Assembly: GCF_031598375.1 (NCBI RefSeq) | Contig: NZ_CP123872.1 | Location: forward strand, 3,034,501-3,098,500 | Direction of reading: 5' to 3' | DNA: 64,000 bases | Source of the DNA: Temperatibacter marinus | GTDB taxonomy: Bacteria > Pseudomonadota > Alphaproteobacteria > Sphingomonadales > Kordiimonadaceae | Shown: positions 1 through 64,000 of the stretch, in pieces | Position numbering within the stretch: position 1 is the first letter of the stretch | How the letters are laid out: each line of letters opens with the position of its first letter | Position numbers and translations under genes: made by a program | Notes under the pieces: generated by a model | What the model was told of the DNA's origin: nothing | The model's database searches: none | What the model saw: only the letters and a program-made list of their open reading frames with translations

Positions 1-675
1 CAGGATGGCGCCAACAGAGGCGGCCATCTCTCTGCCACCCCATAAGCGTAAGAGCTCAAGCGGGCCCTCTTCAGAAGACCCATTCAACAGCTGCTGTGCT
101 TTTCCAGCAGCCGTCCTCAAACCTTCTTCTTTTGCAAACTGCCCAGACTCGAGCCCTAAGAGACGGCAAATGATGGCAATAGCATAGGGTTCAGATCCAA
201 AGGCTAACTCTCCCAACCCCAAGAGATCTCCGCCTGATGCAGAAGCTTCCATCCCAAACGCCACAGCCGCCATAACCTCAGCTTCTGTCCAGACAGGCTC
301 AGGGGATGCAGCGGCTTTGTGAGGAATTTCCACTGCCATTTCAAGCACGCGAAGCCCCGTCCCATGAGTCTTGCAAAGTTGATTCACAAAAGACTGACCT
401 TTACTCGCAAAGTCGATATAGAACTTTATGCCTTCAGCTTCCATACCGCCCTCGTAACTTGAGGCTAACAGGCAGATATGACTTTCTGCAAGAGAGGGCT
501 TTGCTTTCCCTTGCCATCCTGCCAGCCAAAGCAGCAAATCTCTGATGCGGCCGCCCGCACCTCCAATGGGCAATGCCTGCATATCATCCTGCAGTATTTT
601 TACACTGCTATGATCCTGATCTGGCAGTTGCGACAGCAGGTTTTTAAGATCATCGAACGGACTATTTGAAGGCAT
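1..675 (-). CDS. Divergent CobT-like phosphoribosyltransferase (partial)
   Basis: The reading frame is open over 225 codons and runs off the left edge. The start is the ATG read from 675. Family resemblance: CobT transfers phosphoribose from nicotinate mononucleotide to dimethylbenzimidazole for the lower ligand of cobalamin. Visible matches are GGAGGRIRDLLLWLAGWQGK near residue 36 and LWGGREMAASVGAIL at the visible end. CobT is normally about 340-350 residues, so the C-terminal third with the catalytic Glu is outside the window. Odd: the usual DHG motif reads SSYEGG, and the usual MGIGNTT reads LAFGSEP. It may therefore be a paralogue with another role. Family assignment is fairly safe, function is not. 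Confidence 0.6.
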   Translation of the reverse strand, partial: MPSNSPFDDLKNLLSQLPDQDHSSVKILQDDMQALPIGGAGGRIRDLLLWLAGWQGKAKPSLAESHICLLASSYEGGMEAEGIKFYIDFASKGQSFVNQLCKTHGTGLRVLEMAVEIPHKAAASPEPVWTEAEVMAAVAFGMEASASGGDLLGLGELAFGSEPYAIAIICRLLGLESGQFAKEEGLRTAAGKAQQLLNGSSEEGPLELLRLWGGREMAASVGAIL

Positions 676-676
676 A

Positions 677-710
677 ATTTATCATTTCAATACTAGATTT
701 ATCATTTCAA
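677..710. repeat. Two 14-bp direct repeats upstream of the cobT-like gene
   Basis: ATTTATCATTTCAA occurs exactly at 677-690 and again at 697-710, with a 20-bp period (about two helical turns). The first copy begins two bases upstream of the cobT-like start codon. It could be a regulator binding site or a small duplication; no known operator is recognised. Confidence 0.6.
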
Positions 711-828
711 GTGTGGGTTCACAATGCGCTGATATCTACCATATAATTTTCATTAAGCAAGGTTGATATCTTAGCAATCTGCTTTTGATGGGAGCAGTGG
801 CATGATTCTTGTAGGAATCTAAGCGTAA

Positions 829-2934
829 ATGGCCTATAGTAAGGCAGAATTAGAACTAGTTTGTATGGTGTTTAAGATGTCAATCGCAAAAAAACCAATT
901 TCATTGTTGTTAATCATAGGGTTAGCTATATCTGGCGCTTATCTATCCTTTGGGATGTACAAAAGATCTGGCATGCCAGATCTGGAGCAACTTTCTAAGT
1001 TGCCACGCCCCTCAGACATTGTGCCGCCTCCAGCAACCTATGTTATGCAAGTTGAACCAGATCCAGAAATTCCTGGAATCCGCAGATTGCGCATCATTCG
1101 TCCATCCTTTCAAGCTGAAGAAGCGGACAAGACTAGCAATAAAGCTTTTTATCTAACCGGGACTAAAAGTGCCGAACTCATTCGCAATCCGACTGAGGAT
1201 AGCATCAAGCCATATCCAGAAGTTACTTTGCAAGAAGCAGCCCTTGGCGCACTCTCGGCAGATGAATGGGGTTTCCAAGCTGTTCAGGCGTATATTAATA
1301 AATCTTTAGGCGACGAAGCTCGCACAAAACGCCGTATTGATGACCTACTTTCTGCGATTGAATCTCGTGCAAGCCAATATGACTCTGCGACAATATCAGA
1401 CGCTATTAACCTTGTGATTGAGGCAGGCGCCCGCAGTTATTGGTCAGCCTTTATGGCACCGGTTATTCTTGATGAAAACTTCAAACTTAAAGATGGAGCG
1501 ATTGGTTGGGACTTTGGTCCACAAACCAAAAATGCCTATGATGATTTCATTCGGGTCTCGCCCAATAGTGACATGGTGCAAGGAAATGCAATGCGCAGCC
1601 TTGATCGTCGCAACAATGGCGCAACTATTCTGAATGATGGCATTAAGAATATGGATATGTTCGTTGCGACCGGGCTTGATGACGGTCTTTACCGCGTTGT
1701 TATTCTGACAGGGCGTATGCCACAGCAAGAAGAAATACAATATCCTTTTGGTGTTTCGATCCAGCAAAATGGAGCAAAACTAAATTTAATTGACACCAGA
1801 GCGACAGAACGCCTAGCCCCTGTCATGAGCTTGGCGACAGACGGACCAGCTCGCATTGAAGATCGCGAAAACATCAATCTTGAGATTGACTCTTCTGAGC
1901 AAGGCCGACGTGGGGGTGGCTCAGGTCAGATGATTGTAACACGCGCCGAAGTTCAAAATGGGACTCTCCGCATTGACTTCCGGGCAATGGGTGCTGCGGG
2001 AACCTATGTTACCTCTGTAATTATTTATCCTGAACAAGCACCTGAATTTGTCGAACAGCTCACAGATACAATTCAGCAAATTCTGGATCGCATTGAAACA
2101 GCGGCAGGTCCCTCTGAATCTGACCAAACTGTCCTTGTCATCGACCCAGCAGAATCTTTTGAAGACAATGGCAGCGGTCTTCCTACTGAAGAATCGAATA
2201 ATGCGGCACAAGGCGGCGGGGATACAGCTGATCTCGGTGCAGCTGAAGAAGACATCGATACGTCTGAAGATGCGACAGATGGGGCAGACACAGAAACGGA
2301 TACAGAAACCGATACTGGCTCGACCGACGAGGGCGTAACTGATATCGGGTCCCAAGGTGATCAGGAAGAAGAACCTGTTACAGAAGAGCCTGATCCAACG
2401 CCAGACCCTGATCCAACACCGGAGCCAGAGCCAGAGCCAGAGCCAACTCCAGATCCAACAATCAATGCTGATGCAGGGGATCCTTATGCCCCAGTTCTCC
2501 TCGGTGAAGATTTTACACTTGATGGCTGCGGCTCAACTTTTCAAGGTGTTTCAGTTTGTAGCCTAACGGACACAGATACAATCGAATTGGTATGGCTTCT
2601 AGACGGCGAAGAAATTGGCACAGGCGATACACTCGTGGTCTTAACTGGTGAAGGAACACTCTTTCCAACAGATGGCAGTTTCGAGGTAACTCTTGAAGTC
2701 GTCTATACGGGTCAATCAGGGGACGGTGTAACCATTACCCTAGATGATGGAACAACAGTTTTCTTGCCAGGAGATATTTCTCTGACAAGTACGGATACAG
2801 CGATCATTCAAATTGTCGCCCCAATTCCAGAACCAGGCACCGTCGGACTAATATTGTCTGCCCTTGCTATGATGGGATATATGCATATCAGGCGACGCAA
2901 ATTTAAATTGTCGCCCCAAGAAATAGCGCATTAA
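829..2934 (+). CDS. Large exported protein with PEP-CTERM-type C-terminus
   Basis: Unknown function. An N-terminal hydrophobic segment (about residues 23-42) looks like a signal peptide or anchor. An extracytoplasmic region follows. Residues about 440-535 form an acidic Thr/Asp/Glu- then Pro/Glu/Asp-rich linker, including ETDTETDT and a run of PEPEPEPEP. A Cys-containing beta-rich region resembling PKD/Ig-like modules spans about 540-665. The C-terminus has PEPGTVGLILSALAMM followed by RRRK, the layout of a PEP-CTERM exosortase sorting signal, though about ten residues follow the basic cluster. AGGA at 813-816 is 12 nt from this ATG. In-frame ATGs at 865 and 877 would give a more compact signal peptide, so the start is uncertain. 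Confidence 0.75.
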   Translation: MAYSKAELELVCMVFKMSIAKKPISLLLIIGLAISGAYLSFGMYKRSGMPDLEQLSKLPRPSDIVPPPATYVMQVEPDPEIPGIRRLRIIRPSFQAEEADKTSNKAFYLTGTKSAELIRNPTEDSIKPYPEVTLQEAALGALSADEWGFQAVQAYINKSLGDEARTKRRIDDLLSAIESRASQYDSATISDAINLVIEAGARSYWSAFMAPVILDENFKLKDGAIGWDFGPQTKNAYDDFIRVSPNSDMVQGNAMRSLDRRNNGATILNDGIKNMDMFVATGLDDGLYRVVILTGRMPQQEEIQYPFGVSIQQNGAKLNLIDTRATERLAPVMSLATDGPARIEDRENINLEIDSSEQGRRGGGSGQMIVTRAEVQNGTLRIDFRAMGAAGTYVTSVIIYPEQAPEFVEQLTDTIQQILDRIETAAGPSESDQTVLVIDPAESFEDNGSGLPTEESNNAAQGGGDTADLGAAEEDIDTSEDATDGADTETDTETDTGSTDEGVTDIGSQGDQEEEPVTEEPDPTPDPDPTPEPEPEPEPTPDPTINADAGDPYAPVLLGEDFTLDGCGSTFQGVSVCSLTDTDTIELVWLLDGEEIGTGDTLVVLTGEGTLFPTDGSFEVTLEVVYTGQSGDGVTITLDDGTTVFLPGDISLTSTDTAIIQIVAPIPEPGTVGLILSALAMMGYMHIRRRKFKLSPQEIAH

Positions 2935-2968
2935 TCAGTCTAGATTTCTGACCAACTCTATGAACTTC

Positions 2969-3004
2969 ATTAGCCCTCGCCTTCTTTGTGCGGGGGCTAA
3001 TTTT
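2969..3004 (+). terminator. Rho-independent terminator after PEP-CTERM gene
   Basis: An 11-bp stem, TTAGCCCTCGC with GCGGGGGCTAA (one G-U pair), has a 9-nt loop and is followed by TTTT. It starts 35 bp after the stop codon. Confidence 0.8.
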
Positions 3005-3034
3005 ATGAGGAAACTAGAAATTCAGAAATGGGAA

Positions 3035-3064
3035 AGACAGAGACAGAGACAGAAACAGAGACAG
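3035..3064. repeat. AGACAG hexanucleotide tandem repeat
   Basis: Five consecutive 6-bp units, one carrying a G-to-A change. The repeat is intergenic, purine-only on one strand apart from C, and could vary in length by slippage. Confidence 0.8.
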
Positions 3065-3226
3065 AGGATGTGTGTGTACACCTATACTGACTGAAGACCC
3101 TTCCCCTAGATTTCTTTTGATATGCCAGTCAGAGGTTTTATTTAGGACAAATCTCACATTTAAATCTTAGCGCCGGCGGTAATGCCTGCGATTGATTAGA
3201 GACCGCTTAAACTAGAAACTTAAATA

Positions 3227-3260
3227 GAAAAAAGGCTCTACCTTTGTTTAGATAGAGCCT
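3227..3260 (-). terminator. Terminator of the coiled-coil protein gene
   Basis: An 8-bp perfect stem, AGGCTCTA/TAGAGCCT, has a 12-nt loop. On the minus strand it is followed by a T-rich run. It lies 23 bp past the stop codon. Confidence 0.75.
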
Positions 3261-3283
3261 GATAAGAATGGGATACGATCTGA

Positions 3284-4198
3284 TTAAATGCTGGTTGTTC
3301 CAGTTTTTTTCTTAGACTTTTCAGTCTTCGCATCAGAATTCTTTTTTTCTTGAAGACGTTTCTTAGAGGCAAGCTCTTGCTCTTGCCTTTCAAGCTCTTC
3401 CAAGCGTCTTTCAAGGCGTTGCATTTCACGCTGTATATGTTTCTCTGCTCGTTCAAGAGCGCGCATTTTTTGTTTTTCTGCCTGAAGAAGGCTTCGCTGT
3501 ACTGATTTAGCGATGGTGCCCTTCAAATTCTTTTCTTCGAACTCTTTTTCCATTTCACGGAAGGCTTTTTCCATTTCTTCTAAGCCTTCAGTAAGCTCAT
3601 CACCCAGATGCTCTTGCATAATGATGATTTCTGCTTTGCGATTTTTTACTTCTTTGAGAGCATGTTCAATACTCTCTTTAATCACTTTGTTAAATTTACC
3701 GCTATGATTACTGCTTGTGAAGCTGTTGGTATGCCCATAGAAGAAATGCTTATCCTTTAACGATTCTTTGAGTGCATCTCTAGCCATTTCCAGTGCCTCA
3801 TATTCGAAACTGCTTTTTTTATCTTTCTTTTCCAGCTTCTCTAAGCGCTGTTCAATCTCACTCAATTTTTCTTTGATCTGCGCTTTAGCTTTAGCGCGTT
3901 CTTTAGGATCCATTTTCATTTGACGTTGAATGAAGAAAGCATTTGATCGTTCATTGCCGTCTTCATCAATATAAATTTCACCCTTGTCATCACTCAGAAC
4001 TTTAATGCGCATCTTTACATGGGGCTTAATGTCTACAACTTTTAATCCATCACGAACCACAATCACTTCTTTGTCACTGTTTTTTTCGTCGTCAAAAGCA
4101 TTCATTGCTGTCGCAGCACCAATGCCCGCAGTCATCATGCCGAGGACACCAATAATACCAATGGATGACTTCAGTTTAGATTTAAAAATTGTCTTCAT
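3284..4198 (-). CDS. Exported coiled-coil protein, unknown function
   Basis: I do not recognise a named family. From this ATG (GGGAAAG-type site just upstream; an in-frame start at 4255 has none) the protein begins MKTIFKSKLK, then a hydrophobic segment ending near AATAMNA, a plausible signal peptide or anchor. A short region reading VIVVRDG...VKMRIKVLSD...EIYIDEDG follows. From about residue 95 to the end it is almost entirely charged heptad-like Lys/Glu/Leu/Met sequence, broken once by a Ser/His-rich stretch (FFYGHTNSFTSSNHSG). This suggests long periplasmic coiled coils. It stands alone with its own terminator. Confidence 0.65.
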   Translation of the reverse strand: MKTIFKSKLKSSIGIIGVLGMMTAGIGAATAMNAFDDEKNSDKEVIVVRDGLKVVDIKPHVKMRIKVLSDDKGEIYIDEDGNERSNAFFIQRQMKMDPKERAKAKAQIKEKLSEIEQRLEKLEKKDKKSSFEYEALEMARDALKESLKDKHFFYGHTNSFTSSNHSGKFNKVIKESIEHALKEVKNRKAEIIIMQEHLGDELTEGLEEMEKAFREMEKEFEEKNLKGTIAKSVQRSLLQAEKQKMRALERAEKHIQREMQRLERRLEELERQEQELASKKRLQEKKNSDAKTEKSKKKTGTTSI

Positions 4199-4378
4199 CT
4201 TCTTTCCCACTTCACTATTTTTATTTCTCGGTCTCGCTACCGACAGTCGGGCCAATATTTCTCGGTTTTTTTTACTTCAGGTTATTATTGTATTCCTGAT
4301 GTTGAAAAAATAACAAATTTTTTACTTCCATAAAGTAACTCGCGGTCAATTGATGCACCGATGCGATAAAATGAATAA

Positions 4379-4398
4379 GGCCACGACAAAGCGTGGCC
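4379..4398 (-). terminator. Terminator of the sec/yajC operon end
   Basis: Perfect 7-bp stem GGCCACG/CGTGGCC with a 6-nt loop, followed on the minus strand by TTATTCATTTTA. It lies 28 bp past the Mth938-domain gene. Confidence 0.7.
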
Positions 4399-4426
4399 CT
4401 CATAAGATGAGTTGAGTAATCTAGGT

Positions 4427-4828
4427 CTAGAGAGACATTAACAGTGCGGCCACCCGTCGATTTTCTAACGTCAGTACGTTATAGGTGCGACAAGCCGCGC
4501 CCGTGTCCATAAATTCTACGCCGATGCCATTCTTTTCAAAGAGAGCTCTTAAAGAACGAGGCAAAGGGATCATCTTCTCACCTGTCCCAATAAGAACCAG
4601 ATCAGGTTTAATGTCAGCAGAGAGTATTTTCTCGACATGATTTTCAGTGATATCGGCCATCGTTAAGGCTTCTAACGGGAAAAACCCCGATGCCAATATG
4701 ATCATATGGCCTTCAGCACGATTGCTTCGCATCTTAAAGTAGCCGGTTCCATATCCTTCTACCAAAAGGACATCGTCCTTATGCTGGGCATTCAAGGCAA
4801 AACCACTTCCTTTAATTGGATCAACCAT
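4427..4828 (-). CDS. Mth938-domain (DUF498/NDUFAF3-like) protein
   Basis: A single compact domain of 133 residues. Recognisable parts are LIGTGEKMIPLPRSLRALFE, the following GIGVEFMDTGAACRTYNVL, and the closing ENRRVAALLM. Family knowledge: relatives include the mitochondrial complex I assembly factor NDUFAF3, but the bacterial molecular role is not settled. The gene lies 9 bp downstream of secF, its usual alphaproteobacterial position, and is the last gene of that transcript. No clear ribosome binding site is seen, so translation may be coupled to secF. Confidence 0.85.
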   Translation of the reverse strand: MVDPIKGSGFALNAQHKDDVLLVEGYGTGYFKMRSNRAEGHMIILASGFFPLEALTMADITENHVEKILSADIKPDLVLIGTGEKMIPLPRSLRALFEKNGIGVEFMDTGAACRTYNVLTLENRRVAALLMSL

Positions 4829-4837
4829 AAGACAATT

Positions 4838-5806
4838 CTATACGTTTTCGAATGGATTATTTGAAGATTTATCCACTGTCGGATCATCCTCATCATCCAT
4901 AATCATTGCATTCATGTCTAGATTGAACATCATTAACACTGGACTTGCTATAAAGACAGAACTGTATGTACCAATCACAACACCCCATATCATTGCTGCT
5001 GTAAACCCTTGAATTGCTGGTCCTCCTAAGAAGAAGAGTGCAAATAATGCAAGAAGCGTTGTAACCGAGGTCATAATGGTCCGGATCAGCGTTTGATTCA
5101 GAGAAAGGTCCAAAATTTCTTCGAGTGATTTCTTTCTATAACGTCTGATATTTTCTCTTACCCGGTCATAAACAACCACAGTATCGTTCAAAGAATATCC
5201 AACGATCGTTAAGATCGCAGCAATAATAGAAAGGTTGAACTCTAAACCCGTGATCGAAAAGAACCCAATGGTCAAAATCACATCGTGTACAAGCGCTACA
5301 ACAGCCCCCAGACCAAACTGCCATTCAAATCTAAGCCATATATATAGTAACACCATAAAGACAGCGACTGTGACAGCGATAGCTCCATCCTGTTTCAATT
5401 CTCCAGAGACATTGGGCCCAATAACATTTTCCTGTCGAATAGAAATTCCCGGAATTGCTTCTGCAAGCTTCAATTTTACATTTTCAATGGTTCTTGTTTG
5501 TGCAGAATCACCGCCTGGCTGGCTTTCAATACGTATGATGGCTTCTGTGCCTTCGCTTCCAAAGCCTTGAACTGAGACATCCCCTAAATTCATTGCCCCG
5601 ATAGTAGAGCGGATCTGAGCCATAGGGACCTGATCTTCAGTTCCAACCTCAATAGAGATCCCCCCCTTAAAGTCAATGCCGTAGTTTAGGCCGTTCCCTG
5701 CAAACAAACCTATTGAAGCGATAATCATCAAAATTGACACCACCATTGCAATTTTACGCTTTGCAAGAAATTTGATGTCTGTATTCATGAGATATTTGAA
5801 AAACAT
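4838..5806 (-). CDS. secF: Protein translocase subunit SecF
   Basis: SecF works with SecD as a proton-driven membrane component that helps pull proteins through SecYEG. The 322-residue length is normal. There is one N-terminal membrane helix, the LNYGIDFKGGISIEV motif after it, a periplasmic P4 region, and a C-terminal five-helix RND-type block with YSLNDTVVVYDRVREN and a Gly/Ala-rich end. AGGAG lies 8 nt before the ATG. It is 16 bp downstream of secD and clearly in the same operon. Confidence 0.97.
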   Translation of the reverse strand: MFFKYLMNTDIKFLAKRKIAMVVSILMIIASIGLFAGNGLNYGIDFKGGISIEVGTEDQVPMAQIRSTIGAMNLGDVSVQGFGSEGTEAIIRIESQPGGDSAQTRTIENVKLKLAEAIPGISIRQENVIGPNVSGELKQDGAIAVTVAVFMVLLYIWLRFEWQFGLGAVVALVHDVILTIGFFSITGLEFNLSIIAAILTIVGYSLNDTVVVYDRVRENIRRYRKKSLEEILDLSLNQTLIRTIMTSVTTLLALFALFFLGGPAIQGFTAAMIWGVVIGTYSSVFIASPVLMMFNLDMNAMIMDDEDDPTVDKSSNNPFENV

Positions 5807-5822
5807 TCTCTCTTCTCCTGCC

Positions 5823-7514
5823 TTAAAGTGGTAATTGAGTTGGCTGGGTCCGTTTGAGCCAGCTTGCTAAGATTAATCTTGTTAGGACAACAGCGGTAAA
5901 TATCGAGGTTAGGATCCCAATTGATAAAGTGACCGCGAACCCTTGAACAGGCCCTGTGCCAAGAACATAAAGAATAGCTGCAGCAATAAATGTTGTTATG
6001 TTTGCATCCATAATTGTTGAGAGTGCTTGACCATAGCCACTTTCCATCGCTGTATACGGTTTTTTGCCAGTTTTCTGCTCTTCTCTTATCCGTTCAAAAA
6101 TAAGAACATTAGCATCGACTGCCATACCAATGGTTAATACAATTCCTGCAATCCCTGGAAGAGTGAGTGTTGCTTGGAAAAGGCTTAAGGCCCCTGCAAT
6201 TAATATCAGATTAATTATCAGTCCAACATTTGCGGCCAAGCCAAAACGACCGTAAGAAATCAGCATAAAGACAATCACTCCGACAAATCCTGCTACAGCG
6301 GCAAATTTACCAGCCTGAACAGAGTCTTCACCAAGGCTGGCTGAGACAACGTTTGCCATAGCAATGGTGATATCCACTGGCAGAGAGCCTGCGTTTAAGA
6401 GTGTTGCTAGGTCCTGACTTTCTTCTACGGTTCCAACACCTGTAATCCTACCAGACCCGCCAAGAATAGCAGTCTGAATACGCGGAGCAGAAATAATTTC
6501 ATCGTCAAGTTTTATGGCGAATAACTTTCCGATATTTGATTGTGTGTGACTGCCAAATGCGCGAGCGCCTGCTCCATTAAAACTAAATCCAACAGCTGGG
6601 CGGCCATATTCATCAAAGTCTGCTTTCGCACTCTCAAGATCAGTTCCAGAGACAATTGTGTCTGTGTAAACGGCTATCGCTCCACCTTCACGCATCGGGA
6701 CAACCATAACACCCGCTGGAATGCGGCCAGCCTGAATATCAACTTGTGAGACATTTTCAGCCACAGCATGGAACGTGAGTTTTGCAGCTTTTAAGATTAC
6801 GCGTTTGAGACGCTCAACATCATTTTCCCCTGGCACCTGAAGGACTATTCGGTTGTCGCCTTGAGGAGCGAGTGTAATTTCTTTCGTGCCTGTTGGATCA
6901 ATTCTTTTCCGCATCACGTTAATTGTGCGACTGACTGCATCTTGTTGTTGAAGCTTGACACCGACTTCAGTGAGGCTATAGCTCAAACGCCTTCCCTCTT
7001 CAACAACATCAACTTCTTCAATTTGATTGCCTAAGCCATCAATATTTCCAGATTGCACGAGCGGCCGAAATATACGTTTTGCCTGAGACATATACTGTTC
7101 TTGCAATGTCTCGTCTTTCACATCGCGGACTTCTATGACAAGGGTTTCGCGAACCTTACGCACTGATTTGATAAAACGGCTATTGCGAATATCTGTCTCA
7201 ACACGGCTACTGTTTCTCTCGGCAGCGATGGCTGATGCAAATTCTTCATCGATTGAGCTTCTATCACTTCTTAGGCGTTTTGCATTGCCAAACATGGCCT
7301 GCATTCTCATTTCAACCACATCCGTTTTATCAACTTCCATCAAGAGATAAACACCCCCTTGAAGATCAAGCCCCAAAGCCAACGAATCTTTCGGCATGAA
7401 ATCAGGCAGACTGGCGCGCTGATTTTCACTCAAGAAATTGGGCAGTGCTGTTGCCAGCCCAAACACCACAACAGCCAAAATCATAAATATTTTGAAACGT
7501 GAGAACTCTAACAT
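5823..7514 (-). CDS. secD: Protein translocase subunit SecD
   Basis: Partner of SecF in the inner membrane. It shows the SecD signature LALGLDLQGGVYLLMEV after the first helix, a large periplasmic domain (P1 head and base), then the RND block with AGIVLTIGMAVDANVLIFERI, which carries the conserved Asp of the proton path. The ATG at 7514 is chosen because AAGGA sits 7 nt upstream; a TTG two codons earlier has no such site. The protein is 563 residues, normal for Alphaproteobacteria. It lies 91 bp after yajC. Confidence 0.97.
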   Translation of the reverse strand: MLEFSRFKIFMILAVVVFGLATALPNFLSENQRASLPDFMPKDSLALGLDLQGGVYLLMEVDKTDVVEMRMQAMFGNAKRLRSDRSSIDEEFASAIAAERNSSRVETDIRNSRFIKSVRKVRETLVIEVRDVKDETLQEQYMSQAKRIFRPLVQSGNIDGLGNQIEEVDVVEEGRRLSYSLTEVGVKLQQQDAVSRTINVMRKRIDPTGTKEITLAPQGDNRIVLQVPGENDVERLKRVILKAAKLTFHAVAENVSQVDIQAGRIPAGVMVVPMREGGAIAVYTDTIVSGTDLESAKADFDEYGRPAVGFSFNGAGARAFGSHTQSNIGKLFAIKLDDEIISAPRIQTAILGGSGRITGVGTVEESQDLATLLNAGSLPVDITIAMANVVSASLGEDSVQAGKFAAVAGFVGVIVFMLISYGRFGLAANVGLIINLILIAGALSLFQATLTLPGIAGIVLTIGMAVDANVLIFERIREEQKTGKKPYTAMESGYGQALSTIMDANITTFIAAAILYVLGTGPVQGFAVTLSIGILTSIFTAVVLTRLILASWLKRTQPTQLPL

Positions 7515-7559
7515 TATCAAATCCTTCGAGAGGGCATATGCAACCCTAAATATTTAACT

Positions 7560-7584
7560 ACCGACCTCTATCACGGAGATCGGT
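7560..7584. other. Stem-loop between yajC and secD
   Basis: Imperfect inverted repeat ACCGACCTCT/GGAGATCGGT (one mismatch, 5-nt loop). It has no proper U-run, so it may be a mRNA stability or processing element rather than a terminator. Confidence 0.35.
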
Positions 7585-7605
7585 ATTTAATCTTTTCAAG
7601 CGCGA

Positions 7606-7941
7606 TTATTCGCTTTTCTCTGGTTCGCCTTTAGTACGAACGTCGGCAAGCGTAGATTTCACGACTTTTACAACAACATCTTTAGAGATTTCCACTTCGA
7701 TCTCTTCGTCGTCTTTGACCTTCTTAACTTTCCCGACGAGACCGCCAGACGTAACAACCGTGTCACCTCTTTTTACATTAGCAACCATCTCGCGGTGTTG
7801 CTTCATGCGCTTATTCTGCGGACGGATCAAAAGGAAATACATGATCAAGAACATAAAAGCGAGTGGCAACAACATATCCATGATACTACCGCCTGGCGCT
7901 GCAGAACCTGCAACTTGTGCAAAAGCCGGTGAAGAAAACAT
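7606..7941 (-). CDS. yajC: Preprotein translocase subunit YajC
   Basis: Small single-span inner-membrane accessory protein of SecDF. It has a short N-terminus, a hydrophobic helix (LLPLAFMFLIMYFLLI), the family motif RPQNKRMKQHREM, and a small basic SH3-like region (KRGDTVVTSGGLVGKVKKV). The ATG at 7941 is preferred over that at 7947 because AGGGA is 8 nt from it and only 2 nt from the other. Order yajC-secD-secF is standard. Confidence 0.95.
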   Translation of the reverse strand: MFSSPAFAQVAGSAAPGGSIMDMLLPLAFMFLIMYFLLIRPQNKRMKQHREMVANVKRGDTVVTSGGLVGKVKKVKDDEEIEVEISKDVVVKVVKSTLADVRTKGEPEKSE

Positions 7942-8097
7942 AAGCATAATCCCTGTGTTTGGTTAATTTTAAAATCGCGATGACTATACTGTGATCCTCT
8001 GTAATTGCAACAGAATAGCCATGTCATTCTCTATGATTTGGGTAATTATTTGATTGAAACAAGGGGGCTGAGAAAATATTACCCTAAAAGCCTGTTC

Positions 8098-9165
8098 TTA
8101 TGGCCCTGCTGCAGTCTGAGGCCGTTCAAGATACAAGAGGGGATTTAAGGCTTTGCGGCCCCGTCGAATTTCAAAATGGAGCTGTGGTCTTTGAACTCCC
8201 CCACTATCTCCAACCCGGGCAATGACTTGCCCTTTTTTCACCACTTGACCCGGCGTTACTTTCATTCCCTCAGTATGGGCATAGGCTGTCACCCAATTTC
8301 CACTATGCTTTACTAATATTAAATTGCCATAGCCAGGCAGAGCATCTGATGCATAGGCAACCACGCCTGTTTCAGCCACCCGAATGGCTGTCCCTTTACT
8401 GGCGACCATATTAATCCCATCATTATGGATGCCGCCCTTCTTTGGACCAAATCTCGAAATAATCGTCCCTTTTACAGGCCAGGAAAAATACTTCCCTGTT
8501 TTTGGAGGCGGCACTAAATTTCCAGTTTTAGCAACTTTCTTTTTCGCGATCGCTGTTTGGCGTTGATAACTTTGCTTGGGAGCTGCTGATGATGGGGCTC
8601 TTTGAGTGATTTTCGCTCCCCCTGGCAGCTTTAAAGACTGTCCCACAGCAAGCGAGTAAGGCGGGCGAATTCGATTTAACCTTATAAGATCACTCAAACG
8701 AATACCATAGGCTTGTGCGATAGAATAACTTGTATCCCCTCGCTTCACACGATGGGTGGCTGGAGACGGTAATTTTATTTTTTGACCTAATGCCAGTGCA
8801 TACGGCGGTTGAATTTTATTCACGCGCGCTAAATCACGAATATTGACAGTATGTCGGCGTGATAGGCCATAAAGTGTATCACCTTTCTTGACTGTGACAC
8901 TTTGCTGAGTGGCCCGCGCAATATATGCTGGCTTTTTTCTTTGAGCCACTTTGGAAGGGTATCGCTGCGGATAGCGTGCTTCCCGCAACTTCTTTGCTTT
9001 CCACTCGGGCCGCATTTTAGGTTTAGGTACGGGAAATGGCGTGTTTCGTAGTTCAAACACAGGCTTAATACGTGCTGGATTTTCATAGCTCGACTGTGAC
9101 GTGCATGCAGAGAGCATCACCCCTAAAAGAAAACAAAATAATAAATTCCCAACAAGTCGATTCAC
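8098..9165 (-). CDS. DipM/NlpD-like LysM-LytM lipoprotein
   Basis: Envelope protein expected to control peptidoglycan amidases at division. A hydrophobic signal ends in the lipobox LSAC. Two LysM modules follow (TVKKGDTLYGLSRRHTVNIR and RVKRGDTSYSIAQAYGIRLS). A C-terminal M23/LytM domain closes with PQLHFEIRRG. Metal-ligand positions are changed: HNDGIN has Asn where active enzymes have Asp, and QLH replaces HLH. It is therefore probably a non-catalytic activator, as in DipM/NlpD. Start is uncertain: a GTG at 9165 has GGAG 10 nt upstream and gives a 20-residue lipoprotein signal; a TTG at 9234 is the longest alternative. Confidence 0.85.
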   Translation of the reverse strand: MNRLVGNLLFCFLLGVMLSACTSQSSYENPARIKPVFELRNTPFPVPKPKMRPEWKAKKLREARYPQRYPSKVAQRKKPAYIARATQQSVTVKKGDTLYGLSRRHTVNIRDLARVNKIQPPYALALGQKIKLPSPATHRVKRGDTSYSIAQAYGIRLSDLIRLNRIRPPYSLAVGQSLKLPGGAKITQRAPSSAAPKQSYQRQTAIAKKKVAKTGNLVPPPKTGKYFSWPVKGTIISRFGPKKGGIHNDGINMVASKGTAIRVAETGVVAYASDALPGYGNLILVKHSGNWVTAYAHTEGMKVTPGQVVKKGQVIARVGDSGGVQRPQLHFEIRRGRKALNPLLYLERPQTAAGP

Positions 9166-9251
9166 GACACCCACACTCCATGAACTCGAGGAATCATAAC
9201 CTGAGGAAGATTCGCCGGTCAAGAAAATTGACAAGGAAAGATAGTTTACAG

Positions 9252-10028
9252 CTAGAAATCTTGATCCACAGAGGCTTTTTGACGTTTCAAAGCTTCATAT
9301 TCAGTGAGCTCTAAATGAACAGGAGTGATCGCAATATAATTATCTGTGACTGTTCCAAGATCAGAATCTCCATTATATTCAAGATCACGCCCCCCAAGTC
9401 CAAGCCAATAATAACTGAAACCGCGTGGATCTTTGGCTTTATGGATTTTTATTTCTGTGGCTTCTCGATGACCATGGGCAACAAGGCGCATGCCTTTGAC
9501 CTCGGTAGCCCGACAAGGCGGGAAATTCACGTTATAGAAGGTCCCTTTATCCCAGTCTAGGGGAAGCAACCGTTTGATTACCTTAAGGCAATATTCCTTT
9601 GTAGGCTCCCAGCGATGATCGCGCTCTGGGCTGAGCTGCTGGGAGAGAGCAATTGAAGGAATGCCCGCTAAAGTGCCTTCCATAGCGACAGAACAGGTCC
9701 CAGAATATGTTATGTCTTCTGCCATATTTGCACCGCGATTAACCCCAGACAAAACCAGGGTAGGACGCTGATCTTTCATCACATGATTAAGAGCCATCAT
9801 TACACAATCAGTGGGCGTACCAGACACACTGAACTTTTTGTCGCCGTGTTTTCTTAAACGGAGGGGGCGTGAAAGTGTAAGGGAGTGTGAGGCCCCAGAC
9901 TGTTCTCCATCAGGGGCAACAATCCAGACATCATCTGAGAGCTCATGAGCTACTTCCACCAGAAGAGCCATGCCCTCTGCTGAAATACCATCGTCATTTG
10001 ATACTAAAATTCTCTCACATGAAATCAT
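9252..10028 (-). CDS. surE: 5'/3'-nucleotidase SurE
   Basis: Metal-dependent survival-protein phosphatase acting on nucleoside monophosphates. It begins with RILVSNDDGISAEG, the SurE metal-binding signature (paired Asp), followed by VWIVAPDGEQSGASHSLTL and LVLSGVNRGAN. Length of about 258 residues is normal. AGGA is 8 nt before the ATG at 10028; the GTG one codon earlier is less well placed. It sits between serS and the dipM-like gene as in many Alphaproteobacteria. Confidence 0.96.
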   Translation of the reverse strand: MISCERILVSNDDGISAEGMALLVEVAHELSDDVWIVAPDGEQSGASHSLTLSRPLRLRKHGDKKFSVSGTPTDCVMMALNHVMKDQRPTLVLSGVNRGANMAEDITYSGTCSVAMEGTLAGIPSIALSQQLSPERDHRWEPTKEYCLKVIKRLLPLDWDKGTFYNVNFPPCRATEVKGMRLVAHGHREATEIKIHKAKDPRGFSYYWLGLGGRDLEYNGDSDLGTVTDNYIAITPVHLELTEYEALKRQKASVDQDF

Positions 10029-10048
10029 CACTTTTATCCTTTAACTAA

Positions 10049-10088
10049 TAAGCCGTTCTCAGTGATTTATCATGCCAAGAACAGCTTA
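10049..10088. other. Stem-loop between serS and surE
   Basis: TAAGC-C-GTTCT pairs with AGAAC-A-GCTTA, one mismatch in an 11-bp stem with an 18-nt loop. There is no U-run. Role unknown; possibly an mRNA processing site. Confidence 0.35.
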
Positions 10089-10111
10089 TCTTACCCTATT
10101 CTTTTGGAGCA

Positions 10112-11386
10112 TTACCCTCCAATGATCTCAATTCCACCCATATAAGGTTTTAACGCCTCAGGAACAATTATAGTTCCGTCTTCTTGTTGATAATTCTCCA
10201 TTACAGCAATCAGCGTTCTGCCTACAGCAAGGCCAGACCCATTTAAAGTATGGACAAAGCGAGTCTGCTTTTCACCAGCATCTCTGGTTCTCATTTTCAT
10301 ACGACGCGCTTGAAAGTCACCACAGGTCGAACAAGAAGAAATCTCACGGAATCTAGCTTGCCCGGGCAACCAAACCTCAATGTCATATGTCCGGCGAGCA
10401 CCAAACCCAATATCACCTGTACAGAGTTTCACTGTTCGGAAAGGCAGGTCGAGGCGTTTCAGGACTTCCTCTGCACATTCAGTCATCCGCTCAAGTTCAG
10501 CGTCAGATTGATCTGCATCCACCACAGAGACCATCTCAACCTTTTCAAACTGGTGTTGACGAATCATACCCGTTGTATCCCGACCTGCAGACCCTGCTTC
10601 GCTGCGGAAGCATTGGCTATAACAGGCAAACCGTTTTGGCAGGGCTTCGGCAGGTAGTATTTCACCTGCATAAATATTTGTAACCGTAACCTCTGATGTT
10701 GGGATAAGATAGTGATCTCCTGTTTTATACAGGTCTTCTTCAAATTTTGGCAACTGACCTGTACCAAGAAGCGCCGGAGCTTTTACCATGGCCGGTGTAA
10801 TCACTTCTGTCATGCCATGTTCAGTGGTATGTAAATCAAGCATAAACTGCGCTAAAGCACGTTCTAGGCGGGCGATTTGACCTGAAAGAATAACAAACCG
10901 AGCGCCAGAAATCTTTGCTGCTCGTTCAAAATCCATTCCCCCGAGCGCTTCACCTAAGTCATGGTGTTCTTTAGGGGTATATGAAAATTCTTTCGGTGTG
11001 CCCCATGTTCGGACTTCCTTGTTATCTTCCTCATCGGCACCATCTGGAACATCATCGTAAACCATATTCGGCAAGCTCATCAGAAATGTATTTAACTGAT
11101 TTGTCAGAGCAATTTCTTCTTCTCCAATTTCAGCGATACGAGTCTTTAAACTACCTACTTCCGCTTTTAGGGCTTCGGCCTTCTCTTTATCGCCTTGCCC
11201 CATTGCCATACCAATTTCTTTGGATGCAGCATTCCTGCGCGCTTGTCCTTCTTGACTCTCTGTCATAAGGGCGCGTTTTTTTTCATCAATTTCAATAAGT
11301 TGAGCTGCATGTGCCTCTACGCCACGGCGGGCGAGAGCAGCATCGAAAGCTTCTGGGTTTTCGCGAATAAATTTAATATCAAACAT
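10112..11386 (-). CDS. serS: Serine--tRNA ligase
   Basis: Class II aminoacyl-tRNA synthetase. The N-terminal helical arm contains the usual Lys/Glu-rich coiled coil (about residues 30-100). The catalytic core shows motif 2, [26 protein letters not shown], seen in part as [13 protein letters not shown], and motif 3, [20 protein letters not shown]. The start [12 protein letters not shown] is the canonical family start, with GAAGAG 7 nt upstream. A longer in-frame start lies inside tatC. The tatC stop codon directly abuts this ATG. Confidence 0.97.
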
Positions 11387-11387
11387 T

Positions 11388-12221
11388 TTATAACTCTTCA
11401 TCTAGTGCAGCTGCACGTTTCTTTTCGCTCATGGCTATCAATAAGATGGATAGCTCATATAAAATAAGAAGCGGGATGCCAAGCCCTATTTGGCTGGCAG
11501 GATCTGGCGGCGTCAAAAAAGCAGCCATCGCAAAGATACCAACAATTGTATAGCGGCGCTTTTCCCGGAGTCCCTTGGCTGTAACTATCCCTACTCTTCC
11601 CATCAACGTCAAGAGAACGGGAAGGAGAAAAGCAAACCCAAACGCAAAAATTAATTTCATTGCAATGGACAAATATTCACTGATCTTGGCTTCAATCTCA
11701 ATGCTAATTCCGTCAATGGACCCACCAGTGTCGTAACTGAGCAAAAATTCCCAGGCGAATGGCATCACATAATAATAAGCGAGCGCTGCACCGCCAAAAA
11801 ATAAAAGCGGTGTCACCAACAAGAAAGGAAGAAAAGCACGCTTTTCATGACTGTATAAGCCAGGCGCAATAAACTTCCATACCTGGATTAGCATGAAAGG
11901 AAAGGAAAGAATAAACGCAGCATACATGCCAAGCTTTACTTGGGTCAGGAAAGCTTCCTGAGGGGCTGTAAAGATCATCCGCGCATTATCTTTGCCAAGT
12001 TCTCTCATTTTTGAAAAATAAGGGTCGGCTAGGAAAGCAAAAATATGCTCATAGAAATAAACACCGACGATGAACATTAAAACGAAACCAACAATCACCC
12101 AGAGCAGGCGTTTTCTAAGTTCAACGAGATGGTCTAGAATAGGCGCTTTACTCTCTGCAAGTTCATCATCAAACTGATCTGAGTTATCAATCAGGTCTGG
12201 CTGTTTGTCAGAATCAGTCAT
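11388..12221 (-). CDS. tatC: Sec-independent translocase TatC
   Basis: Multi-spanning inner-membrane receptor for twin-arginine signal peptides. It shows [11 protein letters not shown] at the N-terminus, the conserved [17 protein letters not shown] periplasmic loop, [21 protein letters not shown], and six hydrophobic segments. An acidic N-terminal extension of about 25 residues precedes the first motif. The start overlaps the end of tatB by 8 bp, indicating coupled translation. Confidence 0.97.
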
Positions 12222-12600
12222 TGCCCGATCCTTTTGTATCTTCCTTACTTACAGTCTCATCAATTTCAGAGGACAAGTCAGGCTGACTCTCACCAGCAGC
12301 AAACTGATCTGCCGCTTCATCAGCTGTCTCTTTATTCCCCATGATGTGGGCCGTAATATCTTCTGGACTCATATTAGGCGTAATACCCTCAGCATCCCGC
12401 TCTTCGCGAAACGGATCAGTTTCACGATCAACTTCATCTGCTAATTCATTCATTGTTGACTTAAACTCGCCTGCCAGACCACGAATTTTCCCAATAAACT
12501 GAGAGACTGAACGCATCAACTTAGGCAAATCTTTTGGACCGACGACCAAGAGGGCCACGATTGCAAGAATTACCATTTCAATTGTACCGATATCAAACAT
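12214..12600 (-). CDS. tatB: Sec-independent translocase subunit TatB
   Basis: Single-span membrane partner of TatC. The start [26 protein letters not shown] is typical: a helix followed by the hinge VGPKDLP, then an amphipathic helix ([20 protein letters not shown]) and a variable acidic tail. AAGG lies 7 nt before the ATG at 12600, which is better than the preceding TTG. Order tatA-tatB-tatC in one operon. Confidence 0.94.
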
Positions 12601-12640
12601 CAAGAAGCCTTACCCAAAAAGGGTAGAAGGGCAAAAGTCT

Positions 12641-12868
12641 TTACTCAGACTTTTCCTTCTCTTTCGCAGTTGTTTCTACAACAGGAGCGTCAGATTGATC
12701 ATCAACTTGCTTTGGAGTTTCATTCACAGTCTCAGACCCTTCTTTCATCCCCTTGCGAAAGCTAGTGATCCCTCGGGCTACTTCACCCATAAGTCCTGCA
12801 ATTTTACCGCGGCCAAATAATAAAATGACTAATACTGCAATAATAACGATTTGCCATGTCCCAAGCAT
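12641..12868 (-). CDS. tatA: Sec-independent translocase subunit TatA
   Basis: Pore-forming Tat subunit. It begins MLGTWQIVIIAVLVILLFGRGKI, with the characteristic FGRGKI hinge after one hydrophobic helix, then the amphipathic helix GLMGEVARGITSFRKGMKEG and an acidic tail; 75 residues in all. AAGGA is 7 nt upstream of the ATG at 12868. An upstream in-frame start (12898) would sit within scpB and lacks this site. scpB ends inside the leader, so the genes are co-transcribed. Confidence 0.95.
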   Translation of the reverse strand: MLGTWQIVIIAVLVILLFGRGKIAGLMGEVARGITSFRKGMKEGSETVNETPKQVDDQSDAPVVETTAKEKEKSE

Positions 12869-12884
12869 AGTCGTGTCCTTTTCT

Positions 12885-13646
12885 TTATTCTTCTTCAATC
12901 AGCAATTCAGGCTGATGCTCATCTTCTAGTTCACTCTCAGTCACATTGCTCTGAGAAACTTTATCCACTTGGGCGATAGCATCTTCCAAATCAATCTGAA
13001 GATCATCATCTTCAATTGTGTTCTGTGCTCTACCACCAATTTTGTCAAGCGCTTCGTCTACACTATCCAATAGGCCTGCGGCTTTCAATTCTTGTAGTCC
13101 AGGTAAGTCTTTAATATTTTCAAGTCCAAAATGGACCAAAAAATCTTCACTCGTACCATAAGTCACAGGTCTACCTGGTGTTCTTTTGCGCCCCATTGGA
13201 CGGATCCAGGTGGCTTCCATTAAGACATCAAGTGTCCCTTTAGATATAGAGACGCCGCGAATTTCTTCAATCTCTGAACGAGTAACAGGTTGATGATATG
13301 CGATAATCGCTAAAGTCTCTACCGCAGCACGAGAGAGTTTTCGAGGTTCATCAACTTCCCTTCTCAAGAGAAATGATAAATCACTTGAGGTCCTAAACAT
13401 ATATTTATTCGCTACACAGACTAAGGTTACTCCCCGTGTGTCATACTCTTCCATCAAAGCCTCAAGATGAACAGCCACTTCAGCCCCGAAGGGCAAGCGC
13501 TCTGCAATGTCATCAATGGACAATGCTTTTTCACTGGCAAATAGAACGGCCTCGACCATTCGCTTATGTGCAATATGCGTTTCGGTTGCCATCTCTTCAT
13601 CGCTTTTAAGCGGTAAGCTTTCAATTATTTCTGGCTCTTCTGTCAT
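12885..13646 (-). CDS. scpB: Segregation and condensation protein B
   Basis: Winged-helix subunit that bridges ScpA and SMC in the chromosome condensation complex. Family landmarks are MVEAVLFASEKALSIDDIAE, the long SRAAVETLAIIAYHQPVTRSEIEEIRG stretch (seen as LSRAAVETLAIIAYHQPVTR), GRPVTYGTSEDFLVHFGL, and KDLPGLQELKAAGLL. An acidic N-terminal lead of about 28 residues and an acidic tail of about 50 are extra. It follows scpA by 24 bp. Confidence 0.95.
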   Translation of the reverse strand: MTEEPEIIESLPLKSDEEMATETHIAHKRMVEAVLFASEKALSIDDIAERLPFGAEVAVHLEALMEEYDTRGVTLVCVANKYMFRTSSDLSFLLRREVDEPRKLSRAAVETLAIIAYHQPVTRSEIEEIRGVSISKGTLDVLMEATWIRPMGRKRTPGRPVTYGTSEDFLVHFGLENIKDLPGLQELKAAGLLDSVDEALDKIGGRAQNTIEDDDLQIDLEDAIAQVDKVSQSNVTESELEDEHQPELLIEEE

Positions 13647-13670
13647 TCTTACTTAATCTTCTTATTCACA

Positions 13671-14465
13671 TCAGTCTGTAGTTTCAGCAGATTTTTGCCT
13701 TAAATACAAGGGACCAAAAGTTTCAGCCTGTTGAATTTCTGCCTTGCCTAATTTTGCAAGCTCTAAGGTTGCAGCAAACATACTGGCCAAAGCCGACCGA
13801 CGCACACGTTTATCACTGAGACCTGCAGGCAAGAAATGAGCGAGTTGAGTCCAGCTAAATGTTTCACCAACCAATTCACTGAGCCGTTCTAGCGCTTCTT
13901 CAAGTGGATAGACTGGCCTTTGTTCTATCTTGATCTCAGAGATAGACGTGCGTTGACGGGTTTCTCCGTAATGTTTCAATAACTCATAGAGTGTGAGATC
14001 AAATTGCCCCCGCTTTGTCGTCTTCAAGCCTTCTGGCATGCCCCGCACAAAAGTGTCCCGTCCTTGAAGGTCTCGCCCCATCAACCGGGCGCCACTCTCG
14101 CGCATGGCTTCTAAACGCTGCAGTCGAAGCTGAAGTCTTAAAGCCATTTCTTCTGCACTAGGTTCGTCCCCAATTTCTTCCTTAGGGAGAAGCAGTCGAG
14201 ACTTAAGATAGGCAAGCCATGCTGCCATCACTAAATAATCTGCCGCCAGTTCCAGTTTAATTCGTTTCGCTGCTTGAACAAAGGCTAAATATTGCTCAAC
14301 AAGCTCCAGAATAGAAATTTCGAGAAGGTCCACTTTCTGTGCACGGGCTAGAGTAAGTAAAACATCAAGAGGTCCTTCAAAGGCTTCCATTTGAAGGACC
14401 AATTTGTCTGCGTCAAGGTCTGAAGTCTTGGTCTCAATAGGGATATGAAGCTCTGTTTCGGTCAT
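13671..14465 (-). CDS. scpA: Segregation and condensation protein A
   Basis: Kleisin subunit of the SMC-ScpAB complex. It shows FEGPLDVLLTLARAQKVDLLEISILELVEQYLAFV in part as MEAFEGPLDVLLTLARAQKV, then AADYLVMAAWLAYLKSRLLLP, both strong ScpA signatures. The C-terminal winged helix follows (RVRRSALASMFAATLELAKLG). Its ATG immediately follows the stop codon of the upstream membrane protein, indicating translational coupling. Length 264 is normal. Confidence 0.96.
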   Translation of the reverse strand: MTETELHIPIETKTSDLDADKLVLQMEAFEGPLDVLLTLARAQKVDLLEISILELVEQYLAFVQAAKRIKLELAADYLVMAAWLAYLKSRLLLPKEEIGDEPSAEEMALRLQLRLQRLEAMRESGARLMGRDLQGRDTFVRGMPEGLKTTKRGQFDLTLYELLKHYGETRQRTSISEIKIEQRPVYPLEEALERLSELVGETFSWTQLAHFLPAGLSDKRVRRSALASMFAATLELAKLGKAEIQQAETFGPLYLRQKSAETTD

Positions 14466-15107
14466 TTATGCCCCTAGCAGTGTCAAGAGTGCAATATAGA
14501 TACTAATGGCAGGCACAAAGATGATTTCCTTAAAAAATAAAATGACTGCAAGGAAAATAAAGAACCCATAGGGTGCCACAGAAAAATAACTTTCTGCGTG
14601 TTTCGGAGGTAAAAATTGTGCAATGAATAAAGCCCCATCATTTGGCGGAATTGGCAACATTTTTAAAACCGCAAAAACACAACAAATCAACATACCATTT
14701 TTTAGATTTTCAAAGAGCCATCCCTGCCCTCCAGTCATAGGCAATGTCCATTTCAAAAGGATTCCCATAATAAGAGCCAGCATGAGAAGTGCTAAAAATC
14801 CACATAACGCATAGATTTTCATAGCTTGAGGGTGTCGGAAATTCCCTGGGTTAACGTTCAACGCTTTAGGCCAGCCTAAAAGAATAGGAAATTGCATCAC
14901 AACTGAAAGCAATGGCATGAGGACAGTTCCAAAAGGATCAACGTGCCTCAGGGGGTCAGCGCTCAAGCGCCCCTCTAATCGCGGGGTTACATCACCCATA
15001 CGATCTGCGACATAGGCCTGAACGATCACGGGCACTGTAATGGCGAATAAAAACGGTAAAGCCATTGTCGTGATCATATTGATCATGGTTGCGACTGAAG
15101 CATCCAT
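14466..15107 (-). CDS. M50/site-2-protease-like membrane protein, active site lost
   Basis: Several hydrophobic helices and the family pattern AYVADRMGD...GRLSADPLRHVDPFGTVLMPL identify the S2P/M50 fold. LGWPKALNVNPGNFR and LPIPPNDGAL (Asp157, normally the third zinc ligand) also match. However, the segment that normally reads HExxH in helix 1 is PVIVQ at residues 26-30, so both zinc-binding His and the catalytic Glu are absent. It should not act as a zinc protease. It lies between nagZ and scpA, with 3 bp to nagZ and direct abutment to scpA, the position where this family is often found. The frame is intact, so it is not a decayed gene. Confidence 0.8.
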   Translation of the reverse strand: MDASVATMINMITTMALPFLFAITVPVIVQAYVADRMGDVTPRLEGRLSADPLRHVDPFGTVLMPLLSVVMQFPILLGWPKALNVNPGNFRHPQAMKIYALCGFLALLMLALIMGILLKWTLPMTGGQGWLFENLKNGMLICCVFAVLKMLPIPPNDGALFIAQFLPPKHAESYFSVAPYGFFIFLAVILFFKEIIFVPAISIYIALLTLLGA

Positions 15108-15110
15108 CGA

Positions 15111-16139
15111 TTAATCATCCTTCAATTGAAAAGAATTGAGCAGCAGATCATATTCATCTTCCAATGCAGCTCTATCATAGGTTTGCGGTTCAAGAACCGC
15201 TTTCAAAATATGAGTTACCTTTGCTTCGAGTTGATCGCTGCGATGATCATCAATGACAGGACTGATTTCTGCCATTTCTTTGAAATCTCCACCGCAGTGA
15301 AGCACAAGGTCACACCCAGCCTTCAAGCTTTTCTCTGCGCGAGACTTCATGCTGCCACTTAGGGCATGCATCCCAATATCATCACTCATAAGAAGTCCTG
15401 AATAGCCAATCAGCATTCGAATGACACGGCCCACAACAATACTAGAAAAGGTTGCTGGATTTTCAGAATCAACATCGCTGTATGTAATATGTGCTGTCAT
15501 AGCAAGCGGTGCATCAGACAAGAGTTTAAACGGCTTAAAGTCGGTTTCCTTGAGCTTTTTCAATTTTGTATCAACTACAGGTAACCCTTTATGACTATCC
15601 ACTGTAGCCCTGCCGTGTCCTGGGATATGCTTGATGACAGGTAAAACCCCTGTTTCCATATGACTATCGATAACAATCCGTCCCAGAGCCCCGACAAGAT
15701 CTGGGTCGGTCGCAAGAGCCCTATCCCCAATTATTGCATCGCCCCCTTTAACAGGAACATCCAAGAGGGGTAAACAATTCACATTGATGCCCAAAGCTCT
15801 CAAATCACTGGCAAGCATTCTTGAATGCAGTCGCAACAGTCGACTGGCCTTTCCTGCGTTTTGATCCAAGAGTTTATCAAAACTATCCATAGGGATATAT
15901 TGACGCCAATGAGGTGGTCTGAGGCGCTGAACACGCCCGCCTTCCTGATCAATCAAGATAAGAGGTTCATACCCTACACACTCACGTAAACTGTCCGTTA
16001 GGGCTTGAACTTGGGTTGGCGTCTCTACATTCCGGGCAAATAGAATGAACCCTGCTGGACGAAGGTCAGCAAAAAGAGCGCGCTCTTCAGCGGTCAAGAC
16101 AAGTCCTTCAAATCCAAAAATCACCGGCGAAAGCGCCAT
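15111..16139 (-). CDS. nagZ: Beta-N-acetylhexosaminidase NagZ
   Basis: Cytoplasmic glycoside hydrolase family 3 enzyme that removes N-acetylglucosamine from muropeptides during peptidoglycan recycling. Landmarks are ILIDQEGGRVQRLRPP, KHIPGHG (170-176) followed by DSH (181-183) with the catalytic His, and LLMSDDIGMHAL carrying the nucleophile Asp. Single-domain length of 342 is normal. It follows the SPOR-domain gene by 29 bp, the usual alphaproteobacterial order. Confidence 0.96.
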   Translation of the reverse strand: MALSPVIFGFEGLVLTAEERALFADLRPAGFILFARNVETPTQVQALTDSLRECVGYEPLILIDQEGGRVQRLRPPHWRQYIPMDSFDKLLDQNAGKASRLLRLHSRMLASDLRALGINVNCLPLLDVPVKGGDAIIGDRALATDPDLVGALGRIVIDSHMETGVLPVIKHIPGHGRATVDSHKGLPVVDTKLKKLKETDFKPFKLLSDAPLAMTAHITYSDVDSENPATFSSIVVGRVIRMLIGYSGLLMSDDIGMHALSGSMKSRAEKSLKAGCDLVLHCGGDFKEMAEISPVIDDHRSDQLEAKVTHILKAVLEPQTYDRAALEDEYDLLLNSFQLKDD

Positions 16140-16168
16140 ATTAATCCCTATCCCTCTTGTAATCGCTT

Positions 16169-16993
16169 TTATTTTTTAGATGGTGACACCACAAAGCATG
16201 GCTGTCCGCGTGTTTTGAAATATAAACATAAATTATCTGCGGCCATCCGGTTATCAAGTGGTCCAACCGTTAATCGATAGTAAGTTGTTCCCCCGACTAC
16301 AGCCGTTGTAATATAATCTTTCATATCACCTGTCTGCTGACTATGATCTCGTCGTACGGATCGCCATGCAGATTTTGCTGTATTTTCCGTTAAAAAAGAC
16401 CCTAATTGGACCCGATAAAAATCATAGCCTGCGACCGCCTTACCTGGGGTAGCCTTTGGTTGAGAGGCCTTACTTACTGTCGGTTTCGCTGGTTTTTGAC
16501 TAACAGGCTTTGGAGCTGGGGTTTCTGTCTTAGCTCTTTCTTTGGAATTATCTTCAGGTTTCTTTTCTACGCTAGAACGATTATCAACAGGAGTTTCCTC
16601 AACTTGATTTTTCGGCATTTCTTTAACCGGCTCTTCAGGCTGTTTACTAATATCCACCACGGCTGATTGCTCATCGCGGCCCTGCATTTTATCAAAAACC
16701 TTTTTGTCCTGATCCGGTATATTTTTACCGCCGGCATCCAAAGGGCGCTCTTTTACAGGCCCAGGGTCTGCTTTAACATGCTTCACAGGGCCATCACTGC
16801 CCACATAACTATTATAGAGATATACGAGACCAAAAACTGATAGAACAACAAATGCTGTAGCACCCAGAGCAATCCACTTTGTATAAGATGCAATACCTTG
16901 ATTTCCTGCCCCTGCGTCTTCTTCAGAGACAGGCATCAGCCAGGGCGGTGTATCACGTGGATCTAAGTCAGCTTTATTGTCTTCTTCAGTCAT
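16169..16993 (-). CDS. SPOR-domain membrane protein
   Basis: Likely divisome-associated protein that binds denuded peptidoglycan. Residues 1-33 are acidic and cytoplasmic. A single membrane helix follows (about 36-57, IALGATAFVVLSVFGLVYLY). A long Pro/Lys/Glu-rich low-complexity linker runs from about 60 to 185, and a C-terminal SPOR domain from about 195 to 272 (YRVQLGSFLTENTAKSAW, then TYYRLTVGPLDNRMAADNLC). The ATG overlaps the argS stop as TGATG and has AGGA 6 nt upstream; a GTG one codon earlier is possible. Confidence 0.88.
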   Translation of the reverse strand: MTEEDNKADLDPRDTPPWLMPVSEEDAGAGNQGIASYTKWIALGATAFVVLSVFGLVYLYNSYVGSDGPVKHVKADPGPVKERPLDAGGKNIPDQDKKVFDKMQGRDEQSAVVDISKQPEEPVKEMPKNQVEETPVDNRSSVEKKPEDNSKERAKTETPAPKPVSQKPAKPTVSKASQPKATPGKAVAGYDFYRVQLGSFLTENTAKSAWRSVRRDHSQQTGDMKDYITTAVVGGTTYYRLTVGPLDNRMAADNLCLYFKTRGQPCFVVSPSKK

Positions 16994-18723
16994 CACATTT
17001 CCTCTACAGGTGTCACCCCTAATACATAAAGGCCACTCGCTATAACAGTCGCAACAGACCGCGCTAAAGCCATTCTAGACAGCGTTTTCTCTTTATCTGC
17101 CTCCAGGACCAACCGCAGTTCAGGGTTACTATTCCCAAGATTATAGTAACTATGAAAGCTAGATGCTAGATCATAGAGATAAAAAGCAATTCTATGGGGC
17201 TCATGAGCCGTAGCGGCGCTTTCAACCATTCTCGGCCAGGCAGCCATTTGTTTCATCAAGCCGATTTCAGCCTCATGCGTCAGAGAGCCCACATCAGCAC
17301 CCGCCAAATCAAGATCACCATGCGACGCAACGGCTTTCTTCTGCAACGAATTCACTCTTGCGTGAGCATATTGAACATAAAAAACAGGATTGTCTTTTGA
17401 TTGCTCTAGGACTTTAGCATAATCAAAATCTAGCGGCGCATCATTTTTACGCGTCAGCATAATGAAGCGCGTTACATCTTTTCCAACTTCATCAACAACT
17501 TCACGCAGGGTTATGAATGTTCCAGCACGTTTGGACATTTTAACTGGCTCACCGTCCCGAAACAATTTCACCAATTGGCAAAGGCGGACATCAAGAGAGC
17601 CATCATCGGCCATGGCATTGATCGCTGCTTCCATTCGCTTAATGTACCCGCCGTGATCCGCGCCCCAGACATTGATCATCTTCTTAAAGCCACGAATATA
17701 TTTATCGTAGTGATAAGCGATATCCGCTGCGAAATAGGTATAGTCTCCATTTGACTTTTGGATAGGGCGGTCAACATCATCCCCAAACTGCTCAGCTTTA
17801 AAAAGTGTTTGCTCTCTTGCTTCCCAGTCTTCCGGTTTTTTCCCTTTTGGGGGCTCAAGAACCCCTTCATAAATATAACCACGCTCACGCAGAACAGCAA
17901 TTGCATCTGCTATCCGACCACTCGAATGCAAAGTTTTTTCACTAAAAAAAACATCATGCTCAACACCGAGGGCCGCTAGGTCTGATCGAATTAAATCCAT
18001 CATCAGCTCTGTGCCCTCAAGCCGCATCACAGGCAGCCATTCTTCTTTTGAAGCCTTCATGAACCGATCGCCGTGGCGTTCCATTAATGTTTGAGCAGCT
18101 TCTTTTAGGTAAGCGCCAGGATATAACCCCTCTGGTATTTCAATGACTTCCCCGTGGGCTTCTCGGTATCTCAAATAGACAGATTCAGCAAGAATATCAA
18201 TCTGATTACCAGCATCGTTAATATAGTATTCTTTACTAACGTCAAATCCAGCCTTAGTGAGCAAATTGGCAAGTGCATCACCAAAAACAGCGCCTCTTAC
18301 ATGACCCACATGCATGGGCCCTGTTGGGTTGGCCGACACATATTCGACATTAACTTTTTCACCTGCTCCAGTTTCGCTATCTCCAAAGGATGTGCCATCT
18401 GCAATCACGTGACGAACAATTGCCTGCCAATATGAAGGCGACAAAGTCATATTAATGAACCCAGGGCCGGCGACATCAACAGCAGAAACAAAGGCCAAAG
18501 CTTCTAGTTTCTCAGCGAGCAACCCTGCAATATCACGTGGCTTCATGCGTGCCTGTTTTGACAAAACTAAAGCCGCATTGAGTGCAATATCACCGTGACT
18601 ACTGTCACGAGGGGGCTCAATGGCTACATTTTTTGTATCCAGATCAGCGGGCAGCGCTCCCTCGGCGCCAAGATCAGCAAGCACAGCATTCAACTGTTCG
18701 CGAATGTTGGTATAAATATTCAT
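16993..18723 (-). CDS. argS: Arginine--tRNA ligase
   Basis: Class I synthetase of 576 residues. It shows the HIGH-type sequence [18 protein letters not shown], the KMSK-type loop [14 protein letters not shown], and the C-terminal DALR anticodon-binding domain ending in [19 protein letters not shown]. The SPOR gene downstream is translationally coupled by a TGATG overlap. It lies 60 bp after dgt on the same strand. Confidence 0.97.
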
Positions 18724-18783
18724 TTTTTCTTCTTCTGTTAACTCTGTACATCAAGGCTCATAGTCAAGCCATTAAACAGCCGA

Positions 18784-20010
18784 CTATAAGGTTACCCTTG
18801 ATAAATCAAACAACTTAGCATGCTCACGGAAAGCATAACGATCCGTCATCCCCGCAATGAAATCAGCAACAACACGGGCAGTTTCCGCTGTATTAGGACG
18901 GGTTGCGCGATCTGACCATTCCGTAGGCAAACACTCTGGCTCGCTGATATACAGCTCAAATAGGTCACTCACAACCCTTTTTGCCTTACTGGCCATCCTA
19001 TTGACTAAGTAATGGTTATACATTCTATTTTTTAAGAATTTTTTCAGGGAGACAACGGCTTTCTGCATTTCCGGTGAAAAGGCAACGATTGGCTTCCCAG
19101 CAAAACGGATATCATCAGGTCTTTGTGGATTCAATTCACCAAGGCGACGACGCGTTTCAATCATCAAGTCATTCACCAATCGATTAATTAATCGGCGTAC
19201 AAGCTCGTGAATAAAGACGGTTTTTGAGGCCTCTTTATAGGTCCAGCGCACTTCATCGATAAGTTGAGCAACAATAGGAATAGATTTAAGCTCGTCCACG
19301 TCAAATAGATCCGCCCGTAAACCATCATCCAAATCATGACTTGAATAGGCAATATCATCAGCAAGGGCAGCGATTTGCGCTTCTGCTGCCGGATAGGTAT
19401 GCAACAACAAATCATGCTCTTGTACGTAATCGCTTACCCCGAAAGGCAAATCAGAAATTTCCTTCGTCCCCTTCATAGGGCCGTCGATCAGAGGGCCGTT
19501 ATGCTTGGCCATCCCCTCTAAAGTTTCCCATGTCAGGTTTAACCCTTCAAATGCCGCATAGCGTTGCTCAAGACGTGTCACCAGACGAATCGCCTGTGCA
19601 TTATGATCAAATCCACCATAATTCTTCATGCAGTCATTAATAACAGCTTCGCCTGCATGACCAAAAGGAGGATGCCCCAAGTCATGGGCCAATGCTAACG
19701 CCTCTCCTAAATCTTCATTCAAGTGTAATGAGCGACAGATAGACCGGCTAATTTGAGCGACCTCTAACGAATGAGTCAGGCGTGTTCTAAAATGATCCCC
19801 TTCATGGTAAACAAAGACTTGAGTTTTATGTTTCAAGCGGCGAAAGGCACTGGAATGAATGATCCGATCACGATCTCTCTGGTAGCAACTCCGCGATGCA
19901 ACTTCAGGCTCTGCCTTAAGTCTACCGCGACTATGCGCGCCTGTGCAGGCATATGGCGCTAATATATCTTCGTAAGAAATCTCATTAAAATCGACCTTCT
20001 CATCAGTCAT
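18784..20010 (-). CDS. dgt: Deoxyguanosinetriphosphate triphosphohydrolase-like protein
   Basis: HD-domain dNTP triphosphohydrolase that releases tripolyphosphate from dNTPs. Metal ligands are visible in RTRLTHSLEVAQ (His80), LAHDLGHPPFGHAGE (His109/Asp110) and the later LADDIAYSSHDLDDGLRA. The N-terminus SRGRLKAEPE...SCYQRDRDRIIHSSAFRRLK and 408-residue length match the Dgt type 2 group of Alphaproteobacteria. It precedes argS, a common pairing. Confidence 0.93.
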   Translation of the reverse strand: MTDEKVDFNEISYEDILAPYACTGAHSRGRLKAEPEVASRSCYQRDRDRIIHSSAFRRLKHKTQVFVYHEGDHFRTRLTHSLEVAQISRSICRSLHLNEDLGEALALAHDLGHPPFGHAGEAVINDCMKNYGGFDHNAQAIRLVTRLEQRYAAFEGLNLTWETLEGMAKHNGPLIDGPMKGTKEISDLPFGVSDYVQEHDLLLHTYPAAEAQIAALADDIAYSSHDLDDGLRADLFDVDELKSIPIVAQLIDEVRWTYKEASKTVFIHELVRRLINRLVNDLMIETRRRLGELNPQRPDDIRFAGKPIVAFSPEMQKAVVSLKKFLKNRMYNHYLVNRMASKAKRVVSDLFELYISEPECLPTEWSDRATRPNTAETARVVADFIAGMTDRYAFREHAKLFDLSRVTL

Positions 20011-20221
20011 AGATTACTCCGCATTCAGCTTACGCTGTAAAATCAAATTTTTATTTCTCTGGAATCCCCAGCCCGAAAAATTAGCTTATCTCTCAGCGCT
20101 TGCAGACGCAACCCCTTTCAAACGCATTCATAAACTTTCCAAAATGCAGTTTCCTGAACTTTATTAATAAAAGGTTAATTTCTTATTTTGAAGTTAACAC
20201 TTTTTTAAGTATTATAAAATC

Positions 20222-20731
20222 ATGCTTATGAAAAAAGACACTGACATGAATAAAAATATAGATATCGGAGATTCCTTTCTGATGGATGTCTATAAGCATT
20301 GGACTGACATTAAAGGCGACTCCCGCTACCCTAATTCCAGACATTTCAGGCCTCAAAAATTTGCCCGAAACATGACCAGACTCGCAGTCTTTGAGCGCTC
20401 AGCTCATAAAAATTCCGTCAATTGCAAATTGATGGGCAGTAGTGTCTCTGATCTCTTTCATCTCCCCGATGGAGAGAAAGATATAGGTTCCATAAGGGAT
20501 GACGCTATTAAACATCATCTGCAAGGATTGATCGATCGTACATCCGTTTTGCATGTACCAGAATTTCTGGAAGAAACAATTCAACCTGATTCCTTCTTAG
20601 AAATCTCTTATTCTGTCTTATGTTTGCCTTTTAGTACCGACACTAATCATGAGCCTACAGATCTTCCAACTACCTATATCTATGCTTTTAGCTTACAGAC
20701 CTCTCAGGATGTTGAGACAGATTATTCTTGA
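20222..20731 (+). CDS. PAS_5-family protein
   Basis: Single-domain protein resembling the alphaproteobacterial PAS_5 family (DUF1457-type), whose members are mostly uncharacterised. Matches are YKHWTDIKGDSRYPNSRHFRPQ at the start, the core VNCKLMGSSVSDLF, and a beta-rich end. The sequence is divergent and I see no output domain. The start is unsure: ATGs at 20222, 20228 and 20246 are in frame, none with a strong ribosome binding site. It is monocistronic or reads into the erpA leader. Confidence 0.6.
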   Translation: MLMKKDTDMNKNIDIGDSFLMDVYKHWTDIKGDSRYPNSRHFRPQKFARNMTRLAVFERSAHKNSVNCKLMGSSVSDLFHLPDGEKDIGSIRDDAIKHHLQGLIDRTSVLHVPEFLEETIQPDSFLEISYSVLCLPFSTDTNHEPTDLPTTYIYAFSLQTSQDVETDYS

Positions 20732-20748
20732 TTTTAAGCCTCTATGGA

Positions 20749-20777
20749 TTGACCTTTCCCCTCGGGACGACTATTTA
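20749..20777 (+). promoter_or_regulatory. Sigma-70-type promoter for erpA
   Basis: TTGACC (20749-20754), a 17-bp spacer, then TATTTA (20772-20777). The spacing is optimal and the site lies about 77 bp before the erpA start codon. Confidence 0.65.
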
Positions 20778-20797
20778 ATAGCTAATATATGACAGAA

Positions 20798-20831
20798 GAG
20801 TTCTCGAAAGCTCGTTAGAACTCAATTTTTT
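20798..20831 (+). terminator. Terminator-like attenuator in the erpA leader
   Basis: Perfect 7-bp stem GAGTTCT/AGAACTC with a 12-nt loop, then AA and TTTTTT. It lies between the predicted erpA promoter and the erpA start (22 nt to ATG). Either it ends transcripts from the PAS gene or it attenuates erpA; the promoter placement favours the second or both. Confidence 0.55.
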
Positions 20832-20853
20832 GTCTCTAGAGAGAGAGTAACAA

Positions 20854-21210
20854 ATGAAGACGCAAGAAAATTCAGCTGCCCCTGTCCCGGTAACGTTAAG
20901 TGAAACAGCAGCATCTCGCGTGGGTCAGCTCATAGAGATGCAAGGCAATCCAAACCTGAAACTTAGACTGACAGTCTCAGGCGGTGGATGTAGTGGATTC
21001 CAATATGGATTTGACCTCACTGAAAAGGGCGAGGACGACGATATTATTGTAGAACGAAACGGTGTCACGATGCTGGTTGACAGTATGAGCCTGCTATACG
21101 TAACAGGTTCAGAGGTTGATTATGTCACTGACCTGGTCGGCAGCAGCTTTCAAGTCACCAACCCGAATGCCCAAAGCAATTGTGGATGCGGCTCGTCTTT
21201 TGCCATTTAA
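20854..21210 (+). CDS. erpA: Iron-sulfur cluster insertion protein ErpA
   Basis: A-type carrier that delivers Fe-S clusters to apo-enzymes such as IspH. It shows the A-type pattern VSGGGCSGFQYGFDL (Cys46) and the C-terminal SNCGCGSSFAI (Cys110, Cys112). DLVGSSFQVTNPNA is the ErpA/IscA-specific segment. At 118 residues it is slightly longer at the N-terminus than minimal members. A GAGAGAG purine run lies upstream of the ATG. The substrate enzyme ispH is also in this window, far downstream. Confidence 0.93.
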   Translation: MKTQENSAAPVPVTLSETAASRVGQLIEMQGNPNLKLRLTVSGGGCSGFQYGFDLTEKGEDDDIIVERNGVTMLVDSMSLLYVTGSEVDYVTDLVGSSFQVTNPNAQSNCGCGSSFAI

Positions 21211-21264
21211 GGCTAAAACCTATCACTTTCCACTTTATAGCTACGATCAACAATGGGGGCTCTT

Positions 21265-22059
21265 ATGAAGATTGCGACATTTAATATCAATGGAATCAAA
21301 GCTCGCCTACCCCGCCTCTTAGAATGGTTGGAAGAATTTTCCCCAGATGTTGTCTGCCTTCAAGAAATCAAGAGTATTTGTGAGAATTTTCCGCGTTCGG
21401 AAATTGAAGCCTTAGGCTATATCGTGGAAACAAACGGTATGAAAGCCTTTAACGGGGTTGCTCTTCTATCAAAGTATCCTATGGAAAACATTCTTAAAGG
21501 CTTGCCCGGCATGACTTGGGGGCCTGAAAAAGACGGCGAGCCCACTATTGAACAAGCACGCTACCTTGAAGCCACAATACAGGGTGTCCGCATTTCAACG
21601 ATATACTTACCAAACGGAAATCCTCAGCCCGGGCCAAAGTTCACCTACAAGCTGGAATGGATGGATAAATTGATCGACCATGCGCGTGGTTTATTAAGAA
21701 CAGAGATGCCTGTTGTATTGGCAGGGGATTACAACATCATTCCACATGATATTGATTGCTATAATCCCGCTGGCTGGGTCGATGATGCCCTTACCCAACC
21801 TGAAAGCAGGGCTCGCTTTCGCTCACTACTCAATCTGGGATATATGGACGCCTTGCGCCAGATAAAAGCTGAAGGGCCGGCCTATACATATTGGGATTAC
21901 CAACGAGGTGCATGGCCAAAGGATAATGGCATCAGAATTGACCATCTTCTTCTTTCCGCACAAGCAGCAGATCGATTAAAAGACTGTCAGGTTGATCGCA
22001 TACCGCGGGGCAAAGAAAAGGCCTCAGACCATACACCAATTTGGATCGAATTATCATAG
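21265..22059 (+). CDS. xth: Exodeoxyribonuclease III
   Basis: DNA repair AP endonuclease / 3'-5' exonuclease of the ExoIII (xthA) family. MKIATFNINGIKARL is the canonical start. LQEIK carries the metal-binding Glu34, LAGDYNI the catalytic region, YTYWDYQ is typical, and SDHTPIWIEL contains the catalytic His near the end. A GGGGG run 5 nt upstream supports the ATG at 21265 over one four codons earlier. It follows erpA by 54 bp on the same strand. Confidence 0.95.
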   Translation: MKIATFNINGIKARLPRLLEWLEEFSPDVVCLQEIKSICENFPRSEIEALGYIVETNGMKAFNGVALLSKYPMENILKGLPGMTWGPEKDGEPTIEQARYLEATIQGVRISTIYLPNGNPQPGPKFTYKLEWMDKLIDHARGLLRTEMPVVLAGDYNIIPHDIDCYNPAGWVDDALTQPESRARFRSLLNLGYMDALRQIKAEGPAYTYWDYQRGAWPKDNGIRIDHLLLSAQAADRLKDCQVDRIPRGKEKASDHTPIWIELS

Positions 22060-22075
22060 CTTCTTCTACAGCTCT

Positions 22076-22282
22076 TTAACTCGTATGACAGGCATTACTG
22101 CAAAAATAGCAACCATTTGACCTACTGTATGTCTTTTTCGCTTCTCTAACGGCTGGCGAACAGGAAGAATAATCACCTAAATAAATCCTATTTTCTGCCA
22201 TAGGCATAAAATTGCAGCCTGTTTTGTGGACTTCGTGGTCCCCGTTTGCTTGACTGTTTTTGTTCACATAGTATCGAGCCAT
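22076..22282 (-). CDS. Small Cys/His-rich protein, probable metal binder
   Basis: A 68-residue protein. It starts MARYYVNKNSQANGDHEVHK, has GCNFMP and SSCSP, and ends CYFCSNACHTS. The five Cys and the His residues near the C-terminal CxxC...CH suggest a small zinc-binding fold; this is inference. From memory I believe similar tiny proteins starting YYVNKNAQ-like occur widely in bacteria without assigned function. AAGGA is 7 nt before the ATG at 22282. It converges on xth with a 16-bp gap. Confidence 0.75.
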   Translation of the reverse strand: MARYYVNKNSQANGDHEVHKTGCNFMPMAENRIYLGDYSSCSPAVREAKKTYSRSNGCYFCSNACHTS

Positions 22283-22361
22283 CTTCATATCCTTTTAGTT
22301 AATAAAAATTAACCATACTACTATGACGATATATTTTAAAGCTTAATGGGTGTATTTTAAC

Positions 22362-22396
22362 CAAAATAACAAAAAGCCACACTTAAGGGTGTGACT
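22362..22396 (-). terminator. Terminator of the serine hydrolase gene
   Basis: On the minus strand, an imperfect stem (CACAC/GTGTG core extended by G-U pairs and an outer AG/CT) is followed by TTTTTGTTATTTT. It is 31 bp past the stop codon. Confidence 0.6.
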
Positions 22397-22426
22397 TCGT
22401 TATTTAAGATTGCTTTACAAGGATAG

Positions 22427-23635
22427 CTAATCAGAAGATTCCTTATGAGACTCAGCGTCGATCAAATCAACAACCGACTGATGGAAGGCATCACGGCGAG
22501 CATTTTGACCTTTGGAACTGCCTCTGGCATCATCCCAGTTACTATTTGTGGCAATGACCAAATTACGCTTCGGATCTATATAGATACTTTGACCAAATAT
22601 TCCCCGCGCACCAAAAGCACCATTCTCATAGATCCACCACTGATAGCCATAGCCATAGGATCTCCCATTGAGATCAAAATGTCTCTGTGTCGCAAGACTC
22701 ATCCAATCCTCTGGTACAATAGACTGCCCCTCAACCTTGGCACCGTCCATAATAAACTGCCCTAGGCGTGCAAAATCCCTTGTCGAGGCCTGAATACAGC
22801 ATCCGCTTATTTCCTCGCCTTCGCCGTCCAACAGCCATGTGGCGTCCGCTTCCATACCGTAAACAGCCCATATTTTTTCGGAGGCATAGTCAGATAGAAT
22901 TTTACCTGTTGCTTCTGTCACAAGAATACCAATCATATTGGTTTCGCCCGAGGAATAATTCCACACGTCTCCAGCAGGGTGAGCGCGGGGTAATTTCCGC
23001 ATATAGCTCACAATGGGGTTAAATCCATCGTCGGGCACGTGCAAGCCGTACTGAGCCACATCCGATTTTGGATCGCTGTAATCTTCATTCCAAGCGACCC
23101 CTGATGACATGGTTAGAAGCTGTTCTATAGTCACCCCGTCATAGGCAGAGCCCTTCAAACCTTCAATATAGTCTGCAACATTGGCATCAAGACTTTTGAT
23201 ATATCCATCCTTGATTGCGGCTCCAACTAGAGTTGACGTCAATGACTTTGCCACAGAAAAGCTTGTCCAGCGCCCGTCGCTTGAAAAATCTAGACCATAT
23301 TTTTCAAGCCTCAGTTGACCGTCCTGCAGTACAACGAGGCCTGAGACTGAATTGGCCTTCATATAGGCCTCTACATCTAACCCACTAGGAAGAGGCTTCC
23401 CTGCATTCAATGCCATCGTCTTCGTACCAGCTTTGATCACTCTCGATTTAACAATAAAGTCAATACGGTCGATCATTCGAAACCCAATATCGCGCTGCTT
23501 CTCAGTCCAAAATAAAACGTCTTTATTCAATGGAGGATTAGCAACAAAGGCGCGCCAGTCGGGCCCTATCGCGACCCAGATCACCCCAAGAATGATAATT
23601 AAACCCAGTGAAAGCTTGCCAATTTTACCAGCCAT
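22427..23635 (-). CDS. Serine hydrolase, class C beta-lactamase-like fold
   Basis: Penicillin-binding-protein-like hydrolase of unknown substrate. One N-terminal membrane helix (about residues 8-25) anchors it, with the domain outside. The SxxK nucleophile motif is SVAK at 127-130 in WTSFSVAKSLTSTLVGAA. The second motif is NYSSGETN. The C-terminal region GYGYQWWI...GIFGQSIYIDP fits the beta-lactamase-related (6-aminohexanoate dimer hydrolase-like) family. It is not a resistance enzyme on this evidence. It lies downstream of the pnt operon, across a 35-bp inverted repeat. Confidence 0.85.
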   Translation of the reverse strand: MAGKIGKLSLGLIIILGVIWVAIGPDWRAFVANPPLNKDVLFWTEKQRDIGFRMIDRIDFIVKSRVIKAGTKTMALNAGKPLPSGLDVEAYMKANSVSGLVVLQDGQLRLEKYGLDFSSDGRWTSFSVAKSLTSTLVGAAIKDGYIKSLDANVADYIEGLKGSAYDGVTIEQLLTMSSGVAWNEDYSDPKSDVAQYGLHVPDDGFNPIVSYMRKLPRAHPAGDVWNYSSGETNMIGILVTEATGKILSDYASEKIWAVYGMEADATWLLDGEGEEISGCCIQASTRDFARLGQFIMDGAKVEGQSIVPEDWMSLATQRHFDLNGRSYGYGYQWWIYENGAFGARGIFGQSIYIDPKRNLVIATNSNWDDARGSSKGQNARRDAFHQSVVDLIDAESHKESSD

Positions 23636-23668
23636 AGAGCATTCCCTCCTCCTCGAAAGATCTTCATA

Positions 23669-23707
23669 GCAAAACGCTACAGAACGATTCTGTAGCGTTT
23701 TGCTTTT
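23669..23707 (-). terminator. Long perfect hairpin between pntB and the serine hydrolase
   Basis: Perfect 16-bp inverted repeat GCAAAACGCTACAGAA / TTCTGTAGCGTTTTGC with a 3-nt loop, followed by TTTT on the plus strand. It is 78 bp past the pntB stop and ends 34 bp before the next start. It most likely ends the pnt transcript, although on the minus strand the U-run lies only inside the stem. Confidence 0.6.
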
Positions 23708-23784
23708 GTCTCATTATCAGAAGGATAAGCGGCAGTTCACCAAGGAACAAGCTTTTTCTCCTGCCGGTCATCATGAAATGCTCT

Positions 23785-25215
23785 TTAAAGAGTCTTCACG
23801 ATATCCTCGACCATTTTCTTCGCATCTCCAAAGAGCATCATTGTGTTATCTCGGAAGAAAAGTTCGTTTTGAATGCCCGCATATCCCGCAGCCATTCCCC
23901 GCTTAATGAAAAGAACAGTAGATGCTTTTTCAACATCCAAAACCGGCATGCCGTATATGGGACTTGCGGTATCCGTTTTAGCGGCAGGATTGGTCACATC
24001 ATTTGCACCAATGACAAAAGCAACATCTGCCTGCGCAAACTCACTATTGATATCCTCAAGCTCAGCCACTTCATCGTAAGGAACATTAGCTTCAGCTAAG
24101 AGAACATTCATATGACCAGGCATACGCCCTGCAACTGGGTGAATAGCATATTTCACTTCGACCCCTTCTGCCTTGAGCATATCACCCATTTCCTTTAAGA
24201 CATGCTGGGCTTGTGCCACGGCCATACCATACCCCGGGACAATGATCACTTTTGATGCATTCTTCATAATAAAACTGGCATCATCAGCAGAACCTTGTTT
24301 GACAGGGCGAGTCTCAACTTCCCCTGAAGCTGCAGCGGCATCTTCGCCGCCGAACCCTCCTAGGATCACACTGATAAATCCACGATTCATAGCCTTACAC
24401 ATGATATAAGAGAGAATAGCGCCTGAAGACCCCACAAGGGCTCCGGTAACAATCAGAGCAGAGTTTGAAAGGGTAAAGCCAATCCCTGCCGCGGCCCAAC
24501 CAGAATATGAATTCAGCATGGATACAACAACAGGCATATCTGCACCACCAATAGGAATGATCAGCAGGAAGCCGATTAAAAAAGACAACCCCGTGGCAAT
24601 CCACAAGAAGTCATTGGGCGCGAGCATGACACCGAATAGATCAACTGAACTATTCATCATGTAAAGTACGACAGAAACGACGATCAAGACCGCAATAAGT
24701 AAATTAATCAAATGACGTGCCGGCAGCATAATAGGGGCGCCAGACATATTGCCATTCAATTTTAGAAAAGCTATCACGGACCCACTAAAGGTGATCGCAC
24801 CAATGGCGATTCCCAAACTCATCTCAAGTTTACTAGCTGTATAAATCGCCCCTGAAGCATCCACAATACCAAAGGCTGTTGGATTGATTGCAGCAGCTGC
24901 AGCAACAAATACAGCTGCCAACCCCACAAGGGAGTGAAAAGCAGCGACTAATTGGGGCATATCCGTCATTGGAATGCGTCGCGCGATGACAAGACCAACT
25001 CCGCCCCCGACAACAAGGCCGCCGAGGATCCAGGGCCATTGAATATTTTCCAAATTCATCAAAGTCACAAGTACAGCAATCGTCATACCGATCATGCCGT
25101 ATAAGTTACCCTTACGAGATGTCTCTGGCGATGAAAGGCCACGCAGGGACATAATAAACAAAACACCCGCAACAAGATATAAAAGGGCTGTTTGATCTGC
25201 ATTAAAACTCATCAT
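23785..25215 (-). CDS. pntB: NAD(P) transhydrogenase subunit beta
   Basis: Membrane and NADP(H)-binding subunit of the proton-translocating transhydrogenase. An N-terminal block of about eight hydrophobic helices (domain II) leads to the domain III Rossmann fold, with VIIVPGYGMAVAQAQH, HPVAGRMPGHMNVLLAEA, and FVIGANDVTNPAAKTD near the C-terminus. AGGAGG lies 5 nt upstream of the ATG. It follows the small subunit by 9 bp. Length 476 is normal. Confidence 0.97.
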   Translation of the reverse strand: MMSFNADQTALLYLVAGVLFIMSLRGLSSPETSRKGNLYGMIGMTIAVLVTLMNLENIQWPWILGGLVVGGGVGLVIARRIPMTDMPQLVAAFHSLVGLAAVFVAAAAAINPTAFGIVDASGAIYTASKLEMSLGIAIGAITFSGSVIAFLKLNGNMSGAPIMLPARHLINLLIAVLIVVSVVLYMMNSSVDLFGVMLAPNDFLWIATGLSFLIGFLLIIPIGGADMPVVVSMLNSYSGWAAAGIGFTLSNSALIVTGALVGSSGAILSYIMCKAMNRGFISVILGGFGGEDAAAASGEVETRPVKQGSADDASFIMKNASKVIIVPGYGMAVAQAQHVLKEMGDMLKAEGVEVKYAIHPVAGRMPGHMNVLLAEANVPYDEVAELEDINSEFAQADVAFVIGANDVTNPAAKTDTASPIYGMPVLDVEKASTVLFIKRGMAAGYAGIQNELFFRDNTMMLFGDAKKMVEDIVKTL

Positions 25216-25224
25216 TCTTTCCTC

Positions 25225-25521
25225 CTATTTCTTATCTTTTTTCTTATACATAGCGAGCATGCGACTGGTGACAGCAAAGCCACCGAAAATATTGACACAA
25301 GCTAGCCCCACAGCAACGCCGCCAAGCGCCTGTGCGATCGGGCTGCCTTCAGCGCCTGCCGCAATAAGTGCCCCGACGATAATCACAGATGAAATTGCGT
25401 TCGTTACCGACATCAAAGGCGTATGAAGCGCTGGGGTCACAGACCAGACAACATAGTAGCCGACGAAAATCGCCATAACAAAAATGCTGAACTGTTGGAT
25501 AAATGGGCTTACGACTTCCAT
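25225..25521 (-). CDS. pntAB: NAD(P) transhydrogenase subunit alpha 2
   Basis: Small membrane subunit (98 residues) corresponding to the membrane segment of E. coli PntA, encoded separately as in Rhodospirillum-type enzymes. Three to four hydrophobic helices include GYYVVWSVTPALHTPLMSVT and GGVAVGLACVNIFGGFAVTSRML, both highly typical. It sits between pntA1 (1-bp gap) and pntB. Confidence 0.95.
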   Translation of the reverse strand: MEVVSPFIQQFSIFVMAIFVGYYVVWSVTPALHTPLMSVTNAISSVIIVGALIAAGAEGSPIAQALGGVAVGLACVNIFGGFAVTSRMLAMYKKKDKK

Positions 25522-25522
25522 C

Positions 25523-26656
25523 TTAGTTACCCTCCTCTCTTAAACGCTCGTGAACAATGGCACCATCTTTTGTTACACAGGTGCCGCTCACGAGCTCATC
25601 TTCAAAGTCAAAAGTTAAGGTCCCTTCTCCATCGGCGAAAGGAGACAAAAAGTTATATAAATTTTTTGCGTATAAGGAAGAGGCATCGGCCGCCAACCGA
25701 GACGGCAAATTCTTTAAGCCGACAACAGTAACACCGTAGAGGTCGACCACCTCACCATATTGAGCGCCTTCTACATTACCGCCTGTCTCAACTGCCATAT
25801 CAACAATAACAGATCCAGGTTTCATCGATTGGAGCATCTTATCGCTCACGAGCTTTGGAGCAGGCCGCCCTGGAATAAGGGCCGTGGTAATCACAATGTC
25901 TTGTTTAGCAATATGATCCGCCACAAGAGCCGCTTGCTTAACCTTATAGTCCTCGCTCATTTCTTTTGCATAACCCGCAGCTGTTTCGCCGTCTTCTTCA
26001 TCACTTTCAACCATGACAAAGGTACCGCCTAAACTTTCAACCTGTTCTTTGGTTGCTGCTCGGACATCTGTTGCACTCACAATAGCCCCGAGGCGTTTTG
26101 CGGTCGCAATCGCCTGCAAGCCAGCCACGCCTGCACCCATCACAAAAACACGAGCTGGGGCTACTGTCCCTGCTGCGGTCATCATCATTGGCATGGCGCG
26201 GCCAAAATAATGTGTCGCTTCCAGAACTGCTTTATACCCTGCCAGGTTTGATTGACTGGATAAGACGTCCATTGACTGCGCCCTAGAGATACGCGGCATA
26301 AATTCCATTGCAAAGCCCATTATACCGGCTTCGGCATAGGCCTTAATACCCTCAGGATCCCCAAAAGGATTTAAGATGGAAAGAGCTGCAGCACCCCTTT
26401 TAACATGACCTAAGTCTTCTTTAGGCAGCGACTGAACAGACAGAATAAGGTCACCGTTGCTGAGCAAACTTTCTCTAGTATCGCTGATGGAAGCGCCAGC
26501 CTCTTTAAAGACCTCATCTGAAAAAGTAGATCCCGCACCCGCACCGGCTTGGACGGCGACCGAAAATCCCATCCCTACATATTTTTTAATCATATCAGGT
26601 GAGATGGCGACACGACCTTCTCCGTCCTGAACCTCTGAAACAACAGAAATTTGCAT
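25523..26656 (-). CDS. pntAA: NAD(P) transhydrogenase subunit alpha 1
   Basis: Soluble NAD(H)-binding subunit (domain I), related to alanine dehydrogenase. It shows EGRVAISPDMIKKYVGMGF, the glycine-rich dinucleotide site ARVFVMGAGVAGLQAIATAKRLGA, and ITTALIPGRPAPKLVSDKML. The C-terminal membrane part is on the next gene. First gene of a three-gene operon that uses the proton gradient to make NADPH. Confidence 0.96.
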   Translation of the reverse strand: MQISVVSEVQDGEGRVAISPDMIKKYVGMGFSVAVQAGAGAGSTFSDEVFKEAGASISDTRESLLSNGDLILSVQSLPKEDLGHVKRGAAALSILNPFGDPEGIKAYAEAGIMGFAMEFMPRISRAQSMDVLSSQSNLAGYKAVLEATHYFGRAMPMMMTAAGTVAPARVFVMGAGVAGLQAIATAKRLGAIVSATDVRAATKEQVESLGGTFVMVESDEEDGETAAGYAKEMSEDYKVKQAALVADHIAKQDIVITTALIPGRPAPKLVSDKMLQSMKPGSVIVDMAVETGGNVEGAQYGEVVDLYGVTVVGLKNLPSRLAADASSLYAKNLYNFLSPFADGEGTLTFDFEDELVSGTCVTKDGAIVHERLREEGN

Positions 26657-26770
26657 TAGTTAATCCTCCTGCTTTTTGTGCATTGCATCAAGAATGATAG
26701 GATTTAATATTAAGTCAAGACTATTCCCTCGATTTTTGTAATATAATTTCTCGATTTCGATCACATTTTT

Positions 26771-26778
26771 GCTATAAT
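26771..26778 (+). promoter_or_regulatory. Extended -10 promoter element for murI
   Basis: TGC precedes a perfect TATAAT at 26773-26778. No good -35 hexamer is seen, as is common for extended -10 promoters. It is about 58 bp upstream of the murI ATG. Confidence 0.5.
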
Positions 26779-26835
26779 TTACATTTTGTATATGCAATAT
26801 GACATATCGTTAAAAATCATAGGATTCTTAAACAG

Positions 26836-27669
26836 ATGATTGGTGTATTTGATAGTGGCTCAGGTGGATTGACAATTCTGAATGCGCTTCGAAAAAACTT
26901 CCCAAGTCAAGATTTTATCTATCTTGGTGATCACGCGCGCGCACCCTATGGACATAGGAGCAATGAACGCATTGTCAACTATACGGCTCAAGCGTGTGAT
27001 TTTCTCATGGGTAAAGGCTGCGATCTTGTGATTTTGGCCTGCAACACTGCCGCAGCAATTGGGGGGCGCACGCTCCAGCAAAATTGGTTACCACTGAACT
27101 ATCCTGATAATCGCGTTTTGGGTGTCTTAGTGCCAATGGTAGAGGCTGTCACAGGCGTTCCTTGGCATCATGAAACACCGCAAGAGGATGGCCCAAAAAA
27201 ACACATTGGCCTTTTTGCCACAAAAAAAACCGTTGAAAGTGGTAGCTATCACCGCGAAGTGATGAAGCGGGCCCCAGACATCACCCTTACTCAACATGCC
27301 TGCCCAGGCCTTGTCGATGCTATTGAAGGCGGTGCGGGTCTCAAACCTTTAACAGGGTTAATAGGAGGCTATGTTGAAGAAATGCGCGAAATGGCTGGCT
27401 GTACGCCTGACGCCGTGGTTCTTGGCTGCACACATTTTCCTTTAGTTGAAGATTGTTTTCGACTTTTTCTTGGAGAAGATATTCCAATCTATAGCCAACC
27501 GACAATTGTGTCGGAAAGCTTAGCGAACTATTTAGAAAGACATTCAAAGTTTAGACAGCCTGGAAGTGGGAAAGTAGACTTATTCACCACAGGACTTGAA
27601 GGGAAAAGAGAAACGCTAGCAAAGTTTTTGCCAGACGACCTCACCACATTCAAAAGTATTAAGCTTTAA
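26836..27669 (+). CDS. murI: Glutamate racemase
   Basis: Makes D-glutamate for peptidoglycan. It begins MIGVFDSGSGGLTILNALR. The first catalytic Cys is Cys69 in LACNTAAA and the second is in VVLGCTHFPL. Length 277 is normal. GGATT just upstream acts as a weak ribosome binding site. It is divergent from the pnt operon with a 179-bp shared promoter region. Confidence 0.96.
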   Translation: MIGVFDSGSGGLTILNALRKNFPSQDFIYLGDHARAPYGHRSNERIVNYTAQACDFLMGKGCDLVILACNTAAAIGGRTLQQNWLPLNYPDNRVLGVLVPMVEAVTGVPWHHETPQEDGPKKHIGLFATKKTVESGSYHREVMKRAPDITLTQHACPGLVDAIEGGAGLKPLTGLIGGYVEEMREMAGCTPDAVVLGCTHFPLVEDCFRLFLGEDIPIYSQPTIVSESLANYLERHSKFRQPGSGKVDLFTTGLEGKRETLAKFLPDDLTTFKSIKL

Positions 27670-27778
27670 TGCATTTTGATCATTGTCATTTTATCTATAA
27701 GTGAAATCGAGTATGTCCTCTTGCAAATCTTTCACGGAGCAAGTACATAAACCGCGAACAGCGCAAGGGCCTTAAAGC

Positions 27779-28795
27779 ATGACAACTGTCGGAAAATTGA
27801 ACAAGAGACTATACAGAGATCAAGTCAAAGACTTGTTTAAGCCAAATCTGAAATATTACTTCACTGATTTTTTTATCAGCTACTCTTTGATGCTTGTCGG
27901 GGCCATCATTTGGATGATTGAACCCTCTATACTACAATGGGGCGGTTATATCCTCGCTGTGTACTGCGCCTATCGCTGCTTCTTATTTATACACGAAAAT
28001 GTGCATCTTCCCAGGAAGGAGTTTGCACCCTTTGTTAGTGTGTGGGATCTTTTGTTGGGCAGTCTCTTTTTAATGCCCACTTTTATGTACGAAAGTCATA
28101 TGGACCATCATATTCCTAAAAAATATGGCACGATTAAAGATCCGGAATACCTCCCTCTGGGCGGTAAAAACTATGGACGCCTTTGTTGGTTTATGGCTGA
28201 GCATATGGTAATCACACCGCTTGTTATTTTCATGCGCTTTCTTATTGGTTTGCCTGTACGTTTTTTGGTACCGCCTCTTTCTCGGTTTTTAGATGAACGT
28301 CTTACAGCCCTCATTATCAACTTCACGTATAGCCGCGTTAAAAAAGCAGATGCGAAAGTTGTGATGCGTATGGAAGCGTCGGCCCTCTTCTTTGCTATAC
28401 TATTCACCTATTTAATATCCCAAGACATCCTAGACATTGCCTATCTATTAAAAGGAATCGCTATCATTCTAGGAGCCCTTTTCATTAACGCGCTCAGAAC
28501 CCTAGCTGCACACCGGTATGCAAATAAAGACCTGGGAGAATTGAATGAAGAAGAACAGCTGATCGACAGCTTAAACTATACAGGAAACCCTCTTATTGGT
28601 CTGTTTATGGCGCCGATTGGACTACGCTATCATGCTCTTCATCATTTATTTCCAACCATCCCTTATCATAATCTTGATATAGCCCATGAGCGAATTATGA
28701 ACAGCATTGAAGACGATGATCCTTATCATAAGACGAATATCAACAGCTATACCCAAGCCATTCTTAGAATGCCAAAGGACGATCAAGGCGTTTAA
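27779..28795 (+). CDS. Membrane fatty acid desaturase family protein
   Basis: Di-iron membrane desaturase/hydroxylase fold. The three histidine clusters are HENVH (72-76), HMDHH (107-111) and YHALHHLFPTIPYHNL near residue 283. Several hydrophobic helices lie between them. The substrate cannot be read from sequence; acyl lipids or sterol/carotenoid-like lipids are possible. A DUF418 membrane protein and a serine hydrolase follow on the same strand, suggesting a loose lipid/envelope group. Confidence 0.88.
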   Translation: MTTVGKLNKRLYRDQVKDLFKPNLKYYFTDFFISYSLMLVGAIIWMIEPSILQWGGYILAVYCAYRCFLFIHENVHLPRKEFAPFVSVWDLLLGSLFLMPTFMYESHMDHHIPKKYGTIKDPEYLPLGGKNYGRLCWFMAEHMVITPLVIFMRFLIGLPVRFLVPPLSRFLDERLTALIINFTYSRVKKADAKVVMRMEASALFFAILFTYLISQDILDIAYLLKGIAIILGALFINALRTLAAHRYANKDLGELNEEEQLIDSLNYTGNPLIGLFMAPIGLRYHALHHLFPTIPYHNLDIAHERIMNSIEDDDPYHKTNINSYTQAILRMPKDDQGV

Positions 28796-28855
28796 AGCGT
28801 TATTGCTTCTGCGATTATTACCTGTTAGCGTCTCCTAACTTGGGAGGGTGAATAC

Positions 28856-30172
28856 ATGTCAGAGTCTGAAGCAATCGATAACAGTGTTATTCCAACGCAG
28901 AAAAAAGACCGCATCGCATCACTAGATGTCGCACGGGGTGTCGCAGTATTAGGCATTCTAGCCTGTAATATATGGGCCTTCGGATGGCCAATATACGCGT
29001 GGCGTGATATGGGCATGATGGGCCTTGAAAATTATCACCGTGAGAGTTTTATTGCGATGATGCAATTCCTTGATGGGACGCAGCGCGGTATCTTCTCCAT
29101 GCTTTTTGGTGTTGGAACAGTTCTCTTTATGGAGCGTATGGCCAAACGAGGAATAGGTATTGAAGGGGCTGATATTTTTTTTCGCAGAACAGTCATTCTC
29201 TTTGTCTTCGGCTTAATGAATGCTTTTGTTTTCATGTGGTTTGGAGATATTCTTTTTCATTATGCTGCCGTCACTTTTATTATTTACGGACTTAGGAATG
29301 CGAAACTTAAAACACTCGTCAGTATCATCCTTTTTATCATGGTGTTCAATATGGGCATCAAATCCCTCTCTTATCTAGGAAGAACTGAAGCTAAGGCGGG
29401 CTGGGAAGAAGCGAGAGCCTTACAAAAAGAAGGCAAAGAACTGACATCTGAACAAACAAGCAAACTAAAGGAATGGTATCGTCGTACCGATACTGAACGC
29501 ACGGCAAAAAGAGCGCAAGATCAAATTGATACGATCAGAAGCGGTTTTGGGGGCACTTGGACAACCCATGCGTCTTGGTCTGTAAAATTCGAAACAACAT
29601 ATTTTTATTACGGCTTTTTCTTCGATGTCCTCATCATGATGTTCCTGGGTATTATTCTCTATAGAATAGGTTTATTCAGCAGGAGCTTTTCTAAGAAAAA
29701 ACTTGCGGCATTAGCGGTTATTCTTATCGGGCTTGGCTCTGCTTGGCGGTTCGTCAAGGTGTCAGCCATCTGGGGAACTGGTTTTGGTGAGTATGACGCC
29801 CTAGCTTCTGCTGGATTCGCCGTCTTTGAACAACCGACCCGGCTCATCCTCTCTGTAGGGTATCTTTCCGCAATTCTTTTTCTATGCCGTCTTGGTCGTG
29901 ATGGCATCATAAAAAAGGCCTTTGCAGCAACAGGCCAAATGGCCCTCACAAATTATCTCAGTCAGTCGATTATTTGCGCCTTTCTCTTTTATGGCTTCGG
30001 ATATGGACTTTATGGTCAACTCTACGGTTTGGATTTAATGACTGTTGTGGGAGTCATCTGGGCGATCCAACTCATCTGGTCCCCTCTCTGGCTCAAAAGA
30101 TATAGATATGGTCCCTTTGAGTGGGTATGGCGCAGTCTTACTTATGGCCAAAAACAACCTATGAAACGTTAA
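28856..30172 (+). CDS. DUF418-family membrane protein (YeiB-like)
   Basis: Polytopic membrane protein of unknown function. The N-terminus RIASLDVARGVAVLGILACN is the family hallmark. The C-terminal DUF418 part includes GQMALTNYLSQSIICAFLFY and the final YGPFEWVWRSLTYGQ. It has about ten hydrophobic segments with a charged cytoplasmic loop around residues 180-230. A strong GGGAGG precedes the ATG. Relatives are often near exported hydrolases, as here. Confidence 0.9.
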   Translation: MSESEAIDNSVIPTQKKDRIASLDVARGVAVLGILACNIWAFGWPIYAWRDMGMMGLENYHRESFIAMMQFLDGTQRGIFSMLFGVGTVLFMERMAKRGIGIEGADIFFRRTVILFVFGLMNAFVFMWFGDILFHYAAVTFIIYGLRNAKLKTLVSIILFIMVFNMGIKSLSYLGRTEAKAGWEEARALQKEGKELTSEQTSKLKEWYRRTDTERTAKRAQDQIDTIRSGFGGTWTTHASWSVKFETTYFYYGFFFDVLIMMFLGIILYRIGLFSRSFSKKKLAALAVILIGLGSAWRFVKVSAIWGTGFGEYDALASAGFAVFEQPTRLILSVGYLSAILFLCRLGRDGIIKKAFAATGQMALTNYLSQSIICAFLFYGFGYGLYGQLYGLDLMTVVGVIWAIQLIWSPLWLKRYRYGPFEWVWRSLTYGQKQPMKR

Positions 30173-30193
30173 GTGCAGGAGCAAAAAAACAAT

Positions 30194-31459
30194 ATGAAGT
30201 CTTTGTGTAAATTACTAGTCTTGACCCTCACATCTTTGTGGGTCTTTCCATCTGCACTTCAGGCGAATGATAAGCCTATAGAGAAAATTCATTCACCCAC
30301 GCTGACAACAACTGATAAAAAACTAGACAGAATCACTGAACATTTTAATGCCTATATCAACCAAGGTAAAATGGCCGGTGCGATTTCACTTGTGACCCGC
30401 AAAGGGAAGATCATTCACTATGAAAAAATGGGCCAGCAGAATATGGCTCAAAACCGCCCCATGCAGGACGATACAATTTTCCGCATTTATTCAATGACGA
30501 AACCAATCATTGGCGCTGGCTTGATGATGCTGTGGGAAGATGGCAAGTTTAAACTGGATGATCCCGTCTCAAAATATATTCCCGAGTTTAAAAACCTAAA
30601 AGTCTATGCTGGCCAAAATGACGACGGCAGCATGAAGACTGTTGATATGGAACGAGAGATGACCGTCAGAGACCTTTTGACCCATACAGCGGGGCTTTCT
30701 TATGGCTGGTTCTCAGAAACCCCTGTGGATATGCTCTATCGCAGCTCCGAATTGCTTGCTCCCCATCTCTCCACAAAAGAATTCATCAGTAGACTGAGTA
30801 AAATACCGCTTCTTGTCCAGCCCGGATCTAGATGGATTTATTCAGTGTCTGTTGACGTACAAGGCTACCTGATAGAAGTCCTCTCCGGCATGCCGCTTGA
30901 TCAATACCTTCGGGAAAAAATATTTAATCCTTTGGGCATGAAAGACACAGGATTTCATGTTCCAGAAGCCAACCTAGATCGTTTTGTTGAGGTCTATACC
31001 CTCGACAAAGACAAGGGTCTTATTCCCCTGCCTGCTGGCACGATACAGGATTTCACAAAGAAACCCGCTTTTCATTCTGGCGGTGGCGGGCTTGTCTCGA
31101 CTACCTTTGATTACCTTGCTTTTGCTAAAATGATCCTCAACAAAGGATCACATAAAGGCAAAAAGCTTCTCAGTCCTGAAACTGTCGATCTAATGGGTCA
31201 AAACCACTTGCCAAAAGGGGTTTACGCAAACCCTGAGAAAACAATGGGCTTTGGGCTTGGTCTCGCCGTTCTAGAAGGCTTACCCGCTGATGGTTCAAAA
31301 GGCAGCAACGGTGAACTTAATTGGGGTGGCATGGCAAACACTGTCTTTTGGATCGATCCTCAAGAAGACTTAATCGCCATTTTCATGACAAATATGCTCC
31401 CCTTTGGCCTTCTTCCCTTCAGAGAAGAGTTCAAGGCAAGAATTTATCCTTTGAACTAG
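30194..31459 (+). CDS. Exported serine hydrolase (beta-lactamase family)
   Basis: The signal peptide spans about residues 1-24, ending near ALQAND. SxxK is SMTK at 100-103 in FRIYSMTKPIIGAGLMMLW. The Tyr motif is YSVSVDV, and the third motif region is FHSGGGGLVSTTFDY. Esterase or peptidase activity is possible; substrate unknown. AGGAG is 11 nt before the ATG at 30194; a GTG at 30173 right after the DUF418 stop is less likely. It is the last gene of the desaturase-DUF418 run and is followed by a strong terminator. Confidence 0.88.
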   Translation: MKSLCKLLVLTLTSLWVFPSALQANDKPIEKIHSPTLTTTDKKLDRITEHFNAYINQGKMAGAISLVTRKGKIIHYEKMGQQNMAQNRPMQDDTIFRIYSMTKPIIGAGLMMLWEDGKFKLDDPVSKYIPEFKNLKVYAGQNDDGSMKTVDMEREMTVRDLLTHTAGLSYGWFSETPVDMLYRSSELLAPHLSTKEFISRLSKIPLLVQPGSRWIYSVSVDVQGYLIEVLSGMPLDQYLREKIFNPLGMKDTGFHVPEANLDRFVEVYTLDKDKGLIPLPAGTIQDFTKKPAFHSGGGGLVSTTFDYLAFAKMILNKGSHKGKKLLSPETVDLMGQNHLPKGVYANPEKTMGFGLGLAVLEGLPADGSKGSNGELNWGGMANTVFWIDPQEDLIAIFMTNMLPFGLLPFREEFKARIYPLN

Positions 31460-31485
31460 ATTTTTTCTAGAGCGATCGATTGAAG

Positions 31486-31514
31486 ACGCCTCCTCAAATG
31501 GGGGCGTTTTTTTT
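31486..31514 (+). terminator. Terminator after exported serine hydrolase
   Basis: An 8-bp stem ACGCCTCC/GGGGGCGT (one G-U) has a 6-nt loop and is followed by eight Ts. Confidence 0.9.
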
Positions 31515-31654
31515 CGAAGGCGCTAAATTTATATAAGGTGGTCACATTATGACCACAGAGTGCTTATAGAAGTCATTTCTGTAAGAAGCTAGAGTCAGAT
31601 GAAACACAGGATCAGTGCATTCGAGACAAAGTGTCTATAGTCCAGAATTTAGAC

Positions 31655-31681
31655 AAAAAAGTGGCCGGGAAAAACCCGGCC
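31655..31681 (-). terminator. Strong terminator of the RNA candidate / Tad operon
   Basis: Perfect 7-bp all-GC stem GGCCGGG/CCCGGCC with a 5-nt loop, followed on the minus strand by AC and six Ts. Confidence 0.85.
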
Positions 31682-31768
31682 CGAGTCACGACAGCGAGGA
31701 TAGATCAATTGTGACAAGCACAATTGTCTAACGAACTGCGCAATGTTTGAATCGCGCGCGTTCAAGAA
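31655..31768 (-). ncRNA. Candidate small RNA downstream of the Tad operon
   Basis: About 110 nt with three stem-loops in order on the minus strand: TTGAACG/CG-A-TTCAA (31747-31765), a long stem TAGA + CAATTGTG paired with CACAATTG + TCTA (31701-31730), and a GC-rich terminator. TTGACC-17-TTACTT lies just upstream with the expected start near 31765. There is no open frame. It could instead be a structured 3' end of the tadC transcript. I do not recognise it as a known alphaproteobacterial RNA family. Confidence 0.4.
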
Positions 31769-31770
31769 CT

Positions 31771-31799
31771 AAGTAACCATTTATTGGACTTCGGGTCAA
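31771..31799 (-). promoter_or_regulatory. Promoter-like pair upstream of the RNA candidate
   Basis: TTGACC (-35, 31799-31794), 17-bp spacer, TTACTT (-10, 31776-31771) read on the minus strand. The -35 hexamer is identical to that of the predicted erpA promoter; the -10 is weak. Confidence 0.4.
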
Positions 31800-31940
31800 C
31801 TTTTTCTGACACATTTTTATAGTTTTTCTTAAGTTTTTACCTAATACGCTGTAATTGCGTGACTATTATCCAATTTGAATATGTAAACTTACGTTTAAAT
31901 TCCTCTCCCGCATAAGGCTTTGAGCCAATAACTGAGCAAC

Positions 31941-32924
31941 TTAAGCCCTGTTGATAAAGTTATCCACCATCTGACAGGTCGCAGGGCCCATCAAAACAAT
32001 GAACAAAACAGGTAGGATAAAAAGAATCAGGGGGACTGTAAGTGTTGCTGGCAATTTTGCAGCCTTTTCTTCAGCCAGCATCAATCGTTCGTTTCTAAAT
32101 TCTGCCGACAAAACACGCAAAGATGTAGCAAGAGGTGTTCCGTATTTTTCAGATTGAACTAAAGTCGTCACAACCCCTCTCAGCGCTGGAACATCGACCC
32201 GCTCTGATAAATTGATGAGCGCTTGTCGGCGATCAGGTAAAAATCCAAGTTCAATAGCCGCAATTTGAAATTCTTCCGCAAGTTCAGGGGATGCCTTTGC
32301 AAGTTCTGTCGCCACGCGTTTCATAGCGGCGTCTAGCGTTAGACCTGCTTCAGCACAGACCACTAATAGATCAAGTGCATCTGGCAAGGCCATCCGTATA
32401 GCAGAAACGCGCTTTGACTTAACATTAGAGACGTAAATATCAGGGGCCTTAAGACCAAGAAAGACAAAGGCGACCGATAGGAGAGGATAGAATTTTGCCC
32501 ACCCATCCATTACGCCAACACCGTAAAACAAGATCACGGCGATTAAGCCAAATAAAATGGGCATAACTAAACGAGAGAATTGGTAGATAACAAGACTATC
32601 TTTACTTCTAAACCCTGCTTGAGCAAGAGTTTGGGTGATTTTTTGAGTTTGCTCATTCTGCAGAAGTTTTAACTTTTCGGCGATCGATCTAAGCGAGGAA
32701 ACACCATCCGTTCTTTTAATATTTGATTGTCTCTTTTTACTGGTGACCAAGCCTGATTTAAGCGCGTCTTTGCGCTCTTCTAAACCTTTTAGGCGGCCTC
32801 GCATAGGGTCCGAGACAAGGCCACTGGCGTAAATAGAGAACAGAACAACGGCTGCGGCCAAGCCTGCCACGTAAGAGAGCAATTCTGCAAGAGGGATTCC
32901 TAGGCTTGTTGATAGGGCTTCCAT
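31941..32924 (-). CDS. tadC: Tad pilus inner-membrane platform protein TadC
   Basis: Type II secretion F-domain protein that forms the inner-membrane platform of the Flp/Tad pilus with TadB. It has an N-terminal helix, then after about residue 115 more helices and the T2SSF core, with ALPDALDLLVVCAEAGLTLDAAM and TPLATSLRVLSAEFRNERL. It ends with a hydrophobic segment. It is 5 bp after tadB and the last gene of the minus-strand Tad operon. Confidence 0.94.
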   Translation of the reverse strand: MEALSTSLGIPLAELLSYVAGLAAAVVLFSIYASGLVSDPMRGRLKGLEERKDALKSGLVTSKKRQSNIKRTDGVSSLRSIAEKLKLLQNEQTQKITQTLAQAGFRSKDSLVIYQFSRLVMPILFGLIAVILFYGVGVMDGWAKFYPLLSVAFVFLGLKAPDIYVSNVKSKRVSAIRMALPDALDLLVVCAEAGLTLDAAMKRVATELAKASPELAEEFQIAAIELGFLPDRRQALINLSERVDVPALRGVVTTLVQSEKYGTPLATSLRVLSAEFRNERLMLAEEKAAKLPATLTVPLILFILPVLFIVLMGPATCQMVDNFINRA

Positions 32925-32929
32925 TTTCC

Positions 32930-33916
32930 TTACACCTCAAAATTAATCATTTGTTTCATCACAAATATGCCAAGCGCCATCCACAACAGGCCACCAATTC
33001 CTGCCATAATGGCCTTCGGATGCGTAAAGAGGATAATACCGTAGTCATAGTTTAATGTCATGATCAGGCCGAGCATTAAGAAAGGCAGCACTCCAACAAT
33101 CCACGCACTGGCTTTTGCCTCACTAGACATGGCCCTGATTTTCAATTTCATACCTTGACGCGATCGTAATATTTTAGAGAGATTTTCAAGTGTCTCCCCC
33201 AAATTCCCGCCGGTTTCTCGCTGGACAGACAAGGAGATCACAAAGAATTTGAAATCATTAATTTCAAGGCGATCTGAAGCCTCCCAAAGAGCGTCCTCTA
33301 ACGTTTTCCCCAGCTTCATTTCATCGGAAACTCTTGTAAATTCTGTCCCCGTGGGAGCTGTCACCTCTTTTGAGACGTTTATTATACACTCATTCACTGG
33401 CAAGCCAGATTTCAGGCCTCGGACCATTAGATCTAAGGCCTCAGGAAATTGCTTAATGAATTTCTCGCGGCGTTTATTTATGGCACGCCCCACCCACATA
33501 TGAGGCAGACCAGCTCCTAAGGCGATGGCAGTGAGGATGGCTAAGCCAAATTTCGCCCCTGCAAGTAGACCCAGCATTAAAATAAGAAGTGAAAGCCCCC
33601 CAATCACCAGAGCATAGCGATTAATATCCGTTGCATACCCTGCTCTTGACAAACGTTTTTCTATGGCTTCTTTTCTCGGCAATAAAGACAGGAGTGCATT
33701 TTCAGCTGCGCCTGATCCCTTTAAGCTGCGGATTGCACGGGCATGGTCATTTTCTTTTTTAGACCCGCTGAAGCGGCCCTTCATTTTGGTTAGGCGATCT
33801 TTTGTAATTTTACGGGGCCCACCAAAGGTTTCCATCACAAGATATATGCCAAAGATAAGGATTAAAAGAGCAAGACCTCCAGCAATTAAAATCACATTAA
33901 TATTCACGGCTTCCAT
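32930..33916 (-). CDS. tadB: Tad pilus inner-membrane platform protein TadB
   Basis: Paralogue of TadC with the same architecture. Helices near the N-terminus are followed by AINKRREKFIKQFPEALDLMVRGLKSGLPVNECI, seen in part as FPEALDLMVRGLKSGLPV, and FFVISLSVQRETGGNLGETL, the T2SSF signature. C-terminal helices close the protein. The order cpaF-tadB-tadC is the standard Tad arrangement. Confidence 0.95.
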   Translation of the reverse strand: MEAVNINVILIAGGLALLILIFGIYLVMETFGGPRKITKDRLTKMKGRFSGSKKENDHARAIRSLKGSGAAENALLSLLPRKEAIEKRLSRAGYATDINRYALVIGGLSLLILMLGLLAGAKFGLAILTAIALGAGLPHMWVGRAINKRREKFIKQFPEALDLMVRGLKSGLPVNECIINVSKEVTAPTGTEFTRVSDEMKLGKTLEDALWEASDRLEINDFKFFVISLSVQRETGGNLGETLENLSKILRSRQGMKLKIRAMSSEAKASAWIVGVLPFLMLGLIMTLNYDYGIILFTHPKAIMAGIGGLLWMALGIFVMKQMINFEV

Positions 33917-33925
33917 ATTCTACTC

Positions 33926-35599
33926 CTATAGTCCACTCATTGCTTCCATGAGCGCACGATCGAGGCCAAAATATTGGGCTCGCTGTAAGAAATGAGGCCG
34001 TACACCGCTAGATTTGAATTCGCCGATTAACTTTCCACTTTCATCTTCGCCGGTAAATTCATATTTAAAGAGATCTTGGGTCGTAATTACATCCCCTTCC
34101 ATACCGACAACCTCTGTCACATGCGTTGTTCGTCTTCCGCCATCACGCATACGTTGAACTTGAACGATCATATCCACACTTGAGGAGATTTGCTCTCTAA
34201 TGGCTTTACTCGGCAGATTTAAACCGGCCATATTCACCATATTCTCTAACCGCGTCAGGCCTTCACGGGGACGATTTGCGTGAATTGTTCCCATAGACCC
34301 ATCATGACCTGTATTCATCGCCTGAAGCATATCAATCGCTTCCCCGCCACGAATTTCACCAAGGATAATTCTGTCAGGGCGCATTCTCAGAGCGTTTTTG
34401 ACCAAATCTCGCATGGTCACTTCCCCTTTACCCTCTAGGTTTGGGGGCCGGGTTTCAAGGCGGACTACATGAGGCTGCTGCAGCTGGAGTTCAGCAGCAT
34501 CTTCGATTGTAACCACGCGTTCAGATTTATCGATCATTCTCGATAAAGCGTTCAACATGGTCGTTTTTCCTGACCCGGTCCCCCCGGAAATCATAATATT
34601 GAGGCGGCATGCTCCTGCAATTTTAAGTAATTTGGCAAGATTTGGTGAAATGGAACCAAAATCTAACATGCGGTCTAATGTGATTTTATCTTCACTAAAT
34701 TTACGAATGGAAATTGAGGCCCCATCAATAGCTAGTGGAGGTATGATGACATTCACACGGCTTCCATCTGCAAGACGGGCGTCACAAATAGGGCTTGTTT
34801 CATCAACACGCCGGCCAACGGCTGTTACAATCCGCTGGGCAATATTCATCAAATGCTGATTATCGCGAAATTTGACATCTGTGATAACCATTTTACCCTG
34901 CCGCTCTACGTAAACTTGTGTGGGACCATTCACCATTATGTCCGATACAGCATCATCTGCGAGCAAGGGTTCTAACGGACCAAGGCCGAGCATGTCATCC
35001 AGAAGGATCGTTACTAAATCACGTTGTTCCTTTAGGTTAAGATTAATCTTTTCTTGAACCAAGAGTTCGCCAACAACTTCACCTACTTGCTCAGCTAGCT
35101 CATGACGAGGCAATTCTGCGGCAGCTGCAGGATCGATATGTTCCATTAATAGGGGCTGAATATGCTCTTTGGCGGCTAACAGAGCTTGGAAACGTGCATC
35201 TTCTTCCGCCTCTTCTTCCATGTCAAAGGGGCCATGCCTACTTACAAGTTCTGCCATCAAGTCTGTAAAGAGTTGGTCTTTTTCTTCCTCATCAACAGGA
35301 TTTAATTGGCCGGCCAGATACCCTTCCAATGCAAGAAGTAAGATTCCTTCCACGTCGCTGCGACTGGACACCCGAATGATATCTTTTCTGACCCACTCAT
35401 CAAGCTGATCAAAACATTGCTCTAGGATGCTCACAGGCTCTGCAAGAGGTGTAGAAATGACGGTTAAATGTTCAGGGTGAGCTGTGCTAATAGTCTCATC
35501 AACAGGCGATAGCTCAATTGGATCGCCTACAGCCCGGCCAAAGCCTGAACTTGTGGTTCTCTTGAGAGTTTTTTTTCTGCCAAATCCACCGGTTTTCAT
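33926..35599 (-). CDS. cpaF: Tad pilus assembly ATPase CpaF/TadA
   Basis: Hexameric type II/IV secretion ATPase that powers pilus assembly. The N-terminal about 150 residues are variable and acidic. Core motifs are Walker [16 protein letters not shown], the Asp box [21 protein letters not shown] (seen as [15 protein letters not shown]), Walker [21 protein letters not shown], and the His box [14 protein letters not shown]. Length of 557 is in the upper range because of the acidic lead. Confidence 0.96.
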
Positions 35600-35645
35600 C
35601 TATTTACAACTCTATTCTTTCTCTATTTCACACAGGTCACTTATT

Positions 35646-36866
35646 CTATTTACCCAGAAATTTTTGCAGCCAACCTTTATTCTGCTCGCTGTCCGCTTCT
35701 TCCTCATGAATCAAAGAAAATAATGTTTTAACCGCTTGTGCAAATTTTGACGAAGGTGCTGTTTCCACAAGAACTTTCCCCTTTTGAGTTGCCGCAATCA
35801 TGGCTTTCCTATCTTCTGGGAGAAGGACATCTAAATTGGATTCTATTGAATTCTCAAAATCCCTTTGAGTCACTTCATTGACTGCCCCCACTCTATTCGC
35901 GACAATGTGAACATCTGCGGCTGGGGCAAAAGACTTTATCTGAGACAGTAACCGGATACAATCACGGGCACTTGCAAGGGACAAATCTGTAACAAGAACA
36001 ATGTCAGTGGACGCCGTCAATAAGTCCGTGTGTGTGGCTAAAAAAGTCCGAGGTACATCAACGATGACACAACCGTAATTTTCACCAAGAGTATTCACCA
36101 ATTTTTCTACAGCCTCACTGGTGGGATCTGGGATCATGCCAATCGGCGCTTCAGCTGCCATAATCGCTAAATTAGGATGAGCCTTCACCACAGCACGCTC
36201 AAGAAAAAGACCGTCTACTCGAGCAGGATTTTCTAAAGCATCAGGCAGACCTCTCCCAGGTTCAAGGTCAAAGGTCATGGCACCGATGCCAAAAAAAGGA
36301 TCTAAATCTAAAAGCGATGTGTCAATTTTTTGAGAAGCCGACATCCATGCAAGATTAGCCGCTAATTGACTTGTCCCTAATCCCCCCCGAACTCCGACAC
36401 ACAAAATGTGACGCGAGTGCACTTCACGGACTTCAACATCAGCCTCTTCCACCTGATTCATCATTTCAAGGCTCTGAGAAATTGCCTCAGATATCATGTC
36501 TTTCGAGACTGGCTTTACCAAATATTCTTGGACACCAACTGTCAGCAGATCTCGGTAAAAGCTCACGTCATTTATAGCGCCAAGTGCGACCACAATGGTA
36601 TCCGGTTCACAAACATCTGCTAAAGCCTGCATATCTTCAAGCGGGCTTGTTGTCTCACTTAAGTCTATGAAGAGTATATGGGGGCAAGGCATTGCGCCGA
36701 GAGCTCTTACCGATGAAGCGATACCACCCTTAAAGACAAGATCAGGCGATAAGGATTCTGCCTCTGCACATTCTTCAATGATAAGCTTGGTTTGATCATC
36801 GCAAACATAGGCAGCAAATGCCTCACGTTCGCCTGTTACATCAACAGTGGTTTTTGCCTTTGACAT
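35646..36866 (-). CDS. cpaE: Pilus assembly protein CpaE
   Basis: MinD/ParA-related protein thought to position or regulate the Tad apparatus. It has an N-terminal receiver-like domain (about residues 28-145, with VGVQEYLVKPVSKDMISEAI) and a C-terminal P-loop domain from about 150. The nucleotide loop reads VGVRGGLGTSQLAANLAW, lacking the usual Lys of Walker A. Altered P-loops occur in CpaE proteins, so ATP hydrolysis is doubtful. It lies between cpaD and cpaF. Confidence 0.92.
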   Translation of the reverse strand: MSKAKTTVDVTGEREAFAAYVCDDQTKLIIEECAEAESLSPDLVFKGGIASSVRALGAMPCPHILFIDLSETTSPLEDMQALADVCEPDTIVVALGAINDVSFYRDLLTVGVQEYLVKPVSKDMISEAISQSLEMMNQVEEADVEVREVHSRHILCVGVRGGLGTSQLAANLAWMSASQKIDTSLLDLDPFFGIGAMTFDLEPGRGLPDALENPARVDGLFLERAVVKAHPNLAIMAAEAPIGMIPDPTSEAVEKLVNTLGENYGCVIVDVPRTFLATHTDLLTASTDIVLVTDLSLASARDCIRLLSQIKSFAPAADVHIVANRVGAVNEVTQRDFENSIESNLDVLLPEDRKAMIAATQKGKVLVETAPSSKFAQAVKTLFSLIHEEEADSEQNKGWLQKFLGK

Positions 36867-36877
36867 GTCCGCACTCC

Positions 36878-37513
36878 TTACAGATTCAATCCAGGTACCG
36901 AGCTAGACGAAGCGGAAGACTGGTTGCCTTCTCCTTTGACCGCATCAACAGCGCCCTTTGTATTAGATCTCTTGGATTTTTCGCCGCGCAGGAGGTCTTG
37001 TGGGTTCGCGACCATTAACCCCAGATTTCTTGCCGTTGCACAGCCAAGATTAGGTGTCGCTTGATTGTGAGTTCTTGATGTATGAGAGCTTTCAGCCCAA
37101 TTTCCGCATTCTGGTACTTGCACGATGTGGCGCTCAATATACAATTTGATCCCGCCATATGCTGGCTGTTTTCCAAAAATGCCTGTTCCGGCAACTTTCA
37201 CGCCTTTAGACTTAAGAAAATTCATCAGGTCTTGTTGCCGCTGAGCATCCACATCTTGTCCAATGTCTAGCAAAGCAACATCTGAGTATCGTACTTTTGT
37301 CTCTCTCAGGAATTTTACAAGTTCCTTTTTACTTTTTTCTGAAAGTGTAGATGTTTGATCTTCTTCTGCAAGCACATCATGAGACACTCGGACCATAGAG
37401 ACTGTGCTCCGCTTAACCAAATCTCCTTCACGGGTATAGGGGGAAGTTTCCTGACATGCAGTTGTTCCATAGACTGCGGCAACTATAGCGATCAATTTAA
37501 TGCTCTTTATCAT
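36878..37513 (-). CDS. cpaD: Pilus assembly lipoprotein CpaD
   Basis: Outer-membrane-associated lipoprotein partnering the CpaC secretin. The signal ends in a TTAC lipobox (Cys20). Conserved parts are VRVSHDVLAEEDQTSTLSEK, GVKVAGTGIFGKQPAYGGIK, and CGNWAESSHTSRTHNQATPNLGCATARNLGLM (seen as PNLGCATARNLGLMVANPQD), the CpaD signature with its two Cys. It is 11 bp after cpaC. Confidence 0.93.
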   Translation of the reverse strand: MIKSIKLIAIVAAVYGTTACQETSPYTREGDLVKRSTVSMVRVSHDVLAEEDQTSTLSEKSKKELVKFLRETKVRYSDVALLDIGQDVDAQRQQDLMNFLKSKGVKVAGTGIFGKQPAYGGIKLYIERHIVQVPECGNWAESSHTSRTHNQATPNLGCATARNLGLMVANPQDLLRGEKSKRSNTKGAVDAVKGEGNQSSASSSSVPGLNL

Positions 37514-37524
37514 GTCTATCTCCT

Positions 37525-38976
37525 TTACTTAAGCTGAAAACCAGCGCGTTTTCTTAGGGTTGCGCTCTCTTGTGTATCCCGACGTTTTGCTTTCTTACTC
37601 GGCTTTGTTTTCCAGCGCTTCCCATTCAAGAAGTGGTCTATATCACTGGGAGCAAGATACCCGTCTGTTGGCAGCGCAAGCTTGCGATCACTTACAGGGC
37701 GCACCACATACGGCGTCACAACAATTAATAATTCTGTTTCATTCCTCTCAAATTTCTTAGATTTGAATAGAGCACCCAATATTGGAATATTTCCGAGGCC
37801 TGGAAGATTTGAGGCACTTTGGACTGTTTCATTCTCAAGCAGACCCGCTATTGCAAAGGACTGTCCGCTTCCCAGTTCAACGGTGGTTTTTGCACGGCGA
37901 GTGGTGATTGATGGAATGGAGATTCCATTCACTCTGATCGCCCCTGCGTTTGATAAGTCACTCACTTCTGGTTCAACTTCAAGGTTAATGCGACCACTAT
38001 TCATTACAATTGGTTTAAACTTAAGAGAAACACCAAATCTGCGATATTCAATACCTATGCCGTCTTCGTTAGGAATAGGCACTGGGAATTCACCCCCTGC
38101 TAAGAAATCTGCAGATGCCCCTGTCACAGCTGTCAGGTTTGGTTCTGCAAGGACTGTGAGAAAGCCTTCGTCATCAAGAGCATCGATCACTGTGTTCAAA
38201 TCTAAGTTACCCGTTGTCAGACTGCCCACATAGTTTGATGCCCCTTCAGCAGAGCGCAGAAAATTCCTAAGGGGCAACCCTGTTATGGGATCAGCAAGAG
38301 TGGCAAAAGCATCACTGCCTGTGGCAACCCCTATCAGTCCATTAGCACCAGAAATAAATGACTGCCACCGAACACCCAACTGTTTGAGTGTTGACCGAGA
38401 TACTTCAGCAATTCTAACCCGTAAATTAACCTGTGTTGGTTGTTGAATATTGAGCTTATTCAACACACTTGTCACCCCAGCCATGCCTTTAACGATAGTT
38501 TCAATAGACGCGGCTTCCTCTGGACTATCTACTTCTCCTTGAAGCAAAATCATCCCACCAACGGTTGTTATTTCCACATCTGCATGAGGTACCAGCGAGG
38601 CGATAGCATGGCGTACCTTGCCTAAATTACGATTAACTTGGACTTCTGCGCTATAAATGGTTTGGTCATCTTTATCCAAAGCGAAGAAACTGGTTTCGCC
38701 GTCAGCCTTCCCGAGAAGATAGATGATACGAGCTGATTTAACCTGCACATCTGCAACTTCAGGATTTGCGACAAATACTGAGTCTGCTGGACGGCTGAGG
38801 CGAATGAGTTGACCTTTTCCCATTTCAATAGAAATGGTTTTTCCTGTTGTCTGTACAACATTGGCACCAGAAGGGCTGACTGTCGTGTCACCGATATCCT
38901 TGTCGGCAGCATTCAGAGAGACTGATGCAGTTCCAAGCATCATTGAAAGGAGAACATTTCGATAAACACACCGCAT
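37525..38976 (-). CDS. cpaC: Tad pilus secretin CpaC/RcpA
   Basis: Outer-membrane secretin ring of the Flp pilus. A signal peptide precedes an N-terminal pilus/BON-like region (GKGQLIRLSRPADSVFVANP). The secretin core then shows VNLRVRIAEVSRSTLKQLGV, FLTVLAEPNLTAVTGASADF and TELLIVVTPYVVRPV. The ATG at 38976 follows GGAGG by 8 nt; an in-frame ATG at 38991 is inside cpaB. The tail after the core is basic. Confidence 0.95.
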   Translation of the reverse strand: MRCVYRNVLLSMMLGTASVSLNAADKDIGDTTVSPSGANVVQTTGKTISIEMGKGQLIRLSRPADSVFVANPEVADVQVKSARIIYLLGKADGETSFFALDKDDQTIYSAEVQVNRNLGKVRHAIASLVPHADVEITTVGGMILLQGEVDSPEEAASIETIVKGMAGVTSVLNKLNIQQPTQVNLRVRIAEVSRSTLKQLGVRWQSFISGANGLIGVATGSDAFATLADPITGLPLRNFLRSAEGASNYVGSLTTGNLDLNTVIDALDDEGFLTVLAEPNLTAVTGASADFLAGGEFPVPIPNEDGIGIEYRRFGVSLKFKPIVMNSGRINLEVEPEVSDLSNAGAIRVNGISIPSITTRRAKTTVELGSGQSFAIAGLLENETVQSASNLPGLGNIPILGALFKSKKFERNETELLIVVTPYVVRPVSDRKLALPTDGYLAPSDIDHFLNGKRWKTKPSKKAKRRDTQESATLRKRAGFQLK

Positions 38977-38977
38977 C

Positions 38978-39829
38978 TTACTTACCTCCATTCAGGTCTT
39001 TGACATCAGTTTTACTGCCACGTGTAACAGAGACAGCGTTGGTTTTTTTCTTTTCATCCGGTTTTTGCAAAACGCGGGAGACGTCATGTCCCCAAGAACC
39101 AGACAAAGTTTCTCCTACTGGGGTTAAGGAAGGGGTACCTGACACGTCTTCTAGGGATCTAAGCGAGAGAGAGAGTGTACCAAGACGCGCTGCAAGCGTT
39201 AGCTTTTCTGCCATTTTTGGCGATACTTCTAGGGTTGCTGTTTTTGCAGCCTTCACCTTTGTTCCAGCCCCAAGTCCCCGTTCATCAATGCCGAGTAAGC
39301 GCACATTTTGCATGACGGTTTCACTAATTGAAAACCTTTTTCTCTCTTCATTCTCAATCACGTGTGTTAGAATAACGTCTACTCTATCGCCAGCAAAAGC
39401 AAACCCTGCAACGCCTGTTTGAGCATTGACCATCACAGACATAGCCCTCATTCCAGGAGTAAGAATAGCAGCAGTTGTGCTACGATCGGTGCTATCAATC
39501 AAACTCGCTTTAGAAACTGGTGCACCTTTTACAATGGCGTGTCGAACAACCTTGCCGACTACTGTCTTAGACTTAAAACCCTGCTCGGTTATATGATCAG
39601 GGCGAACAGCTTTGTCAGGCCAACTCACCCAAATAAAATCTTTTAATTTAGTGACAGCGCCGATATTAAGAGTTTGCTTTGCTACAAGAATTCGAGGAAG
39701 TTGAACCTCAGCGACCTTTTGTTGAGCTTTTTGCTCTACGCCTTTAAAGAAGCTTTGACTCATATAAATAACAAAGATGATAGTCATCAATGCTAATATC
39801 AATAGTAAGACAGCGCGCTTATTCATCAT
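38978..39829 (-). CDS. cpaB: Flp pilus assembly protein CpaB
   Basis: Periplasmic Tad protein with a SAF domain. It has an N-terminal membrane helix (AVLLLILALMTIIFVIYM), then the SAF module with KDFIWVSWPDKAVRPDHIT and GKVVRHAIVKGAPVSKASLI, and AMSVMVNAQTGVAGFAFAGDRVDV, which is characteristic (seen as TGVAGFAFAGDRVDVILTHV). AGGAGG is immediately upstream. The stop codon abuts the cpaC start. Confidence 0.94.
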   Translation of the reverse strand: MMNKRAVLLLILALMTIIFVIYMSQSFFKGVEQKAQQKVAEVQLPRILVAKQTLNIGAVTKLKDFIWVSWPDKAVRPDHITEQGFKSKTVVGKVVRHAIVKGAPVSKASLIDSTDRSTTAAILTPGMRAMSVMVNAQTGVAGFAFAGDRVDVILTHVIENEERKRFSISETVMQNVRLLGIDERGLGAGTKVKAAKTATLEVSPKMAEKLTLAARLGTLSLSLRSLEDVSGTPSLTPVGETLSGSWGHDVSRVLQKPDEKKKTNAVSVTRGSKTDVKDLNGGK

Positions 39830-39870
39830 CGCCTCCTTGGGTTAGAACATGAAGATAAAAAGTGAGGCCA

Positions 39871-40383
39871 TTAGGCATAGCTACCTCCCGTCACGATATT
39901 CAAAATGAGACGAATAATGATCATGATCCCTCCAACAGCGATAGCGACTGCATAAGGGACTTTATTCATCATTAGATTGGTGGATTGCTGGCCAACAAGA
40001 CGGGTAAAGGTCATCATCATTAAAGCCAATAAGCCGCCAGCGATCGCTGTAAAGATTAGAAATAAGGGAACAAGGTGGCCTCCTGCAAGCATGGCGACAG
40101 AAGGAATAAGTTTCGCATCTCCGCCCCCCATTAAACCCAATCCAAAGCCAGCAAAACAAATAATTAATAAAATCAAGCCCGTGGTTACATGGCTGAACAA
40201 ATCAGAAGCACTTAATAAATTTGATAGATAAGAAATGACTAAAATTATAACTGACAGCCCTAAAAAAAAGACATTGAACTGATTACTAATCACACGGCTT
40301 TTGACATCTTGATGCGCTGCAAATAAGAGTGCAGTCGCTGCGATGGTCAGTAACATAATGACAAGGACAATTTCAAAAGGCAT
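39871..40383 (-). CDS. cpaA: Prepilin peptidase CpaA/TadV
   Basis: A24A aspartic membrane protease that cleaves Flp prepilin and the TadE/F pseudopilins. Catalytic Asp residues are Asp26 in AAHQDVKSRVISN and Asp89 in MGGGDAKLIPSVAML. About five hydrophobic helices; 170 residues is normal for the short Tad type without the methyltransferase domain. It lies 87 bp after the pilin gene. Confidence 0.93.
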   Translation of the reverse strand: MPFEIVLVIMLLTIAATALLFAAHQDVKSRVISNQFNVFFLGLSVIILVISYLSNLLSASDLFSHVTTGLILLIICFAGFGLGLMGGGDAKLIPSVAMLAGGHLVPLFLIFTAIAGGLLALMMMTFTRLVGQQSTNLMMNKVPYAVAIAVGGIMIIIRLILNIVTGGSYA

Positions 40384-40401
40384 AGGACTATTCTCACAAT
40401 A

Positions 40402-40434
40402 AAGGCCGCCGATAAAAAGCTCACCGGCAGCCTT
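40402..40434 (-). terminator. Stem-loop between pilin and cpaA
   Basis: AAGGC-C-GCCG pairs with CGGC-A-GCCTT (one mismatch) around a 13-nt loop. The U-run is poor. It may be a partial terminator or mRNA stabiliser that keeps pilin expression above the downstream genes. Confidence 0.5.
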
Positions 40435-40470
40435 TTCAGTTAATCATTTCGCAGTTATTAATCCTGCGGC

Positions 40471-40656
40471 TTACGAACCATCCGTCGGTGTAGCTTCTAG
40501 GGTTGTTTCAACACCACCAAAGAAAGTACTGAGTGCATCACCCATATTTGTCAGGGCAGTAATAAGAGCAATGGCGATTAGAGCGGCAATTAGGCCATAT
40601 TCAATTGCAGTTGCGCCTTCTTCACTTTTACGAAATTTTCTTAGTAACTTAATCAT
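40471..40656 (-). CDS. flp: Flp-family type IVb pilin
   Basis: Major pilin subunit of the Tad pilus. A basic leader of 14 residues ends in Gly14, followed by the Flp motif ATAIEY (Glu19-Tyr20) and a hydrophobic helix (GLIAALIAIALITALTNMG). The mature protein is about 47 residues, ending in a short Thr/Ser tail. First gene of the minus-strand operon. Confidence 0.95.
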   Translation of the reverse strand: MIKLLRKFRKSEEGATAIEYGLIAALIAIALITALTNMGDALSTFFGGVETTLEATPTDGS

Positions 40657-41323
40657 TTGTCTTCTCCAGCTTGGTTTGAGCTTTCACTCTGTTTAAAGCC
40701 ACGTTGGCCTCAGATACGAACCGTTGGGTTCAGGTTATATACTCGAACCTTATCGGTTCACTCATGAGCCCTTTGCAGCTTTATAAAAGCATTGCTGCGG
40801 CGTGCTCGATGACTGAAACCTGACTGAAATCTTTGACGCTTTCAACAAAAATAAACCGACAAATTATTGAAATTAAAGGGTTATTTTAAATAAAACTTTA
40901 ACTAAAATATCATGAAATTTTCATCGACCTCTTTTCATTGGATTTTTCCCTGTGTCTAAAATTTTAAGAAAATATGGAGCCCCTAACTTACCCCACAAAA
41001 AAAATTCTTCTTATTGCCCTTGGAGAGGCAAAATGAGTGAATGTCAGGATGAATGCATCAAAAGAATCGCTAAATTTTCATAGAATCAACTAAATTTTTC
41101 ATATGATTTTTCAAAATTTTCCGAATCAAACCCCCTTTGACTCTCTAAAATACCCGAAATTTCATTCTATTTTTGATATTGAAGCGGCATAATTTCGAAT
41201 CAACCTGTAATATTCTCAATTATTAATTCCTAAAATTTTACCAAAAATGAAGCCATCCATTGCGCCTCTCTTTATAATAGGCATAGGGTCTAGCCCAGAT
41301 TGAAACTGATTCAGGAGCACCAG
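40657..41323. other. Non-coding divergent region between the Tad half-operons
   Basis: 667 bp, AT-rich, separating the pilin and the TadG-like gene. It holds the paired GAACC/GGTTC palindromes near the pilin. AAATTTTTCAT-like direct repeats occur near 41070-41105. I found no coding frame, RNA gene or confident promoter; both operons presumably start here. Confidence 0.6.
40718..40759. promoter_or_regulatory. Two GAACC/GGTTC palindromes upstream of the pilin
   Basis: GAACC-N4-GGTTC (40718-40731) and GAACC-N5-GGTTC (40745-40759) lie 62-103 bp upstream of the pilin start, 27 bp apart. They could be paired operator sites or leader hairpins. No known regulator consensus is matched. Confidence 0.4.
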
Positions 41324-42760
41324 ATGCCATTCAAATGCCCTAAATTGCTAGATTTTATAAAGAATGAAGAAGGCGGCCTTAGCCCTCTTATCGCAGGCTC
41401 TATGGTTATGCTTATCGGCGTGTCGGGTATAGTTGTAGACAGTGCTCGCATGTTTTACGCGAAAAATATCATGCAAAAATCATTGGATGCGGCAGGCTTG
41501 GCCGCAGGGCATTCCATGCATAGCGAAAATATGGAACCGAGTGCTCAAGAGTTTTTCAATTCCAATTTCAATGAAAACCTTACCTACGCCTCTAGCGCTC
41601 AGATTTCCGTAACCATTTCAGATGATAACAAGCTGATCAATTTAACTGCCACGGCCTCAATCGATGCGACATTCATGAAGCTATTTGGTTTTAATACTCT
41701 TGATATAAGTGCCGCAACGGAAATTACACGAGATACAAGAGGGATGGAACTTGTTCTCGTCATGGATAATACTGGCTCTATGCGCTCCAGTAGCAAAATG
41801 ACTGCCATGAAGGATGCGGCCGAAGATCTGATTGAGATTGTATACGGAGATAATGACACAAATTCTAATTTATGGGCAGGTCTAATTCCTTATAGTTCGA
41901 TGGTGAATGTAGGACAAAGCCATGTGAACTGGCTCAATCTTACTCACCAAGACGATGTCAATCTCCATGATAAATTCGGCCCTACAGAATGGAAAGGCTG
42001 TGTCATGGCTCGGTCAGATGATGAAGATCAAACCGATACAAACCCTACCACTGAGCCATTTGATTATTTCTTTTGGGATGATGACGTTGACAATAATTGG
42101 ATTAAAGATGATGGCAGCTTTCAGCTCAGTGAAGCTAATAGTGCTCAGAATAATGGACGAGGCCCCAATCTGGGCTGCGGTCCAGCAATCACACCGCTTG
42201 TAGCTTCCAAAACAACTCTAATTGAGGCCATCGATGAAATGGAACCCTGGCACAGAGGAGGCACAACAAGCAATTTGGGCCTAGTATGGGGATGGCGCGC
42301 TTTATCACCGAACTGGGCAGGCTTATGGGGCGGCGATAGCCCCGCCTTTTTACCCTTGCCTTATGATACGCCTTTTATGGATAAAGTTGTTGTTCTTCTC
42401 ACTGATGGCAATAATCAATTCTATGACTGGAAAAGCCATAGTCCAGATGGAGGTGTGGGCCCTTTTGGATCAGATAAAACAGGGTATGGCCGTCTACATG
42501 ATCTGGGGGTAACTTCCTTGTCAGATGGTCAAGACCTGTTAGATGATGGCCTTGCAGCAACCTGTGAGATAATGAAAAATGAAGGTATCATTATCTATAC
42601 GATTACTTTCGGAAACTCGCCCAATAGCCAGACGCAAGACCTCTATAGAAATTGCGCTTCAAACAGCAGTTTTTATTTTCATGCCCCTGGCAATGGAGAT
42701 TTAGCTACCGTTTTTGAGAGCATTGGAAAACAATTGTCCAATCTCAGACTATCAAATTAG
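41324..42760 (+). CDS. TadG-like protein with von Willebrand A domain
   Basis: Pilus-associated protein of the TadG type. The N-terminus (NEEGGLSPLIAGSMVMLIGVSG) has the TadE/G-like helix. ARMFYAKNIMQKSLDAAGLA is the usual following segment. A vWA domain begins about residue 140, with the metal site DNTGSM (Asp148) and a later LLTDGNNQFYDWK; it is interrupted by an Asp/Asn-rich insertion. It ends QLSNLRLSN, a common TadG ending. AGGAG is 6 nt before the ATG at 41324. Confidence 0.88.
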   Translation: MPFKCPKLLDFIKNEEGGLSPLIAGSMVMLIGVSGIVVDSARMFYAKNIMQKSLDAAGLAAGHSMHSENMEPSAQEFFNSNFNENLTYASSAQISVTISDDNKLINLTATASIDATFMKLFGFNTLDISAATEITRDTRGMELVLVMDNTGSMRSSSKMTAMKDAAEDLIEIVYGDNDTNSNLWAGLIPYSSMVNVGQSHVNWLNLTHQDDVNLHDKFGPTEWKGCVMARSDDEDQTDTNPTTEPFDYFFWDDDVDNNWIKDDGSFQLSEANSAQNNGRGPNLGCGPAITPLVASKTTLIEAIDEMEPWHRGGTTSNLGLVWGWRALSPNWAGLWGGDSPAFLPLPYDTPFMDKVVVLLTDGNNQFYDWKSHSPDGGVGPFGSDKTGYGRLHDLGVTSLSDGQDLLDDGLAATCEIMKNEGIIIYTITFGNSPNSQTQDLYRNCASNSSFYFHAPGNGDLATVFESIGKQLSNLRLSN

Positions 42761-42768
42761 GAGGCATT

Positions 42769-43326
42769 ATGTTTCATCTCTTTCGTCACTATAGAAAAAA
42801 CAGAGAAGGCGGCATGACCGTTGAATTGGCGATTATCTTACCAACCTTTCTAATGATGGTTGTCGGGATTATGGAAACTGGAATGCTCTTCTTCACCAGC
42901 AGTTCTCTCGAGAATGCTGTACTTCATACTTCTCGTTTTGGTATTCTTGGCAATGACGGCGATGATGGCACTACGCGAGAAGATCAAATCTTAAGTATCA
43001 TTGAAGAACAAACATTTGGCCGTGTAAATATGGGCGACTTAAAACTTGATACATTGGTTTATAACAATTTTTCAGACATCAATACAGAAGAACCCTATGA
43101 CGATGCCAATGACGATGGAGAATATACAGATGGAGAAAGCTATTCTGATGTGAATGGCAATGGTCAGTGGGACGCCGATATGGGAATCCAAGGTTTGGGG
43201 GGCGCTGGGGACATTGTACTCTATAAAATAACCTATACCTATAAAAGTCTAACGGGCTTTATGGATCCAATTTTTGAGAATATCGATATGACAGCTACAG
43301 TGGCGGTGCGAAATGAGCCTTTCTAA
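42769..43326 (+). CDS. TadE-like pseudopilin with EF-hand-like loops
   Basis: Minor pseudopilin. It has the TadE start (REGGMTVELAIILPTFLMM) cut by the prepilin peptidase before the helix. The distal part holds two acidic loops, DANDDGEYTDGE (112-123) and DVNGNGQWDADM (127-138). Both match EF-hand/dockerin-like calcium loop spacing (D at 1, N at 3, D/N at 5, G at 6). GLGGAGDIVLYKITYTY follows. It is 8 bp after the TadG-like gene and overlaps the next gene by 14 bp. Confidence 0.85.
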   Translation: MFHLFRHYRKNREGGMTVELAIILPTFLMMVVGIMETGMLFFTSSSLENAVLHTSRFGILGNDGDDGTTREDQILSIIEEQTFGRVNMGDLKLDTLVYNNFSDINTEEPYDDANDDGEYTDGESYSDVNGNGQWDADMGIQGLGGAGDIVLYKITYTYKSLTGFMDPIFENIDMTATVAVRNEPF

Positions 43327-43891
43327 GCCCCTCTTTGCCTCCTTCAGAACACTCTTAAAACGGTTCTATATAAATAGCAAAGCTTCGGTCACAGTCGAAC
43401 TCGCTGTGTCCTTGCCTTTCTTTTTCTTGATTGCGATCAGCATTGTTGAAACTGGCAATTACCTTCAAATGCACCTTAAATTATATCACACTTCTGTAAC
43501 CATCGCGGATTTGGTAACCCGAGATGAAGAAATAACAGAAAGTGATATAACTGATATCTTGAATGCAGCGGGGCATGTACTTGCCCCTTATCCTATTGGA
43601 GATAAAAGCAAGATTTATATCTCTGCTGTCTATAAGGACCCAGACGATGATGCAAAAGTATTATGGCAACGAAGCGGTGCTGGCACCATAGCCATAACAA
43701 GCAAATTTGGGAGTGAAGGAGATGTGGTCACCTCCATAAATGGTATTTCAATGCTGGATAATGAAAGTGTCATCATCTCTGAAGTCTATTATGACTATGA
43801 ACCTTTAATTGTCCCCAAAATCGCATCCCATAGAATTTATAAGTCCACATATTATCGGCCGCGTATCGGCGCCTTGACTTCCGTCGATTAA
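43313..43891 (+). CDS. TadE/TadF-like pseudopilin
   Basis: Third plus-strand Tad gene. A basic leader is followed by SKASVTVELAVSLPFFFLIA, the TadE/F processing site and helix, then IVETGNYLQMHLKLYHTSVT and LVTRDEEITESDI, typical of TadF-like pseudopilins. 192 residues. The start overlaps the previous gene, indicating coupling. Probably processed by CpaA. Confidence 0.85.
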   Translation: MSLSKPLFASFRTLLKRFYINSKASVTVELAVSLPFFFLIAISIVETGNYLQMHLKLYHTSVTIADLVTRDEEITESDITDILNAAGHVLAPYPIGDKSKIYISAVYKDPDDDAKVLWQRSGAGTIAITSKFGSEGDVVTSINGISMLDNESVIISEVYYDYEPLIVPKIASHRIYKSTYYRPRIGALTSVD

Positions 43892-43925
43892 TAGTATTTG
43901 CTGGCAAAAAATAACGAGGACGTGC

Positions 43926-44912
43926 ATGCCAGAAACATCTCAAGCTAAAACCGCCTACTCTTACCCCAGTAGTCAGGAAAACTCTTTACGAAGAACAGAG
44001 CCTTCAGGCGGGCGCTATGATTATTTTGATAGTTTTGACGGGGCAAAAATCCGTTACGGCCTTTGGCCAATCCCAAATGCACAGGGAACAGTAATTCTAC
44101 TCGGGGGGCGCACAGAATTTATTGAGAAATTTTACGAGGACATGCATAATTGGCATGCACGCGGCTATTCTGTCGCAGCAATGGATTGGCGCGGACAAGG
44201 CTTATCAGAAAGGCTTTTATCACATTGGGGTGAGGATCACAGAGAACGACATTATCTCAAAAATTTTGACGACCTCATTGCTGATCTAAAATTTTTCTTC
44301 GACACCATTCTTGTTAACGAAATGCCTAAGCCCTTCATTCTCATGGGGCATAGCCAGGCTGGCCATTCAATTCTTCGTTTTATTCATGACCACGGCGCTC
44401 TTGTTGAAAAAGCCATATGCATTGCGCCCATGGTCGATATTTTCATGCCTCTTCCAGACAGAGTCACCAATTCCCTGCTCTCTATCGCTGAGTGGTTGGG
44501 CCAAGACTATCGATATGTCCCTGGCCACAAGGCTTTTAAAGATGGACGTTGGGGATGGAGAAAAAAGCTTACAAATGATGAGGAACGGTTTGAAGATGAA
44601 GATTGGTTCATTCACAATAAAGACAGAAAACTGGCCGTTGGCGGAGTCACATTCGGCTGGTTAAAAGCAGCGAAACAGTCTATTCATCGTCTAAACAGCC
44701 CAGGATTTCCTGAAAGTATCACAACTCCGACCCTTATCTTTCAAGCAGGGGATGATGAAATTGTTGATAATAAAGCACAAACAACATTTGCTAAGCGCAT
44801 GCCTCATGTTGGTTTAGTCCGCATTGAAGGGGCCAAACACGAACTTCTTAAAGAAACTGATTCTGTTCGAGAGAAAGTTTGGAAGGCCATAGATCATTTC
44901 ATTGCACCATAA
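43926..44912 (+). CDS. Alpha/beta hydrolase, lysophospholipase-like
   Basis: PldB/monoacylglycerol-lipase type hydrolase of the cytoplasm. The nucleophile elbow is GHSQAG with Ser143. The oxyanion/early motif reads LLGGRTEFIEKFYEDMHNW and MDWRGQGLSERL. The acid is likely in QAGDDEIVDN and the catalytic His in GAKHELLKE. GAGG precedes the ATG. It is not obviously tied to the Tad genes 34 bp upstream, though it may share their transcript. Confidence 0.88.
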   Translation: MPETSQAKTAYSYPSSQENSLRRTEPSGGRYDYFDSFDGAKIRYGLWPIPNAQGTVILLGGRTEFIEKFYEDMHNWHARGYSVAAMDWRGQGLSERLLSHWGEDHRERHYLKNFDDLIADLKFFFDTILVNEMPKPFILMGHSQAGHSILRFIHDHGALVEKAICIAPMVDIFMPLPDRVTNSLLSIAEWLGQDYRYVPGHKAFKDGRWGWRKKLTNDEERFEDEDWFIHNKDRKLAVGGVTFGWLKAAKQSIHRLNSPGFPESITTPTLIFQAGDDEIVDNKAQTTFAKRMPHVGLVRIEGAKHELLKETDSVREKVWKAIDHFIAP

Positions 44913-44926
44913 TGAAGTCCTTTCTT

Positions 44927-45628
44927 CTATGCGCTGAAGAGACTTCCCATCAAATCTGCCCAAAACTGTGTGGGGCCCAAAATGAAGAAGACGGCATATC
45001 TAAGAACAAGCGCTGAAATCCCTAACTTTGTTACCCAATGGATCTTTTCATCTTGCCTTCTATCATAGAGACAAACAAGGGCTAGCAAGCCAAAATGTAG
45101 CAACAGGCCCAGAGGTGGGAAATCTAATAGATTGCCTATTCTCCCTACGGCAGGGTCAAGTAAGACAATGCACGTCATCAGCATAAAATGCTTATGGACG
45201 TCAGCTTGTTTTCGAGTGAGATAAGCCATAAAAAAGAATAACGGCATTAAAGTCGCATCTAAAATGGGCAGCATGATGAAATGGTGAGCCGTGAAGGGTA
45301 TAAAGTCTGGAACGCCCCGCGCATAACTCTCGGGAATCACAAGCAGCATAGAAATGGCCATCAGCCCTACGAGCAATAAACTCAAGATGCCTATTTTTTT
45401 ATGCATCACATAGTTTTTACTCCCAATGAAGCCGGCCTGAATGACAAATAATATGTACCACAGTGTCCAACAGACTGAGTGAACGATCAGGGCTGAAGAA
45501 AATTCAAAATCCGTCGAATATTTTTCAAAGACGGTTGGGACAAATCCTATTAAAATCAATAAGATAAATAAAAATCCCATACGCACATAAAATGATGACA
45601 ATGGATGATTAGCTGTTCCCTTAGTCAT
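44927..45628 (-). CDS. Polytopic membrane protein, unknown function
   Basis: About seven hydrophobic segments in 233 residues. Conserved-looking features are HSVCWTLWYILFVIQAGFIG with a later MHKKIG, FTAHHFIMLP, HKHFMLMTCIVLLDPAVGRIG. This matches a common but unnamed family of alphaproteobacterial membrane proteins with His residues in pairs, suggestive of a haem- or quinone-linked helix bundle (inference). GGGGAGG lies just before the ATG. It converges with the hydrolase gene (14-bp gap). Confidence 0.65.
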   Translation of the reverse strand: MTKGTANHPLSSFYVRMGFLFILLILIGFVPTVFEKYSTDFEFSSALIVHSVCWTLWYILFVIQAGFIGSKNYVMHKKIGILSLLLVGLMAISMLLVIPESYARGVPDFIPFTAHHFIMLPILDATLMPLFFFMAYLTRKQADVHKHFMLMTCIVLLDPAVGRIGNLLDFPPLGLLLHFGLLALVCLYDRRQDEKIHWVTKLGISALVLRYAVFFILGPTQFWADLMGSLFSA

Positions 45629-45756
45629 CTTGACCTCCCCTTCAAAGAATACCTTGGAAGCAGACTACCACAATTTATCTAATTCATCGGATATAAATTA
45701 TTTTCTATTCAATAAAACCGATTACAAAAATTGATATTCCCTGATTGCATTTCTGA

Positions 45757-46809
<1,053 letters not shown>

Positions 46810-46830
46810 CCTGCCTTGATCTAAAGAAAA

Positions 46831-46857
46831 GAAAAGCCGCATTTAAAGCGGCTTTTC
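46831..46857. terminator. Bidirectional terminator between trxB and cysK
   Basis: Perfect 10-bp stem GAAAAGCCGC/GCGGCTTTTC with a 7-nt loop. It is T-rich beyond the stem in both directions and serves the two converging genes. Confidence 0.9.
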
Positions 46858-46869
46858 TTATGGGCAATC

Positions 46870-47916
46870 CTATTCAAGAGGCGCCTGAATAGACGTCTCA
46901 CCGGCATGGCCACGACGCAGCCAATCTGGTACGGGAATATCTTTACTATCAAGGAAATCAGGATTGAACAACCGGGACATATAGCGGGTACCACTATCAC
47001 ACAACAGCGTCACTATGGTCTTACCAGGTCCCATTTCTTTCGCTAATTTCATAGCCCCGCCAATGTTTATGCCAGAACTAGATCCTGTACATAATCCTTC
47101 CTCAGCCATCAAATCATACATAAGTGGCAAGGCTTCCTGATCTGTGACTTGGTAAGGATGATCAATCACAGCGCCTTCAAGATTGCCTGTAATGCGGCTC
47201 TGGCCAATCCCCTCGGAAATGGAATTTCCAGCCCCTTTCAATTCACCATTTTTATAATAGTTATAAAGATTTGCTCCCATGGGGTCCGCCAAACCTATTT
47301 GAATAGAGGGATCATATGCTTTCAAGCCCATGGACATGCCTGCGATTGTTCCCCCAGTCCCAGCTGCACAAATAAAACCATCTATTTTTCCGTCCAACTG
47401 ATTAATAATTTCTGGAGCTGTTGTATGGATATGGGCGTTCCTATTTGCCACATTATCGAATTGATCAGCAAAAATTGCACCGCCGCTACGTTCCTTATCT
47501 AGTTTGGCTGCAAGGCGACGCGCCACATGTTGAAAATTATTTGGATTTGAATAAGGCGCCGCAGGAACCTCTACCAATTCAGCCCCGAAAAAACGGAGTG
47601 TGTCTTTCTTTTCTTGTGTTTGAGTTTCAGGAATGACAATCACGGTTTGATACCCTAATGCTTTGGCAACTACCGTGAGGCCAATTCCAGTATTTCCCGC
47701 TGTGCCCTCAACAATGGTCCCGCCAGGCTTGAGCAATCCTTTCGCTTCAGCATCCCGAACGATCGAGAGTGCTGCCCTATCCTTCACTGAACCTCCTGGA
47801 TTCATAAATTCAGCTTTGCCATAAATGGTGCAACCCGTCAGTTCTGAAGCCTTCTTCAGCTTGATCAAGGGCGTCTTGCCAATGGCGTCTATTGTTCCAG
47901 AGTAAACTGCAGACAT
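46870..47916 (-). CDS. cysK: Cysteine synthase A
   Basis: PLP enzyme making cysteine from O-acetylserine and sulfide. PLP Lys45 is in NPGGSVKDRAAL. The Asn loop is EGTAGNTGIGL, the phosphate-binding loop CAAGTGGTIAGM, and the C-terminal site CTGSSSGINIGGA with a later CDSGTRYMSRLFN. At 348 residues it carries a 30-residue tail beyond the minimal enzyme, seen in the longer CysK group. AAGGA is 6 nt before the ATG at 47916; an in-frame start at 47931 is weaker. Confidence 0.88.
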   Translation of the reverse strand: MSAVYSGTIDAIGKTPLIKLKKASELTGCTIYGKAEFMNPGGSVKDRAALSIVRDAEAKGLLKPGGTIVEGTAGNTGIGLTVVAKALGYQTVIVIPETQTQEKKDTLRFFGAELVEVPAAPYSNPNNFQHVARRLAAKLDKERSGGAIFADQFDNVANRNAHIHTTAPEIINQLDGKIDGFICAAGTGGTIAGMSMGLKAYDPSIQIGLADPMGANLYNYYKNGELKGAGNSISEGIGQSRITGNLEGAVIDHPYQVTDQEALPLMYDLMAEEGLCTGSSSGINIGGAMKLAKEMGPGKTIVTLLCDSGTRYMSRLFNPDFLDSKDIPVPDWLRRGHAGETSIQAPLE

Positions 47917-48027
47917 AGGTTTTCCTTTCAAACTTTGTCAGGAGATAATAAACTCACAAACAAACTTCAAGAGAAAAAATATTATTTCACGAACAAGAAA
48001 ATGTGATCAAAGTAGAATAATATTCTA

Positions 48028-48765
48028 TTAATTGTCTTTTTTCTTCTTTTTGAACAGACCCAAAACATTCTTAGCCTTATCCTTTAAGCCTTTCACATCA
48101 TCGGGTAATTTATCCTCCAAAGACTTTACTTTAGATTTTAATCCTAACTTCACTGCAGCCTTGGCAATTTGAGGCTCTAGAGCATCTAAAGCGTGACGGA
48201 TCATTTCTTTAGGCGGGATGCCATTTTGATCAACCCCTACATTCTTCAATTCAATATCAGCCAGTTTTAGTTCGTGCTTTTTGCCATCTTCATACTGGAA
48301 AGAGGCTTTGATATTACGCAATAATATTGACTTGGCCGAAAGTTTCAAATCAACAGACTCTGAATTCTCCTCAGATGTGCTGAGCTTTTCTTGCAAAGCT
48401 TGAAGGTTTGTTTTCCGGTCTTTCATCACAGCATTGAGGTTTAAGCCGTTTAGATCAATTACATCGATTTCCACATGTTGACTGATCAGACTTGCAGGCT
48501 TTACAGCAAGAGTGAAGTCATCAAATTTGACCAACTGACCATCCCCATATCCCTGAGGCTGATCTATTGAAAACCCACCAAGCTGTACTTTGCCGACAAA
48601 AGGAGACAATTTAACATCCCTCAGAGCGACTTTTGTTCCTAAAATCTCAGTCCCTTCAGAAGAGACACCACTCGCAATCATCTCTTCCCCTTTAAAAGCG
48701 AAAACTGCAACGCCAACAAATAGTACAACAATCAACAGACCAATAAATATCAGTATTTTTTTCAT
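48028..48765 (-). CDS. Small AsmA-like membrane-anchored protein
   Basis: It starts MKKILIFIGLLIVVLFVGVAVFA, a membrane anchor, followed by the AsmA-type repeat pattern LGTKVALRDVKLSPFVGKVQ, LGGFSIDQPQGYGDGQLVKF and IDVIDLNGLNLNAVMKDRKT. The C-terminus is a charged coiled region ending in a Lys run. The AsmA-like family is associated with envelope lipid transport or outer membrane maintenance; the function here is not known. The ATG at 48765 is chosen because the anchor begins there; an upstream start at 48804 adds 13 residues. Confidence 0.7.
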   Translation of the reverse strand: MKKILIFIGLLIVVLFVGVAVFAFKGEEMIASGVSSEGTEILGTKVALRDVKLSPFVGKVQLGGFSIDQPQGYGDGQLVKFDDFTLAVKPASLISQHVEIDVIDLNGLNLNAVMKDRKTNLQALQEKLSTSEENSESVDLKLSAKSILLRNIKASFQYEDGKKHELKLADIELKNVGVDQNGIPPKEMIRHALDALEPQIAKAAVKLGLKSKVKSLEDKLPDDVKGLKDKAKNVLGLFKKKKKDN

Positions 48766-48956
48766 AACCCTACTCTTCTCTCCAAGAAATACGCGACCTA
48801 ACACCGCAGTCTATCACTCTATAATAGAGACAGCAAATGGACATTAGTTGATTAGTTTGACTCTATTCTTAAAAAATATTAAATTATTTTCTAGACTACT
48901 GAGTATATTAATTACGTTTCGAGTTGTTCATTTCCATCTAAGCAAAAGGACTTGCA

Positions 48957-50348
48957 ATGACACTTGCCAAGACGTCACAAAACCAGTCTCCCAATTTAGC
49001 GTCCTTAAAAGAAGGGCCTTTAAAAGAAGTACCTTTAAAAGAAGTACCGGGCGAAAACGGCTGGCCGATCATTGGTAATACGTTTAAAGTTTTAAAAAAT
49101 CCTGTGGAATATGGGCAGAAAATGCGCGCTAAATACGGCGATATGTATTATTCAAATACTTTCTTTAAAAAAGTTGTGAATGTGCGCAGTCCTGAGGCTT
49201 ACCAACAGATTTTAATGGACCGCAATAAGGACTTCTCTTCCGAGCGGGGCTGGAATCATTGGATCGGAAAGGTTTTCCCTCGAGGCCTCATGCTCTTAGA
49301 TTTTGATGAACATAAAGCACATAGGCATATTATGGCTCCTGCTTTTAAAACTCAGCCAATGAAACATTACTGCGATGTGATGAACCAAGAAATTCCTTTA
49401 CGTATCAAAGAATGGGCTGATAAAGAAAAAATAGAATTTTACCCCTCTATTAAACAGCTGTCGCTAGATCTTGCTACAAAAGTCTTTTTTGGTGATATCG
49501 ATGACTCTCTCGCTAAAAAGATAAACACATCTCTTACGGATATGGTCCTGGCTTCGGTCGCTCCTATAAGAGTTGCGCTCCCGTTTACACAAATGTCAAA
49601 AGGCATTAAGGGGAGAAAATTTGTCTCAAATTACATTCAGAGTGAAATTCCTAATCGCCGTGCTGGGGACGGTGATGATATCTTTTCTCACATGTGTCGG
49701 GCTCAAGACGATGAAGGCAATAGTTTTTCTGATCAAGAAATTATCGATCATATGAATTTCTTATGGATGGCTGCCCATGACACAATAACCAGTTCAACAA
49801 CAACCCTTGTTCATGAACTGGCTCGGCACCCTGAATGGCAAGATAAATTAAGACAAGAAATTGCTGACCTCGGCCAAAATGAACCAGGGGTAAGCTATGA
49901 CCGCATGCATGACCTGCCCTTAACAGAATGCGCCTTCAAAGAGGCTCTTAGAATCCACCCCCCAGTCCCCAGTATAGCTAGAGAAACTGTAAGAGATGTT
50001 GAAATAGACGGCTTTCACATACCCCAAGGCACTCATATTGGTCTAATGCCTGCAGCGACGCATATGGATGAAGACATTTGGCCAGAACCCGAGAAGTTTG
50101 ATCCCTTACGTTTCACAGAGTCAGGCGGCGTCAAACAACGGCATAAATATGCTTGGATCCCCTTTTCAGGAGGTGCACACATGTGCATTGGCCTTCACTT
50201 CGCCTATATGCAGTCAAAACTAATAATGGCGCACCTCTTGCCCAACTACGAATTAAAAGTCCCGGAGGGGTATCAAGCAGAGTTCCAGATGCTTCCCCTT
50301 ACAAAACCGAAAGATGGCTTGCCAATCACTTTGAAAAAATTAAGCTGA
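48957..50348 (+). CDS. Cytochrome P450
   Basis: Haem-thiolate monooxygenase. It shows the I-helix oxygen site WMAAHDTITSSTTT, the ExxR pair in FKEALRIHPPVPS, the FDPLRF meander, and haem loop FSGGAHMCIGLHFA with Cys410. The sequence looks closer to the CYP51/CYP120-like group than to CYP153 (inference). Residues about 16-30 are three tandem LKE(G/V)P repeats coming from a 15-bp DNA repeat, before the conserved PGENGWPIIGNT. AAGGA is 6 nt before the ATG. A GMC oxidoreductase follows on the same strand. Confidence 0.93.
   Translation: MTLAKTSQNQSPNLASLKEGPLKEVPLKEVPGENGWPIIGNTFKVLKNPVEYGQKMRAKYGDMYYSNTFFKKVVNVRSPEAYQQILMDRNKDFSSERGWNHWIGKVFPRGLMLLDFDEHKAHRHIMAPAFKTQPMKHYCDVMNQEIPLRIKEWADKEKIEFYPSIKQLSLDLATKVFFGDIDDSLAKKINTSLTDMVLASVAPIRVALPFTQMSKGIKGRKFVSNYIQSEIPNRRAGDGDDIFSHMCRAQDDEGNSFSDQEIIDHMNFLWMAAHDTITSSTTTLVHELARHPEWQDKLRQEIADLGQNEPGVSYDRMHDLPLTECAFKEALRIHPPVPSIARETVRDVEIDGFHIPQGTHIGLMPAATHMDEDIWPEPEKFDPLRFTESGGVKQRHKYAWIPFSGGAHMCIGLHFAYMQSKLIMAHLLPNYELKVPEGYQAEFQMLPLTKPKDGLPITLKKLS
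49003..49047 (+). repeat. 15-bp tandem triplication in the P450 N-terminus
   Basis: Three consecutive 15-bp units; the second and third (49018-49032, 49033-49047) are identical (CTTTAAAAGAAGTAC), the first differs at four positions. It encodes LKEGP-LKEVP-LKEVP and keeps frame. Confidence 0.85.
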
Positions 50349-50399
50349 GCGAAATATTTATTATCTAGGATAAGCCTTTGTATAGGCCCATGAGGATTT

Positions 50400-52007
50400 A
50401 TGAAAACAGAATTTGATTTTATTGTAGTTGGCGCAGGCTCTGCTGGCTGCGTTTTAGCCAATCGCCTAAGTGCAAATGGTCAGTATGAAGTCTTGCTTAT
50501 AGAGGCTGGCAAGGCTGACAAAAGCCTCGCGATCCATGTTCCAGCCATGCTCGGGGAAGAAATCTCTTCTACAAGAAATAACTGGTTTTATTGGACAGAA
50601 CCGCAAAAACATCTGAATAACAGGAAACTATTTTGGCCACGCGGCAAAGTTCTTGGCGGTTCTTCCTCTTTGAATGGAATGGTTTACATTCGCGGCCATG
50701 CACGAGATTATGATGAATGGGCCCAATTGGGTTGTAAAGGCTGGTCTTTCTCCGATGTGCTCCCTTATTTTAAGAAGAGTGAATCATTTGAAGAAGGCGC
50801 TGATAGCTATCACGGCGGTGATGGCCCCCTCAATGTTGGGCCTCGTACCAGTGACAACCCCCTAAATGATGCTTTTCTGGCTAGTGGCCTAGAAGCAGGA
50901 TTTAAAGAAAGCGCTGATTTTAATGGCGCTGACCAAGAAGGTTTTGCACCCTTTCAACAGACGATTAAAGAAGGCCGACGCTGGTCGACTGCCGCAGCTT
51001 TTCTCAAGCCTGTTATGGACCGTGCGAACTTAACAGTTCTTACAGGAGCTCTTACTCGGCGCGTCGTGATTGAAAAAGGAAAAGCCGTTGGCGTCGAAGT
51101 TGATCATAAAAAGAAAACTCTACTTTTCACAGCTCGACGGGAGACGGTCTTATGTGGGGGTGCAATAAACTCGCCTCAGCTCTTGATGTTGTCGGGCATT
51201 GGCGATGAAAAAGATCTTAGAGGTCACGGCATAGCTGTGAATAAACACCTTCCTGCCGTCGGCAAAAACATGCAGGATCATCTCGATACAACAGTCACAG
51301 CTTACTGTAAGCAACCCATCACAATGAAACGCTATAAAAACCCCTATCATGCACTGACAGGCTTATGGAAATGGTTCAGAAAAAAACCTGGGTTTATGTC
51401 TGACATTATTGTCCCAACGGGTGCATTTTTAAAGTCAGATGCGGCACTAGAGCGTCCTGATATCCAATTCCATATGATCATGGCCATTGCTGATGAGCCG
51501 CATGGCTTTGCCTATCCCAAGCACCATGGCTTTGGCATTCATAGCTGCGTCTTGAGACCAAGAAGCACAGGCACTATTAGCCTGAAATCTAGTGATCCTC
51601 ACGATCATGCTCTCATTGATCCAAATTATTTAGCAGACCCATATGACCTTGAAATTGCAAGAGCAGGAGCCCGAATGTCAGCAAAAGTACTTACTCAACC
51701 TGCTTTTTCCCCATTCTTTGAGCGATTTGAAGAGCATTGGGAGGGCATCTTGGATATGTCTGATGATATGCTCAATGACGTTATCCGCGCGAAATCTGAA
51801 ACGATCTATCACCCGACAAGCACCTGCACGATGGGGGCAGCTGATCACCCTATGAGTGTTGTTGATCCAAGCCTCAAAGTGATCGGCATTGAAAACCTAA
51901 GGGTAGCTGATGCCTCCGTGATGCCTAGATTGATCGGCGGCAATACAAATGCACCAACCATAATGATTGGTGAAAAATGTGCTGATATGATGCTTGATGG
52001 TACGTGA
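50400..52007 (+). CDS. GMC-family FAD oxidoreductase (alcohol/choline dehydrogenase-like)
   Basis: FAD-dependent alcohol dehydrogenase-type enzyme. Landmarks are FDFIVVGAGSAGCVLANRLS, WPRGKVLGGSSSLNGMVYIR, LCGGAINSPQLLMLSGIG, and the C-terminal YHPTSTCTMG with the catalytic His region and GGNTNAPTIMIGEKCADM. 535 residues, the usual size. It follows the P450 by 51 bp and could oxidise its alcohol product (inference). Confidence 0.93.
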   Translation: MKTEFDFIVVGAGSAGCVLANRLSANGQYEVLLIEAGKADKSLAIHVPAMLGEEISSTRNNWFYWTEPQKHLNNRKLFWPRGKVLGGSSSLNGMVYIRGHARDYDEWAQLGCKGWSFSDVLPYFKKSESFEEGADSYHGGDGPLNVGPRTSDNPLNDAFLASGLEAGFKESADFNGADQEGFAPFQQTIKEGRRWSTAAAFLKPVMDRANLTVLTGALTRRVVIEKGKAVGVEVDHKKKTLLFTARRETVLCGGAINSPQLLMLSGIGDEKDLRGHGIAVNKHLPAVGKNMQDHLDTTVTAYCKQPITMKRYKNPYHALTGLWKWFRKKPGFMSDIIVPTGAFLKSDAALERPDIQFHMIMAIADEPHGFAYPKHHGFGIHSCVLRPRSTGTISLKSSDPHDHALIDPNYLADPYDLEIARAGARMSAKVLTQPAFSPFFERFEEHWEGILDMSDDMLNDVIRAKSETIYHPTSTCTMGAADHPMSVVDPSLKVIGIENLRVADASVMPRLIGGNTNAPTIMIGEKCADMMLDGT

Positions 52008-52010
52008 TAA

Positions 52011-52769
52011 TTACCTTTGAGTTTGCCACTCTTTTTTCGCCTCTAAGATTGGTAAGAGTACTCGGAGGAAGTGATCCTGCTGTATGGGCTTTTCCAAAAG
52101 AGTGTCCATCCCAATTCTCTGGCATTTCTGTGAAATATTTTTGTCTATCGATGCCGTAAATCCTATGATGGGGATGTTGCAAAGCGGCGCTTGTCCAGAT
52201 CGAATTTCTTGTGTGGCCTCGAATCCAGACATGGTGGGCATTTTAAGGTCCATCAAAATTAGATCGAAATCACAATCCTCATCTGTCATTTTTTTTAAGA
52301 CTTCAACACCATCAGCGACAGTCGTTAAGCTGTGCCCCATTGCTGTAAAAAAGGCCTCATAATAACGGCGATTCTCTCTATTATCATCCGCCAATAATAT
52401 GTTAAATCTCTGCTGAAAACTCTCCGTTTTCTCTTGAATTTCTTCAAAGCCAAAGGGCATAGTAAAATGAAATTCTTGCCTCTTGTCACGGCCTTCACTC
52501 TGGCAACCACTGAAGGATAAGACCGCCCCGTCTTCCTCGTAGACCAACTCAATAGAGAGTGCGAAGGATGCTTTTGAGTGAAAGGGGGCCACCGCAAAGA
52601 GTTTCTCATGAAAGAGACTGTGTAGCTGTGCACAATCAATCAACAAGGTAGAAGGGATATCTGAGGCAAAGGAGAACGCAACATCGCACCCCTGCAAACA
52701 GTCTATGATGGAGGGGTGAGCAAATATAGTCTGCACGGCATTTTCTATGGTGGTTGACTTAATCCTCAT
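52011..52769 (-). CDS. Response-regulator receiver protein with decayed kinase-like N-terminus
   Basis: The C-terminal half is a good CheY-like receiver: NILLADDNRENRRYYEAFF, phosphoacceptor Asp174 (Asp180 from the longer start) in DLILMDLKMPTMSGFEAT, and LEKPIQQDHFLRVLL. The N-terminal about 110 residues look like a degraded histidine-kinase ATPase domain (DIPSTLLIDCAQLHSLF..., ending EFHFTMPFG as in kinases) but without N, G1 or G2 boxes. It may be the end of a former hybrid kinase. Start: ATG at 52769 (purine-rich leader) or 52787. It converges on the GMC gene with a 3-bp gap. Confidence 0.75.
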   Translation of the reverse strand: MRIKSTTIENAVQTIFAHPSIIDCLQGCDVAFSFASDIPSTLLIDCAQLHSLFHEKLFAVAPFHSKASFALSIELVYEEDGAVLSFSGCQSEGRDKRQEFHFTMPFGFEEIQEKTESFQQRFNILLADDNRENRRYYEAFFTAMGHSLTTVADGVEVLKKMTDEDCDFDLILMDLKMPTMSGFEATQEIRSGQAPLCNIPIIGFTASIDKNISQKCQRIGMDTLLEKPIQQDHFLRVLLPILEAKKEWQTQR

Positions 52770-52845
52770 ATCCCTGAATTCCTTCATACTGGCGTTCTTT
52801 CAAATGAGAGAAATATCCTTAGACCAGATCTTCCGAAGAGCATAC

Positions 52846-52874
52846 AAAAAAAGCAAAGACGATTACGCCTTTGC
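52846..52874 (-). terminator. Terminator of the glycine-zipper lipoprotein gene
   Basis: On the minus strand, stem GCAAAG(G)CG with CG(T)CTTTGC, one mismatch and a 4-nt loop, followed by seven Ts. It lies 67 bp past the stop codon. Confidence 0.8.
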
Positions 52875-52941
52875 CAGATGCTTTTTTTCCAGATGCCTTT
52901 GCATTATGCCTTTTCACGGCACTTTAGCTTTTAAAAAATTT

Positions 52942-53442
52942 CTATTTGTCGACGATCTCCCAACTTCCGTCAACTTGTCGGCAAGCTTGACCATAGGCCT
53001 TCTCTTCCTTGCCTCCAATTGTTACAACCTGAGTATACTCTCTACAGTACCGACCTGTTTGCTCGTCTTTAATCGCCGGCTCAGGAATATAATATCCCCG
53101 ATGTCCAGAATCTGGATTATACCAGTCAGTCTGTACACCGCCACTTGTTTTCTCAAGTGAAAAGTGACGTGCTTTTCCTGCCAGCAACCGATCGCGCTGG
53201 TCTAATTTTTTCCCGACACTATTGCCAATCATTGCACCTGCCATATAGCCAATCACCATGCCTGCGCCGCGATCCCGACCGCCATCAATTTCAGAACCGA
53301 GCCATGCCCCAAGACCAGCCCCTATGAGTGTCCCAATACCTTCATTTACACCGTCGCCCTGACATGCTGTCAGGCCAAAGGCCATAGTTACAACTAAAGT
53401 CATTTTTTTGAGAGATTTTGTTTCCATTTTAAGAGCTGCCAT
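52942..53442 (-). CDS. Glycine-zipper 2TM surface lipoprotein
   Basis: 17-kDa-antigen-like outer membrane lipoprotein. The signal peptide ends with LTAC (lipobox Cys27). The glycine-zipper region GIGTLIGAGLGAWLGSEIDGG and GAGMVIGYMAGAMIGNSVG follows, then a conserved C-terminal half with CREYTQVVTIGGKEEKAYG and CRQVDGSWEIV. AAGGA is 7 nt from the first ATG. Its precise envelope role is unknown. Confidence 0.88.
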   Translation of the reverse strand: MAALKMETKSLKKMTLVVTMAFGLTACQGDGVNEGIGTLIGAGLGAWLGSEIDGGRDRGAGMVIGYMAGAMIGNSVGKKLDQRDRLLAGKARHFSLEKTSGGVQTDWYNPDSGHRGYYIPEPAIKDEQTGRYCREYTQVVTIGGKEEKAYGQACRQVDGSWEIVDK

Positions 53443-53528
53443 TCTTCTATCCTTTCAAGGTGCCGATGAACACACTACCGCCTATAGCCTGAATACTATC
53501 TGAATGAAGAATGGCATTAGTGCGGCAG

Positions 53529-53567
53529 AAAAAAGACAAGTAAAGATTTCTGAAAATCAACTTACTT
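53529..53567 (-). terminator. Possible terminator of the two-component operon
   Basis: AAGTAA/TTACTT outer stem with an imperfect inner part, overlapping the kinase stop codon, followed on the minus strand by six Ts. Confidence 0.45.
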
Positions 53568-54906
53568 TTGGCAAGGTAAGATAGATCTTCAAACCGCCAT
53601 ATTCTGATTTTGAAGCATGGGAATGGCCACCGTATAATTCTACAACGTCTTGCACAATGGATAGACCAAGGCCAGAGCCTTTAGTTTGAGTATCTAATCG
53701 CTGGCCTCTCTTGAAGAGCTCTTCAAAGGCATCCTCTGGAATTCCTGCACCATTATCCTCAACGATCAGCTGAAACATTTCACGATCCATCTCGGACGGA
53801 GTGTCTAAACTTCGTGTAGAAATATAGATTTCCTCTCCGCCGTATTTACAGGCATTTTCAAGCAGCACACCAACAATCTCTGTCAAATCTTCTTGCTCTC
53901 CGGCAAAAAGTAAGGATGGATCAATGTCTACTGTAATGGTAAATTCTTTTTCATGGAAGACAGTTTTCATGGCCTTTTTCAGTTTCGTTAGAACACTAGA
54001 AACCGAAATCCCTCCTCCGCTCATCCGCCCTGCCACTCGAGCGCGCCTCAAGTGATGACTCACATGATTTTGCATCATGTTAACCTGCTCCGAAAGAAGA
54101 TGAGTATTGACTGGTTTATCACTATTTCCCGCTTCATTCTTCAAAACTGTCAAAGGAGTCTTTAAAGCGTGAGCCAAATTTCCAACATGCGTTCTCGCAC
54201 GCTCTAAAACTGTTTTATTGTAGGAAATAAGTTCATTAATTTCCTGAACCATTGGATCGATCTCAGCTGGAAACTGGCCTTCAATGTTTGGTCGACGGCC
54301 AGACCGTACATCCCGTAATTTATGCCCCAATTGATGTAAGGGACGAAGCCCAAAGAAAATTTGCACGAAAATCACCATCAAAATGGCCAACCCAATCATA
54401 AGCAGAGCCCAATTCAATACTCGATCAAAGCGATCTTTAGATTCAAGTATTGATGCTGTGTCCAAGGCTACAACATAGCGAAAAATGCGATCACTTTCTG
54501 GCAAAATAATGTCTTGCTGTAAACTCCTTAATTGCTGTTCTTCTGGCCCTAATAAGCCTGAAAATCTTCCTCTTAAGGCTTGTTTAGAAAGGTCCAATTC
54601 TAAAGCCTGATCCCACAGAGACCGAGAGCGAAAGGGGTCAGTATCAACTTCAGATATTTGCCAATAAAACCCTGAAAAGGGCTCATCGAAGCGTTGGTCT
54701 AGGACTGGTCGATTAAAGCGAAGCTCTCCGGCTTCGCCCAGTTCACTGACCCCTATCATAGTATCCAGCATTACACGCAGGCGCAGATCCATGTCTGACC
54801 TTAAACTCTCTTCAAATGTCCATGAAATAACCCATCCAGCCAAGGACAAAGACAATAGGATCACTATTGAAGAGGAAAGTAAAAGACGGGATGCTATGGA
54901 ATTCAA
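53557..54906 (-). CDS. Two-component sensor histidine kinase
   Basis: PhoQ-like membrane kinase. Helix 1 (about 7-29), a periplasmic sensor of about 130 residues, helix 2 (about 163-185), a short HAMP-type linker (LRPLHQLGHKL), His246 in NLAHALKTPLTVLKNE, N-box ENACKYGGEE, G-boxes VEDNGAGIPE and GSGLGLSIVQDVVELYGG. It is 5 bp after its response regulator, with the PepSY-like gene first in the operon. Confidence 0.94.
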   Translation of the reverse strand: MNSIASRLLLSSSIVILLSLSLAGWVISWTFEESLRSDMDLRLRVMLDTMIGVSELGEAGELRFNRPVLDQRFDEPFSGFYWQISEVDTDPFRSRSLWDQALELDLSKQALRGRFSGLLGPEEQQLRSLQQDIILPESDRIFRYVVALDTASILESKDRFDRVLNWALLMIGLAILMVIFVQIFFGLRPLHQLGHKLRDVRSGRRPNIEGQFPAEIDPMVQEINELISYNKTVLERARTHVGNLAHALKTPLTVLKNEAGNSDKPVNTHLLSEQVNMMQNHVSHHLRRARVAGRMSGGGISVSSVLTKLKKAMKTVFHEKEFTITVDIDPSLLFAGEQEDLTEIVGVLLENACKYGGEEIYISTRSLDTPSEMDREMFQLIVEDNGAGIPEDAFEELFKRGQRLDTQTKGSGLGLSIVQDVVELYGGHSHASKSEYGGLKIYLTLPKVS

Positions 54907-54911
54907 CGCTC

Positions 54912-55583
54912 TTATCCTTCGTCTTGAACTTCTTCTAATCGATATCCAAGGCCTCGTACCGTGACGATCAACCCTTTATGAAGCTTCTTGCGCAAGCGAG
55001 TTACAAAGACCTCAATTGTATTAGAATCTCGGTCAAAATCTTGATCATAAATATGCTCTGTTAATTCTGTCCGACTGATTACCTTTCCTTTATGATGCAT
55101 CATATAGGCTAGCAATTTAAACTCTTGAGCTGTCAGCTTAACAGGCATCCCTTCATATGTGACCATACTGCTTCGAGTATCCAATGTTACCTCTCCGCAG
55201 GTAAGCTGTGAGGTTGTCTGGCCAGCATTCCGGCGAATGAGTGCCCGCAGTCTTGCCATAAGTTCAGCCATATTAAAGGGCTTAGCGAGATAATCGTCGG
55301 CCCCAGCATCTAGACCTTCCACTTTGTCTGACCAGCTGTCTCTTGCTGTGAGCAGCAATACGGGAATTTTAACTCCATCACTACGCCACTGTCTTAAAAC
55401 TGAAACCCCGTCCCGAATAGGCAAGCCTATATCTAAAATTATAGCATCATAAGGTTCAGTTTCACCGAGGAAATGGCCCTCTTCACCGTCATGAGCCAAG
55501 TCAACCGTATACCCACTCATTTCCATAGCGGATTTCAATTGCCCCGCTAAATCTAGGTCATCCTCTACAATTAAAATCCTCAT
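54912..55583 (-). CDS. OmpR/PhoP-family response regulator
   Basis: Receiver domain residues 1-115 with acidic pocket Glu7-Asp8-Asp9 and phosphoacceptor Asp51 (ILDIGLPIRDG), plus LLTARDSWSDKVEGLDAGAD and YLAKPF. The C-terminal winged-helix DNA-binding domain covers about 128-218 (LTAQEFKLLAYMMHHKGKVI, IEVFVTRLRKKL, VTVRGLGYRLE). Partner of the adjacent kinase. Confidence 0.95.
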   Translation of the reverse strand: MRILIVEDDLDLAGQLKSAMEMSGYTVDLAHDGEEGHFLGETEPYDAIILDIGLPIRDGVSVLRQWRSDGVKIPVLLLTARDSWSDKVEGLDAGADDYLAKPFNMAELMARLRALIRRNAGQTTSQLTCGEVTLDTRSSMVTYEGMPVKLTAQEFKLLAYMMHHKGKVISRTELTEHIYDQDFDRDSNTIEVFVTRLRKKLHKGLIVTVRGLGYRLEEVQDEG

Positions 55584-55625
55584 ATCTGCCTTCCTGTCAT
55601 TATTATATTTTGTTGTTTTTTTATT

Positions 55626-56171
55626 TTAACGTTGGCTAATAATTCTGCCCGTTTGAGCATCTACAATCACGCGAACCACTCGGCCTTGCTCTTTACGCAA
55701 AACCAACTGGTAAACCCATCCACGATTTGTCTGCACCAAATTCTGCCCGACAATCTTACCATTCAAGCGCTTTTCAGTGTCTCTTTTTATTGTCTTATAA
55801 GGTTTAATATCACCGCGTTTTTGCGCTTTAAAAGCACGTTGATGGTCATTATTTTTGCGATCTTGTGCTCTTTTTTCTGGAGCTGACCTGCGTTTCTTCT
55901 TTGAATCGACTGGCTGTCTTTTATTCTTTAGACGTTTTTTTGTTTGCGTCGCTTTCTGTCTTTTCTTTCCTGAAGATTTTTCAGAAACTTTTTCAGAAAC
56001 TTTTTTCCTTTTTCGAGTCTTCTTTTTCTGCTTCTTCTTCTTATCATCAAAAACGATAGTAGCATTCACTGTACCGCCAATAGAGGCTGCAGCCTTCTGT
56101 ACAGATACAGGGCTCGTTGTAAAAAACAGCATCAAAGCCATTATCATCGATATTTTATTTTTTACACTCAT
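55626..56171 (-). CDS. Exported Lys/Arg-rich protein with PepSY-like C-terminus
   Basis: From the ATG at 56171: a signal peptide (KISMIMALMLFFTTSPVSV), then about 85 residues of very basic low-complexity sequence rich in Lys and Arg, and a final about 55 residues (LVQTNRGWVYQLVLRKEQGR, then VRVIVDAQTGRIIS) that match the PepSY pattern. PepSY proteins often precede PhoP/PhoQ-like pairs and may sense or modulate envelope stress. The earlier ATG (56294) would bury the signal peptide behind 41 residues. Confidence 0.7.
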   Translation of the reverse strand: MSVKNKISMIMALMLFFTTSPVSVQKAAASIGGTVNATIVFDDKKKKQKKKTRKRKKVSEKVSEKSSGKKRQKATQTKKRLKNKRQPVDSKKKRRSAPEKRAQDRKNNDHQRAFKAQKRGDIKPYKTIKRDTEKRLNGKIVGQNLVQTNRGWVYQLVLRKEQGRVVRVIVDAQTGRIISQR

Positions 56172-56327
56172 TTGGCCACTATCTCTTATTTGCAATGAAC
56201 TTAAGCTGAATGGTTTCTTCGTAAAGTGACGAAACTTTAGTAATTTCTTATTGGAATTCCAATAGTTATTATTTACTGTCGCCCTATATGACATTCGGGG
56301 GTCATACTAGCACAGGAGCCTTTGAGC

Positions 56328-58424
56328 ATGAAAATAGCTCTTTTAGGGACTGGAGTCATTGCTGAAACGCATGCTGCAGCACTCATAGACTTAGGACTGA
56401 ACGCAGCAGCCGTTGTTGATCTCAACCTCTCAAAGGCGCAATCCTTTGCTGAGCAATTCTCTATACCCAATGCTTTTTCAAGCCTTGCGGACATGAAAGA
56501 AGCAATCTCTATTGATAGTTTGCATATATTAACACCGCCGCCAACCCATGCGGCCTTAGCAGAAGAAGGCCTAAAGGCAGGATATCATGTCTTCCTAGAA
56601 AAACCTGCTGCTGTGACCAGCGCTGAGCTTGACAAATTGACCGCCCTTGCTCAGCAGCATGAGGGACAAGCTTTTTCTGTTAATCAAAATTCTCTTTTCA
56701 TCCCCGCGTTTAAGCAAGCTTACGACTATGTTCAACAAGGGGCAATCGGGCCCATTCAAACTGTATCCTGTTCATTTGCAGCCCCGCTTAGGCAATTAGA
56801 AGCTCAACAATTCTCACATTGGATGTTTGCAGAACCCCATAACATTCTGCTCGAGCAAGCGGTCCATCCTTTAGCCCAGCTGCAAGCTATCTCTGGACAT
56901 GCACAGTCCCATGCATGGGTTAAATCACCGCCCATTCAAATCTCTGGTGGCAAAGATTTCTACCAACAGTGGGGCCTTACTTTTGTGAGTGACAACAAAG
57001 TAACAGCACAGCTTAATTTTGTTGTAGGAGTCCCGACCCCGTCGTGGACACTGACGATTGTAGGCATTGATGGATCCATTGAGGTGGACATGATGAAAGG
57101 GACCTGTTCGCTATACCAACCAAGTAAATGGCTCGAAGCGATGGACCATCTATTCTCAGGGCGCACAATTGGCAAAGCTATAAGAGCACAGACCAGAAAA
57201 GGCTTCATCAATTACTGCAAAAGCATGATTGGCCTGTCAGGGCGGCAAGACAGTTTCTTTTTAGGCATGCGTGGTTCTATAGAAAATTTTTATTCCGCCG
57301 TAGATAACCAAGCCTCTTCCCTTCATAGCTTTTCATTCGCAGAACGTCTGACACGGCTCTGCTCTGATCAAGCCGCACCCACTACGCAGAATTCCAGCGA
57401 TTTAATCATTCATCGCCCAGGGGAGACTCTTGAGAAGGCTGATCTAGCCCTGATTGGGGGTACTGGATTTATTGGTCGGCATCTGACACAGCAACTTCTT
57501 AACAGCGGCAAGAAAATTAGAATATTAGCACGAACCATGTCAGGCTTGCCTGACCTTTTCACTCACAAAAATATTACTTTAGTACAAGGGGATGCCCGAG
57601 ATTCAACAGCTCTTGCGACGGTCACTAAAGATATGCCTGTTGTACTCAACCTCGCTCACGGCGGCGGCGGGCATTCAGCAGATGCCGTTCTTGATGCCAT
57701 GTGGAGCAGCGCTCAAAAGGTTGCTGAAGCTTGTGTGATGGCAAAAGTAGCGAAACTTGTCCATATTGGGTCTATTGCTGGCCTTTATTTAGGAGACAAG
57801 AGGGAAACTATCTCAGGGCGTACACTTGCAGACCCCACCCCAAACACTCGATCAGATTATGCCAGAGCCAAAGCCATCACAGATGAGAGACTCATTGCTT
57901 TTTCTGAAGACAACAATCTGCCTCTCGTGATCCTAAGGCCTGGTGTTGTTCTTGGGGAGGGCACAAGTCCCTTCCATAGCGGATTTGGTGTCTTCAATAT
58001 TGAAAAGCATTGCTTAGGATGGAGCAAAGGCGACCATGTCCTTCCTTTAATCCTAGCAGAAGACGTTGCGAGTGCCTGTATCTTATCCGCAGAAAAAGAC
58101 GGCTTTACTGGATGCTATAATCTCTCCGGCGATACGCTTTTGGGGGCGAAAGACTATATTAAGGCTCTCGCACAGGCGACAGGACGTCCACTTGTCTACC
58201 ATGCACAGTCCCCTTTCCAAATATATCTTGAAGAAAATGTCAAAGTTCTCATCAAAAAAATAGCTGGCAAGAAGCAAGGATTTCATTCACTTCGCGAATT
58301 TAAATCTCGTGCGATGTTTGCTCATTTTGATTGCTCTGATATCAAGAATGAATTGGGCTGGAAACCGGAATCCGACATGCACGCATTTAAGAGAAAAGCT
58401 TTAGAAATTCATAAAAGAGCCTAA
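56328..58424 (+). CDS. Gfo/Idh/MocA oxidoreductase fused to an NAD-dependent epimerase
   Basis: Two enzymes in one chain. Residues 1 to about 350 are a Gfo/Idh/MocA oxidoreductase: MKIALLGTGVIAETHAAALI and the conserved FLEKPAAV lysine. Residues about 373-698 are an extended SDR sugar epimerase/dehydratase: LALIGGTGFIGRHLTQQLL, HIGSIAGLY with the active Ser, DYARAKAIT with the Tyr-xxx-Lys pair, and LRPGVVLGEGTSPF. It likely modifies a nucleotide sugar for a surface glycan; substrate unknown. AGGAG is 9 nt before the ATG at 56328. A glycosyltransferase begins one base after its stop. Confidence 0.85.
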   Translation: MKIALLGTGVIAETHAAALIDLGLNAAAVVDLNLSKAQSFAEQFSIPNAFSSLADMKEAISIDSLHILTPPPTHAALAEEGLKAGYHVFLEKPAAVTSAELDKLTALAQQHEGQAFSVNQNSLFIPAFKQAYDYVQQGAIGPIQTVSCSFAAPLRQLEAQQFSHWMFAEPHNILLEQAVHPLAQLQAISGHAQSHAWVKSPPIQISGGKDFYQQWGLTFVSDNKVTAQLNFVVGVPTPSWTLTIVGIDGSIEVDMMKGTCSLYQPSKWLEAMDHLFSGRTIGKAIRAQTRKGFINYCKSMIGLSGRQDSFFLGMRGSIENFYSAVDNQASSLHSFSFAERLTRLCSDQAAPTTQNSSDLIIHRPGETLEKADLALIGGTGFIGRHLTQQLLNSGKKIRILARTMSGLPDLFTHKNITLVQGDARDSTALATVTKDMPVVLNLAHGGGGHSADAVLDAMWSSAQKVAEACVMAKVAKLVHIGSIAGLYLGDKRETISGRTLADPTPNTRSDYARAKAITDERLIAFSEDNNLPLVILRPGVVLGEGTSPFHSGFGVFNIEKHCLGWSKGDHVLPLILAEDVASACILSAEKDGFTGCYNLSGDTLLGAKDYIKALAQATGRPLVYHAQSPFQIYLEENVKVLIKKIAGKKQGFHSLREFKSRAMFAHFDCSDIKNELGWKPESDMHAFKRKALEIHKRA

Positions 58425-58425
58425 G

Positions 58426-59556
58426 ATGTCAGATATACTTCATATTTTTTCAACGTTTGAAGTAGGAGGCCCCCAGCGCCGCTTTATCGACCTGATCAGA
58501 ATGCAAATGAAGGGCGAGCCTAACTCTTTTAAACATCATATACTAGCTTTAGATGGATGCTATGACGCCTATGCACTTCTTCCAGAAGAGAGTAAAGGCG
58601 CTCAAGTCATTAAGGTAGAACCACCTGATCTAAGCAGGGGATTAGTGAAAAATATCCTCACGATCAAAGCTTTTCTTTCTGAGCATAAAGCGTCACAAAT
58701 TCTAACCTATAACTGGGGCAGTATTGAATGGTCATTAGCCGCTCGATTCTGTAGCAAAAAATCATATATCCATGTGCAAGATGGCTTCGGTCCTGAAGAG
58801 CAATCCAGCCAAATATTTCGCCGTAAAGTCTTTAGGCGTCTTGGGTATGGTGGGCGATGCAAAATCATTGTACCAAGCCACTATCTAAAAGAGATGGCTT
58901 TGAAGACATGGGGAAGATCACTTTCGTCGCTCTGCTACATACCCAATGGCATTGATCTAGAGCGCTATTCCATTGCCCCTGAAGTTGGACTTAGAAAAGA
59001 ATTGTCTCTTCATGCCGATCACTGCGTAATCGGCACAGTCTGTGCCATGAGGCCTGAGAAGAACATTGGACGACTGATAGAGGCTTTCTCTCTTGTAGAA
59101 AAAGACTATCCCAACGCGCGTCTCTTGCTTGTTGGCGATGGCATGGCCCTTCCTGCTATGAAGATGCTAGCTGAGCGTATTGGATTGAAAGAAAAGATAC
59201 TTTTTGCAGGACATCAAACACAGCCTGAACGATATAGCTGTTTATTTGATATTTTTGCCCTCTCCTCAGATACCGAGCAAATGCCCCTAGCCGTGCTTGA
59301 ATCTATGGCAGCAGGTAAAGTCATTGCTGCAACAGATGTCGGTGATGTTTCCACCATGGTTGCCGCTGAAAATCGACCCTACATCTACGGCAAAAGTGCT
59401 AAAATATTAGCTCAAAACCTTGGTCAACTGGTTGCCACAAAAGCAGTCCTTTCTTCAATAGGTGAGAAAAATAAAGAAAAAGCCTTTGCAGACTTTAGTG
59501 ATGCTCAAATGTATAAAAAATGGGCTCAGATATATTCCGAAAGCAAAGACAGGTAA
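58426..59556 (+). CDS. Glycosyltransferase family 4-type
   Basis: GT-B fold transferase. The N-terminal domain starts ILHIFSTFEVGGPQRRFIDL, an acceptor-side glycine motif. The C-terminal donor domain includes VIGTVCAMRPEKNIGRLIEA and the E-x7-E motif in SSDTEQMPLAVLESMAAGKV. Cytoplasmic. It is tightly linked to the upstream fusion enzyme (1-bp gap), pointing to a lipid-linked or capsular glycan pathway that has only two genes here. Confidence 0.9.
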   Translation: MSDILHIFSTFEVGGPQRRFIDLIRMQMKGEPNSFKHHILALDGCYDAYALLPEESKGAQVIKVEPPDLSRGLVKNILTIKAFLSEHKASQILTYNWGSIEWSLAARFCSKKSYIHVQDGFGPEEQSSQIFRRKVFRRLGYGGRCKIIVPSHYLKEMALKTWGRSLSSLCYIPNGIDLERYSIAPEVGLRKELSLHADHCVIGTVCAMRPEKNIGRLIEAFSLVEKDYPNARLLLVGDGMALPAMKMLAERIGLKEKILFAGHQTQPERYSCLFDIFALSSDTEQMPLAVLESMAAGKVIAATDVGDVSTMVAAENRPYIYGKSAKILAQNLGQLVATKAVLSSIGEKNKEKAFADFSDAQMYKKWAQIYSESKDR

Positions 59557-59589
59557 GCCTTGATTTTCCTAGAGACTAAGGCTAGGAAA
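59556..59589. other. Interleaved inverted repeats upstream of ispH
   Basis: AGCCTT (59556-59561) pairs with AAGGCT (59578-59583), and TTTCCTA (59565-59571) pairs with TAGGAAA (59583-59589). The order left1-left2-right1-right2 is that of an H-type pseudoknot or two competing hairpins, 38 bp before the ispH start. Confidence 0.4.
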
Positions 59590-59626
59590 TTGAAACTACA
59601 GATTCATATCTCTTGAGGACACACCC

Positions 59627-60574
59627 ATGGAGCAAACTGACATAACAATTCTTCTTGCCAATCCCCGGGGATTTTGTGCAGGGGTGGATCGTGCAATAAA
59701 AATTGTTGAACTATCGCTCAAAAAATTTGGGCCGCCAGTATATGTTCGGCATGAGATCGTTCATAACCGTTATGTTGTAGAAAGCTTAGAACAGCAGGGG
59801 GCAATATTTGTAGACACCCTTGCCGAGGTCCCCGATGATGCGCCGGTGGTATTCTCAGCCCACGGTGTACCGAAATCTGTTCCCGCAAAAGCAGAGGCCA
59901 GAAAAATGGTCTATGTGGACGCCACATGTCCTCTCGTCTCAAAAGTGCACCGCGAAGTAGAGCGCCATGAAAAACTTGGTCGCCATATCCTCATGATTGG
60001 TCATGAAGGCCATCCTGAAGTTGAAGGCACCATGGGGCAAGTCGAGACCGGCACCATCAGTCTCATTGAAACAGTAGAAGATGCACAAAAAATTGATTTA
60101 GAGACCCCAAACGAGCTGGCTTTTGTGACCCAAACGACCCTGTCCGTTGATGACACCTCTGATATTGTCGATGCCTTGGTTGATCGATTTCCGCAAATTA
60201 CAGTGCCGAAAAAAGAAGACATCTGCTACGCCACGACCAATCGACAAATCGCTGTCAAAGCCCTGGCCAAAAAATCTGATCGAATTATCGTTATCGGAGC
60301 CCCAAACTCTTCTAATTCTAGACGTCTTGTAGAAGTGAGTGAAAAACAGGGCTGTGAAGCTCGTCTTGTTCAGCGTGCAACAGAACTTGATTTTGCTTGG
60401 CTGGAGGGTGCTAACTCTATAGGCATTACGGCCGGAGCCAGTGCTCCAGAAATATTAGTGGAAGAAGTTATTGAGGCCTTAAAGGGACGCTGGTCTGCTA
60501 AGGTAGAGGTCTTAACAACTGCTGAGGAAAATGTAACTTTTAAAGTTCCTCCGCTCCTTAAGGATGTGAGTTAA
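59627..60574 (+). CDS. ispH: 4-hydroxy-3-methylbut-2-enyl diphosphate reductase
   Basis: Fe-S enzyme of the last MEP-pathway step, making IPP and DMAPP. The three cluster Cys are Cys17 ([10 protein letters not shown]), Cys101 ([11 protein letters not shown]) and Cys200 ([10 protein letters not shown]). [17 protein letters not shown] and the Glu in the [14 protein letters not shown] region are also present. Length 315 is normal. It overlaps the next gene's start by one base. Confidence 0.97.
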
Positions 60575-61527
60575 TGGCTGTTTATACGCAAATCAGCGAT
60601 ACATTGTTGAAAGAGTATCTCTCAGCCTATGACGTTGGAGAGGCAACAAGTTTCAAAGGGATTGCTGAAGGGATTGAAAACTCCAATTACCTGCTACAAA
60701 CCACCACAGAAAAATTCATCCTCACCATCTATGAAAAACGTGCCGACCCAGAAAATTTGCCCTATTATCTCACACTCATGAAGAGCTTAGCAGAACAGGG
60801 GATTAAGAGTCCTTTGCCTATTGAGGATAGAAAAGGCCTTGCTCTTAAGACCCTCAAAGGCAAGCCTTGCTGTATGATCAGTTTTTTAAATGGAGTCAGT
60901 AGTGACTTTCCCAACGACCGTCAAAGCTATAATTGCGGCAAGGTTATGGCTGAAATGCATAAGGCTCTTTCTGACTTTCCTGAAACAGTGGAGAACACCC
61001 TCTCTGTATCTGGATGGTTAGAACTCTTCAAAGGGCGTGCAGAGCAAGCCGACGCCCTTCACCCTGGAGCTGGGGCTTTTATAGCAAACCAACTGGCTTA
61101 TCTTCAGGATCAGTGGCCGTCAACATTGCCAAGAGGCACCATTCATGCAGACCTATTCCCTGATAATGTTCTCTTCTCTGGCGACGAGGTTTCCGGAGTG
61201 ATCGATTTCTATTTTGCCTGCACTGATATATGGGCTTATGATTTAGCCATATCCCTAACAGCTTGGTGTTTTGATTCTGAAAATTGTTTCTTGCCAGAAA
61301 ATGCGACGGCTATGATTGCTGGCTATCAGTCTGTGCGCCCACTAGAGACAGAAGAAAAAGATAATCTAGTTCTCCTTTGCCAAGGGGCCAGTATGAGGTT
61401 TTACCTAACACGTCTCTTTGATTGGTATGTGGATACAACAGACGCCCTCGTGAAAAAGAAAAACCCTCAGGTCTATCTAGAGCGCCTTCAGCATTTCACC
61501 CGGGAAGGATTGTCCTATGGGAAGTAA
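60574..61527 (+). CDS. thrB: Homoserine kinase (APH-fold ThrB)
   Basis: Phosphorylates homoserine for threonine synthesis. This is the aminoglycoside-phosphotransferase-like ThrB form used by many Alphaproteobacteria, not the GHMP type. It shows [22 protein letters not shown] in part as [12 protein letters not shown], the Brenner-type catalytic loop [20 protein letters not shown] with Asp, and [18 protein letters not shown]. 317 residues. It shares the ispH-thrB-rnhA order common in this class and overlaps both neighbours. Confidence 0.93.
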
Positions 61528-61954
61528 CGTTGTTATTTATACAGATGGTGCCTGTTCTGGAAATCCCGGCCCTGGGGGCTGGGGAGCATGGCTTCAGTAC
61601 GGTCAGCATTCTAAGGAACTCTATGGCGGTGCCTATGAAACCACCAATAATCGAATGGAACTAACTGGGGCGATTGAAGCCTTAAAAGCACTGACACGTT
61701 CCTGTGAAATCGATTTATATACAGATAGCACCTATGTGCGAGATGGTATCACTAAATGGATTCATGGCTGGAAAAAAAATGGATGGCGGAATGCCCAAAA
61801 GAAACCCGTTAAAAATGCAGAACTCTGGCAAGCATTAGAAGCAGAAGTTGACCGCCATTCTGTCAACTGGCACTGGGTCAAAGGGCATGCCGGCGTTGAA
61901 GGCAACGAGATTGCAGATCAATTAGCCAATAAAGGCATGGATCAATTCAAATAA
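61517..61954 (+). CDS. rnhA: Ribonuclease HI
   Basis: Cuts RNA in RNA-DNA hybrids. The four catalytic acids fall at the same numbers as in E. coli: Asp10 ([17 protein letters not shown]), Glu48 ([13 protein letters not shown]), Asp70 ([10 protein letters not shown]), Asp134 ([12 protein letters not shown]). Basic handle region [20 protein letters not shown] present. It overlaps the end of thrB by 11 bp. Length 145 is normal. Confidence 0.97.
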
Positions 61955-61995
61955 TAGGATATACTTCTGTTTCGATTATAAATCAGGAGGATCTT

Positions 61996-62496
61996 ATGCG
62001 CTATTTATCTATCACCTTTATCATGTTGATGTCCTTTTCATTCGTAGCTGTTTCAGGCGACGATGATGAAATAGAGATGAAAAATGCTAAATGGATTTCT
62101 GACAAAATTCTTGTTGGAGGTCAACCTTCAGAAACTGACCTTGCCAAGCTTAAGAAGCAAGGCATTAAAACAATTGTCACCCTTAGGCCAGAAGCTGAAT
62201 TTGATCGCAGCGATCTCTTATTGAAGAGTAATTCTCTTGGCATGACATACTTATCATTACCAATCGGTAGCCGTAGCGACATCTCATTAGACAAAGCAAG
62301 AATGTTGGACAAAATTCTAGCAGCCTCAGAAAAAGATAAAGTGGCTGTCCACTGTGCCAGTAGTAACCGGGTCGGCGCATTGATGGCATTACGAGCCTTT
62401 CATCTTAAAGGGAAGTCTAAAGAAGACGCCCTCAAAGAAGGAGAAAAGGCTGGTCTAAAAAGCTTGAAAGGTGTGGTAGAACCCCTCTTGAAATAA
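61996..62496 (+). CDS. Exported DUF442-like dual-specificity phosphatase
   Basis: The signal peptide spans about residues 1-20. The domain resembles the beta-lactamase-hydrolase-associated phosphatase (DUF442) family: GGQPSETDLAKLKKQGIKTI, VTLRPEAEFDR, and the P-loop VHCASSNRV with Cys120 and Arg125. An Asp general acid is not obvious. AGGAGG lies upstream of the ATG. Its periplasmic substrate is unknown. Confidence 0.8.
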   Translation: MRYLSITFIMLMSFSFVAVSGDDDEIEMKNAKWISDKILVGGQPSETDLAKLKKQGIKTIVTLRPEAEFDRSDLLLKSNSLGMTYLSLPIGSRSDISLDKARMLDKILAASEKDKVAVHCASSNRVGALMALRAFHLKGKSKEDALKEGEKAGLKSLKGVVEPLLK

Positions 62497-62597
62497 ATCT
62501 AATTTATCGATCATTAAAATAAATATAATCAATTGGATCGATTTAATTGAAATTGATACTGTCAGGTCAATCGAAACGCTAACAGAAAGATTGACCC

Positions 62598-63062
62598 ATG
62601 ACACTCAATAACGGCATTGATAGACAATCACAGGCAGTGATTGCTTCACAACTAAAAAACATCTTAGCAGACAGCATTACGCTCTATGCCTTAACTCAGA
62701 ATGTCCACTGGAATGTGACTGGCCCCTTATTTCAATCTGTGCATGCCATGACTGAGGATCATTATCTAGAACTTGCCACTGCCATTGATGACATCGCTGA
62801 GAGAATAAGGGCCCTAGACGTAAAAGTCCCCCTTGACCTAAGTGGCCATAAATCTGAAGGACATAGTGTACTAACGGAAAACTCAGATGCAAAGGAAATG
62901 GTTGAAGCGTTGGTTAGGGCCCATGAAACATTAGCTCGCGGATTGAGAGCGAGTATCTCTACTGCGGCCGATGCATCAGATGAGGTGACCGCAGGATTGT
63001 TAACAGATCGATTGACCATCCATGAAAAAACAGCCTGGATGTTGAGAGCCCTTCTTCAGTAA
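62598..63062 (+). CDS. dps: Dps-family DNA-protecting ferritin
   Basis: Dodecameric miniferritin that stores iron and protects DNA under starvation or peroxide. Intersubunit ferroxidase ligands are His37 (NVHWNVTGPLF), His49 (SVHAMTEDHY), Asp64 and Glu68 (AIDDIAERI), with the expected +12, +15, +4 spacing. No long basic tail for DNA binding. The AT-rich upstream region could hold an iron or peroxide operator, but I recognise no consensus. Confidence 0.93.
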   Translation: MTLNNGIDRQSQAVIASQLKNILADSITLYALTQNVHWNVTGPLFQSVHAMTEDHYLELATAIDDIAERIRALDVKVPLDLSGHKSEGHSVLTENSDAKEMVEALVRAHETLARGLRASISTAADASDEVTAGLLTDRLTIHEKTAWMLRALLQ

Positions 63063-63088
63063 AGAAATAGATTCAGTAAAGAAATAGA
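63055..63088 (+). repeat. 17-bp tandem duplication across the dps stop codon
   Basis: TTCAGTAAAGAAATAGA occurs at 63055-63071 and directly again at 63072-63088. The first copy contains the real stop codon TAA; the second repeats it in the downstream spacer. Confidence 0.9.
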
Positions 63089-63091
63089 AAG

Positions 63092-63117
63092 ACTAGGTGG
63101 GTGTTTTCTCACCTAGT
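63092..63117 (-). terminator. Terminator of the DsbA-like gene
   Basis: Perfect 8-bp stem ACTAGGTG/CACCTAGT, overlapping the stop codon, with a 10-nt loop and a U-rich run on the minus strand. Confidence 0.6.
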
Positions 63118-64000
63118 GCTTCAGCAAGAGCCCAAATGCGGTCTTGCCCCCAAAAAGTTTTCCCGTTTGCTCGCATCACGGGGACTCCCCAACATCCGTA
63201 CTGAAGGATTTCTTTTCTATTCTCTTCCAGTGCTTCCTGCCATTCCTGCTGCTGCAAAGCGTCACGAACGATCGCGAGGCTGATTCCTGATTTTTCTGTA
63301 ATTTTCTGGAGTCCCTTATCAGTAGACGCATCAATACCTTCCGCCATAACAGACCGGAAGAACACTCTATAAAAAGCCAACTCCTTACCTCTATCAATGG
63401 TCGATAAATACTGACCAATTGCTAATCCATAATGTACAGCTTTACCTAAAGGGTCGGCAAACCGTCCAAAGGCAATATCATGTTGCAAAGCCTCTCTCTT
63501 AGCATCCTTAACGATATAAAATTTCTTAGTATCAGGCACTTTCAGCCCTCTGGCTACCATCGGCAATACTGGTTTCAAGTTAAGTTTGACGCCTGTTTCA
63601 GCACTAAGCGCAGCCAATTGTTCCAAGGCTAGATAACTGTAGGGACTTCGCAAAGAAAAATAAAAATCTATAACACCTGATGCTGAGGAAACTTTTGAGC
63701 GACGGAGTCCGTATCGCCAAAGTCTCTGCAAATCATAATGAACTTCTCCGTCCCCAATAAGTAGGCTATTAAAACGTTGTTCCAAGTGATCAAGACGATC
63801 AATGCCCGTATACCATTCTCCAGCATAATAAAGTGATCCACTGGCGTAATGCCCCAGCGAAATCAACAGCCGCTCATTGGCCCTCAGTGTCTCTTCTTCG
63901 ACAAGCGCAACAGAACATTTTTCTTGAATGCGACTTACAGAGCGACGCCATAAAAGGGCTCCCAATTCTTCTGCCACTGCAAAGAAGTCTGGTTTGTCTT
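63093..64000 (-). CDS. DsbA-family / HCCA isomerase-like protein (partial)
   Basis: Thioredoxin-fold protein of the 2-hydroxychromene-2-carboxylate isomerase / DsbA group. The frame stays open to the right edge, so the start is outside. The C-terminal domain (from VIDFYFSLRSPYSYLALEQL) has Ser rather than CxxC at the active site, as in GST-kappa/HCCA enzymes, and ends YGCWGVPVMRANGKTFWGQD. The about 110 residues before it look like the end of a second such domain, so this may be a tandem two-domain member of about 400 residues. Function not known. Confidence 0.75.
   Translation of the reverse strand, partial: DKPDFFAVAEELGALLWRRSVSRIQEKCSVALVEEETLRANERLLISLGHYASGSLYYAGEWYTGIDRLDHLEQRFNSLLIGDGEVHYDLQRLWRYGLRRSKVSSASGVIDFYFSLRSPYSYLALEQLAALSAETGVKLNLKPVLPMVARGLKVPDTKKFYIVKDAKREALQHDIAFGRFADPLGKAVHYGLAIGQYLSTIDRGKELAFYRVFFRSVMAEGIDASTDKGLQKITEKSGISLAIVRDALQQQEWQEALEENRKEILQYGCWGVPVMRANGKTFWGQDRIWALAEALGEKTPT

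Follow-up and report, generated by a model that had tools for sequence, protein, structure and literature searches.

What becomes of a membrane protease homologue once its catalytic motif is gone is the question raised by a gene lodged between nagZ and scpA in the 64,000-nucleotide stretch of DNA analysed here (the window). A preliminary description read its product as an M50/site-2-protease (S2P) homologue that had lost the zinc motif HExxH and was kept in a conserved operon. Our analysis agrees. The gene lies between nagZ and scpA in all 28 members of the family Kordiimonadaceae in which it was found. The reading frame has the coordinates that the description gave it, lies on the minus strand, and is open over its full length (Table 1). 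Its stop codon directly adjoins the start of scpA, and the gap to the end of nagZ is 3 bases wide, so the tight packing noted earlier holds good. Its codon usage is that of a normal gene, scoring above 31 of the 46 other mechanically picked ORFs of the window, and none of 500 synonymous recodings scored as high.

All genes of the neighbourhood, in the order argS-SPOR-nagZ-[M50]-scpA-scpB-tatA-tatB-tatC, lie on one strand; the names argS, tatA, tatB, and tatC at its two ends are presumed, by recognition. The two loci in which argS is missing from the order are both on short contigs. The neighbourhood is as conserved around orthologues that keep HExxH as around the inactive ones, and the neighbours therefore say nothing specific about the inactive form. 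The earlier tie to cell-wall recycling and chromosome segregation had position as its sole basis and is not upheld.

Table 1. Features of the nagZ-scpA locus, in positions of the window
Feature	Position	Strand	Basis or remark
tatA, tatB, tatC	11388..12898	-	Names presumed, by recognition; syntenic
scpB	12885..13646	-	Pfam
scpA, downstream gene	13671..14465	-	Pfam
S2P/M50-like ORF (putative pseudoprotease), 213 aa	14466..15107	-	ATG start
LPIPPNDG, residues 151-158; third zinc-ligand position Asp157 kept	14634..14657	-	Alignment
Lys149	14661..14663	-	Every readable distinct HExxH sequence (227 of 227) has Asn here
Residues 103-107, GPxxN position: Gly103 kept, Pro104 to Phe, Asn107 to Leu	14787..14801	-	Alignment
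Codons 26-30, PVIVQ, position of zinc motif HExxH	15018..15032	-	Alignment with orthologues and solved S2Ps
nagZ, upstream operon gene	15111..16139	-	GH3 (Pfam); PRK05337 beta-N-acetylhexosaminidase
SPOR-domain protein	16169..16996	-	Pfam
argS	16993..18723	-	Name presumed, by recognition; gene order conserved in 50 of 52 loci

The loss of the zinc motif is clear from two alignments. Residues 26-30, PVIVQ, stand opposite the HEAGH or HEAAH that same-site orthologues carry, and in an HMM alignment they fall on the HExxH of solved S2Ps (MJ0392 and RseP), which confirms the placement first proposed. The preliminary description had named an intact HExxH elsewhere in the protein as evidence against its reading; a search throughout the protein found none. 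The flanking family motifs, described as intact, are so for the most part, with the exceptions of N51D in GRLSADPL, L156N in LPIPPNDG, the loss of GPxxN, and Lys in place of Asn149. The Asn of GPxxN and the Asn that precedes LPxPPLDG are important in S2P enzymes. The window protein thus lacks both these residues (Leu107 and Lys149) as well as HExxH, and keeps the third ligand Asp of the (L)DG motif as Asp157-Gly158 within NDG.

Kinship with the S2P family is nonetheless evident at several levels. The protein is homologous over its full length to the HEAGH orthologues of its family, with 31-45% identity, and a profile in which it is included recovers RseP, MjS2P, and SpoIVFB from the PDB (E 6e-5 to 0.014). 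AlphaFold2 models, which rest on alignments rich in HExxH homologues, reach a pLDDT of 91.8 (window protein) and 92.2 (a REALR protein). Compared by VIA-align 2, a tool that cautions that helical bundles may score up to a Z of about 13 by chance, the window model matched Escherichia coli RseP at Z 11.0 (167 residues, 3.6 A), MjS2P at 9.9 (154 residues, 3.8 A), and SpoIVFB at 8.3, the eight best rows all being S2Ps and the ninth falling to 5.2; the REALR model gave Aquifex RseP at Z 11.0, MjS2P at 9.3, SpoIVFB at 8.8, and the next other row at 6.0. Foldseek alone returned no match to the window model in the PDB at E<=0.001, its top row being MjS2P (E 0.13, probability 0.99). Taken together, the window protein is predicted to have the S2P core fold. 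Pfam holds no family that matches it at E<=1, and the only NCBIfam match is to an irrelevant model at E 0.09, attributable to chance, so standard annotation would miss the S2P kinship. Such pseudoproteases are nearly invisible to routine annotation in general: among the 12 RExxR or RExxK forms found at the nagZ-scpA site, 3 pass the Pfam M50 cut-off, 5 fall below it, and 4 have no match at E<=0.001.

We followed the motif through the family, the order, and the class. A genome search found the gene, always at the nagZ-scpA site, in 28 of 29 Kordiimonadaceae genomes, the sole miss being an assembly that is 76% complete (G027), and matched it in 55 of 59 relatives in total, the window's own genome included. 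The motif reads HEAGH in 15 of the 28, REALR in 7, REAGR in 2, REAAK in 2, REAAR in 1, and PVIVQ in the window; HExxH is therefore missing in 13 (12 RExxR or RExxK forms and the window). Each of the 28 genomes has a single match to the window protein, so no second minimal S2P of this kind is seen to take over. Of 128 genomes of the order, 98 matched at E<=1e-20 and the motif was read in each of them; outside the family HExxH was present in 69 of the 70 matched genomes (26/27 and 43/43). In the class sample, any match was found in 105 of 153 genomes, many of them weak and partial; all 74 strong-match loci that were read have HExxH, 44 of these with both nagZ and scpA near. About half of the genomes in that sample have no full-length orthologue, and many bacteria can therefore do without the gene. 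Patterns that leave out the motif found at least 80 named GTDB loci; among those listed, HExxH is present in 75 of 75 outside Kordiimonadaceae, and the five inside comprise three HEAGH and two without the motif. The samples overlap slightly, and removal of duplicates leaves 242 distinct sequences, 228 with HExxH (213 of them outside the family) and 14 without.

The one distinct sequence outside Kordiimonadaceae that lacks HExxH belongs to sister family f2, where six of seven loci have the motif. This orthologue (G029, locus L170) lies at the nagZ-scpA site, reads REAFR, has also lost GPxxN, Asn149, and His55, and has the longest branch of the gene tree (3.12). As to the neighbourhood, 32 of the 75 named loci listed outside Kordiimonadaceae have scpA no more than about 3 kb from the minimal S2P gene, which suggests that the link between the two is old.

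The remaining residues of the metal centre mostly follow the histidines. Both His ligands are gone in all 14 sequences without HExxH. The second-shell Asn107 is present in 228 of 228 distinct HExxH sequences versus 5 of the 14, and Asn149 in 227 of 227 readable HExxH sequences versus 2 of the 14; the metal centre thus appears to have been lost mostly as a unit. Asp157-Gly158 is kept in 14 of 14; in 13 of 14, Glu27 is retained and a basic residue sits at each of the two positions once held by His. The window protein is the only inactive form of the family without Glu27 and the basic residues of the motif, and it has Lys at 149. From these patterns we infer that a basic residue may replace zinc as the partner of Asp157 (Arg26 and Arg/Lys30 in the RExxR/K forms, Lys149 in the window protein).

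The inactive form is under selection in the RExxR pairs that could be measured. The closest RExxR pair, the REALR genes of G008 and G011, has a dN/dS of 0.021, comparable to the HEAGH pairs G003/G010 (0.076), G019/G026 (0.027), G016/G018 (0.032), and G019/G023 (0.023). The REAGR pair G017/G021 gives 0.239, near the value of the SPOR gene (0.261), itself only loosely conserved, and above that of nagZ (0.154). Both RExxR pairs with a usable dS are thus under purifying selection. For the remaining three inactive pairs, whose dS values are saturated, we give pN instead, for the gene versus nagZ: 0.097 versus 0.254 in G012/G015, 0.075 versus 0.185 in G002/G009, and 0.207 versus 0.206 in G020/G028. 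We regard it as very likely that a constrained pseudoprotease form exists in Kordiimonadaceae. Of the earlier proposal, the S2P homologue that lacks its zinc site, in a conserved operon, is supported; a scaffold role would be conjecture.

The scatter of the two forms was compared with the history of the neighbours, using a quick tree of five neighbour genes (52 rows), further trees without nagZ, also quick, and a tree of the M50-like gene built without the motif columns. The five-gene tree requires nine state changes in 52 rows, seven of them within the family, and the trees without nagZ require eight within the family; the gene's own tree requires four in 52 rows. In the latter, ten inactive forms (REALR, REAGR, and REAAR) group together (98/92), and the seven REALR sequences have a one-residue insertion in common. 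In the neighbour trees, G022 (REALR) pairs with G025 (HEAGH), with support of 100 with nagZ and 98 without it; G012 and G015 (REALR) fall among six HEAGH forms, making up with them a group of eight (support of 97-100 in concatenated neighbour trees); and, wherever argS is included, G024 (HEAGH) joins G008/G011 (REALR), with support of 96-97. With scpA, scpB, and tatC alone, the G022-G025 pairing is not resolved and that of G024 is absent. The data of the M50-like gene reject both G022 with G025 (p=0.011) and the group of eight (p=7e-107), and in whole-topology tests each tree is rejected on the other's data. Pairwise identities agree: in the M50-like protein G012 is 48% identical to G018 and 50% to G016, the corresponding values being 93% for both in scpA, and 95% and 93% in tatC; G022 and G025 are 44% identical in the M50-like protein, versus 94% in scpA and 82% in nagZ. 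At the nucleotide level the latter two are 47-60% identical across the M50-like gene and 71-82% in the 1.2 kb beyond. Because the gene tree conflicts with those of the neighbours, it seems that a HEAGH form can give way to a REALR form, or the reverse, at the nagZ-scpA site, either through transfer or because an old pair lost one of its members.

Two further cases were considered as evidence of exchange and set aside. The pairing of G012 and G015 with G018 (99 on the five-gene tree) vanishes without nagZ, and G016 and G018, which are 94% identical in the M50-like protein and 92% in scpA, are only 61% identical in nagZ, whose history seems odd. Indeed, nagZ varies oddly between close Kordiimonas species (loci L062 and L063, among others), which hints that it, too, has been replaced.

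The number of losses implied is smaller than the number of state changes. The tests reject neither one common origin for the family's 13 inactive forms (p=0.33) nor a grouping of the window's genome (G000) with G007 (p=0.07) or with G029 (p=0.057); they do reject placing G029 together with the 12 RExxR/K forms of the family (p=0.0018). The RExxR of G029 is accordingly of separate origin, and these tests point to one to three losses in Kordiimonadaceae and one in f2 rather than nine.

Because the zinc centre is lost while fold, place, and constraint are kept, the data fit a pseudoprotease. We think it somewhat more likely than not that the gene encodes a membrane pseudoprotease, with a minimal M50/S2P fold and a dismantled zinc centre, that has been kept for a job without peptide cleavage. 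A sequencing or assembly error is practically negligible as an explanation, as five successive codons differ in an open frame and 12 more genomes of the family lack the motif, three of the motif-less genomes being single-contig assemblies (G008, G009, and G020). The preliminary description held that HExxH in orthologues of close relatives would point to such an error or to an isolated loss; these orthologues do exist, but with 15 of 28 having the motif and 13 of 28 lacking it, the case is neither. Persisting peptidase activity of the RExxR and PVIVQ forms, by way of a different metal site or a different chemistry, would accord with the retention of Glu27 in 13 and of Asp157 in all of the 14 sequences, but it is very improbable given the absence of both His ligands from every one, the loss of Asn107 and Asn149 from most, and the lack of even Glu27 in the window protein. 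It is more conceivable, though still unlikely, that the window copy is a decaying remnant under relaxed constraint whose frame is merely unbroken so far. It has the longest end branch in Kordiimonadaceae (2.87 changes per column versus a median of 0.36, its branch in the neighbour genes being 0.48 versus 0.23), and it alone among the family's inactive forms has lost Glu27 and the basic motif residues. Against decay stand its full-length open frame, genome-typical codon usage, tight packing with scpA, a confident model of a complete fold, and the retention of 36 of the 43 columns conserved in both forms, versus a match to the majority in 45 of the 170 others (p=7e-12); the copy has therefore diverged fast but not at random. 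Of the family's copies it is the one most eroded, and as it lacks a close relative its constraint is judged indirectly, from shared columns and codon usage. On this basis, we consider the window's own copy quite likely to be functional.

Other alternatives bear on how the two forms came to be scattered. An ancestral pair of HEAGH and RExxR genes, of which each species lost one or the other, would make transfer between species needless; it competes with transfer and not with the pseudoprotease reading. Such a pair yields the same conflict between the gene tree and the neighbour-gene trees and agrees with the unrejected single origin of the 13 inactive forms, and the odd history of nagZ raises its weight. 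However, none of the 28 family genomes carries both forms, although seven or eight state changes are needed within the family, and we hold a pair to be a real but minority possibility. The forms might also alternate as a receptor for bacteriocins or phages, active-site loss and allele replacement being the means of escape. Two diverged forms are indeed scattered at one locus, and the S2P-family protein RseP is a bacteriocin receptor in enterococci, needed by enterocin K1 according to the portions consulted of PMC9672952; still, no diversifying signal was measured and the REALR pair G008/G011 is strongly conserved, which makes receptor escape improbable. Finally, compensation by another M50 protein was considered and set aside, since on inspection of a Pfam M50 scan of the 29 genomes no pattern that tracks the inactive form was seen. 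A protein of 370-393 aa, the size of RseP, occurs in 27 of the 29, and other M50-like frames of 379-816 aa are scattered among genomes with inactive forms (G000, G008, G011, G017, and G021) and with HEAGH (G001 and G025). One of these, in the window's own genome and apart from the RseP-size protein, is a 722-aa frame with a weak M50 match of 29.4 bits (G000:C1:203025-203306, locus L002); frames of 723 and 816 aa with similarly weak matches occur in G017 and G021.

Returning to the pseudoprotease, its status as such is well supported, and its mechanism is what we infer. As the inactive relatives that could be tested are still held by selection, the protein probably does something useful without cutting. 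The retained transmembrane cleft might still bind membrane-protein clients and hold them, stabilizing them, or the bound clients might be passed on to another protease or partner; YqgP with FtsH and EGY3 with chloroplast proteins would be the models for such handling. A client-binding or adaptor mechanism of this kind, argued from analogy, is the one that we favour, though at less than even odds. Basic residues at or near the old ligand positions could pair with the ever-present Asp157 and hold the core in place of zinc. More speculatively, and with rather less confidence, the nagZ-scpA site may be an exchangeable cassette in which a protease and its own pseudoprotease are alternative alleles. 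If so, the conserved task of the subfamily would be nonproteolytic in all members, and two arginines with the old ligand Asp would form a metal-free core reached at least twice.

Known systems offer partial parallels. Bacterial S2Ps of groups II and IV have no additional domains and are little characterized, according to the consulted portions of a review of bacterial S2Ps (PMC10202637), in which no inactive bacterial member was found. With S2Ps that lack extra domains the window protein shares full-length homology, the operon site, the predicted fold, and the LDG Asp; it differs in having no HExxH, a broken GPxxN, and a replaced Asn149. One counterpart is plant EGY3, described in the consulted portions of two papers (PMC9355673 and PMC10978774) as an S2P-family pseudoprotease that stabilizes other chloroplast proteins, and in the former as plant-only and the only pseudoenzyme homologous to the S2P family. 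EGY3 is likewise an S2P homologue without the zinc motif and, per the same portions, is highly conserved in plants; it differs in being, by that account, restricted to plants and in occurring beside EGY1 and EGY2, and PMC10978774, as far as consulted, cites evidence that these two are active. In Kordiimonadaceae, by contrast, the inactive form occupies the very bacterial locus that in other species carries the active one. The bacterial rhomboid YqgP acts as an FtsH adaptor independently of its own protease activity (PMC7231995, portions consulted). It and the rhomboid pseudoproteases (iRhoms and Derlins) resemble our case, as far as these sources go, in the proposed mode, an intramembrane protease fold that binds clients uncut. 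They differ in belonging to an unrelated serine protease family, and YqgP also keeps its own activity. The FtsHi pseudoproteases of Arabidopsis have HExxH replaced, in FtsHi4 by REAAV (consulted portions of PMC11266112), which is close to the RExxR type, though FtsHi proteins belong to the AAA protease family M41 and not to S2P. The main text of that review of metallopeptidase pseudoenzymes contains none of the terms M50, site-2, S2P, or EGY3. A literature search covering titles and the starts of abstracts found, among the matches listed, no bacterial S2P pseudoprotease and nothing on the nagZ-scpA operon position.

The pseudoprotease kind itself is thus known, from EGY3 and the rhomboids; what appears to be new is a bacterial S2P pseudoprotease. 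Rhomboid-type pseudoproteases showed that an intramembrane protease fold can act by client binding. With active and inactive forms at one bacterial locus, and with named isolates in the family, Kordiimonadaceae provide a natural experiment on the role of the S2P fold versus that of its zinc, in a subfamily that is often kept beside scpA.
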